From assembly GCA_027310665.1 (NCBI GenBank), contig DAIDAJ010000066.1, positions 1 to 34,687 on the forward strand: a stretch of 34,687 bases of DNA. Direction: 5' to 3'. The notes under the pieces were generated by a model. The model was not told where the DNA came from. It made no database searches and saw only the letters and a program-made list of their open reading frames with translations. The DNA comes from Sideroxydans sp. (GTDB lineage Bacteria > Pseudomonadota > Gammaproteobacteria > Burkholderiales > Gallionellaceae). Shown in pieces: positions 1 through 34,687 of this stretch (positions are counted from its first letter, which is position 1; every line of letters starts with the position of its first letter). The translations under genes and the position numbers were made by a program.

Positions 1-7
1 GCGCAGC

Positions 8-79
8 GCGCGTGATGTCGGAACCAAAACCCCGTTGGGGTGAAGACTCATGCGCGGAGCGCGTGACGTCGGAACCAAA
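8..79. repeat. Pair of imperfect 21-bp direct repeats
   Basis: The stretch at 8-28 recurs at 59-79 with 20 of 21 bases identical (T/C at the sixth base from the middle), a period of 51 bp. A small dyad, ACCCC-GTT-GGGGT, lies between them near 29-41. The unit could extend beyond the left edge. Its nature is unknown; no convincing gene covers it. Confidence 0.6.
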
Positions 80-302
80 GGTTTGCATATGCTCGATGAC
101 CGCCAGTATTTGCGAAAGGCCGCATTTTACGGGTTCCCGCCTGTTACGTCACGCCACAATATCCCCGCGGCGGGAGCCGGGAACGTAATTCTTCCTGATC
201 AAGTAACGTTGCCCTCAGCAAGCGGACGATACGGCGTGACAGCGCCCGGCCCCCTGAAAAAAACAGCCGGGATCGCCCCGGCATTCAAGCACAGCAATAA
301 AC
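80..302. other. Intergenic stretch with no recognised gene
   Basis: An open frame runs through here on the plus strand (50-427), but it crosses the terminator and the antisense 3' end of the outer-membrane protein gene and has no recognisable domain or ribosome binding site. A short GC hairpin, GCCGGG-ATCG-CCCGGC-like, lies near 260-285. I see nothing else that can be supported. Confidence 0.4.
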
Positions 303-332
303 AGGCGGCTCCTTGTTCCCAAGGAACCGCCT
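303..332 (-). terminator. Rho-independent terminator of the outer-membrane protein gene
   Basis: Twelve-base arms at 303-314 and 321-332 (one G/T wobble) form a hairpin. Read on the minus strand it is followed by a T-rich run. It begins 13 bp past the stop codon of the leftward gene ending at 345. Confidence 0.75.
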
Positions 333-344
333 TCCGTTGCCCGT

Positions 345-887
345 TTAGAACTGATAAACCGCGGAAGCCAGCGCGCTCACGGTGTTGTAGCCTGCATCGA
401 ATCGATATGCGCCCACACCGGAATTGACCGTGGTGTCAACCGTGGCCGTCGAAATCCGCGCTTCAGCACGGAACAGCAGGTTCTTCACCCAAGGCGTCTG
501 CCACTGCACGCCGCCGAAGATTTCCAGACCGGAGCCCTTGCTTTGTGAGCTCGCGCCGCCAAAAGCATAGGTTGGACCGCTAATGGAAATGAAGCCGGCG
601 CCAACGTAAGGAAGTGCCGGATAGCGGGCGATGTCGAACGGCTTGTCGATCAGATACGTGCCGCGAATTTCGGTTGTGGTGAAGCTATTGCCGTTGCTCA
701 AGCCGATCGACGCGCCGACGTTATCGCTAAACCAGTGCCCAAGCGACGCCCCGATCGTGGAATTGTTCACGTCGACCGTAGCTGCTACTTCGTTCGTATC
801 GGCCACGTGCCGAACTTCTGCGTGTGCCGATGCTGCCGCCAGCAATGCACCGGCCAGCGCGATGGAAACCACCAGATTCTTTTTCAT
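345..887 (-). CDS. Small outer-membrane beta-barrel protein
   Basis: The 180-residue product starts with a clear Sec signal peptide: KK, then a hydrophobic Ala/Leu core, then ASAHA before residue 24. The mature part alternates polar and hydrophobic residues, is rich in Gly, Ser and Thr, and ends in YQF, the C-terminal aromatic signature used for barrel assembly by the BAM machinery. Length and pattern fit an eight-stranded barrel of the OmpA/OmpW or YfaZ-like type; no peptidoglycan-binding domain follows. A good ribosome binding site (GAGGAG) lies just upstream at about 893-899, which supports the start. The gene is monocistronic, closed by its own hairpin at 303-332. Substrate or role cannot be read from the sequence. 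Confidence 0.8.
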   Translation of the reverse strand: MKKNLVVSIALAGALLAAASAHAEVRHVADTNEVAATVDVNNSTIGASLGHWFSDNVGASIGLSNGNSFTTTEIRGTYLIDKPFDIARYPALPYVGAGFISISGPTYAFGGASSQSKGSGLEIFGGVQWQTPWVKNLLFRAEARISTATVDTTVNSGVGAYRFDAGYNTVSALASAVYQF

Positions 888-1138
888 GCGAACTCCTCAT
901 TATTTGAAATAACCAGGGAAGCGCCGAACCAGTTTGTCCTTTTCCGACGGAAAAGAAAATCGCCCGGAACCTCCCCTCACATCAGTCTACTCCCATCCTG
1001 TCGATTGCGATGGGTGTCTGATTCTTTCAGAACTGAACGCGAAGTTGAAGAAAAACGATATGGTGCGACTTTTACGCAACAGGCTGGCAACCCGGCCGGC
1101 TTGCGGCGTTTATTTCGATTCAAGATACAAGCCGGGCA

Positions 1139-1396
1139 TCAACAAAACAGCGCAAGCTTGCCCGCGCGCGGCAAGGCCTTGATCTCCCGCTCGCGCTTCA
1201 ATGCAGAGGATTTATCGGCACAGGGCTCCTGGTAAACCAAAGTGACCGGCGTGCGGCCGCGCGTGTACTTGGCGCCTTCGCCGGCGTTATGCGCGGCCAG
1301 GCGTTTTTCGAGATCGTTGGTGATGCCGCAGTAGAGAGTTTGGTCGGCGCATTGGAGGAGGTAGCAGGTCCAGGTGGTGGTGTTCTTGAATTTCAT
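1139..1396 (-). CDS. GIY-YIG nuclease-superfamily protein (UPF0213/YhbQ-like)
   Basis: This 85-residue protein consists of one GIY-YIG domain. The first motif is degenerate (WTCYLLQC, with LYCGIT as the YIG half), followed by the DLEKRLAAHN helix with its conserved Arg and the later ALKREREIK segment carrying the metal-binding Glu. The size matches the stand-alone YhbQ/UPF0213 family, whose members are small DNA-cleaving or DNA-binding proteins of uncertain physiological role. It is a single gene: upstream lies a REP-like element, downstream a 250-bp spacer. A real nuclease activity is inferred from family only. Confidence 0.85.
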   Translation of the reverse strand: MKFKNTTTWTCYLLQCADQTLYCGITNDLEKRLAAHNAGEGAKYTRGRTPVTLVYQEPCADKSSALKREREIKALPRAGKLALFC

Positions 1397-1415
1397 TTAT
1401 TAAGTTACCTGATGA

Positions 1416-1441
1416 CCGTTCGCCCTGAGCTTGTCGAAGGG
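1416..1441 (+). repeat. REP-like palindromic repeat, copy 1
   Basis: CCGTTCGCCC-GAG-TTGTCGAAGGG-type unit. It matches the copy at 6816-6841 in 24 of 26 positions, and its outer bases can pair (CGCCC with GGGCG). Confidence 0.7.
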
Positions 1442-1464
1442 TGGGCGAAGCCCGCTAATTTCAA

Positions 1465-1495
1465 CCGTTCGTGCTGAGCCTGTCGAAGCATGAAT
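1465..1495 (+). repeat. REP-like hairpin, left outer copy of the RelA/SpoT module
   Basis: This 31-bp unit is the inverse of 3191-3221 with 28 of 31 matches. It folds as TTCGTGCT against AGCATGAA with a GAGCCTGTCG-type loop. One stem pair is swapped (C-G here, G-C in the right copy), so pairing is kept while sequence differs. Confidence 0.75.
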
Positions 1496-1517
1496 GACTT
1501 CAGCTAACATCAACACC

Positions 1518-1770
1518 GCCGGGGGTTGCCCGGCAGCAAGTCACTTTTTCTTGCTTCGCCAAAGAAAAAGTAACCAAAAAGAAGGCGACCCCGGTGCGCC
1601 GCTGCTTCGCAGTTCCCTCCGTTGCTCGACTGGTCAGGCGGCTGCGGAACTCGCGCTTCGCGCTCAGACAGTCCTCGCCGAATACTCCTGACCAGCCTCC
1701 GCTACTCGGCGGCGCACAGGGGAAGGAAAAGCGAAAATCTAAACCACAGTGTAGGCACTTCGTGCCCACA
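1518..1770 (+). repeat. Structured dispersed repeat, copy A
   Basis: About 250 bp that aligns end to end with the reverse complement of 2889-3173. Visible stems, in order, are GCCGGG/CCCGGC (1518-1534), ACTTTTTCTT/AAGAAAAAGT (1543-1571, loop with GCTTCGCC), a CTGGTCAGG-type arm near 1630 pairing with CCTGACCAG near 1690, a GCGC-TTC-GCGC tip (1653-1663), and a terminal hairpin TGTAGGCAC-TTC-GTGCCCACA (1750-1770). Open frames on both strands here look like by-products of the repeat, not genes. It ends 15 bp past the stop of the RelA/SpoT-domain gene. Confidence 0.8.
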
Positions 1771-1784
1771 CCAACCCGCCGACA

Positions 1785-2843
1785 CTAGACAATTCTCTTA
1801 AGCCGTTTAGAACTGCTGTGCCCACTGAGCTTTGCGCATGCATTTTCTATGAGTCGAATAAATTCACGCGCATCAGAAAAATAGTTACGAAAAGCCAGCC
1901 GAACTTCATCGCTGGAATCTGCGCGTACCAGCACAATGTCATTGTGCGGCATTTCCTTTTCTAAAATAAATAGAGCTCTCAATGCTTCAGGAGCATCCCG
2001 GAAGCTTCTAACCTCCAGCGCTCCCTCTCCCGAAAATATAAGAATTGTATTTTTTTTATCCGACACTTCGCTTTTTGCCTGATTAAGACCTCTAAGAGTT
2101 GCAAGAAGCATTAACTCTCTATCAATCGCCAAAAACTCTTCAAGTAACTCCCGGTCGCTCTTTTGCGGAAATGGGCCAGTCAATCCTTCGTGTGCCCTCG
2201 CAAGAATCTCGCTGGCTAGCGCCATTTCATGTTCGTATCTTTTATCACCTTGCTGAAACTTAGGTTGGCTCTCGGTAATAAATCCAACCACTTCTACCGC
2301 AGTAGCCCATGCATGCTGAACAAGTGTTCGGTACTGGATCTCCATGTAGAGACCGACCAAGTCTCGTCCCGTTTCCGAATTTACGTTGTATTCATATACG
2401 TCGTGAATTCCACGATAGCCCGTGGCCTTGGGATGGCTTATATAGTCATATTTTTCTGGATTATTGCGTCGCTTATGCTTGAACCTAGCCTTTTGGAAAG
2501 AGCTCCGAAATTTATTTAACTCTTTAATGCTTCTAAATATCAATCGGCATCCAGCGACATCATCCATCCGCGAGAGCTGCATCCCCGGAAGACGCTTCAG
2601 CTTGTCAAAGATAGTATTTTTTCTCTTATGCCTTTGAGCGACTGTTACGTTCGTACCCTTTGTACGCGTCCGTAATATTGCTTGAAATGTGTTCAGCACA
2701 CTACGGTGAGCAGCACGCCACTCTTCAATAACCGTCAGATCATCTGGTGTGGCCGAACCATTCCGAACATTCTCTCCTGCCCGATTTACTCGCGACTTAG
2801 AACCGCCCGGATAATTTTCTGAACTAACCATAGTATCTTCCAT
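1785..2843 (-). CDS. Stand-alone RelA/SpoT-domain (nucleotide pyrophosphokinase-like) protein
   Basis: The 352-residue protein carries a RelA/SpoT synthetase fold without the HD hydrolase, TGS or ACT domains of long RSH enzymes. Conserved elements are visible: the basic ATP-site stretch QRHKRKNTIFDKLKR (70-84), MDDVAGCR with the metal Asp (D94/D95), the G-loop HPKATGYRGIH (137-147, Tyr143 in the place that stacks on the acceptor base), and MEIQYRTLVQHAWA with catalytic Glu168. The family transfers pyrophosphate from ATP to GDP/GTP, or in toxic members to other acceptors such as tRNA ends or adenosine nucleotides. The C-terminal third (about 255-345) is a second, unassigned domain, which recalls fused toxin-antitoxin members such as CapRel. 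The gene is visibly more A+T-rich than its neighbours and sits between inverted repeats, so transfer is likely. Residue 5 (2831) is an alternative start with a better-placed GGAA. The toxic or defence role is inference. Confidence 0.8.
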   Translation of the reverse strand: MEDTMVSSENYPGGSKSRVNRAGENVRNGSATPDDLTVIEEWRAAHRSVLNTFQAILRTRTKGTNVTVAQRHKRKNTIFDKLKRLPGMQLSRMDDVAGCRLIFRSIKELNKFRSSFQKARFKHKRRNNPEKYDYISHPKATGYRGIHDVYEYNVNSETGRDLVGLYMEIQYRTLVQHAWATAVEVVGFITESQPKFQQGDKRYEHEMALASEILARAHEGLTGPFPQKSDRELLEEFLAIDRELMLLATLRGLNQAKSEVSDKKNTILIFSGEGALEVRSFRDAPEALRALFILEKEMPHNDIVLVRADSSDEVRLAFRNYFSDAREFIRLIENACAKLSGHSSSKRLKRIV

Positions 2844-2853
2844 GCCGATCTCA

Positions 2854-2868
2854 GGTACTCAATGTACC
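2854..2868. promoter_or_regulatory. Dyad upstream of the RelA/SpoT-domain gene
   Basis: GGTAC-N5-GTACC lies 11-25 bp upstream of the first ATG of the leftward gene. It could be an operator; only 45 bp separate the gene from repeat copy B, so the promoter probably overlaps the repeat. Confidence 0.35.
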
Positions 2869-2888
2869 GGAGTCATGTTGTTTTGACT

Positions 2889-3173
2889 ATTGCGGGCAAC
2901 GTGTTGCCCGCAATACGGTTTTGATCTTCGCTTTTCTCTCCCCTGAGCGCCGCCTCGATATTTCGTCAACAAGCGGAGGTTTAGGCGAGCACTGTCTGAG
3001 CTCCGCAGTGGGGCACGGTTTGTGTGCCCCGCCAGGGCGAGTTGCGCAGCCCCGCTTGTTGGTGAAATATCGAGGGAACCCCGCAGGGGCGGCAAACCGG
3101 GGTCGCCTTTTCTTTGGTTACTTTCTTTTTGGCGAAGCAAAAGAAAGTGACTTGCCGCCGGGCAAGCCCCGGC
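2889..3173 (-). repeat. Structured dispersed repeat, copy B (inverted)
   Basis: The reverse complement of this stretch aligns over its whole length with 1518-1770. Stems: ATTGCGGGCAAC/GTTGCCCGCAAT (2889-2914, perfect 12 bp), a 24-bp arm at 2953-2976 pairing with 3052-3075 in 22 of 24 positions, a GGGGCAC/GTGCCCC tip (3010-3030), ACTTTCTTTT/AAAAGAAAGT (3120-3148), and GCCGGG/CCCGGC (3157-3173). Several stems differ from copy A by paired changes. Its tail faces the RelA/SpoT-domain gene, as does that of copy A. Confidence 0.8.
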
Positions 3174-3190
3174 AAACTATGCGTCCAGCC

Positions 3191-3221
3191 ATTCATGGTT
3201 CGACAAGCTCACCACGAACGG
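3191..3221 (-). repeat. REP-like hairpin, right outer copy of the RelA/SpoT module
   Basis: Inverse of 1465-1495 (28 of 31). The stem is TTCGTGGT/ACCATGAA on the minus strand. It lies 17 bp outside repeat copy B, as the left copy lies 22 bp outside copy A. Confidence 0.75.
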
Positions 3222-3336
3222 CTTTAGCTGCCCCCCCGACGGTGTTGGGTTTGAAAGTGAGCGGGGATGCAACAAGTGTTCCCCCACCCTACCCCTGATG
3301 GAACTACTAGCCATTCGACTAGGCTGCCAAACAACG

Positions 3337-4878
3337 TCAGCCAAGTCGCTGGTTATCCCCCGGTGGGAGAGGGGATGTGCGGCGATGCATCAACCATGCA
3401 GCGAGCAACATCACCCCAACCAACACCAACACCGCCCCATTCCCCCAAACCACATACGGCGTCCTCCCCTCATACCCCCGCACCTCCGCCGTCAGCACCC
3501 CTTCCTCATGCTGCGGCAACATGGCCTGTATGCGCCCGTCCGCGCCGATCACCGAGGTGACCCCGGTATTGGTCGCCCGCAACATCATCCTCCCCGTTTC
3601 CAGCGCGCGCATCTGCGACAGCTGGTTGTGCTGCATCGCGGCATACGAGTCGCCGTACCAGGCGTCGTTGGTGACGTTCACCAGCAATGTGGCTTGCGGC
3701 AACGCGCGGATGATCTCTTCGCCAAAGGCGTCTTCGTAGCAGATGTTCACCGCCACCTTCTGCCCGGCGACATTGAGCGGCGTTTGTGTCGCGCCGCCGC
3801 TGGTGAGGTCGCCCATCGGGATGTCCAGCACTTCGTTGATGAACCAGCCGAACACGCTGCGCAGCGGGATGAACTCGCCGAAGGGCACGAGATGGTCCTT
3901 GCGGTAATGCTGGCTCTCGGCGCTGCCGAGGGAATAGACGCTGTTGTAATACTTGCCGTCCTCTTTCTCGAACGCGCCGATGAGAATGTCGCCCCCGTTG
4001 TTCCGGACATGATCGCTCAGGATGGCGTGGTAGCTTTCCGGCACGTCCCGGCGCAACAGCGGTAACGCCGTCTCGGGCATGACGATCAATCGCGCATCGC
4101 TGCTTTGCGCCAATCGGCGATAGGTTTCCAGCGTGTTGGTCAGCGCGTCTTCGGCGAATTTGGCATCCTGGGCGATGTTGCCTTGCAGGAGGCCCACCTT
4201 GAGCGGTTCGCCGCCGGGTCGCGTCCATTCGATGCTGCGCAACGCCGCCCCGCCTGCCCACAGCAAGACCAGCACGGCAAGGGCGATCTTGCCCGGCCGA
4301 CCCAGGCGCACATTCCACAGGACCAGCAACATCGCCGCGCTCGCCGCCACGGCGAGCGACACGCCATATACGCCGAACAACACCGCGTAGCCTGCGAGCG
4401 GGCTGGCGGGCACCTGCGAATAGCCGACGGAAAGCCAGGGGAAACCGGTGAACAGCAAACCGCGCAACCATTCGGTGAACGTCCAGATCGCCGGCATCAC
4501 CAGCACTATCCACGCATCGTTCGCCCTGATTACCACGAAGGGTTTCAGTTTCGCCTGCAGATACCCTGCCAGCGCGGGCAGGGCCGCATTCACCGCTGCA
4601 AACAAGGCCGTCGCCGTTGCCGCGAGGATGGGATGCATGTAGCCATATTCGTGCAGCGCGACATAGATCCAGCTGATGCCGGTGCAGAACAACCCCATGC
4701 CGAAGATGAAACCCAGCCACGCCGCCTGCGCCGGACGCTCAGCCCGGCTCCACAGCCAGAACAGCACGGAGAGCGCGAGCACGGGCAGCGGGAAGATGTC
4801 GAACGGTGCAAATCCGAATACGGCGATGGCACCTGCAAGGAAGGCTTTCGGGTAGGGCGAGGCGATGAGTCTTTTCAC
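3337..4878 (-). CDS. lnt: Apolipoprotein N-acyltransferase
   Basis: Lnt acylates the N-terminal cysteine of diacylglyceryl-lipoproteins in the inner membrane, the last step of lipoprotein maturation. The 513-residue protein has an N-terminal block of about six membrane segments (about 10-215), then a nitrilase-type periplasmic domain, then a last membrane segment (about 478-497). The Glu-Lys-Cys triad is present: E269 in MPETALP, K327 in YRKDHLVPFGE and C380 in NICYEDAFG. Length fits the family (E. coli 512). In many proteobacteria lnt directly follows ybeZ-ybeY-corC; here it is about 3.3 kb away, with four genes between. The last dozen or so residues (SPLPPGDNQRLG) lie in a GC-rich stretch that looks repeat-derived, so the original C-terminus may have been altered. 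It is divergent from the cNMP-binding gene (79 bp apart). Confidence 0.95.
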   Translation of the reverse strand: MKRLIASPYPKAFLAGAIAVFGFAPFDIFPLPVLALSVLFWLWSRAERPAQAAWLGFIFGMGLFCTGISWIYVALHEYGYMHPILAATATALFAAVNAALPALAGYLQAKLKPFVVIRANDAWIVLVMPAIWTFTEWLRGLLFTGFPWLSVGYSQVPASPLAGYAVLFGVYGVSLAVAASAAMLLVLWNVRLGRPGKIALAVLVLLWAGGAALRSIEWTRPGGEPLKVGLLQGNIAQDAKFAEDALTNTLETYRRLAQSSDARLIVMPETALPLLRRDVPESYHAILSDHVRNNGGDILIGAFEKEDGKYYNSVYSLGSAESQHYRKDHLVPFGEFIPLRSVFGWFINEVLDIPMGDLTSGGATQTPLNVAGQKVAVNICYEDAFGEEIIRALPQATLLVNVTNDAWYGDSYAAMQHNQLSQMRALETGRMMLRATNTGVTSVIGADGRIQAMLPQHEEGVLTAEVRGYEGRTPYVVWGNGAVLVLVGVMLLAAWLMHRRTSPLPPGDNQRLG

Positions 4879-4957
4879 GATCGGGGGCGATAAAGTTGAT
4901 TCGCCAGATTATACGGTGTAAGTTCCGCCGCACGTCACCGTAACCCAGACTCGCAAC

Positions 4958-5431
4958 ATGTCCAACCATTCCGCCCTGCTTGAAGAGATCGGCTCCATGC
5001 TGATCGAAAGCGACCTGTTCAGCCACCTTCCGGCCACGGAATTGAGCGCTGCCGCAAATTATTTCGGCATCAACCAGATCGCCCAGGACGAGACCATCTT
5101 TGAAGAAGGCGATATCGGCAATTTCATGTGCATCGTGCATTCGGGCAGCATCGCCGTGACCAAGGCAAACCAGAACGGACAGCAGGTGGAAATGGCCACA
5201 CTGGGACAAGGCCGTACGTTCGGCGAGATGGCGGTGCTGGATGACGAGATTCGCTCCGCCACCTGCAAAGCGGCCGAAGACACCGTCCTGCTCACGCTGT
5301 CGAAAGAAGCACTGGACCAGATGCTGGAAGAGCACCCGCGGATCGGCTCGCGCATCATTCGCGCCATTGCGGTCAGTTTGTCGCTCCGTCTTCGCACGGC
5401 AGCGGGGCAGCCGGTCGATCACCTCGTCTGA
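4958..5431 (+). CDS. Cyclic nucleotide-binding (CNB) domain protein
   Basis: The 157-residue protein is a single CNB/CRP-type beta-roll (about 20-135) without a DNA-binding helix-turn-helix. The GDIGNFMCIVHSGSIAV strand-turn and the phosphate-binding cassette FGEMAVLDDEIRSATC, with conserved Glu and Arg, are intact, so it may bind cAMP, c-di-GMP or another cyclic nucleotide. It is the first gene of an operon: marC starts 9 bp downstream and a pseudouridine synthase 2 bp after that. An N-terminal helix (4-20) could mediate partner binding. A sensor or adaptor role is inferred; the ligand cannot be assigned from the sequence. Confidence 0.8.
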   Translation: MSNHSALLEEIGSMLIESDLFSHLPATELSAAANYFGINQIAQDETIFEEGDIGNFMCIVHSGSIAVTKANQNGQQVEMATLGQGRTFGEMAVLDDEIRSATCKAAEDTVLLTLSKEALDQMLEEHPRIGSRIIRAIAVSLSLRLRTAAGQPVDHLV

Positions 5432-5440
5432 CCCGCAGCC

Positions 5441-6064
5441 ATGCTCGACTTTACCGAATACACCAAGATCTTCATCAGCCTGTTCGCGATCATCGATCCG
5501 GTCGGGATCATTCCCATCATCATCGCGTTCACCGCCGGCATGACGGCCCAGAAGCGCGAACGGGTGGGACGCATGGCCTCGCTATCGGTCTTCATCATCC
5601 TGCTCGCGGCCCTGGTGCTGGGCGAGGCGATACTGGGTTTCTTCGGCATCAGCATCCATTCCTTCCGCACCGCGGGCGGCATCCTGCTGCTGCTGATGTC
5701 CATCACCATGCTCATCGGCAACAAGCCGACGCTGACACCGGACGATATCGACGGCGACTCCACTTCGTCGATCGCCATCGTGCCGCTCTCGACGCCTTTG
5801 CTGGCCGGTCCGGGTGCGATCAGCACGGTGATCCTGGATGCTCACAAGGGAAACAACATCGGGCATTACGGCGTCATGGGGCTGGTACTCGTCGCCCTGA
5901 GCCTCACCGTCTGGCTCACTTTCCTGATCGCCCCTTGGGTCTCGCGGCGCCTGGGCAAGATCGGCAGCAACATCGTGACCCGCTTGATGGGCCTGTTGCT
6001 CGCCGCCATCGCAGTCGAATTCATCGCGGCCGGATTACGCGGCCTGTTTCCCGCACTAGGTTAA
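5441..6064 (+). CDS. MarC-family (UPF0056) inner-membrane protein
   Basis: The 207-residue protein has six predicted membrane segments in two halves. The family signature lies in the first (AIIDPVGIIPI, about 16-26) and its echo in the second half (STPLLAGPGAISTVI, about 110-124). MarC-family proteins are integral inner-membrane proteins of uncertain transport function; the old link of MarC to antibiotic resistance was not upheld. The gene sits 9 bp after the CNB-domain gene and 2 bp before the pseudouridine synthase, so the three are very likely co-transcribed. Confidence 0.88.
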   Translation: MLDFTEYTKIFISLFAIIDPVGIIPIIIAFTAGMTAQKRERVGRMASLSVFIILLAALVLGEAILGFFGISIHSFRTAGGILLLLMSITMLIGNKPTLTPDDIDGDSTSSIAIVPLSTPLLAGPGAISTVILDAHKGNNIGHYGVMGLVLVALSLTVWLTFLIAPWVSRRLGKIGSNIVTRLMGLLLAAIAVEFIAAGLRGLFPALG

Positions 6065-6066
6065 AC

Positions 6067-6798
6067 ATGGAAAAAATACGTCTTTCAAAATTGATGTCCG
6101 AACAGGGTCTGTGCTCGCGCCGCGAAGCGGACGATTACATCGCCAAGGGCTGGGTGAAAGTGGACGGCGAGGTCGTCAGCGAACTCGGCACCAGGATATT
6201 GCCGACGCAAAAAATCACGCTGGAAAAGGCCGCGCAGGCCAAGCAGCAGGGACGGGTCACCATCCTGCTGCACAAGCCTGTCGGCTATGTTTCGGGGCAG
6301 GCCGAGCAGGGATACAAACCGGCCATCCTGCTGCTCGATGCCTCGACGCGCTGGGATCAGGACACCACGCCGTATCGCTTCCACCGCAGCCATCTGCTCG
6401 GCCTGGCCCCTGCGGGCCGTCTCGATATCGATTCGACCGGCCTGCTGGTGCTTACCCAAGACGGGCGCATCGCCAAGCAACTGATCGGGGAAGATTCTCC
6501 GATCGAAAAGGAATATCTCGTGCGCGTGCAAGGCAAGCTCGTCGGCAATGGACTGGCGCTGCTGAATCACGGCCTGTCGCTGGACGGAAAGAAACTGAAG
6601 CCAGCCAAGGTCAGCTGGCAGAACGAGGATCAGTTGCGTTTCATTTTGAACGAAGGCAAGAAGCGCCAGATCCGCCGCATGTGCGAAATGGTGGGTTTGA
6701 GTGTGACTGCGCTGAAGCGTGTGCGCATAGGCAAGGTGCGGCTCGGAGAACTGCCGCAGGGGCAATGGCGTTACCTGCGCCCGGATGAACAATTCTAG
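6067..6798 (+). CDS. RsuA/RluF-family pseudouridine synthase
   Basis: The 243-residue enzyme isomerises a uridine in rRNA. An N-terminal S4 RNA-binding domain (RLSKLMSEQGLCSRREADDY, about 5-50) is followed by the RsuA/RluB/E/F catalytic domain, with GRLDIDSTGLL carrying the catalytic Asp120 and NEGKKRQIRRM near the C-terminus. The S4 domain and the spacing suggest RluF (23S U2604) or a related specificity, but target choice within this family cannot be fixed by eye. The start ATG at 6067 follows the marC stop by 2 bp and opens directly into the S4 domain; the frame extends upstream to 5935 inside marC, which I reject. Last gene of the operon. Confidence 0.88.
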   Translation: MEKIRLSKLMSEQGLCSRREADDYIAKGWVKVDGEVVSELGTRILPTQKITLEKAAQAKQQGRVTILLHKPVGYVSGQAEQGYKPAILLLDASTRWDQDTTPYRFHRSHLLGLAPAGRLDIDSTGLLVLTQDGRIAKQLIGEDSPIEKEYLVRVQGKLVGNGLALLNHGLSLDGKKLKPAKVSWQNEDQLRFILNEGKKRQIRRMCEMVGLSVTALKRVRIGKVRLGELPQGQWRYLRPDEQF

Positions 6799-6815
6799 TG
6801 AAGCACTGATCGAGT

Positions 6816-6841
6816 CCGTTCGCCCCGAGTTTGTCGAAGGG
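6816..6841 (+). repeat. REP-like palindromic repeat, copy 2
   Basis: Matches 1416-1441 in 24 of 26 bases. It lies between two convergent genes, a usual place for such repeats. Confidence 0.65.
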
Positions 6842-6871
6842 TCGCCCTGACCTGCTCAAGTTAATCGGCCG

Positions 6872-8065
6872 TCACCGTTTCCTCAGCCGGGACACCGTCA
6901 GCGCGCCTGTCGCCAATAGCAGGGCCAAGCCGAATCCGATGATGCTCGTTCTGATCGGAATTCCCGCTGTCGCCGTCCAGCCATAGAGCCCCACGAACAC
7001 CAGCATCGCAATGTTCTCTGCGAAGTTCTGCACTGCCAGCGCATTGCCCCCGCCGATGGTTTCATGGCCCCGTTCCTGCAACAAGGCATTGAGCGGCACG
7101 ATGAAGAAGCCGCCGAAGATGCCGATCGCGACCATCGAGATCATCGCGAATGTCAGATCATGGATGAAGACGATCGCCAAAATGGACGGGCCCAGCAGCA
7201 AACCTCCCAGCAGCGCGCGATTGACGTTGGCCAGCGACACCCACAGGCCTGCGCCCAGCGCACCCAGCACGATACCGATGGAAACGGCCCCCATCAGGTT
7301 GGCCGGCGTCTGGTTGTCGGTGACCAGCAAGGCGACCGGCACCCAGGCGAACAGCATCAGGCGCAGTGTGGTGCCGCTGCCCCAGAACATGCTGGTTCCC
7401 AACAGGCTGAAGCGGGAATCCGGATTTTTAAACAGCGACATCACCGATCCCAGGAACTGCCTGACCAGGCGCCAGGGGTGGAAATGCGCTTCCGCGTTTT
7501 CCGCCGGCAGCGCTGGGATGAACAAGTTGGCCAATGCCGCGAGACCATATGCCGATACGACGCCGGTGAACGCCCATGCCAGGGATTGGTCGGCCAGCCA
7601 GCCGCCCAGTACGACACCAAGCATGATTGCGACGATGGTGGAACCTTCCATCATGCCGTTCGCCTTCACCAGGACAGCGGGCCCGAACATCTGGGCGAGG
7701 ATGCCGTATTTTGCAGGCGAATACATCGCCGCGCCGATCCCGATCAGGGCATACGCAGTCAGCGGGTTGACGCCCTGCACCATCGCGAGTGCGCCAGCGA
7801 GCTTGACCAGGTTCGCCACCAGCATCACGCGCCCCTTGGGAAAGCCGTCGGCGACCTGGCCGACAAAGGGGGCAAGCAGGATGAAGGGCACAACGAAGGA
7901 TTCCTGCAGCAGCGGCACCAGATGCGGCAGCCCCTGCGATTTGACGATCGCGATGGCGGCGATCAGGATGGCATTGTCGGCCAGGGCGGAAAGGAACTGC
8001 GCCGCCAGCACCGACATCATGCCCAGCGACAGCAGCGGCATATCCGGCGATTTTCTTTGGATCAT
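6872..8065 (-). CDS. lplT: Lysophospholipid transporter LplT (MFS)
   Basis: The 397-residue major-facilitator protein flips lysophospholipids across the inner membrane for re-acylation. It has the same length as E. coli LplT and shares recognisable stretches: AQFLSALADNA near residue 21, APFVGQVADGFPKGRVM (about 65-81, the MFS loop 2-3 motif), GAAMYSPAKYGIL (about 112-124) and VKANGMMEGSTI (about 133-144). About twelve membrane segments are expected. In enterobacteria lplT is paired with aas (acyltransferase/acyl-ACP synthetase); no aas is adjacent here. A GGAGAA ribosome binding site precedes the start. It is convergent with the pseudouridine synthase and reads the same way as corC, 113 bp upstream. 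Confidence 0.9.
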   Translation of the reverse strand: MIQRKSPDMPLLSLGMMSVLAAQFLSALADNAILIAAIAIVKSQGLPHLVPLLQESFVVPFILLAPFVGQVADGFPKGRVMLVANLVKLAGALAMVQGVNPLTAYALIGIGAAMYSPAKYGILAQMFGPAVLVKANGMMEGSTIVAIMLGVVLGGWLADQSLAWAFTGVVSAYGLAALANLFIPALPAENAEAHFHPWRLVRQFLGSVMSLFKNPDSRFSLLGTSMFWGSGTTLRLMLFAWVPVALLVTDNQTPANLMGAVSIGIVLGALGAGLWVSLANVNRALLGGLLLGPSILAIVFIHDLTFAMISMVAIGIFGGFFIVPLNALLQERGHETIGGGNALAVQNFAENIAMLVFVGLYGWTATAGIPIRTSIIGFGLALLLATGALTVSRLRKR

Positions 8066-8178
8066 TACGGGTTCTCCGTGAGTCAGTCCGGGCGGAGCGA
8101 TCTCTTTTGCCGAGCTTGGCGCCGGAAAGTTACAACCAGGTGATCCGGGGATGCAGTAGACGAACTGTTGAAACGCAC

Positions 8179-9033
8179 TTAGCGCGGGTGCGGCTTGTCT
8201 TCACCGATCAGCGGCCGCTCTGCCAGCAGCGAGTGCAATCTCCTGCTGTCGGCATGCAGTACGGTGAATTGCCAGTCGCCGATCTGGATACGTTCGTTGC
8301 GTTTCGGAAGCTGGCCTGCCGCCTTCAATATCAGCCCGCCGATGGTATCGTAGTCCTCGTCGCTGAAATCGGTGCCCATGGCCTGGTTGAAATCCTCGAT
8401 CTCGGTGTCGGCCTTGACGCGCCAGTGCGCATCGTCCTGGCGGATGATGTTGTCCTCGTCTTCGTCGAAATCGTATTCGTCGGCGATGTCGCCCACGATC
8501 TGCTCCAGCACATCCTCGATGGTGACCATGCCGCACACGCCGCCATACTCGTCGACCACCAGCGCGATGTGGTTGCGGTTGCTGCGAAAGTCGCGCAACA
8601 GGATGTTGAGTCGCTTCGACTCCGGCACGAACACCGCGGGACGCAGCATGTCGCGCACGTCGAATTCTTCGCCGGCGTAATAGCGCAACAGGTCTTTCGC
8701 CAGCAGGATACCGATGATGTTGTCTTTGTCGCCCTCGATGACGGGGAAACGCGAGTGCGCGGTTTCGATGACGTAGGGGATGAATTTTTCCGGCGGCTGG
8801 CTGATGTCGATGACATCCATCTGTGCGCGGGGGATCATGATTTCGCGCACCTGGCGCTCCGAGACCTGGATGACACCTTCCATCATGGACAGGGCGTCGG
8901 CATCCAGCAGGTTGCGCTCGTAAGCGCTGTACAACAGTGCGATCAACTGCTCGCGGTCTTCCGGCTCGCGCAACAGCAGCGTAGAGAGCCGTTCCAGCAA
9001 AGTGGGTTTATGATTGTTTTCCGGAACGTCCAT
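8179..9033 (-). CDS. corC: CorC/YbeX CBS-domain protein
   Basis: The 284-residue cytoplasmic protein has a CBS pair (about 66-190; MIPRAQMDVID at the start and [21 protein letters not shown] at the end) followed by a CorC_HlyC transporter-associated domain (about 205-280). CorC was tied to magnesium/cobalt efflux with CorA; YbeX is now also linked to ribosome metabolism. It lacks the membrane DUF21 domain of larger relatives. It starts 9 bp after ybeY and is the last gene of the miaB-ybeZ-ybeY-corC operon, with lnt missing from its usual next position. Confidence 0.92.
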   Translation of the reverse strand: MDVPENNHKPTLLERLSTLLLREPEDREQLIALLYSAYERNLLDADALSMMEGVIQVSERQVREIMIPRAQMDVIDISQPPEKFIPYVIETAHSRFPVIEGDKDNIIGILLAKDLLRYYAGEEFDVRDMLRPAVFVPESKRLNILLRDFRSNRNHIALVVDEYGGVCGMVTIEDVLEQIVGDIADEYDFDEDEDNIIRQDDAHWRVKADTEIEDFNQAMGTDFSDEDYDTIGGLILKAAGQLPKRNERIQIGDWQFTVLHADSRRLHSLLAERPLIGEDKPHPR

Positions 9034-9042
9034 TACCGAACA

Positions 9043-9489
9043 TCAACGAATGAGATAGGGCGCAGGATACCTTAATTTGAGCATCAACGCAGTCTCGCAC
9101 GCCTCCATCTCTTCGGCGTCGCGCTTGATTTCGTGGTCGTAGCCCTGCAGGTGCAGCACCGCATGTATCGTCAGGTGCGCGTAGTGCGCGAGCAGGTCCT
9201 TGCCCTGTTCCTTGGCTTCGCGTTCGACAACCGGCGCGCAGATCACCACGTCCCCATAGATGGGTGAAGTGTCGTCATAAACGAAAGTAAGGACATTGGT
9301 GGCGTAATCCCTGCCTCGATAGCTCCGGTTCAACTCGCGGCCCTCGGCCTCGTTCACGATGCGCAACGCCATCTGCACATCCTGCTCCAATGCGGCTTTC
9401 ACCCAGCGGCGAAATTGCTGCCGTGTCGGCAGTCTTTTTGCATCGCTGGCGTATTGCACCGACAGCGAGAGTTCATGTGCTTCGCTCAT
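9043..9489 (-). CDS. ybeY: Endoribonuclease YbeY
   Basis: YbeY is a single-strand-specific metallo-endoribonuclease needed for 16S rRNA 3'-end maturation and late 70S ribosome quality control. The 148-residue protein keeps the zinc signature HxxxHxxxxxH (H109, H113, H119 in HAVLHLQGYDHE) and the upstream RGRDYATNVLTF stretch (about 58-69) with a conserved Arg. Its start overlaps the stop of ybeZ by 4 bp (ATGA), which implies translational coupling. Confidence 0.95.
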   Translation of the reverse strand: MSEAHELSLSVQYASDAKRLPTRQQFRRWVKAALEQDVQMALRIVNEAEGRELNRSYRGRDYATNVLTFVYDDTSPIYGDVVICAPVVEREAKEQGKDLLAHYAHLTIHAVLHLQGYDHEIKRDAEEMEACETALMLKLRYPAPYLIR

Positions 9490-10436
9490 GGCGTATGCTC
9501 GTACTTTTCGTAAGCGGAAACGATCTTCTGCACCAGCGGGTGGCGCACCACGTCTTCGGCAAGGAAATGCTGGAAGGCGATGCCGCGCACCTCCTTCAAT
9601 ACGACGCGCGCGTCGTTGAGGCCGCTCTTCTGTCCGCGGGCGAGGTCGATCTGCGTCACGTCGCCGGTGATGACCGCCTTGCTGCCGAAGCCGATGCGCG
9701 TGAGGAACATCTTCATCTGTTCCGGCGTGGTGTTCTGCGCCTCGTCGAGGATGATGAAGGAATGGTTCAACGTGCGCCCCCGCATATAAGCCAGCGGCGC
9801 GATTTCGATCATGCCGCGCTCGAAGGCCTTGCTCACCTTGTCCAGACCCATCAGGTCGTAGAGCGCGTCGTATAAAGGCCGCAGATACGGATCGACTTTC
9901 TGCGCCATGTCACCGGGCAGGAACCCGAGGCGTTCGCCGGCTTCCACTGCGGGCCGCACCAGGACCAGGCGTTTCACGGTCTCGCGCTGCAACGCGTCCA
10001 CTGCCGAGGCGACGGCGAGATAGGTCTTGCCGGTGCCGGCGGGGCCGACGCCGAAGGTGATGTCGTGTTCCTGTATGGCCTGCAGATACTCGTTCTGTCG
10101 CACGGTGCGCCCGCGCACTTCGGCTTTGCGCGTCATCAGCAGCGGCACGGATTCGCTCTGCGCATCCGGCAAATCCGGCTTCATGACTTCGATCAGCCCG
10201 AGCTGCAGACGCTCCAGCGATATATCGTGTTTCGCTTCGAGATAGAAGCGTTCCATCACTGCGCGTGCCAGGGCGGCTTGCGCTCCCGTGATGGTGAAGC
10301 GCTCTCCGCGGCGCGCGATGTTCACTTCCAGTGCGGTCTCGATCTGGCGCAGGTTCTCGTCGAACGCCCCGCACAGGTTCGCCAGGCGGGCGTTGTCCAC
10401 CGGCTCGAACGAGAGACTCAACGCATCGTCGGTCAT
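9486..10436 (-). CDS. ybeZ: PhoH-like ATPase YbeZ
   Basis: The 316-residue protein is a PhoH-family ATPase, a partner of YbeY in rRNA processing. Walker A is GPAGTGKT (131-138), Walker B is FIILDEAQN, and an N-terminal KH-like region (about 30-90) precedes the ATPase core. It overlaps miaB upstream and ybeY downstream by 4 bp each (ATGA junctions), so the three are translationally coupled. The order is the classical one in gamma- and betaproteobacteria. Confidence 0.93.
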
Positions 10437-11761
10437 GGTTCCATCACCAGTTCGCCGCGCAAGGTGTGCAAGGTTCCTGGCAATATCCGCACGTCCACAT
10501 AGCGGCCCAGCATGCCGGGCGAACCGGCAAAATTAACCACGCGGTTGTTTTGCGTGCGCCCCGCCAGTTCCTGCGCGTTCTTCCGCGAAACGCTTTCCAC
10601 CAGGACGCGCTGCACGCTGCCGCTCATCGCGGCGCCAACCTGATGCTCCATTTCGGCGATGCGCGCCTGCAGGCGGTGCAGCCGATCGAGCTTGGTTTCG
10701 TAGGGGGTGTCGTCCGTCATCTCCGCCGCCGGCGTGCCCGGACGCGGGCTGAAGATGAAACTGAAACTGGCGTCGAACTCGACCTCATCGACAAGTTTCA
10801 TGGTCGCCTCAAAATCCGCCTCGGTCTCGCCGGGGAAGCCGATGATGAAATCCGAGCTGATAGAGATGTCCGGGCGCGCCGCGCGCAACTTGCGCACGAT
10901 GGATTTGTATTCCAGCGCCGTGTAGCCGCGCTTCATCGCCGCCAGGATACGATCCGACCCGGACTGCACCGGCAGGTGCAGATGCCCGGCAAGTTTGGGC
11001 GTCGTCGCATAGAGGTCGATCAGGCGTTGCGACATTTCGCGCGGGTGCGAAGTGGTGTAGCGCAGGCGCTGCACGCCCGGCAACGCCGCAACCGCCTTGA
11101 CCAGGAATGCAAAGTCCACCGTATCGCCGTCTTCCGTCTCGCCCTGATAGGCATTCACGTTCTGCCCAAGCAGAGTGATCTCACCCACGCCCTGCCCCGT
11201 CAGGTTTTCCACTTCACGCATCACATCGGCGTACGGGCGCGACACTTCTTCCCCGCGCGTATAGGGCACGACGCAGAACGTGCAGTATTTGCTGCAGCCT
11301 TCCATGATGGAGACAAAGGCCGCGCCATGCGTGGCCTGCGCGGCGGGCACATGATCGAATTTCTCGATTTCGGGGAAACTGATATCGACCTGGGATTCGC
11401 CGCTTGCGCGCCGTGCCGCGATAAGCTGAGGCAGGCGGTGCAAAGTCTGCGGGCCGAATACCACATCCACATAGGGTGCGCGCTTGACGATGATGTCGCC
11501 TTCCTGACTGGCGACGCAGCCGCCCACCCCGATCAACAGGTTCGGATTGCTTTGCTTCAGCGCCCGCACGCGCCCGAGGTCGGAGAATACTTTTTCTTCC
11601 GCTTTCTCGCGTATGGAACAGGTGTTGAACAGGATGATGTCCGCGTCTTCCGGCGTGTCGGTCTGCTCCATGCCCTCGCAGGCACGCAGCACGTCCGCCA
11701 TTTTGTCGGAGTCATACTCGTTCATCTGGCAGCCATACGTCTTTATATATAGTTTTGTCAT
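10433..11761 (-). CDS. miaB: tRNA-2-methylthio-N6-isopentenyladenosine synthase MiaB
   Basis: MiaB adds the methylthio group to i6A37 of tRNAs. The 442-residue enzyme has the MTTase N-terminal domain with three cluster cysteines (C11 in [14 protein letters not shown]48 in [14 protein letters not shown]82 in [10 protein letters not shown]), the radical-SAM motif CSKYCTFC (C156, C160, C163) and a C-terminal TRAM domain (about 375-440). I choose the ATG at 11761 because [12 protein letters not shown] matches the family N-terminus; the frame extends to a GTG at 11803, which would add 14 unrelated residues. It heads the operon, with its promoter in the A+T-rich gap 11762-11950. Confidence 0.95.
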
Positions 11762-11833
11762 CACGCTTGATACCTGTGCATTCCGCAATTTCCTGTCAGC
11801 CACTCATTAACCCTGACTTTATAAGCCTTAATT

Positions 11834-11870
11834 ATTTTGTGGGAATATCGTACAAAATTACTCTTATAAT
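11834..11870 (+). promoter_or_regulatory. Candidate promoter and operator of the first 32-aa protein gene
   Basis: A TATAAT box lies at 11865-11870, but no good -35 hexamer is found 16-18 bp upstream. Instead, that position is covered by a dyad, ATTTTGT-N11-ACAAAAT (11834-11858; 9 of 12 pairs). This suggests a promoter controlled by a DNA-binding protein at the -35 region. The gap is shared with the divergent miaB. Confidence 0.45.
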
Positions 11871-11950
11871 TCGAAAGGCTTTAGTCAATCAAAGCCATCA
11901 ACATTAAATAGCGTTCATCCAATAACTAATACATCAGGGGAGTAGAAAGC

Positions 11951-12049
11951 ATGTCGATCATTGCAGACGTCGCATCCATCGGTACCGCCATATTCGGCGT
12001 TGGCTTTGCAGTATGGATCACCATCCAGTTGTTCAAGAAAGCTGATTAA
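11951..12049 (+). CDS. 32-residue single-span membrane protein, paralogue 1
   Basis: A 32-codon gene: MSIIADVASIGTA, then a hydrophobic span (about 10-28) with one Trp, then QLFKKAD at the end. It begins after a strong GGGGAG ribosome binding site (about 11937-11942) and is closed by a perfect 10-bp hairpin at 12058-12090. It matches the second small gene (12245-12343) at 14 of 32 positions with no gap: MS, AD, SIG, A, V, F, W and QLF. The pairing, the conserved length and the individual transcription signals argue that it is a real gene. One span with a likely cytoplasmic basic tail is typical of small membrane regulators or subunits; I do not recognise the family. Confidence 0.75.
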   Translation: MSIIADVASIGTAIFGVGFAVWITIQLFKKAD

Positions 12050-12057
12050 TCCAAAGC

Positions 12058-12090
12058 AAGTGGGAAGTTCGATGCAGTAGCTTCCCACTT
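12058..12090 (+). terminator. Terminator of the first 32-aa protein gene
   Basis: AAGTGGGAAG (12058-12067) and CTTCCCACTT (12081-12090) form a perfect 10-bp stem with a 13-base loop, followed by a pyrimidine run. It starts 8 bp past the stop codon. Confidence 0.7.
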
Positions 12091-12160
12091 CTTCTCTCCA
12101 CTACTCCCTCTCGTTTGCCTGCGGCACCACCGTTCAGGCCGCCCGCTTTACGTAAAATTC

Positions 12161-12211
12161 TTGTGAAGAAAAATACAACTGTGCTACGATTTAAATACCA
12201 CTTTAAAAGTG
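12161..12211 (+). promoter_or_regulatory. Candidate promoter and dyad of the second 32-aa protein gene
   Basis: TTGTGA (12161-12166), 18 bp, TACGAT (12185-12190) make a fair sigma-70-type promoter. A perfect CACTTT-A-AAAGTG dyad (12199-12211) follows at about the transcription start and could be an operator. It differs from the dyad upstream of the first paralogue, so the two may respond to different signals. Confidence 0.4.
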
Positions 12212-12244
12212 CGTGTAATCAAATTCTCTTGAGAGGAGCAGAAA

Positions 12245-12343
12245 ATGTCATTCGTCGCGGATTTGGTATCAATTGGTTCGGCATTGTTGGCTGTCGTCTT
12301 TTCATTGTGGATGCTGAAACAGCTCTTCACAGACAAGAACTAG
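12245..12343 (+). CDS. 32-residue single-span membrane protein, paralogue 2
   Basis: Also exactly 32 codons: MSFVADLVSIGSA, a hydrophobic span (about 8-25), Trp22, then QLFTDKN. A strong GAGGAG ribosome binding site lies 8 bp upstream. A rho-independent terminator follows at 12373-12401. The conserved positions shared with paralogue 1 are the N-terminal MS-AD-SIG, Trp22 and the Gln-Leu-Phe at 26-28, while the end differs in charge (TDKN against KKAD). Function unknown; oligomer or partner-subunit roles are possible but unsupported. Confidence 0.75.
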   Translation: MSFVADLVSIGSALLAVVFSLWMLKQLFTDKN

Positions 12344-12372
12344 TCTAATAGCTACTCTGTATTAAATCAAAG

Positions 12373-12401
12373 ACTCCAGCTCATGCTGGAGTTTTTATTT
12401 T
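12373..12401 (+). terminator. Rho-independent terminator of the second 32-aa protein gene
   Basis: Perfect stem ACTCCAGC/GCTGGAGT (12373-12380, 12385-12392), loop TCAT, then a T-rich tail. It lies 30 bp past the stop codon. Confidence 0.85.
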
Positions 12402-12498
12402 GCGGTTCACCGGAATCAGCCCTCGCGGATCGCGACAGTCCAACCGCCGAGGGCTCGATCGATATATCCGCTCGCCATCGGCCCGATATCAAAGGCGA

Positions 12499-14925
12499 TC
12501 AACGCGGGGCCAGCGAAGTCTCGAACTGTTCGACAGATTTCGGCTTGCCGAACAGATACCCCTGGAAAGCATGGCAGCCCCGCAAATTGAGAAACTCATG
12601 TTGCCCCTCTGTCTCAACCCCTTCCGCGATGACGTCCAGACCCAGCGTTTCGGCCATCGCGATGATGGTCTGGACGATGGCGGCATCGTTGGTGTCGGTG
12701 GCGATGTCCCGCACAAAGGATTGATCGATCTTGATCTGGTTCAGCGGAAGCCGCTTGAGATATTGCAGGGACGAATAGCCGGTGCCGAAATCATCCAGCG
12801 AGAGCCGGACACCGATCGCCTTCAGTGCGTTCATGGTGGCAATGGTGTCTTCGATATCCTCCAGCAGCATGCTTTCAGTCAGTTCCAGCTTGAGCAGGTT
12901 GGGATTGATGGCATGGCGTTGCACCGCCGCGCGCACCTGTTCCACGAAATCATCCTGGTGGAATTGCCGGGCACTGATGTTCACCGCCAGGACCAGGGAC
13001 CGGGTCAGTTCTGCGCCCGCCCACGCCTTGAGCTGCGCACAGGCGTTCTCCAGCACCCAGATGCCTATGGGCAGGATCAGCCCGGTCTCCTCCGCCAACG
13101 GGATGAATTGGGCAGGAGATACCAAGCCGCGGGTCGGGTGCATCCAGCGTATCAATGCCTCGGCGCCGAATGCACGGCCGGAATGGTCGACCTGGATCTG
13201 GTAATACAGCCGGAATTGACGGTTCTCAAGGGCCTGGTGCAACTCGTCCTCCAGGGCTGCGCGGGCGTTGATGGCGTCCTGCATCTTGTGGTCGAAGAAA
13301 CGCAAGGTATTGCGGCCAACTTTCTTGGCCTGGTACATGGCAATGTCGGCCTGTTTCAGCAACTCTTCCGCCTCCTGCGTGCCCCCGCCAAACACGGTCG
13401 CACCGATACTGCCGGAGCTGCGGAATATATTTGTGTCGAGCTGATGGGGCAGACTCAGGGCGGCAAGGACTTTCTTGCCGACCGCCTCTGCCTGCTCCGC
13501 GGCCTCGATGGCCTGTTCACTCATGTCTTCGAGCATCACCACGAATTCGTCGCCCCCGAGGCGAGCCACGGTGTCGCCTTCCCGCACACACTTTGCCAGG
13601 CGTTCTGCAACCTGTTGCAGCAGCAGATCGCCCATGAGATGACCCAGCGTATCGTTAAGCGTCTTGAAATTATCCAGGTCGATGAACAGCAATGCGCCAT
13701 TGCGTCCGTTGCGGGCATTGGCAACCAGCGATTGTTTCAGCCGGTCCAGCAAGAGCTGCCGGTTCGGCAGGCGGGTGAGCGGGTCATGGAATGCCAGTTG
13801 CCGGATCTGCTCTTCGGCAGCCTTCCGTTCCGTGATATCGATGTGCGACCCGACATAGTGCGTGACGACGCCGTCGCCCCCCCTGACCGCGGAGATCGTG
13901 AGCCATTTGGGATAGACTTCGCCATTCTTGCGCCTGTCCCAGATTTCCCCCTGCCAGGTTCCGGTGCGATTGATTTCATCCCACATTTTTCGATAAAAAT
14001 CCGCGTCATGGCGGCCCGATTTGAGCAAGCGTGGCGTATGGCCCACGACTTCTTCCGGTGTATATCCCGTGCTCTCGACAAATGCCTTGTTGACCCGCAG
14101 GATCACACCGTCGGCATCGGTGATCAGCAGACTTTCCTGCGACTCGAACGCGGTGGCGGAAATGCGCAGTTCTGTTTCAATGCGCTTGCGCCTGGTGATG
14201 TCCCGGCTTGACGCATAGAGGTATTGCTTGCCCTCGATTTCCGCTCCGGTGGTGCTCACTTCGACATCGAGTATCGTTCCGTCTTTGCGACGGTGTCTGG
14301 TTTCAAATATGGCACTGTTCAGATGAATCAAGTTCTTGAAGCGTTCCAGCAACTCCTCTCGAGACCACTGCGCATCCCAGTCTGCCACGTTCAGCTTTTT
14401 GACTTCCTCCTGGGAGTAACCCAGCAATTGACAGAAAGTATCGTTGGCTTCGACGATATTGCCCAGGATATCCATGACGTGAATGCCCTCGAGGGCAGAT
14501 TGCATCAAGGCCTGATGCCGTTGCAGCATCACCTCGGACTTCTTCTGGATATGTATTCGCTCGGTGATGTCGCGCACGATCGCGCAATTGAGTTGCCGCC
14601 CGTCGTAGTTAATCAGATTCGCGGTGATCTCGACGTCGATCAGGCGTCCATCCCTGTTCCGGTGAATGGTTTCAAATTGAAGCGAACCCTGTTTCTGAAG
14701 CAAGGCCCAGTGTTCAGGCCATTTTTCGACAGGGTAATTCGGATCCAGATCCGATACCTTCATCGCCGTCAATTCTTCCCGGCTGTAGCCGACCATCCGG
14801 CAGGCGCTATTATTCACGTCAAGTATTCGCGCGTCTTCGTCGCACCAGTAAATGGCATCGACGACTTTGTCGATTGCGTACTGCTGGAAGTCGAAATTGA
14901 CCAGCGAATCGGGATGGCTTTTCAT
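12499..14925 (-). CDS. PAS-PAS-PAS-GGDEF-EAL cyclic-di-GMP protein
   Basis: The 808-residue protein has three PAS domains with PAC ends (about 10-130, 135-255 and 260-375; each closes with a DITER/DITRR-type motif), then a GGDEF domain (about 380-540) and an EAL domain (about 555-800). The GGDEF motif is intact (LGGDEFVV), as are EAL (GAEALIRW), the loop-6 [10 protein letters not shown] and the QGYLFGKP end, so both diguanylate cyclase and phosphodiesterase activity are possible. No membrane segment or signal peptide is seen, so it is a cytoplasmic sensor; the PAS ligands are unknown. It is convergent with the 32-aa protein genes and stands alone. Confidence 0.93.
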
Positions 14926-15049
14926 TTGCTGTATTTAATCCCCGGAAAGACCATCTTCAACCTTGAATCCCGTCAGAGCCGCGGTCATCGAAGAAATGCT
15001 GCAGTATAGAAGATACTCGAATATCGCCTCCATTATAAGGCAAGGAAGT

Positions 15050-15874
15050 TCAGGCGCCCTGCACCGGGCTGTCAGGTGATTTGCAGGCGGCATCGATCAG
15101 CTGGCGGGCGATCGTCACCGGTTCAGGCAACGCCGGCAAAGCACCGCGTGAAAACCAGTCTGCAGCTTCGATCTCGGACGGATCGGGATCGATGGTCCCG
15201 CCCGCATAGTCGGCAAAGAAGGCCATCATCAGGGAATCCGGAAACGGCCATGACTGGCTCTTGAAATAGCGAAGATTGCTGATCTCAATGCCCACTTCTT
15301 CGCGCACTTCACGTCTCGCACATTGTTCCAGGGTCTCCCCGGCCTCGACAAACCCGGCCAGAGCGCTGAAGACGCCGGGCTTGAATCGGGGGCTGCGGGC
15401 CAACAGCAGTTCATCGCCGCGGCTGATCAGGACCATGACGACCGGCGAGATTCTCGGGTAGACCACAAGGCTGCACTCGGGACACACCATGGAAAACTCC
15501 GGTGTTCTCAGGGTGGTTGGAGCACCGCACCTGCCGCAGTAGCGGTGATTCTTCTTCCAGTCCAGGAGCTGGATCGCGCGCGCCGCCAATGAGATTGCCT
15601 CCGACGTGGCCATATTGAACAGGCTGCGAACCGGCACCAGTTCTCCGGCAGTATTTTCCGGAAGCTTGTCGATTTCGGCGGCATAGCAGGGAGCCCCTTG
15701 CCATTTCCCGACCAGCAGGACGTCCCCGGGGCTGCCAAAATCCGCCGCCAGACCGTGCGGAAAGATGTTTCCGCCGGACTTGTCGGACGGCGTCAGCAAT
15801 TGATTGCCGCACCGAAGCAGCCAGTAGCTCGATTCGTTCATCGTCATATATGTCGCGTCAGGGTGTCCATGCAT
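15050..15874 (-). CDS. nudC: NADH pyrophosphatase / NAD-capped RNA hydrolase NudC
   Basis: NudC splits NAD(H) and removes NAD caps from RNA. The 274-residue protein has the family's N-terminal domain, a zinc ribbon (C113, C116, C131, C134), the Nudix box GFVEAGET...REEVGI (174-196) and the NADH-specific motif SQSWPFPDS (206-214; consensus SQPWPFPxS, with Ser in place of the first Pro). The first ATG at 15874 gives 11 more residues than the ATG at 15841 (MNESSYWLL), which fits the family N-terminus as well; neither has a strong ribosome binding site. The gene stands alone. Confidence 0.92.
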   Translation of the reverse strand: MHGHPDATYMTMNESSYWLLRCGNQLLTPSDKSGGNIFPHGLAADFGSPGDVLLVGKWQGAPCYAAEIDKLPENTAGELVPVRSLFNMATSEAISLAARAIQLLDWKKNHRYCGRCGAPTTLRTPEFSMVCPECSLVVYPRISPVVMVLISRGDELLLARSPRFKPGVFSALAGFVEAGETLEQCARREVREEVGIEISNLRYFKSQSWPFPDSLMMAFFADYAGGTIDPDPSEIEAADWFSRGALPALPEPVTIARQLIDAACKSPDSPVQGA

Positions 15875-15987
15875 TGCCGGGGCCTTAGGGGAATCTCAGG
15901 TGAGGCCAACGGCACATCGCCGGCGGGGCAAGGAATGCACACGAGATACAACCGCGGGAACGCTAAAGCTCGATCACAATTGCGAGT

Positions 15988-16317
15988 CTATATATCCCAC
16001 ACGTCTTCACTGATCAGCTTTTTCAGTTTCAGAATCCTCGTGTGCTCGACGTGTATCTCCCCCAATGCCTGCATCACGTCCTTCGGAAAACCCTGCCTGT
16101 TCGAACGGTCGGTAAACAGTGTCTGTTCGAGATATCTGTGCAGTTCCAGAGAACACCAGAGCAGTTCTATACGCTCCAGGATCTTGGGGAACTTTTCCCC
16201 GATTATTTGCCTGGGCGGGATTTTCGCGACAACAGGAGGTGTCTCCCTCCTGGCTTCAAGGTGTTCGAAATTGAGCTGTATGTCCCAATTCAACGGGCGT
16301 TTATCCGATTCAGGCAT
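15988..16317 (-). CDS. Conserved-looking small hypothetical protein
   Basis: A 109-residue frame. It is charged, probably mostly helical, and without signal peptide or membrane segment. Composition and codon use look like those of real genes here: LNFEHLEARRE (about 15-25), PPRQIIGEKFPKILERIELLW (about 35-55) and a C-terminal ISEDVWDI. No ribosome binding site is obvious before the ATG at 16317. I do not recognise a family. It lies between nudC and the tRNA-Met gene, all on the minus strand. Confidence 0.55.
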   Translation of the reverse strand: MPESDKRPLNWDIQLNFEHLEARRETPPVVAKIPPRQIIGEKFPKILERIELLWCSLELHRYLEQTLFTDRSNRQGFPKDVMQALGEIHVEHTRILKLKKLISEDVWDI

Positions 16318-16467
16318 GGCGTGTCAAAAATCAAGGGGACTGCACTAATGCTGCGGCAAAAAATCCAACTTGCAACAAAGCGCATTGCATGTGCCGCTCA
16401 AGTAATCTAGCAGTTACCCGCCGGATTGCATAGGCCAAGCGTGTTCTGATGTTGCCGGAGGGGTGTT

Positions 16468-16544
16468 TGGTGGTGATAGGTGGACTTGAACCACCGACCC
16501 CAGCATTATGAGTGCTGTGCTCTAACCAACTGAGCTATATCACC
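16468..16544 (-). tRNA. tRNA-Met (CAT), elongator
   Basis: The minus strand reads as a full cloverleaf: acceptor GGTGATA/TATCACC, D-arm with AGCTCAG-TTGGTTAGAGC, anticodon stem CAGCA/TGCTG around loop CTCATAA (anticodon CAT), T-arm GGTGG-TTCAAGT-CCACC, discriminator A and encoded CCA. The anticodon arm resembles elongator tRNA-Met, with its AGCACT-CAT-AATG context; the three G-C pairs of an initiator anticodon stem are missing, and the first acceptor pair is G-C, not the mismatch of initiators. A lysidine-type tRNA-Ile2 cannot be wholly excluded. Confidence 0.93.
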
Positions 16545-16626
16545 GTGTTCTCGCGCTTTGCAGCCGGTATTGCCTGACCGCGTACTAACAGGAAGGGCGG
16601 CATTTTGCTGATTTCACCCCCTCCTG

Positions 16627-17457
16627 TCAATTATTGCATGCAGACAGCTTGAGCTCGCTGTCGGGAAACTCCTTCTGCAGGGCATTCAGTTTGTCAGTCG
16701 TTCCAGAATCGAGGTCCTTGATGACGAACACGGTATATTTGAGTTTGCTCACGCGTTCGCCGACTTTGGCGGTGCGCACGTCCTTGGTGCGCAACATGGC
16801 GATATACTTTTCCGCGGCGTCTTGCGTCCCGAACACGCCCAGCGAGATGGCGTTCTGCCATTTCCCCTTTTCCTGCACCACGAAGTAATCCTTCACCCCG
16901 CGTTCTTTCAATTGTGCGATCTTCTTTTCCACGCTGGCGTGTTTCTTCAGCGGCGGGATATACACCCAGTAGCCATGATTGCGCTCCACTGAACGCTGCG
17001 TCAGGTTGTCGCCCAGTTTCATCAGGGAGAGCGCCTGTTGCGCGCGAGCCAGATCATCGCCGGAGAATTCGCCCCATTCGGCACAATTCGCCGCCTTGGC
17101 GGCAGTCGCCGCGGCCGCAACCGGCGCAGGCATCGATGCGGGAGCGGGTGCCGGAGCGGATGCGGGAATGGTGGGCAGGTGAGCTGGCGCGGACGCCGGT
17201 GCGGGGGCATGTGCCGGTGTGGCGGCACTTGCGGCAGAAGCCGGGGACGGAGACAAGGTCAGCGTCGGACCCGGCGTGCTGCCTGGCACTGCTGTGACAG
17301 CAGAAGCAGGCGCCTCCAGCAGCCTGATCTTGTCCGGATTCAACACCGCTTGCGCCGGTGCGACCTCCGCCTCCTCGGTCAACAGGTTACCCCAGCGCAT
17401 CCAGCCGAACAGCGCCAGGTTGGCCAGCAACAACAATCCCACGATCCACTTCGTCAT
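16627..17457 (-). CDS. SPOR-domain membrane protein
   Basis: The 276-residue protein has one N-terminal membrane segment (about 5-20), a long low-complexity Ala/Pro/Ser linker (about 45-118) and a C-terminal SPOR domain (about 160-235: GYWVYIPPLKKHASVEKKIAQL and ISLGVFGTQDAAEKYIAML). SPOR domains bind denuded glycan strands of septal peptidoglycan, so this is probably a bitopic cell-division or envelope protein with a periplasmic SPOR. It overlaps coaX by 4 bp and is the last gene of the birA-coaX operon, a frequent companion in betaproteobacteria. The linker DNA is repetitive and GC-rich. Confidence 0.85.
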   Translation of the reverse strand: MTKWIVGLLLLANLALFGWMRWGNLLTEEAEVAPAQAVLNPDKIRLLEAPASAVTAVPGSTPGPTLTLSPSPASAASAATPAHAPAPASAPAHLPTIPASAPAPAPASMPAPVAAAATAAKAANCAEWGEFSGDDLARAQQALSLMKLGDNLTQRSVERNHGYWVYIPPLKKHASVEKKIAQLKERGVKDYFVVQEKGKWQNAISLGVFGTQDAAEKYIAMLRTKDVRTAKVGERVSKLKYTVFVIKDLDSGTTDKLNALQKEFPDSELKLSACNN

Positions 17458-18176
17458 GCCCCGGTTTCTCCAATGATCTGCAATCCCTTCAACACCAGAT
17501 TGTCCACACGCTCGGACGGCAGGTCGAGATGCGGCTGAACCACGTCCGCCGCGCCGCCGCCGATCAGGCAGCGCACGATGCCATACCTTGCCTTCAATAA
17601 TTCGAACTGATGCCGGATCGCCCCCGCGGTAGCGCGCAGAATCCCGCTATGGATGGCATCGGCGGTGTTGAGTGGAAAATCCCGCAACACGCCTTTCTCT
17701 GCCATGAGCTGCGCGGTATTCGTCGCCAGGCTCTGCTGCATCAGGCCCGCACCGGGCAAGATCAACCCACCCAGAAATTCGCCCCGGTCAGAGAGCGCGT
17801 CGACCGTCGTCGCCGTCCCGCAATTCACGACCAGACACGCGCCGTGCACCCTATTCCATGCCGCGATCAGCGCCGCCCAGCGGTCGCTACCCAAACGCCC
17901 GGCCTGCTGATAACCGTTGCGCACGCCGCATTGCTCCCCAGACGCTGTCACGAACTCCAGCGGACATCCCCATCCGGCACAGACCGCGCGCAAGCGCTGC
18001 GCCATCGCATCGCCCGCCACGTTTGAGGCGAGGATACGCGACGGCGGCGGCAGGTCCGCGAACGCCAGCTGCAACGCCAGCCATTCGGTGTTGCCCGCCA
18101 CGCCCTGCCGCATCCATTTGCCGTCTTGCACCAGTGCCCATTTGCAGCGGCTGTTCCCGATATCCAGCAGTAACAT
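17454..18176 (-). CDS. coaX: Type III pantothenate kinase
   Basis: CoaX phosphorylates pantothenate, the first step of coenzyme A synthesis. The 240-residue protein has the ASKHA-fold motifs DIGNSRCKWA (5-14), GSDRWAALIAAW (about 95-106) and VVNCGTATTVDAL (about 115-127) with the catalytic Asp. The birA stop codon (TGA, 18177-18179) abuts the coaX ATG with no base between, close to the BirA-CoaX fusions known in Neisseria and the Baf genes of Bordetella. Strong translational coupling is likely. Confidence 0.93.
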   Translation of the reverse strand: MLLLDIGNSRCKWALVQDGKWMRQGVAGNTEWLALQLAFADLPPPSRILASNVAGDAMAQRLRAVCAGWGCPLEFVTASGEQCGVRNGYQQAGRLGSDRWAALIAAWNRVHGACLVVNCGTATTVDALSDRGEFLGGLILPGAGLMQQSLATNTAQLMAEKGVLRDFPLNTADAIHSGILRATAGAIRHQFELLKARYGIVRCLIGGGAADVVQPHLDLPSERVDNLVLKGLQIIGETGA

Positions 18177-19166
18177 TCATGCCCCCCTCAGGCTGACTTC
18201 GCCGGCGTGGAATATTTTTTCGCCCTGTTCTGTCGCCAGACGCAAGGCGCCGTCATCCGTCACTCCCATGACCGTGCCGGTAACCAGCGAACCGTCGGGC
18301 AGCGTCAGTTTCACCGGGCGCATCTGGAACACATGGTGACTCTCCCACTCGGCCCGCAATGATGCAAAACCGCGTTTTGCGAATTCGCGCAGCACTGACG
18401 CCAGATTTTTTAATGATACCGCAAGCACAAGATTGCGTTCCGGCACCGGCATGTCCAGCGAGGCAAGATCGCTCACCGCCTGGTCGATGCGTCCACGCAG
18501 CAACTCCGGTACAGTCAGGTTGAGGCCGACACCGATCACCACCGCACTGGGGCCGAGCATGTCGCCCTGCGCCTCGATCAGCACCCCTGCAAGCTTGCCC
18601 TCGTTCAATATCACGTCATTCGGCCATTTCAGCCCGATGCCCGATACGCCGAGTTCGGCCAGCGCGCGCATCATGGCGACACCGACAGCAAGGCTCAGGC
18701 CGGACAGCGCAGCCAGCCCGCTCTCGCAACGCCACAACAGGGAAAAAGTAAGCGTGTCGCCCAGGCCCGAATGCCATGTCCTGCCCAGGCGCCCTCGCCC
18801 CGCGCTCTGCCACTCCACCGCCAGCACAGTGCCGCTGGCCGCGCCCTGAAGAGCCCGTTGCAGCAACAATGCATTGCTGGAGGCAGCGTGGTCGAGTGTC
18901 TCGACGTGCACGGCACCGCGCTCGGCCCCGAGTCCGGCGCGGATCGCATCGGCGTCCAGCCACTGCAACGGTCGCGCCAGGCGGTAGCCGCGACCGCGCA
19001 CGCTGTACAGCGTCAGTCCGTAACTCCCGGCATCCCGCAAAGCGTTATTCACGGTGGCGCGAGTCACGCCAAATTGCCGGGCCAGCACTTCACCGGAATG
19101 GAACTCGCCGTCCGCCAGCCTGCGCAACAAGGCAAAGGTCAGCTGCCTGGGCGTATCGGCACTCAT
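18177..19166 (-). CDS. birA: Biotin-protein ligase / biotin operon repressor BirA
   Basis: BirA activates biotin and attaches it to biotin carboxyl carrier protein. The 329-residue form has an N-terminal helix-turn-helix (about 1-62, FGVTRATVNNALRDA), so it may also repress transcription, followed by the ligase core with GRGRLGRTW (biotinyl-AMP loop) and KWPND, then the C-terminal SH3-like domain. I choose the ATG at 19166, which overlaps the patatin stop by 4 bp (ATGA) and gives a length near E. coli BirA; the frame extends to 19274, which would run through the end of the patatin gene. Confidence 0.93.
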   Translation of the reverse strand: MSADTPRQLTFALLRRLADGEFHSGEVLARQFGVTRATVNNALRDAGSYGLTLYSVRGRGYRLARPLQWLDADAIRAGLGAERGAVHVETLDHAASSNALLLQRALQGAASGTVLAVEWQSAGRGRLGRTWHSGLGDTLTFSLLWRCESGLAALSGLSLAVGVAMMRALAELGVSGIGLKWPNDVILNEGKLAGVLIEAQGDMLGPSAVVIGVGLNLTVPELLRGRIDQAVSDLASLDMPVPERNLVLAVSLKNLASVLREFAKRGFASLRAEWESHHVFQMRPVKLTLPDGSLVTGTVMGVTDDGALRLATEQGEKIFHAGEVSLRGA

Positions 19167-20338
19167 TGCGGCATATCGCAGTCGGAGGCTGGCGAGCCGT
19201 AGCCAAGGAACTTGAGTATCTCCTCGCGGCGCTTCAAGGTGTCCTGATAACCGAGATCGATCAGCGCCTGGCAATATTCCTTGTCGAACAACAGGTAGCT
19301 CACCAGGTTTGCGCCGCTACGGCGCATCACTCCTGCCGAGCGCAACAGCAGGCGTATGCTCAATGGCAGACGCTGGATATACCGCTCGGCGACTTTCTCC
19401 AGGGGCTGGCTGGGCGTGATGACCAGCACGTCGATGTGGCGCATGTTGGTGGCCAACCTCAATTCCTCGGGAATCAGGCTGACAGTCTGATTCATTCGTT
19501 CCAGACGCTCCAGGTCGACTTCCAGCCCATCCAGGAAAATACTGTCCAGCGCATGCCCGGCGATCTGCGCCAGCGTGGGATAAGTGTCCATCCTGTGGCG
19601 CCGCCCTTCTTCGTCGTCCTCGTGCCAGGCTCCCATCAGCAGCACCTTGTCGGCCCCCAGATGCAGCGCCGAGCTGATCGGCGCGATCTGGCGCACGGAG
19701 CCATCGCCGAAATATTCGCGGTGGATGCGCACGGCCGGAAATATGAAAGGGATGGCAGATGAAGCCAGCAGGTGTTCGATCCCGATCTTGGTCTCCACGC
19801 CGAGGCGGCGGGCGCGTTTCCAGGGCTGTATCCCCGGGGCACCCTGATAGAACGTGACCGAGTGGCCCGAGCCGTAACCGGAGGCCGTGATGCTCAGGGC
19901 ATGCAGCGCGCCCGCGTCGATGCTCTCCTGGATCCGGTCGCCGGGCAGCGCCTGTTCCAGGAATGTTGCCAGCGGGGAATTATCCAGTAGCGAGATGTGG
20001 CGCATGCGATTGATGCCGAGCAGACTCAACACCAAGCCGGCTATCCAGCGACCGCTGTTCTTCAAAACGCCGAGAGCGTCGGAACGGTAAATATCGCTCA
20101 CGTGGGCGGTGGTCCATATCCCGAGCAGATATCTCACGCCCTTGCGAAAGTGCAGCGCATTCACCGCCAGCGTCACCGCGTTCAGCGCGCCGGCCGACGT
20201 GCCGCAGATGACCTGGAACGGGTTGCGAGCGCGGCGCGGCATGAACTCCGCGATGGCCTTCAGTGCGCCGACCTGGTAGGCCGCGCGCGCGCCGCCGCCG
20301 GTCAGTATGAGTCCGATCTTTTGCGGGGGCAGGCTCAT
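19163..20338 (-). CDS. Patatin-like phospholipase
   Basis: The 391-residue protein is a Ser/Asp-dyad lipid acyl hydrolase. The oxyanion segment GGGARAAYQVG (about 14-24), the nucleophile elbow GTSAGALNA (Ser48) and the DGS motif with the catalytic Asp (DGSVRQ, Gly replaced by Ser at the last place of DGG) are all visible. A hydrophobic stretch near 90-110 suggests peripheral membrane contact. No signal peptide or type V autotransporter domain is present, so it is cytoplasmic or membrane-associated. It lies 14 bp after the small coiled-coil gene and overlaps birA by 4 bp. Confidence 0.9.
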   Translation of the reverse strand: MSLPPQKIGLILTGGGARAAYQVGALKAIAEFMPRRARNPFQVICGTSAGALNAVTLAVNALHFRKGVRYLLGIWTTAHVSDIYRSDALGVLKNSGRWIAGLVLSLLGINRMRHISLLDNSPLATFLEQALPGDRIQESIDAGALHALSITASGYGSGHSVTFYQGAPGIQPWKRARRLGVETKIGIEHLLASSAIPFIFPAVRIHREYFGDGSVRQIAPISSALHLGADKVLLMGAWHEDDEEGRRHRMDTYPTLAQIAGHALDSIFLDGLEVDLERLERMNQTVSLIPEELRLATNMRHIDVLVITPSQPLEKVAERYIQRLPLSIRLLLRSAGVMRRSGANLVSYLLFDKEYCQALIDLGYQDTLKRREEILKFLGYGSPASDCDMPQ

Positions 20339-20352
20339 TCTCGCCTCAACGA

Positions 20353-20592
20353 CTAGGCTTCATCCTGCTCCGCATGGACCGCTTCCAGTGCGTCCTTCAG
20401 TGTCTCCTCGGGCAAGGCGTTCAGCGTCTCCGACAGCATCTCCGCCGCCTCTATCGCGTTGGGTTGCAGCAATGCGGCGTCCGCATTGGCCACCAGCACG
20501 GCGGCCGCACCCACCACCTTGAGCAGACGGGCGCGCTCGTTCATCAGCATCTCGATTTCCTGGCTGAGCAGTTCGACTTCATGCTTGTTCAT
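20353..20592 (-). CDS. Small alpha-helical hypothetical protein
   Basis: A 79-residue acidic protein. The N-terminal half (about 3-25) looks like a coiled coil (VELLSQEIEMLMNERARLL), then a hydrophobic Ala/Val stretch (26-41) that is borderline for a membrane segment, then two amphipathic helices. It sits 9 bp after maeB and 14 bp before the patatin gene on the same strand, so it is very probably co-transcribed. I do not recognise the family; the position argues that it is real. Confidence 0.65.
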   Translation of the reverse strand: MNKHEVELLSQEIEMLMNERARLLKVVGAAAVLVANADAALLQPNAIEAAEMLSETLNALPEETLKDALEAVHAEQDEA

Positions 20593-20601
20593 TGCTTCCC
20601 C

Positions 20602-22872
20602 TTAATGTTTTTTCACGCCGGCTACCGCCAGCGCGCTCATGTTCACAAGACGGCGCACCGTCGCAGTCGTTGTCAGGATATGTACCGACTTGTTCGCGCC
20701 CAGCAGGATGGAGCCGATGGTGATGCCTTCGCCCCCCGTGATCTTGAGCAGATTGTAGGCGATATTCGCCGCATCCAGATTCGGCATGATGAGCAGGTTT
20801 GCTTCGCCCTTGAGGCGCGAAGCCGGGAACGCCTGCAGACGCAGGGTCTCCGACAGCGCCGCATCGCCGTGCATCTCGCCCTCCACCTCCAGCTCCGGTG
20901 CGAGCTGCTCAAGCAACTCGCGCGCACGGCTCATTTTCTGCGCCGAGGCATCCTTGTGGCTGCCGAAATTGGAGTGCGACAACAGCGCCTCCTTGGGGGT
21001 CAGGCCGAAACGGCGCACTTCTTCCGCGGCCAGCATCGTCATCGCGGCAACCTGCTCGGCGGTCGGGTCGAGATTCACGTGCGTGTCGCATATGAAAACG
21101 GTGTTTTTGGGCAGCATCAGGATATTCATCGCTGCATACACGTTCGCCCCAGGATGCTGGCCGATGACCTCGTTGATATACCGCAGATGGCTCAGCGGCT
21201 GCGACACGGTCCCGCACAGCATGGCATCGGCCGCATCCATGCGCACCAGCATGGCGGCGATCAGCGTGTTGCGGCGCCGCATCTCGCGCTTGGCCGTCTC
21301 CGGCGTCACACCCTGGCGTTGCATGACACGATGATATTCCGCGCAGTATTCCCGGTAGCGGCTGTCGAACTCGGGGTTCACCAGTTCGAAATGCTCGCCT
21401 GCGCGTATGCGCAGGCCCAGCTTGGCGATGCGCTGCTCGATCACGGCCGGACGGCCGACCAGGATGGGATGGGCAAGGCCTTCGTCCACCACGATCTGCA
21501 CCGCGTGCAACACGCGCTCGTCCTCCCCCTCGGCATACACCAGGCGTTTCGGGTACTTCTTGGCAAGGCTGAACACCGGTTTCATCAGCATGTTCGAGTG
21601 GTAGAGGAACTGCGACAGCTGTTCGCGGTACGCCTCCATATCGGCGATGGGGCGTTCCGCCACGCCGCTGTCCATCGCCGCCTGTGCGACCGCGGGCGCG
21701 ATACGCGTGATCAGGCGCGGATCGAATGGCTTGGGGATCAGGTGTTCGGCACCGAAGGAAAGGTTCTCCTCGCCATATACCGCCGCCACCTCATCCGACT
21801 GTTCGGCCTCGGCCAGTTCGGCGATGGCGTATACCGCCGCCCTCTTCATCGCTTCGTTGATGGTGGTCGCACCGACGTCCAGCGCGCCCCGGAAGATGTA
21901 GGGGAAGCACAGCGCGTTGTTCACCTGGTTCGGATAATCGGAACGGCCGGTCGCCATGATGGCATCCGAGCGCACGGCTTTGACCTGTTCCGGCATGATT
22001 TCGGGGGTGGGGTTGGCCAGGGCGAAGATCAGCGGCCTGTCCGCCATCTGCTTGACCATTTCCGGCTTGAGCACCCCGCCCGCGGACAAGCCCAGGAACG
22101 CATCCGCCCCGGCGATGACTTCCCCGAGCGTGCGCGCGGAAGTCTCCACCGCGTAACGCGCCTTGTTGTCGTCCATTTCTTCGGTCCGGCCTTTGTACAC
22201 GACGCCCTTGATATCGGTGACGATGATGTTCTCCATCTTCACGCCGAGGTCGACCAGCATGTCCAGACAGGCCAATGCGGCCGCACCCGCGCCGCTCACC
22301 ACCAGCTTGATCTTCGCGATGTCTTTACCTACCACCTTGAGTCCATTCAGCAGTGCCGCCCCGACGATGATGGAAGTACCGTGCTGGTCGTCATGGAACA
22401 CCGGGATGCGCATGCGTTCACGCAGCTTGCGCTCGATGTAAAAACACTCGGGCGCCTTGATGTCTTCCAGGTTGATGCCGCCGAAAGTGGGCTCCAGCGC
22501 GGCAATGATGTCCACCAGCTTGTCCGGATCGCGCTCGTTGATCTCCAGGTCGAAAACGTCGATGCCGGCGAACTTCTTGAACAGCACGCCCTTGCCTTCC
22601 ATCACCGGCTTCGCCGCCAGCGGCCCGATGTTGCCCAGACCCAGCACCGCCGTTCCGTTGGTGATGACCGCCACCAGATTGGCACGCGCCGTCATGTTGC
22701 GGACTTCCGCCGGGTTTTCCACGATAAGCTCGCACGCCGCCGCCACGCCGGGCGAATACGCCAGGGACAGATCGCGTTGAGTGATCATCGGCTTGGTGGA
22801 ATTGACCGAGATTTTTCCGGCTGGTGAATGACGGTGATATTGCAGTGCGGCTTCGCGTAGTTGTTTGTCCAT
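20602..22872 (-). CDS. maeB: NADP-dependent malic enzyme (malic-Pta fusion)
   Basis: MaeB decarboxylates malate to pyruvate with NADPH production. The 756-residue protein has a malic-enzyme half (about 1-425; [38 protein letters not shown]) and a C-terminal phosphotransacetylase-like domain (about 430-750), which in this class is regulatory and senses acetyl-CoA. I place the start at 22872 ([13 protein letters not shown]), which matches the E. coli MaeB N-terminus; the frame extends to 23040, but those 56 residues are unrelated. It heads the leftward operon and is divergent from the alpha/beta hydrolase gene. The nearby mqo is another malate-using enzyme. Confidence 0.93.
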
Positions 22873-23026
22873 GACTCTTTTGTAAATACCTGTATGAATC
22901 CCTCGCCAATTATAGCGCAGCGGGCCGCAGCGCTGCATGCTGATGACCGGCCTGCACAGACTTGCCGAACAGCGCGCGGGCGGATTTGCTAGAATGCCGC
23001 CCCCTCTCGTTACCAACCTGGATTTG

Positions 23027-23842
23027 ATGAGCCCAATCACGCTTGCCGGCGGTGAACATGCCGTGATGCTGATCCACGGACTGCAAAGTAGCCCGGCCGA
23101 ACTCCTGCCGCTCGCGAAACGCCTGCAGCAGGCCGGTTACACGGTGCATCTGCCGCACATCGCCGGCTACGGCTTCGAGCACGGCGACACGCCGCGCTCG
23201 GTCACCCATTGGCGGGACTGGCACGCCAAGGCCCTGGAAGAGTTCCGCGCTTTGAAGCGGCAATACAAAACCGTGGCGCTGGGGGGACTGTGCATCGGCG
23301 GAACCCTGTCACTCAGTATCGCGGCAGAGCTGGGTGACGAGGTTGCCGCGTTGACACTGCTGTCGACCACTCTGTGGTACGACGGCTGGGCCATGCCCTG
23401 GTACCGGTGCTTTCGCTATCTCGGCTACATCTGGCCGATCCGCTACTGGTACACCTACAAGGAACGCGAGCCCTTCGGCCTCAAGAACGAACAATTGCGC
23501 CGCTGGGTCGCGCGCGAAATGGCACACAAGGACGCCTCCATGGTCGGCGCCAGCCGGCTGAACCTGCCCGCCATCCAGGAAGCGGAGCGCATGATCGCCG
23601 CCGTCAAGAAGACGATGTCGCGCATCACCGCCCCCGCCATCATCATTCACGCTGTGGAAGACGAAGTCGCCTCGCCGCGCAGCGCTTACTATATCGCCCA
23701 GCACATCGGCTCCAGGACAGTGGAAAGCGTGATGCTGCACAACAGCTACCACATGATCACCGTGGACAACGACAGGGAGCAGGTGGCCTCGGATACCATC
23801 CGTTTCTTCGAAAGCGCACGCCCCCAACATACCCCTGCCTGA
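23027..23842 (+). CDS. Alpha/beta hydrolase with cysteine at the nucleophile position
   Basis: The 271-residue protein has an alpha/beta-hydrolase fold of the carboxylesterase/monoacylglycerol lipase kind: oxyanion HGLQSSPAEL (about 17-26), nucleophile elbow GLCIG (87-91), acid D212 in VEDEVASP and H242 in NSYHMITVD. The usual GxSxG serine is a cysteine (C89), as in dienelactone hydrolases. An aromatic-rich insert (about 117-145) forms the likely lid. I chose the ATG at 23027, just before the first strand; ATGs upstream (22937 onward) would add residues with no family match. An ACP and a ketosynthase follow on the same strand, so the substrate may be an acyl-thioester; this is inference. Confidence 0.82.
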   Translation: MSPITLAGGEHAVMLIHGLQSSPAELLPLAKRLQQAGYTVHLPHIAGYGFEHGDTPRSVTHWRDWHAKALEEFRALKRQYKTVALGGLCIGGTLSLSIAAELGDEVAALTLLSTTLWYDGWAMPWYRCFRYLGYIWPIRYWYTYKEREPFGLKNEQLRRWVAREMAHKDASMVGASRLNLPAIQEAERMIAAVKKTMSRITAPAIIIHAVEDEVASPRSAYYIAQHIGSRTVESVMLHNSYHMITVDNDREQVASDTIRFFESARPQHTPA

Positions 23843-23853
23843 CGCTCGACTTC

Positions 23854-23862
23854 TGCTATAAT
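23854..23862 (+). promoter_or_regulatory. Extended -10 promoter before the ACP gene
   Basis: TGCTATAAT is a perfect TGnTATAAT extended -10. It lies 33 bp before the GTG start of the ACP gene and 12 bp past the hydrolase stop, with no good -35, as is usual for this type. It would allow the ACP-ketosynthase pair to be transcribed apart from the hydrolase. Confidence 0.55.
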
Positions 23863-23894
23863 CGTAACTAATTTGTTACTGGAAACAAGCAACT

Positions 23895-24143
23895 GTGAGC
23901 TCCCTGCAAACTATACAAAGCATGATGGTCAAGCAGTTCGACCTCAAACCGGAAGACCTTACGCCTGAGGCAACTTTGGAAAGCCTGGGGCTGGATTCGC
24001 TCTCGGTGATCGAGTTCACGTTCAATCTTGAGGACGAGCTGAAGATCACCATGCCCGAAGAACGCGTCGAGCTCAAGACGCTGCAGGACGTGGTCAATCT
24101 GGTGGACAAGCTGATCGCCGAGCAAAAAGGCGCCGCGCAGTAG
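23895..24143 (+). CDS. Acyl carrier protein
   Basis: The 82-residue protein has the phosphopantetheine site GLDSLSVIE with Ser35 and the acidic helix II of ACPs. It is not adjacent to fabD/fabG, so it is a dedicated second carrier and not the main AcpP. The start is a GTG with GGAAAC ahead of it; no ATG lies before the conserved part. The ketosynthase starts 5 bp after its stop, so the two probably act together. Confidence 0.88.
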   Translation: MSSLQTIQSMMVKQFDLKPEDLTPEATLESLGLDSLSVIEFTFNLEDELKITMPEERVELKTLQDVVNLVDKLIAEQKGAAQ

Positions 24144-24148
24144 GCACC

Positions 24149-25390
24149 ATGGACCGGCGTGTCGTCATCACCGGGCTGGGTATCATCTCCCCGGTTGGGA
24201 AAAGCCCCACCGAATTCTTCGGCAACCTGATGGCAGGCCGTTCCGGCATCAAGCGCCTGCAGACGGACTTCATCGAACAGCTCTCCATCCGCATCGGTGC
24301 CCAGATTGACGGATTCGACCCCACCGCATATTTCAGCAAGATCCAGCTCAGCGGCATCGAACGTTTCAGCCAGTTCGCGCTGGTTGCCGCCGAACAGGCC
24401 GTGCAGGATGCGCAACTGGAACTCTCCGAAACGGAATATCCGCGCGCGGGCGTCTGCATGGGTTCCTGCCTGGGAGGCGCCGGCACGCTCGAAGACGGCT
24501 ACATCGAAACGCTCCTGCGCAACCCGCCGCGCGTCAAGCCGCTGAGCGTGCTGCTCAGCATGAACAATGCCGCTGCCTCGCACGTTTCCATCAAATACCA
24601 CCTGCAAGGCGCAAACATGACTTACGCCACCGCCTGCTCTTCCTCGGCCATCGCCGTGGGCGAAGCCTATCGCCAGATCCGGCACGGTTATGCCGATGTG
24701 ATGCTGGCGGGCGGCTCGGAAGCGATGCTGACGCTGGGCGCGATGAAGGCTTGGGAGGCTCTGCGCACACTGGCGCCGGAAGATCCGAACGATGCGGGAG
24801 CGTCGTGTAAACCGTTCTCGAAGAATCGCAACGGACTGGTACTCGGCGAGGGTGCTGCCGTTCTGGTCCTGGAAGATGCAGAGCGCGCGCTGAAACGCGG
24901 CGCGAAGATCTATGCGGAACTGGTCGGCTACGATTGCTCGTCGGATTCCAGCCATATCACCAAGCCGGATGCCGCCGGGCAGACGCGCACCATGCTCAAC
25001 GCCTTGCGCGTGGCGCAATTGCGGCCGCAGGACATCCACTACATCAACGCCCATGGCACAGCCACGCTGGCCGGCGACATCGAAGAGACCAAAGCCATCA
25101 GGCAAGTGTTCGGCGCGCACGCAGCCAGAGTTCCGGTCAGTTCGACCAAGTCCATGCACGGCCACCTGATGGGCGCGACCGGCGCGGTCGAATTCATGGC
25201 AGCGGTGCTGGCCTTGCACAACCAGGCCATTCCGCCGACCATCAACCTGCACGAACCCGACCCCGAGTGCGACCTGGATTACGTGCCCAACCAGGGGCGC
25301 AGCAACGTCAAACTCGACGCCGTGATGTCGAACTCCTTCGCCTTCGGCGGCAGCAACGCGGTATTGATCGCGAAGCGCTTCGGCGGCTGA
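24149..25390 (+). CDS. Beta-ketoacyl-ACP synthase (KAS II/FabF-type)
   Basis: The 413-residue thiolase-fold enzyme condenses acyl chains with malonyl-ACP. The Cys-His-His triad is intact: C163 in TACSSSA, H302 in NAHGTAT and H339 in STKSMHGHLMGATG; the C-terminal NSFAFGGSN loop is present. Length equals FabF, but the active-site context TACSSSAIAVG differs from housekeeping FabF (TACASGAHAIG), as in secondary-metabolite or specialised-lipid synthases. With the adjacent ACP and hydrolase it could form a small pathway for an unusual fatty acid or lipid modification; the product cannot be told. Confidence 0.88.
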   Translation: MDRRVVITGLGIISPVGKSPTEFFGNLMAGRSGIKRLQTDFIEQLSIRIGAQIDGFDPTAYFSKIQLSGIERFSQFALVAAEQAVQDAQLELSETEYPRAGVCMGSCLGGAGTLEDGYIETLLRNPPRVKPLSVLLSMNNAAASHVSIKYHLQGANMTYATACSSSAIAVGEAYRQIRHGYADVMLAGGSEAMLTLGAMKAWEALRTLAPEDPNDAGASCKPFSKNRNGLVLGEGAAVLVLEDAERALKRGAKIYAELVGYDCSSDSSHITKPDAAGQTRTMLNALRVAQLRPQDIHYINAHGTATLAGDIEETKAIRQVFGAHAARVPVSSTKSMHGHLMGATGAVEFMAAVLALHNQAIPPTINLHEPDPECDLDYVPNQGRSNVKLDAVMSNSFAFGGSNAVLIAKRFGG

Positions 25391-25453
25391 TCGTTTCAGT
25401 CGCGACACCCTCGCCGTCGCTTCATCAACCAAACCGGGAAACACTGGATAGAC

Positions 25454-25481
25454 CCGTTCGCCCCGGACGCAGCCGAAGGGG
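25454..25481 (+). repeat. Degenerate REP-like repeat
   Basis: CCGTTCGCCCC at one end and GAAGGGG at the other match the family at 1416 and 6816, but the centre differs. It lies between the convergent ketosynthase and mqo genes. Confidence 0.4.
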
Positions 25482-25513
25482 CATCACGAACAGGCGACAT
25501 ATCTTCCCGGCTG

Positions 25514-26995
25514 CTAACCCAGCCGGAGCGTGCTCAACGTTCGCCGCCGCACCTGGTGCAGCAATCTCACATTCTCATCCAGTGACTCGCCATAGGAAGG
25601 GATCATTTCCTTCATCTTGTGCTTCCAGTCGGCGCTCTTCATGCGCTGCCTGAAACAACGCTCGATCACCTCGATCATCGCCTGCACCGACGTGGATGCG
25701 CCGGGAGAGGCGCCCAGCAGGGCGGCCAGCGTGCCGTCCCTGGCTGTCACGATCTCGGTGCCGAATTCCAGCTTTCCGCCGTTCTTGTCGCACCCCTTGA
25801 TGATCTGCACGCGCTGCCCGGCCGAGGCAAGCTCCCAGTCATCATCCTTGGCGTCCGCATAGAAACCGCGCAGGATCGCCATGCGCTCCTTGTGCGAACG
25901 GAACGCTTCGGTGATGAGATAGCGGGTGAGTTCGAAATTGTCGCGGGCCACCGCCAGCATCGGCTTCAGGTTGTTCGTCTTGAGCGACGAGAACAGATCA
26001 AGCGCCGAGCCTTCCTTGAGGAATTTGGTGGTGATGCTGGCGAACGGACCGAACAACAGCGCCGGCTCGCCGTCGATGATGCGCGCATCCAGATGCGGCA
26101 CCGACATCGGCGGGGCACCCACGGCCGCCTTGCCATACACCTTGCTGCAGTGGCGCTTCACCACTTCCGGATTCTTGCAGATCAGCCACTGGCCGCTGAC
26201 CGGGAAGCCGCCATAGCCGCGCGCTTCGGGGATGCCGGATTTTTGCAGCAACGGCAGCGCACCGCCGCCCGCACCGAGAAAGACGAACCCGGCATCGACC
26301 GTCCTGGTCTTGTCCGTGTGGTTGTCCTTCACCCGCACATGCCAGCGGCCGTCGTCGTGCTGCTTCATGGTCATGATGGTGTGGCTCAGCTTCAGGTCGA
26401 AAGTCGGGTGTCTGGCCAGCGCCTTCACCAGTTTGCGCGTCATGAACCCGAAGTCCACATCGGTGCCGTGCTTGACCCGCGTCGCGGCGACCGCCTGTTT
26501 TGCGTCGCGATGCTTCATCACCAGCGGCATCCACTTGCGCAGCACCGCATGGTCTTCGCTGTACTCCATCTCTTCGAACAAGTGATGCTTGTGCAGGGCG
26601 GCGTAGCGCTTGCGCAGGAACGCCACGTCCTCCGCGCCCCACACGAAACTCTGGTGGCAGATCGGATTGATGAACTTCCCCGGCTCCGGCAACACGCCCT
26701 GCTCGACCAGGTAGGACCAGAACTGCAGCGAGATCTCGAACGCGGCGTTGATCTCCAGTGCACGTTTGATCTGCACCGTTCCATCGGCCGATTGCGGCGT
26801 ATAGTTCAGCTCGCAGTAGCCCGCATGCCCGGTGCCGGCATTGTTCATGCTGTGCGTGCTTTCGTGCGCCACTTTGCTCAATCGCTCTACCATCATGATC
26901 TTCAGCGAGGGATCCAGATGCGACAGCAACGTTCCCAGCGTGGCACTCATCACGCCGCCGCCCACCAACACCACGTCCACTTTCTTTTGCGACAT
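25514..26995 (-). CDS. mqo: Malate:quinone oxidoreductase
   Basis: Mqo is a peripheral membrane FAD enzyme that oxidises malate to oxaloacetate and feeds electrons to the quinone pool. The 493-residue protein has the FAD-binding GGGVMSATLG (12-21), the family stretch HSMNNAGTGHAGYCELNYTP (about 48-67) and the GASPGAST segment near the C-terminus. Length fits the family. It lies 34 bp after hrpA on the same strand and may be read through from it. With maeB at 20602, it gives two malate outlets in the window. Confidence 0.94.
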   Translation of the reverse strand: MSQKKVDVVLVGGGVMSATLGTLLSHLDPSLKIMMVERLSKVAHESTHSMNNAGTGHAGYCELNYTPQSADGTVQIKRALEINAAFEISLQFWSYLVEQGVLPEPGKFINPICHQSFVWGAEDVAFLRKRYAALHKHHLFEEMEYSEDHAVLRKWMPLVMKHRDAKQAVAATRVKHGTDVDFGFMTRKLVKALARHPTFDLKLSHTIMTMKQHDDGRWHVRVKDNHTDKTRTVDAGFVFLGAGGGALPLLQKSGIPEARGYGGFPVSGQWLICKNPEVVKRHCSKVYGKAAVGAPPMSVPHLDARIIDGEPALLFGPFASITTKFLKEGSALDLFSSLKTNNLKPMLAVARDNFELTRYLITEAFRSHKERMAILRGFYADAKDDDWELASAGQRVQIIKGCDKNGGKLEFGTEIVTARDGTLAALLGASPGASTSVQAMIEVIERCFRQRMKSADWKHKMKEMIPSYGESLDENVRLLHQVRRRTLSTLRLG

Positions 26996-27028
26996 TTTTT
27001 ATCCGTCCCGAATCAACTTGTTCCCATT

Positions 27029-30000
27029 TTAACCGCTTAAGCCGGCAAGCATCTTTTCCAGACGTTTTACCGACACGATCACCGGCGTTTTCAGCTCCTG
27101 CGCATACAGCGAGACGCGCAACTCCTGCAGCATCCAGCCGAAATCCTCCAGTCGCGCATCGGGCTCTCCGTGCTGCGCGGATAGCTTGCGTTGCCACTGC
27201 TGCAACAAGGGATGCATCTGCGCCATGTTCTGCGCATCCCGCGCCGGGTTGGCGCGCAGCTTTTCCAGCCGCACGTTGACCGCTTTCAGGTAGCGAGGCA
27301 TATGCTGCATGCGCTCGTATGGCGTGCGGGCGATCCATTCCTTGCCCAGCAGCCAGTCGCATTGGTTGCGGATGTCCTGCTGTACCTGCCCGTGCGCCTT
27401 GAAGCCGGGCAATGCCTTTTGCAGCACTTGATGCTCCGCCAGCACCGCCGCCACCAGGCGCGCGATCTCTTGCGCCACCAGGTTCAGGCGCGCCTTCGCC
27501 TCCTTGCAGCGTGCAGCGAACTCCTTTTCCGTCTCCGGCCAGGGCTCGTTCAGGCAGCAGCGGTCGAAAGTCACCGCGAGCACCTGCCGCTGCAGATCCT
27601 GCTGCGATCCGAACGGCAAAAACTGCATCGCCATCGCCTGCAGGCCGGGCAGGTTCTTTTCCAGGTACTTCACCTGCTCTTTCAGCGCCAGCATGAACAA
27701 ACGGCGCAAGCCCAAACGATGTGCGGCGTTCGCGACATCGCGCGTATCGAAGCTCTGCAGCGTCACCGCATCGCCTTCGTCCACCAGCGCATTGAACACG
27801 GTGACGGTTTGCCCGGCACGCGGCTCCTCGCGGGTCGGCTTGAAATCGCCGAAATCCCAGGTGGTGTGGTGCTTCAGTTCCTCCCCCTCCCCAGCCCTCC
27901 CCCGATGGGAGAGGGGGGCACTGCGGCGTGCGGGGTTGTGTCCCTCTCCTCCCGGGGGAGGGATTAGGGAAGGAGTCGGCGCCCACTCGCCGCGCAACTG
28001 GGCAAAGTTGCGCGACATGCCGAGCTGCCGCCCGTGCTCGTCCACCACGCGAAAGTTCATCAAATGATGTGCGGGCAATTGCTCCAGCCGGAACGCATCC
28101 TGCGGCACGTCGAGCTGCTTCTGCTCGCGGATGTAGCGCGCCAGCGCCTGCAGCAACGGCGTATCCGACGGCTTCACCGCCGCGCAGAAGGCCGCCGCGA
28201 ATTCCGGCACCGGCACGCAATGCCGGCGCAATTTCTGCGGCAGCGATTTCACCAGCTGGACGATCTTCTCCGCCAGGATGCCCGGCACCAGGTATTCGCA
28301 GCGCGCCGCCGACACCTGGTTCAACAGGGCCTGCGGCACGGTCAGCGTGACGCCGTCGTCGCTCTTGCCCGGCGCGAAGTTGTAGGCCAGCGCGTAGCTC
28401 ACGTTATTCATTAGCAGCTGCGGCGGGAACTGTTCGGTGGTGATGCCGGCCGCTTCGTGCCGCATCAGGTCGTCTTTTTTCAGGTACAGCAGCTTGGGCT
28501 GCTCGCGCTCGGCCTCCTTGCGCCAGTGCTCGAACGCCGCACCGTTGTGGATGCCGGCCGGGATACGCTGGTCGTAGAAGGCGAAGATCAGCTCGTCGTC
28601 CACCAGCACGTCGGGCCTGCGCGCCTTGTGTTCCAGCGCCTCGATGTCGGCGATCAGTTTTTGGTTGTGCGCGAAGAACGGCGCCTGGGTGTTGAACTCG
28701 CCATTCACCAGCGCCTCGCGGATGAATACCTCGCGTGATTCCTCCGGGTTCATCGGCCCGTAATGCACGCGCTTCTTCGGGTTGATGAGCAGGCCGTGCA
28801 GGGTGCTGCGCTCCCAAGCCGCCACCTGCCCCGCTTTTTTCTCCCAGTGCGGCTCGAAATAGCTGCGCTTGATCAGGTGCGCGCCGACCTCTTCCAGCCA
28901 CTCCGGCTCGATGCGCGCCACGCAGCGCGCGAACAGCCTGGTCGTCTCGACGATCTCCGCCGCCACTACCCATTTGGTGCCCTTCTTCGCCAGCACCGAG
29001 TTCGAGGCGATGTAGAACTTGATCTCGCGCGGGCCGAGGTAATACGGCTCCTTGTCCACCCCCTTGCAGCCGATGTTGCCGAGCAGGCCGGTCAGCAGGG
29101 CTTTATGGACCTGTTCGTAGGTGGCCGGTTGCTCGTTGAAACGCATGCCCATCTCCGACACCTGCGCATGCAACTGCTGGTGCAGTTCATGCCATTCGCG
29201 CAAGCGCAGCGGCGACAGGAATTTCTCGCGGCACTCGTTCGCCCACAGTTTGTTGGTCTTCTTGTGTTTGAGCGCGTCCTGGAACCACGCCCACAACTTG
29301 AGGTAGGCGAGGAAATCCGAGCGCTCGTCGTTGAAGCGCTGGTGCGCCGCATCCGCCGCCTCGCGCCGCTCGGACGGCCGGTCGCGCGGATCTTGCAGCG
29401 CCAGCGCACTGGCGATGACGAGAATCTCGTTCAGGCAGTGATACTGCCGCCCCGCCAGCAACAGCCGTGCAACCTTGGGGTCTAGCGGCAGCTTGGCCAG
29501 TTCGTGGCCGAGCGGGGTGAGCTGGCGCTTGTCGTCAATGGCATTGAGCTCCTGCAGCAGCTGGTAGCCGTCGGCGATGGCGCGCGAACCGGGCGGCTCG
29601 ATGAACGGGAACTCCTCGACTTCTCCCAATCCGAGCGCGCTCATGCGCAGGATCACCGTGGCCAGCGACACGCGGAAGATCTCGGCGTCGGTGAAGTCCG
29701 GCCGCTGCAGGAAATCCGCCTCCTCGTACAAGCGGATGCAGATACCGCTCATCACGCGGCCGCAACGCCCGGCGCGTTGGTTGGCAGCCGCGCGCGAGAT
29801 GTTCTCGATGCGCAGCTGCTCCACCTTCTGCCGCACGCTGTAGCGGTTGATGCGCGCCAGTCCGCTGTCGATCACGTAGCCGATGTTGGGCACGGTGAGC
29901 GAAGTCTCCGCCACGTTGGTCGCCAGCACCACGCGGCGCATGCCGGAAGCGGGCTTGAACACGCGGTCCTGCTCGGCGATGGACAGGCGCGAGAACAGCG

Positions 30001-30820
30001 GCAGGATTTCAATTCCTTTGTGCTGGTGTTTGCGCAGCGCTTCGGCGGTATCGCGTATCTCGCGCTCACCCGGTAAGAACACCAGCACGTCGCCCTTCAG
30101 GCCGCCGATGCTCAATTCATCCAGCGCACCGCAGATCGCCTGCGGTATGTTTTCGGTGTCGCCCTCCTCGTTCTGCTGCGGAGGGCGGTAGCGCACCTCG
30201 ACTGGATAGGTGCGGCCGGAGACCTGCAGCACCGGCGCAATGCCGAAGTGCTTGGAGAATCTCTCCGCATCCAGCGTCGCCGAGGTAATGATGAGTTTAA
30301 GGTCGGGTCGGCGCGGCAGCAGTTGCCGCAGGTAGCCGAGCAGGAAGTCGATGTTGAGCGAGCGCTCGTGCGCCTCGTCGAGGATGATGGTGTCGTACTG
30401 CCTGAGCTGCGGATCGTGGTGGATCTCGGCCAGCAGGATGCCGTCGGTCATCAGCTTGATGCAGGTATCGGGCGAGACCTTGTCGTTGAAACGCACCTTG
30501 TAGCCGACCAGACCGCCGAGCTCGGATTTCAGCTCCTGCGCGATGCGCGCCGCCACCGAGCGCGCCGCCACGCGGCGCGGCTGGGTATGGCCGATGACGC
30601 CCTGCACACCGCGCCCCAGACTCAGGCAGATCTTCGGCAGTTGCGTGGTCTTGCCAGAGCCGGTCTCGCCGCACACGATGATGACCTGGTGCTTTTCGAT
30701 GGCCTGCGCCAACTCCTCGCGCCGCGCCACGACAGGCAGGTCGGCGGGGTATTCGATTGCGGAGAGTTGCCGGATACGGGCCAGACGGCGCTGGGCAAGG
30801 GGTGACAGAGCTGCATTCAT
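27029..30820 (-). CDS. hrpA: ATP-dependent RNA helicase HrpA
   Basis: The 1263-residue DEAH-box helicase resolves stalled ribosomes and unwinds RNA. Motif I is GETGSGKT (51-58), motif II DEAH (148-151), motif VI QRAGRCGR, followed by the winged-helix, ratchet and OB-fold domains and the long HrpA-specific C-terminal region (DUF3418). Residues about 949-981 are unlike the rest: low-complexity Pro/Gly/Arg (PTPSLIPPPGGEG and PLSHRGRAGEGEE) encoded by a palindromic repeat at 27879-27975 that stays in frame between two domains. No other gap or frameshift is visible. The start ATG at 30820 is the first in the frame; gene neighbours are mqo (downstream) and a histidine kinase (upstream). Confidence 0.93.
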   Translation of the reverse strand: MNAALSPLAQRRLARIRQLSAIEYPADLPVVARREELAQAIEKHQVIIVCGETGSGKTTQLPKICLSLGRGVQGVIGHTQPRRVAARSVAARIAQELKSELGGLVGYKVRFNDKVSPDTCIKLMTDGILLAEIHHDPQLRQYDTIILDEAHERSLNIDFLLGYLRQLLPRRPDLKLIITSATLDAERFSKHFGIAPVLQVSGRTYPVEVRYRPPQQNEEGDTENIPQAICGALDELSIGGLKGDVLVFLPGEREIRDTAEALRKHQHKGIEILPLFSRLSIAEQDRVFKPASGMRRVVLATNVAETSLTVPNIGYVIDSGLARINRYSVRQKVEQLRIENISRAAANQRAGRCGRVMSGICIRLYEEADFLQRPDFTDAEIFRVSLATVILRMSALGLGEVEEFPFIEPPGSRAIADGYQLLQELNAIDDKRQLTPLGHELAKLPLDPKVARLLLAGRQYHCLNEILVIASALALQDPRDRPSERREAADAAHQRFNDERSDFLAYLKLWAWFQDALKHKKTNKLWANECREKFLSPLRLREWHELHQQLHAQVSEMGMRFNEQPATYEQVHKALLTGLLGNIGCKGVDKEPYYLGPREIKFYIASNSVLAKKGTKWVVAAEIVETTRLFARCVARIEPEWLEEVGAHLIKRSYFEPHWEKKAGQVAAWERSTLHGLLINPKKRVHYGPMNPEESREVFIREALVNGEFNTQAPFFAHNQKLIADIEALEHKARRPDVLVDDELIFAFYDQRIPAGIHNGAAFEHWRKEAEREQPKLLYLKKDDLMRHEAAGITTEQFPPQLLMNNVSYALAYNFAPGKSDDGVTLTVPQALLNQVSAARCEYLVPGILAEKIVQLVKSLPQKLRRHCVPVPEFAAAFCAAVKPSDTPLLQALARYIREQKQLDVPQDAFRLEQLPAHHLMNFRVVDEHGRQLGMSRNFAQLRGEWAPTPSLIPPPGGEGHNPARRSAPLSHRGRAGEGEELKHHTTWDFGDFKPTREEPRAGQTVTVFNALVDEGDAVTLQSFDTRDVANAAHRLGLRRLFMLALKEQVKYLEKNLPGLQAMAMQFLPFGSQQDLQRQVLAVTFDRCCLNEPWPETEKEFAARCKEAKARLNLVAQEIARLVAAVLAEHQVLQKALPGFKAHGQVQQDIRNQCDWLLGKEWIARTPYERMQHMPRYLKAVNVRLEKLRANPARDAQNMAQMHPLLQQWQRKLSAQHGEPDARLEDFGWMLQELRVSLYAQELKTPVIVSVKRLEKMLAGLSG
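27879..27975. repeat. Palindromic GC-rich repeat inside hrpA
   Basis: The arm at 27879-27918 is inverse-complementary, imperfectly, to 27941-27975; each arm also holds a smaller CCCTCCCCC-GGGAGAGGG-type palindrome. It has the look of the intergenic REP-like repeats whose chance translation gives PSPPPMGEG or PLSHRGRAGEG-like peptides. Here it sits in a coding region without breaking the frame. Confidence 0.75.
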
Positions 30821-30874
30821 GGAAACGCGATTTTACCTGCTACGGATGCTGCCCGCACGAAAACAGCCGGGAGT

Positions 30875-32569
30875 CTATTGTTGAGATGATGTCGGGCTCG
30901 CCCTGGTCAGCCGGAACGTCACTTTACCTTCCTTGTTCTCGCTCAACTCCAGCAGGTAACCCGATTGCGCCGCCCAGCGTGCAACCTGATACAAGCCGAT
31001 ACCCATGCCGCTTTCCGACGGAACGATCGTATTCAGCACTTGCTGGGCAATGCCGCTCGGAATGGCGCTGCCGCTATCGCTGATTTCAAGACTGAACGGA
31101 TCGGTTGCCAGGGAAACATCGACTGTGATCGCGGAATTGCTCTGAGACTTCTTGCAGGCGTTATCGATCAGGTTGTCGGAGACGCAATCGAACAGCGGGG
31201 CCGGTATCGGGCGGTCATCCAGGCGCTTGGGCGCCTTCCAGGCAATGCCACGATGCTGGTGCCGCTGCCGCAACCCTTCCCACCAGGCCGCCAGCGGCAT
31301 TTCGACCTCTTCTTCCTGCGCCTGAGGATTCTTCAGTTTGGTCAGGACGAGTTCGATGCGCTGGGTCAGCACAGGCAACTGCCTCTGCAGGATGGGCTGC
31401 GCCTTTTCAGGCTGGTGCTGGGCCACCGAGGTCAGCGCAAACAGGGATTGAAGCATGTTCTTGAGGTCATGGGTCAGGCGCGCTCCCGTCTCGTAGATGA
31501 CCTGCTGGCGGGTGATCTCGCGCAAGGACTGTTCGCGGCGCTTGGCCTGGTAGAAGTGGCCCATCAGATGGGTGAGCAATCTGACATGCAGCAGCACGGT
31601 GGGCGTGACGGACTGGTGGCTGAACAGGACTAGCCTCAGATCGTGATCGGCCATCTCGACGCGATGCCGGCTGAGCGTTCCCAGCTTTCCCTGCCCGCAA
31701 TCCGAGGTCCACAACAGCCCCGATATCCAGGGCATCTCGGCAAGATACTGGGTCGCACGAATCAGGAAGGATTCCGGGCTCTGTTCCTGGTTGGCCGCGG
31801 CCGAAAGCTGCCCCAGCCATTTCTCCAGCGGCGTGCCGATGGTCAGCAAATAACGCGAGAACAGTGCCTGGAAGCCGGAAAACCCCAGCCGGGGATTCCA
31901 CAATCCGCCCAGCGCCAGCAGCACGACGGCGATGAGGAACAGGGTGCGCAGCAAGGCATTCAGGTAGTCTATATGCGCCAGGGTCATGAACGCGAGGCTG
32001 CCCAGCACCAGCGAAGCCAGCAGGGTGAACAGCAGCAGGATGTAGATGAAGTCCACCGCTTGCTCGCTTTCCGCCTGGTCGCGCTCGGCAGGTATGAGTG
32101 CCATTACGACCAGCAGCAGCGGCAAGCCGACGTCCATCAGCCCGCTCATCACATCGTCCATGCCGGGCAGTCGGAACAGATGCGGTGCAACATACAGGAT
32201 CAGTATGGACAGCAGATAAGCCATCACCAGCAGGTAATACAGACGCTGCCAGCGCGCATGAAACGAAAACACGCGGCCACCGACCAGTGCGAACAGCACG
32301 CTGACCCAGAACGCCAGCACCCACCAGTTGAACAGGAAAATCGTGACCAGGCTGATAGCGAGGATGAACCCTGCAGCGCTGGTGCGCAGCTTGCGTTCTC
32401 CATGCCATACCGGTTGCCACAACAAGAACGATCCCAGATGCATCAATAACAGCGGGTGCATCCACAGACTCTGGGAACCCAGCCAAAGCGCAAGGTGCAA
32501 CGCCACCAGCATGGCATACGAAATCCAGCGGCTGGAACGCATCAGTTTTTTGAGGGAAAATGTCCGCAT
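30875..32569 (-). CDS. Multi-pass membrane sensor histidine kinase
   Basis: The 564-residue protein has about seven or eight membrane segments in its first 225 residues (some in close pairs), a cytoplasmic linker with a possible GAF-like region (about 250-340), then a kinase core: H-box LTHDLKNMLQSL (H367), N-box DNLIDNACKK (465-474), G1 ISDSGSAIP (D498) and G2 MGIGLY. The HDLKN phosphorylation box is of the type seen in PrsK-like kinases and not the HEIRNP of PilS. No response regulator is adjacent. It is divergent from the sigma-54-promoted pilin gene (291 bp between starts), which could be a target; this is inference. Confidence 0.88.
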   Translation of the reverse strand: MRTFSLKKLMRSSRWISYAMLVALHLALWLGSQSLWMHPLLLMHLGSFLLWQPVWHGERKLRTSAAGFILAISLVTIFLFNWWVLAFWVSVLFALVGGRVFSFHARWQRLYYLLVMAYLLSILILYVAPHLFRLPGMDDVMSGLMDVGLPLLLVVMALIPAERDQAESEQAVDFIYILLLFTLLASLVLGSLAFMTLAHIDYLNALLRTLFLIAVVLLALGGLWNPRLGFSGFQALFSRYLLTIGTPLEKWLGQLSAAANQEQSPESFLIRATQYLAEMPWISGLLWTSDCGQGKLGTLSRHRVEMADHDLRLVLFSHQSVTPTVLLHVRLLTHLMGHFYQAKRREQSLREITRQQVIYETGARLTHDLKNMLQSLFALTSVAQHQPEKAQPILQRQLPVLTQRIELVLTKLKNPQAQEEEVEMPLAAWWEGLRQRHQHRGIAWKAPKRLDDRPIPAPLFDCVSDNLIDNACKKSQSNSAITVDVSLATDPFSLEISDSGSAIPSGIAQQVLNTIVPSESGMGIGLYQVARWAAQSGYLLELSENKEGKVTFRLTRASPTSSQQ

Positions 32570-32785
32570 CTCGTCAATTTCGTCTGAACTTCATCACCTT
32601 GGAAGACGGCGCCCCCAGTTTAACCCAGAACAATTGCCTTCCCTACCGGCAGCCGTTCCGGCACCTCAATTCCGCCGGAAATCGGCCTTCAGCTAGACAG
32701 GGCAGCACGACAGCGGTAAATTCCCGCCTGCCGGATTGTGTACCATACTGGAAAGACAACAGAATTTGCATATCCAGTACTCACA

Positions 32786-32801
32786 TGGCATGGCTATTGC
32801 T
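32786..32801 (+). promoter_or_regulatory. Sigma-54 (RpoN) promoter of the pilin-like gene
   Basis: TGGCATG-GCTA-TTGCT fits the sigma-54 consensus TGGCAYR-N4-TTGCW at every defined position, with GG and GC 10 bp apart. Transcription would start near 32811, about 50 bp before the ATG. Sigma-54 control is common for type IV pilin genes and needs an activator ATPase, which is not in the window. Confidence 0.75.
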
Positions 32802-32860
32802 AAATTCTGGCCGCACGGCTACATTTAGCGCACAACGACCCCCTTTGGAGAAACAAAACA

Positions 32861-33538
32861 ATGAAACGCAACCAATCCGGCTTCACCTTAATTGAAATCG
32901 CCATCGTACTGGTGATCATCGGCCTGCTGCTCGGCGGCGTGCTCAAGGGTCAGGAACTCATCAACAGTGCCAAGGTGAAGAATCTGGCGACAGACTTCAG
33001 GAATATTCCGGTCTATGTCTACGGTTATCAAGACAAATTCAGAGCACTGCCGGGGGATGACATCCAAGCGATAAGCCATGTTAGCGCGACCACTAATGGC
33101 AATGGAAACGGACTGATAGACGGACCTTGGGATTCGCTAACAGCAGCTAATGAAACCCAATTGTTCTGGGCTGACGTCAGACTTGCCGGGCTGGCTGCCG
33201 GACCAACGACCGGACCAGACCTTCTGCCTACAAACGCCGTCGGTGGCGTGATCGGCATCACCAGCTCGAACACAGCAAACTTCAATGATCCATCAGCCGG
33301 AACGCCGACTAACCCAAAGATATCTGGAAGCTATATTATTTGCTCATCTGGCATTCTGGGCAAATATGCGAAACAATTGGACCTCCAGATGGATGACGGC
33401 TCTCCGATTGGTGGTTCGATGAGGGAGTTCACCGATACCACTCCAGGAACCCGGCCGTCGACACTTATTGTTCCGACAGCGATGACCAACGGTATGATTA
33501 ATGACAACGATACCTTCACCGTCTGCATGGGTGTTTGA
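32861..33538 (+). CDS. Type IV pilin-like / pseudopilin protein
   Basis: The 225-residue precursor has a short positive leader (MKRNQSG), cleavage before Phe8, and the N-methylated hydrophobic helix FTLIEIAIVLVIIGLLLGG with the conserved Glu at mature position 5 (E12). The globular part is rich in Gly, Asn and Thr; two cysteines (one in YIICSSG, one in the C-terminal FTVCMGV) could form the D-region disulfide of pilins. A GGAG ribosome binding site lies 10 bp upstream, a terminator closes the gene at 33560-33584, and it is monocistronic. It may be a pilus or type II secretion subunit; no assembly genes are nearby. The globular part is not recognised. Confidence 0.85.
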   Translation: MKRNQSGFTLIEIAIVLVIIGLLLGGVLKGQELINSAKVKNLATDFRNIPVYVYGYQDKFRALPGDDIQAISHVSATTNGNGNGLIDGPWDSLTAANETQLFWADVRLAGLAAGPTTGPDLLPTNAVGGVIGITSSNTANFNDPSAGTPTNPKISGSYIICSSGILGKYAKQLDLQMDDGSPIGGSMREFTDTTPGTRPSTLIVPTAMTNGMINDNDTFTVCMGV

Positions 33539-33559
33539 TAAAACTCCGGCGTGACAATC

Positions 33560-33584
33560 AAAGCCCGCTTCGGCGGGCTTTTTT
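33560..33584 (+). terminator. Rho-independent terminator of the pilin-like gene
   Basis: AGCCCGC (33562-33568), loop TTCG, GCGGGCT (33573-33579), then a T run. The TTCG tetraloop and perfect stem make it a strong terminator, 21 bp after the stop. Confidence 0.92.
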
Positions 33585-33673
33585 CTGGCCGTCATTTTCT
33601 GCATGGCCTGCTGCGGGAATTTCAATTCTGAAGTGAATTACCGCCCCCTTTGCGGGTACGCGCAATCGACCGC

Positions 33674-33709
33674 TACTCTTGGCGCAGCCGCTTCTCCGCC
33701 GCTTCCGGA
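33674..33709 (-). pseudogene. Duplicated 3' end of the antiporter gene
   Basis: On the minus strand this reads PEAAEKRLRQE and a TAG stop, against LEAAEKRLRQG and TGA at the end of the antiporter gene at 34320. The 29 bases at 33680-33708 match 34327-34355 in 27 places and keep the reading frame. It looks like the old end of the gene, separated from its body by the brnTA cassette. Confidence 0.65.
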
Positions 33710-33722
33710 TGCATGACAAAAT

Positions 33723-33989
33723 TCAGTTGCTATGCAGCTTCTCCTGCAACCAGACTTTGATGAGAGATTGGTAGGGAACATCGCGCGCGTTGGCAGCCGT
33801 TTTGATCGAATCAAGCAAATGCTGGGGCAGCCGCAGGGAAATGGTTTTCGTCGTCGGCTTCAAGTTGGGAAGCGTAACGCGCTGTGCTTTTGTCCAATCG
33901 AGATAGTCGGCAGAATCGTGTTTTTCCCAAAATGCGCGCTCCTCGGCTTCGCTGCGGAATTTGGGGACTGCTTTAAGTGGCTTGTTCAT
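33723..33989 (-). CDS. brnA: BrnA-like antitoxin (ribbon-helix-helix)
   Basis: The 88-residue protein has an N-terminal segment with FRSEAEERAFWEKHDSADY (about 11-29), which in the family lies over the toxin, and a C-terminal ribbon-helix-helix (about 47-85: TKTISLRLPQHLLDSIKTAA) that binds the operator. It neutralises BrnT and represses the operon. Its start lies 17 bp inside the end of brnT, the usual toxin-first order of this system. Two CopG-type families share this layout; the BrnA assignment rests on the BrnT partner. Confidence 0.85.
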   Translation of the reverse strand: MNKPLKAVPKFRSEAEERAFWEKHDSADYLDWTKAQRVTLPNLKPTTKTISLRLPQHLLDSIKTAANARDVPYQSLIKVWLQEKLHSN

Positions 33990-34272
33990 AGACGGCCTTT
34001 TCTTTCCGGTGCATATCTCTGGCTGAAATCACCCGTATCGCTTTACCGGCTTGGCGCAAGGTGAAAGTGATGTGCAAAGCTCGACCCGCGTCCGTTCTTC
34101 CCAATGCGTGGAAGCGTGGCTCGATTTGACTGTGCTTTTCATCAATCAGCCACAGAAGAGGCTGGTTGAAGAAAATCTGCTCCGCTTCTGCTGTGGAAAC
34201 GCCGTGCTTCTCATTCTTCCGCGCGTTTCCATCATCCCAATCAAAGCCGGAAATAATCGCCAGATCAATCAT
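33973..34272 (-). CDS. brnT: BrnT-family toxin (ribonuclease)
   Basis: The 99-residue protein matches the BrnT/RelE-like fold: FDWDDGNARKNEKHGVS (about 10-26), the EAEQIFF segment, then GRTDAGRALHITFTLR and IRVISARDMHRKEK near the C-terminus with the catalytic Arg and His residues of the family. BrnT is a ribosome-independent mRNA-cleaving toxin in Brucella. The predicted promoter puts transcription start at the ATG itself, so the message may be leaderless. brnA follows with 17 bp overlap. Confidence 0.9.
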   Translation of the reverse strand: MIDLAIISGFDWDDGNARKNEKHGVSTAEAEQIFFNQPLLWLIDEKHSQIEPRFHALGRTDAGRALHITFTLRQAGKAIRVISARDMHRKEKAVYEQAT

Positions 34273-34275
34273 GCT

Positions 34276-34307
34276 TGTATATTACCAATATATACATAGC
34301 AAGACAA
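34276..34307 (-). promoter_or_regulatory. brnTA promoter and operator
   Basis: On the minus strand TTGTCT (34302-34307), 17 bp, TAATAT (34279-34284) put the start about 7 bp further, at the brnT ATG (34272). A perfect TGTATAT-N7-ATATACA dyad (34276-34296) overlaps the -10 and the spacer, as expected for an operator of an autorepressing toxin-antitoxin complex. Confidence 0.6.
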
Positions 34308-34319
34308 CAAACTCGGACA

Positions 34320-34687
34320 TCAACCCTGGCGCAACCGCTTCTCCGCCGCTTCCAGCGTCACGGACTGCCCCAGCATCACCAGCACGTCGCCCGCGCGCAG
34401 CACCATGTCGCCGGCCGGCTGGCTGCCTTCCACGTTGTGGCGGCGCACGGCGTTCACTTCGGCGTTGGGCTCGGACAGTTTCAGCGCCTGCAGGCTCTTG
34501 CCGACCGCGGCATCGCCTTCGTTGATCATCACGTTCTGGAAGCGCTGCTGCAGGCTCTCGGTGTTTTCCCCCACCGAATCCGCTGCGGGAGCGTTGCGGA
34601 AATAGCCGCTGAACATGCTGTAACGTTTGGCGCGCGTCTCCTGGATGTGGCGGATCACGCGGCTGAGCGGCACGCCGGACAGCAGCA
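34320..34687 (-). CDS. Monovalent cation:proton antiporter, C-terminal end (partial)
   Basis: Only the last 122 residues or so lie in the window; the gene continues past the right edge. The visible part has a helical linker (SRVIRHIQETRAKRYSMFSG) and an RCK_C/TrkA-C domain (about the last 75 residues; VNAVRRHNVEGSQPAGDMVLRAGDVLVMLG split over two strands), which closes KefB/KefC-type CPA2 potassium efflux antiporters. The final AEKRLRQG is duplicated at 33674-33709. The subtype cannot be fixed from the fragment. Confidence 0.75.
   Translation of the reverse strand, partial: LLSGVPLSRVIRHIQETRAKRYSMFSGYFRNAPAADSVGENTESLQQRFQNVMINEGDAAVGKSLQALKLSEPNAEVNAVRRHNVEGSQPAGDMVLRAGDVLVMLGQSVTLEAAEKRLRQG

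Follow-up and report, generated by a model that had tools for sequence, protein, structure and literature searches.

A mirrored hairpin module around a CapRel-like gene in Sideroxydans: a probable docking frame for exchangeable single genes

The module between lnt and the GIY-YIG gene

The window is a stretch of 34,687 nucleotides from Sideroxydans sp. (assembly GCA_027310665.1, contig DAIDAJ010000066.1). Between lnt and a GIY-YIG gene it holds a mirrored module with one gene in its centre (Table 1). Two chains of hairpins, called arms below, face the gene from both sides, and an REP-like palindrome lies outside each arm. Inverted stretches connect 1518-1619 with 3072-3173 (102 nt, 85%) and 1708-1757 with 2905-2954 (80%). 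The best inverted match between the module sides reaches 132 bits, whereas 100 shuffles gave no score above 32.8. The region between the arms has a GC content of about 0.46, and the module flanks have 0.56-0.61. Hence, the mirrored repeats around a single A+T-rich RelA/SpoT-domain gene, described in an earlier note, are confirmed, as is the absence of a transposase, with none in the module and none among 30 cargo proteins scanned from the frames described below. The two mirrored layers of that note are also present, although their number was undercounted, as a further hairpin lies inside each arm (the left one imperfect). The inner layer is not one repeat inverted, as had been thought: the left and right arms belong to different subtypes and are 72% identical.

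Table 1. Features of the module and its flanking genes, in window coordinates
Feature	Position	Strand	Remarks
Flanking GIY-YIG gene (site marker)	1139..1396	-	PF01541
Outer REP-like palindrome, left copy	1465..1499	+	Inverted pair with 3187-3221, 35 nt, 89%
Left arm, subtype A, hairpin chain	1512..1745	+	nhmmer arm profile 2-249, 245 bits
Imperfect inner hairpin, gene 3' side, GGCACTTCGTGCC type	1751..1769	+	Read from sequence
Cargo gene, CapRel-like RelA/SpoT-type fused toxin-antitoxin, 352 aa	1785..2843	-	PF04607, PADLOC PDC-S33
Conserved promoter-like box, 28 bp	2861..2888	-	25/28 to AGTCAAAACAATTCGACTCCGGTACATT; ends 17 bp before gene start
Inner hairpin, gene 5' side, 12-pair stem	2888..2915	+	Terminator-like outward
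Right arm, subtype B, hairpin chain	2917..3175	-	nhmmer arm profile 6-249, 201 bits
Outer REP-like palindrome, right copy	3187..3221	-	Inverted pair with 1465-1499
Flanking lnt gene (site marker)	3337..4878	-	TIGR00546

The arms are about 215-260 bp long, and compensatory pairs are found in an alignment of 68 arms. Inner hairpins similar to that on the 3' side of the gene occur at many 3'-side inner ends of frames. The inverted symmetry reaches outward through the REP-like unit in two frames (L048 and L052, by eye), and this unit is absent beside one or both arms in several others, so that a frame can do without it. The possibility that the arms are duplicated or gene-converted copies of each other is unsupported: identity within pairs is 0.808, compared with 0.795 +/- 0.011 for shuffled pairs, and 667 of 5000 shuffles are as high. 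The outward strand is the better-folding one in each of the three arm subtypes, as would fit a strand-specific RNA, but this is partly due to the derivation of the structure. The module contains six terminator-like sites versus 2.1 +/- 1.6 in shuffles, and five of them face outward by our reading, two of these overlapping. No known RNA family scores above the gathering score in the module, and a permissive scan gave chance-level matches only. We suggest that the arms may end outward transcription and insulate the neighbouring genes.

The cargo gene matches the PADLOC family PDC-S33 of the candidate category (E 3e-104). Its product aligns to CapRel (7ZTB) in sequence with E 2e-23 over residues 15-204 only, and the C-terminal half gives no sequence alignment. 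The Foldseek comparison with 7ZTB extends over 348 columns (E 2.7e-18, TM 0.63, rmsd 10.4), with low pLDDT in parts of the C-terminal half of the model. R71, R100 and Y143 are invariant in a 16-row alignment of homologues (alignment A2, without L152, L159 and L163) and correspond to R79, R116 and Y155 of 7ZTB, as counted on the alignment; the protein thus has the catalytic G-loop tyrosine and the ATP-coordinating arginines of CapRel. It resembles CapRel (7ZTB, 9ERV) in the fold alignment, these residues and the organization as one fused ORF, and differs from it in the unalignable C-terminal sequence and in its assignment to PDC-S33. From sequence and model, the gene is probably an anti-phage, abortive-infection immunity gene of the CapRel-like type, in which the C-terminal part would sense a phage protein and the N-terminal synthetase would then be released. 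CapRel itself is characterized by a phage-triggered pyrophosphorylation of tRNA. Among 18 loci of homologues scanned for arms (17 named, L146-L162, and L017; L163 was left out), full or partial arms are present in L146, L151 and L160, and L153 contains an arm fragment. In L155 and L148 nothing beyond short inverted matches of 25 and 29 bp is seen.

Frames and their cargo across the genus

Comparison between genomes reveals that the arms pair inward, that the frames keep orthologous positions, that one site can hold different cargos and several sites can share a cargo, that some frames are empty, that a rearrangement breaks at two frames, and that many cargos have a 28-bp box on their 5' side. 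Of 34 genomes of the genus, 31 contain arms (E <= 1e-4); one genome was searched per species, so that the comparison is between species. Three closed genomes contain 38 arms, 32 of which form 16 pairs and six are solitary. All 16 pairs face inward; ten hold cargo (496-1270 bp) and six are empty (70-87 bp). These closed genomes provide the only unbiased pair count, since most frames of the site analysis were taken from score-sorted match lists; a duplicate row (L064, identical to L118) and matches under the score cut-offs were dropped. One ORF per frame was picked mechanically, which gave a wrong small ORF at L198. The 34 cargo proteins represent 28 families; 8 of the 30 scanned reach a Pfam cut-off. 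Cargo GC is 0.445 against 0.579 in the flanks and is the lower one in 33 of 33 cases. Extra arms of the same orientation adjoin pairs in L059, L076 and L118.

At least eleven sites have both flanks common to two or more genomes. The lnt site (S1) is framed in six of the 31 genomes (among 34) with an lnt match, and the block is absent in the other 25, where the GIY-YIG gene directly follows lnt in 22 cases by our reading. The six framed genomes share both flanks; two of them have the CapRel-like gene and four have other genes. At S2 six genomes with both flanks in common show four different cargos and two empty frames, and four more genomes with one common flank add four further cargos, one being a 64-aa frame in 771 bp. 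At S3 both flanks are common to three genomes with a different cargo each, and two more genomes share one flank. S6 likewise has three genomes, each with a cargo of its own, and S8 has two, both flanks being common at these two sites. S4 is empty in 7 of 7 paired cases. At S5 an empty inward pair is located where relatives hold cargo, both flanks being common. The CapRel-like gene itself is found at three sites, S1, S2 and S6. The suggestion of the earlier note that such repeats form a hot spot for trapped cargo is therefore well supported, as relatives contain both empty frames and the same frame with other cargo at one site. The picture of single repeats scattered at random, with no presence or absence of the block among relatives, is not what is observed.

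The arms at S1 are more alike on the same side (identity 0.764) than on opposite sides (0.645) or at other sites (0.696), although the cargo differs. The same tendency is seen at S4, S5 and S6, and hardly at S2 (0.679 vs 0.656) and S3 (0.785 vs 0.767), which indicates that the arms change too. On the lnt tree the presence of the frame is only mildly clustered (4 changes; 26 of 500 shuffles are as low). Genomes G000 and G005, which share the CapRel-like gene at the same site, have fourfold-site identities of 0.63 for the gene and 0.65 for lnt with 93% identical amino acids; hence the gene is old and under purifying selection there, and a recent transfer between these two is unsupported by the fourfold sites. 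A cargo common to G000 and G023 (0.93) is closer than their lnt genes (0.77). The CapRel-like gene is closer than lnt in the pair G000-G013 (0.67 vs 0.55) and further in G000-G025 (0.47 vs 0.59).

Of the 34 cargo frames, 16 have the conserved 28-bp box 5' of the gene and one has it 3' of the gene. A good box is missing in the other 18, and no arm is present upstream in 13 of 30 box loci, which counts against the docking reading given below. The box matches the sigma-70 hexamers only in part, and a consensus scan of the module listed no promoters. We suggest that the box may drive transcription of the docked gene.

Routes of cargo exchange

We consider it probable that the module is an occupied docking frame for exchangeable single genes at a fixed intergenic site. 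Two inward arms would mark this site, here between lnt and the GIY-YIG gene, and the single A+T-rich accessory gene would be replaced, gained or lost over evolutionary time, with the frame and the flanking genes staying in place. The exchange most likely proceeds by homologous recombination: incoming DNA with a frame of its own may recombine with the resident frame via the arms or the flanks in a RecA-type reaction, thus swapping the gene. In genome G023 two frames each join one S2 flank to one S12 flank, and at one of these rearranged frames the homology reaches on either side to within about 30 bp of the frame. Judged from the sequence, the halves are swapped at the two frames as recombination between frames would produce.

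The earlier note had also proposed a composite unit jumping as a whole. The block would then be a non-autonomous transposon mobilized in trans, for example by a hairpin-recognizing Y1 (RAYT) transposase. The presence of the block in six and its absence in 25 of the genomes with lnt would fit such movement, as would the outward symmetry of L048 and L052, which includes the REP-like unit, a complete frame beside a further right arm in G018, and the same gene at three sites. However, the frames mostly hold orthologous sites while their cargo changes, the REP-like hairpin is dispensable, the cargo proteins scanned include no transposase, and no target duplication was recognized by eye in the frames. 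Mobilization by Y1 proteins is unsupported: 18 of 34 genomes have Y1 matches, and the closed genome G004 with its 10 arms has none at E <= 1e-5. Neither an arm nor the box core was met within about 1.5 kb on each side of the 20 Y1 loci read, from a larger number of Y1 matches, and an REP-like match is present at one of the 20. We therefore regard jumping of the whole block as unlikely.

Integron-like, site-specific exchange appears less likely still. In this case a recombinase would cut at the inner ends of the frame, at the 5' box and the 3' hairpin, and swap the gene precisely. Conservation does stop at the end of the box, where the cargo starts (by eye), and beside an ankyrin-type gene (by our reading) the box borders two different cargos (L284 and L285; L296) which have an arm on the 3' side and none on the 5' side. 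The box is also almost restricted to the genus and a single sister genus, with 4 of 300 genomes of the order (Burkholderiales) containing it. On the other hand, a good box is missing in 18 of the 34 cargo frames, and the frames read contain no recombinase. Free-standing boxes precede unrelated genes, one of which has ferredoxin and FAD domains; thus a promoter or operator is a better fit than a recombination site.

Finally, it is very improbable that no exchange system exists. The arms would then be common terminator or insulator repeats acting in both directions, which gather, through selection or neutrally, near foreign genes that reach permissive intergenic places in unconnected ways. This view is in line with the better folding of the outward strand, the excess of terminator-like matches over shuffles and the empty paired elements of other families, but it leaves unexplained the empty inward pairs at the very sites of relatives' cargo (S2 and S5, both flanks common), the strict inward pairing in closed genomes and the breakpoints at two frames.

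Carriage of the frames by plasmids or phages is likewise unsupported. The left arm has no match in 72,556 plasmid records (distant mode), and one viral contig contains the core pattern.

Related systems and occurrence outside the genus

The docking frame proposed here is similar to the minimal mobile elements of Neisseria in that different whole-gene cassettes lie between the same two conserved genes, as is the case at S1, S2, S3, S6 and S8. Those elements are further defined by incorporation solely through homologous recombination and by variation among strains of one species. Unlike them, one repeated hairpin frame is used here at many sites, mostly with one gene each and often with a common 5' box, empty frames occur, and the variation is seen between species.

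REPINs, or BIMEs, consist of intergenic repeats that form hairpins, stand in inverted pairs and show compensatory changes, according to the part of the source available (PMC3116915). As with REPINs, the inverted hairpin pair is the unit here, with all closed-genome pairs inward and 6 of 38 arms solitary. However, the arms are much longer than the short REPs and enclose genes, and a RAYT gene flanked by the repeat was not met at the 20 Y1 loci.

S. lithotrophicus belongs to the Gallionellaceae. It is listed among the CGTC-positive species in the survey of the GTAG and CGTC superfamilies, which are paired palindromic intergenic repeats, the CGTC class having no dedicated transposase (PMC3733652, available in part). 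Those repeats differ from the arms as short single stem-loops (CGTC stems of 8-9 bp), and the available part of PMC3733652 describes no exchangeable gene inside a pair.

Integron cassettes each place one gene, often an unknown one, behind a shared upstream element, and the cargo genes resemble them in this respect. In contrast to integrons, the frames read contain neither an integrase nor an attC-type tandem cassette array, no integrase-type Pfam domain occurs in the 30 cargo proteins, and as a rule a frame has one gene between two mirrored arms. Mobile insertion cassettes and composite MITEs carry a passenger gene between inverted repeats without a transposase, and this likewise holds here; the frames are distinguished from them by their orthologous sites, the multi-hairpin termini of the arms and the lack of a target duplication by eye.

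The frames bear on how single accessory genes, including immunity genes, turn over at fixed positions of the chromosome when no recombinase is visible. They are easily recognized by sequence, are present in many copies per genome and hold mostly unknown genes. Because they are recognizable and frequent, and both filled and empty at the same site, the exchange is directly testable, and they offer a search handle for new defence-like genes. No description of the frame was found in the literature searched, which excluded most subscription journals. We tentatively put forward, as a possibility short of an even chance, that this is an undescribed form of single-gene exchange, in which a palindromic element that is widespread and empty in the order has turned, in one family (probably Gallionellaceae), into fixed docking frames that have a built-in promoter-like box and swap accessory and immunity genes singly between species, without a recombinase gene in the frame. 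Outside the genus, 29 pairs were read without clear cargo between the arms (39 loci, the best of the match lists), and filled frames are present in the sister genus.

Architecture of the module

The module consists of inverted layers around a single minus-strand gene, which lie where the earlier note had placed them. Its two sides match each other in inverted orientation with 132 bits, and 100 shuffles reach at most 32.8. The two arms belong to separate subtypes of a single repeat and are not twins, which corrects the claim that the same repeat stands on both sides. On the inner side of each arm a further hairpin follows, the left one being imperfect. Another REP-like copy is located at 1416-1438, beyond the left palindrome. 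Immediately beyond the right one, at 3231-3247, is a leftover of a second arm terminus, a fuller form of which is found in the genome G018 (locus L118, between arms 2 and 3). More outer REP-like layers, including other palindromic repeat families, occur around other frames, that is, pairs of inward-facing arms with or without a cargo gene.

Features of the module in the window
Feature	Position	Strand	Remark
Outer REP-like palindrome, left	1465-1499		
Left arm	1512-1745		
Cargo gene	1785-2843	-	only gene between the arms
28-bp box	2861-2888		17 bp ahead of the cargo gene start
Right arm	2917-3175		
Outer REP-like palindrome, right	3187-3221		

In an alignment of 68 arms, double compensatory changes are present in 14 of the 34 predicted pairs. 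The pairs common to both strand predictions, split by subtype, give 122 alternative Watson-Crick cells vs 28 mismatched ones, these being counts of sequences and not of events. The outward strand of the arms folds better than the inward one, and five of six terminator-like sites face outward, two of the five overlapping. Arm folding and outward terminators suit an insulating role and are no proof of an RNA.

In many filled frames the hairpin inside one arm is followed by a 28-bp box with the consensus AGTCAAAACAATTCGACTCCGGTACATT. At a threshold of 20 matching positions out of 28, 16 of 34 frames have the box 5′ of the main gene; a box 3′ of it occurs in a single frame, L052, which has both. 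Shuffled controls reach 18/28 at best. Judged by eye, conservation ends at the box end. We interpret TAGTCA-17-TACATT within the box, with its partial hexamers, as promoter-like; scanning the module for consensus promoters gave none. When up to 3 mismatches are allowed, 39 copies of the box are found in 22 of the 34 genomes of the genus (reversed control, 0), and the box is also present in 4 of 300 genomes of the order, all from the same family.

Among 30 box loci examined, an arm lies upstream in 17 and none in 13. At one site the box alone borders two different cargos, with the arm on their 3′ side. A free box without an upstream arm precedes a similar gene in G011 and G025 (L302:1562-3028, with ferredoxin and FAD domains, and L329), which hints at a regulon promoter. 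The free-standing box at L303 precedes a candidate defence gene (1579-2685), which is ParB-like and resembles PD-Lambda-5_A. In a sister genus, arm and box stand upstream of an AAA ATPase gene resembling AriA/OLD-type defence ATPases (L327:1561-3027; the partner arm is outside the stretch), and another box sits in a full frame enclosing a 197-aa reading frame.

Fixed sites with changing cargo

The left arm is present in 31 of 34 genus genomes (BLAST). The two arm queries together detect 37 arms in the three closed genomes (G004, G023 and G028), and a truncated partner arm noticed when reading L190 raises the total to 38. Of these, 32 belong to sixteen inward pairs, with 496-1270 bp between the arms in 10 pairs and 70-87 bp in 6; no outward or tandem pairs were seen in these genomes. 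The other 6 arms are solitary. At site S7 a solitary arm is found in three species and an empty pair in a fourth (L184, L188, L189, L069), which suggests that solitary arms are what remains of former pairs. At L059, L076 and L118, all in draft genomes, the pair has an additional arm beside it in the same orientation, and in G018 a complete frame adjoins one more right arm.

Grouping loci by their flanks after masking the frames gave 11 sites with both flanks common to at least two genomes. The window's site, S1, lies between lnt and a GIY-YIG gene. Of 31 lnt-bearing genomes (among 34), 6 have the frame and 25 lack it; reading of the latter places the GIY-YIG reading frame at or just past the lnt stop in 22 and other sequence there in 3. 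The S1 cargo is a CapRel-like gene in the genomes G000 and G005, and four other genes in G018, G025, G004 and G011. On the lnt tree (30 rows) frame presence needs 4 changes, and since 26 of 500 shuffles are equally low, it is only mildly clustered; near relatives such as G004 and G028 differ in state.

Both S2 flanks are common to six genomes, with four different cargos (G000, G004, G013, G026) and empty frames in G017 and G032. In four more genomes contig ends or rearrangement leave only one flank in common; these add another four cargos, among them the CapRel-like gene (G025) and a stretch without a reading frame above 64 aa (G016). Three genomes with both flanks of S3, read as the ubiX-mutY site, carry three cargos there, and two more genomes have one of its flanks. 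There are three cargos in three genomes at S6 and two in two at S8. S5 holds a gene in one genome, a 205-bp gap in another and nothing in a third, and all seven paired cases at S4 are empty.

Hence, of the two readings in the earlier note, the hot spot is upheld by differing cargo at the same site (S1, S2, S3, S6 and S8) and by empty frames beside filled relatives at S2, and the jumping of the whole unit is not shown. The absence of a transposase also stands, none being found among 30 cargo proteins scanned with Pfam. We infer that an incoming gene would be swapped within the resident frame at a fixed site, likely by homologous recombination, that the box would drive transcription of the docked gene as its promoter, and that the arms would insulate the neighbours.

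Two frames of G023 each join one S2 flank to one S12 flank. L196 has the left flanks of both sites, with homology to about 30 bp of the frame on both sides; L193 has the remaining two, with homology beginning some 60 bp away from the frame on one side and 110 bp on the other. The simplest reading would be a chromosomal rearrangement by recombination between two frames, and it supports the gene-swap model. Arm identity at S1 is 0.764 for the same side, 0.645 for the opposite side and 0.696 to other sites, so that S1 arms stay side-specific despite the differing genes inside; the same tendency is seen at S4, S5 and S6, and hardly any at S2 and S3. A cargo common to G000 and G023 has 0.93 identity at fourfold sites vs 0.77 for their lnt.

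The nearest concept is the minimal mobile element (PMC3898611). Unlike it, the frame has a dedicated, repeated and mirrored structure and often a common box 5′ of the gene.

The CapRel-like gene and other cargo

Mean GC is 0.445 in cargo vs 0.579 in flanks, and lower in the cargo of 33/33 frames. BLASTP at E 1e-5 sorts the 34 cargo proteins into 28 families. Eight of 30 scanned reach a Pfam family cut-off (CoiA_N, RES, HEPN_RiboL-PSP, BRCT, DUF4238, DUF2441, HEPN_AbiU2 and DUF3800). Besides the window gene, PADLOC gives 1 weak match for 20 cargo proteins, and the defence character of the set is therefore only partial.

The window gene has a PF04607 domain and is the PADLOC candidate PDC-S33 (E 3e-104). 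The nearest solved structure by sequence is 7ZTB, that of CapRel (E 2e-23, residues 15-204). For the predicted model, whose mean pLDDT is 79.5, the best structural matches are 7ZTB and 9ERV; the alignment covers about 348 columns, with a TM of 0.63 and an rmsd that is large (10.4). R71, R100 and Y143, invariant in a 16-row alignment, align with R79, R116 and Y155 of CapRel, which are named as ATP-coordinating residues (R79, R116) and the G-loop tyrosine (Y155) in PMC9712102. The C-terminal half of the model is partly of low confidence, and a full CapRel is thus only the probable reading.

Judged by record titles, homologues come from several phyla; arms are absent at the scanned homologue loci outside the family. 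In the genus the gene is found at S1, S2 and S6. Between G000 and G005 its fourfold-site identity (0.63) is close to that of lnt (0.65) and the amino acids are 93% identical, which from these sequence comparisons indicates an old gene under purifying selection. At fourfold sites it is closer than lnt between G000 and G013 (0.67 vs 0.55) and further apart between G000 and G025 (0.47 vs 0.59).

Distribution outside the genus

Within the order (Burkholderiales), the arm occurs in 76 of 250 genomes and in 40 of 120 genera (at most 3 candidates scored per genome); phylum-wide it is present in 16 of 299, its own genome included. Plasmid and Rfam searches gave no match and no match of note, respectively, neither arm nor box adjoins any of 20 loci read of the RAYT-type transposase Y1, and the frame was not found described in literature searched by arm sequence and by description.

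The 39 loci read outside the genus comprise 29 inward pairs and 10 single arms. In 28 of the pairs the arms are 55-201 bp apart, and in the remaining one 323 bp (GC 0.64) separate them; no A+T-rich cargo gene lies between the arms of the 29. Possible cargo is seen at L264, where a transposase-like reading frame (3141-4355; IS481-type by eye) splits one arm, and at L265, where a 258-aa secreted-looking one (3509-4285) has a partial right arm on one side and a full one on the other. Within the same family, the L308 frame is empty and the sister-genus loci are filled. The empty element is thus common, and clear filled frames have so far been seen only in this family, most likely Gallionellaceae. 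One IMG/VR viral contig bears the arm core pattern (L252:10267-10290).
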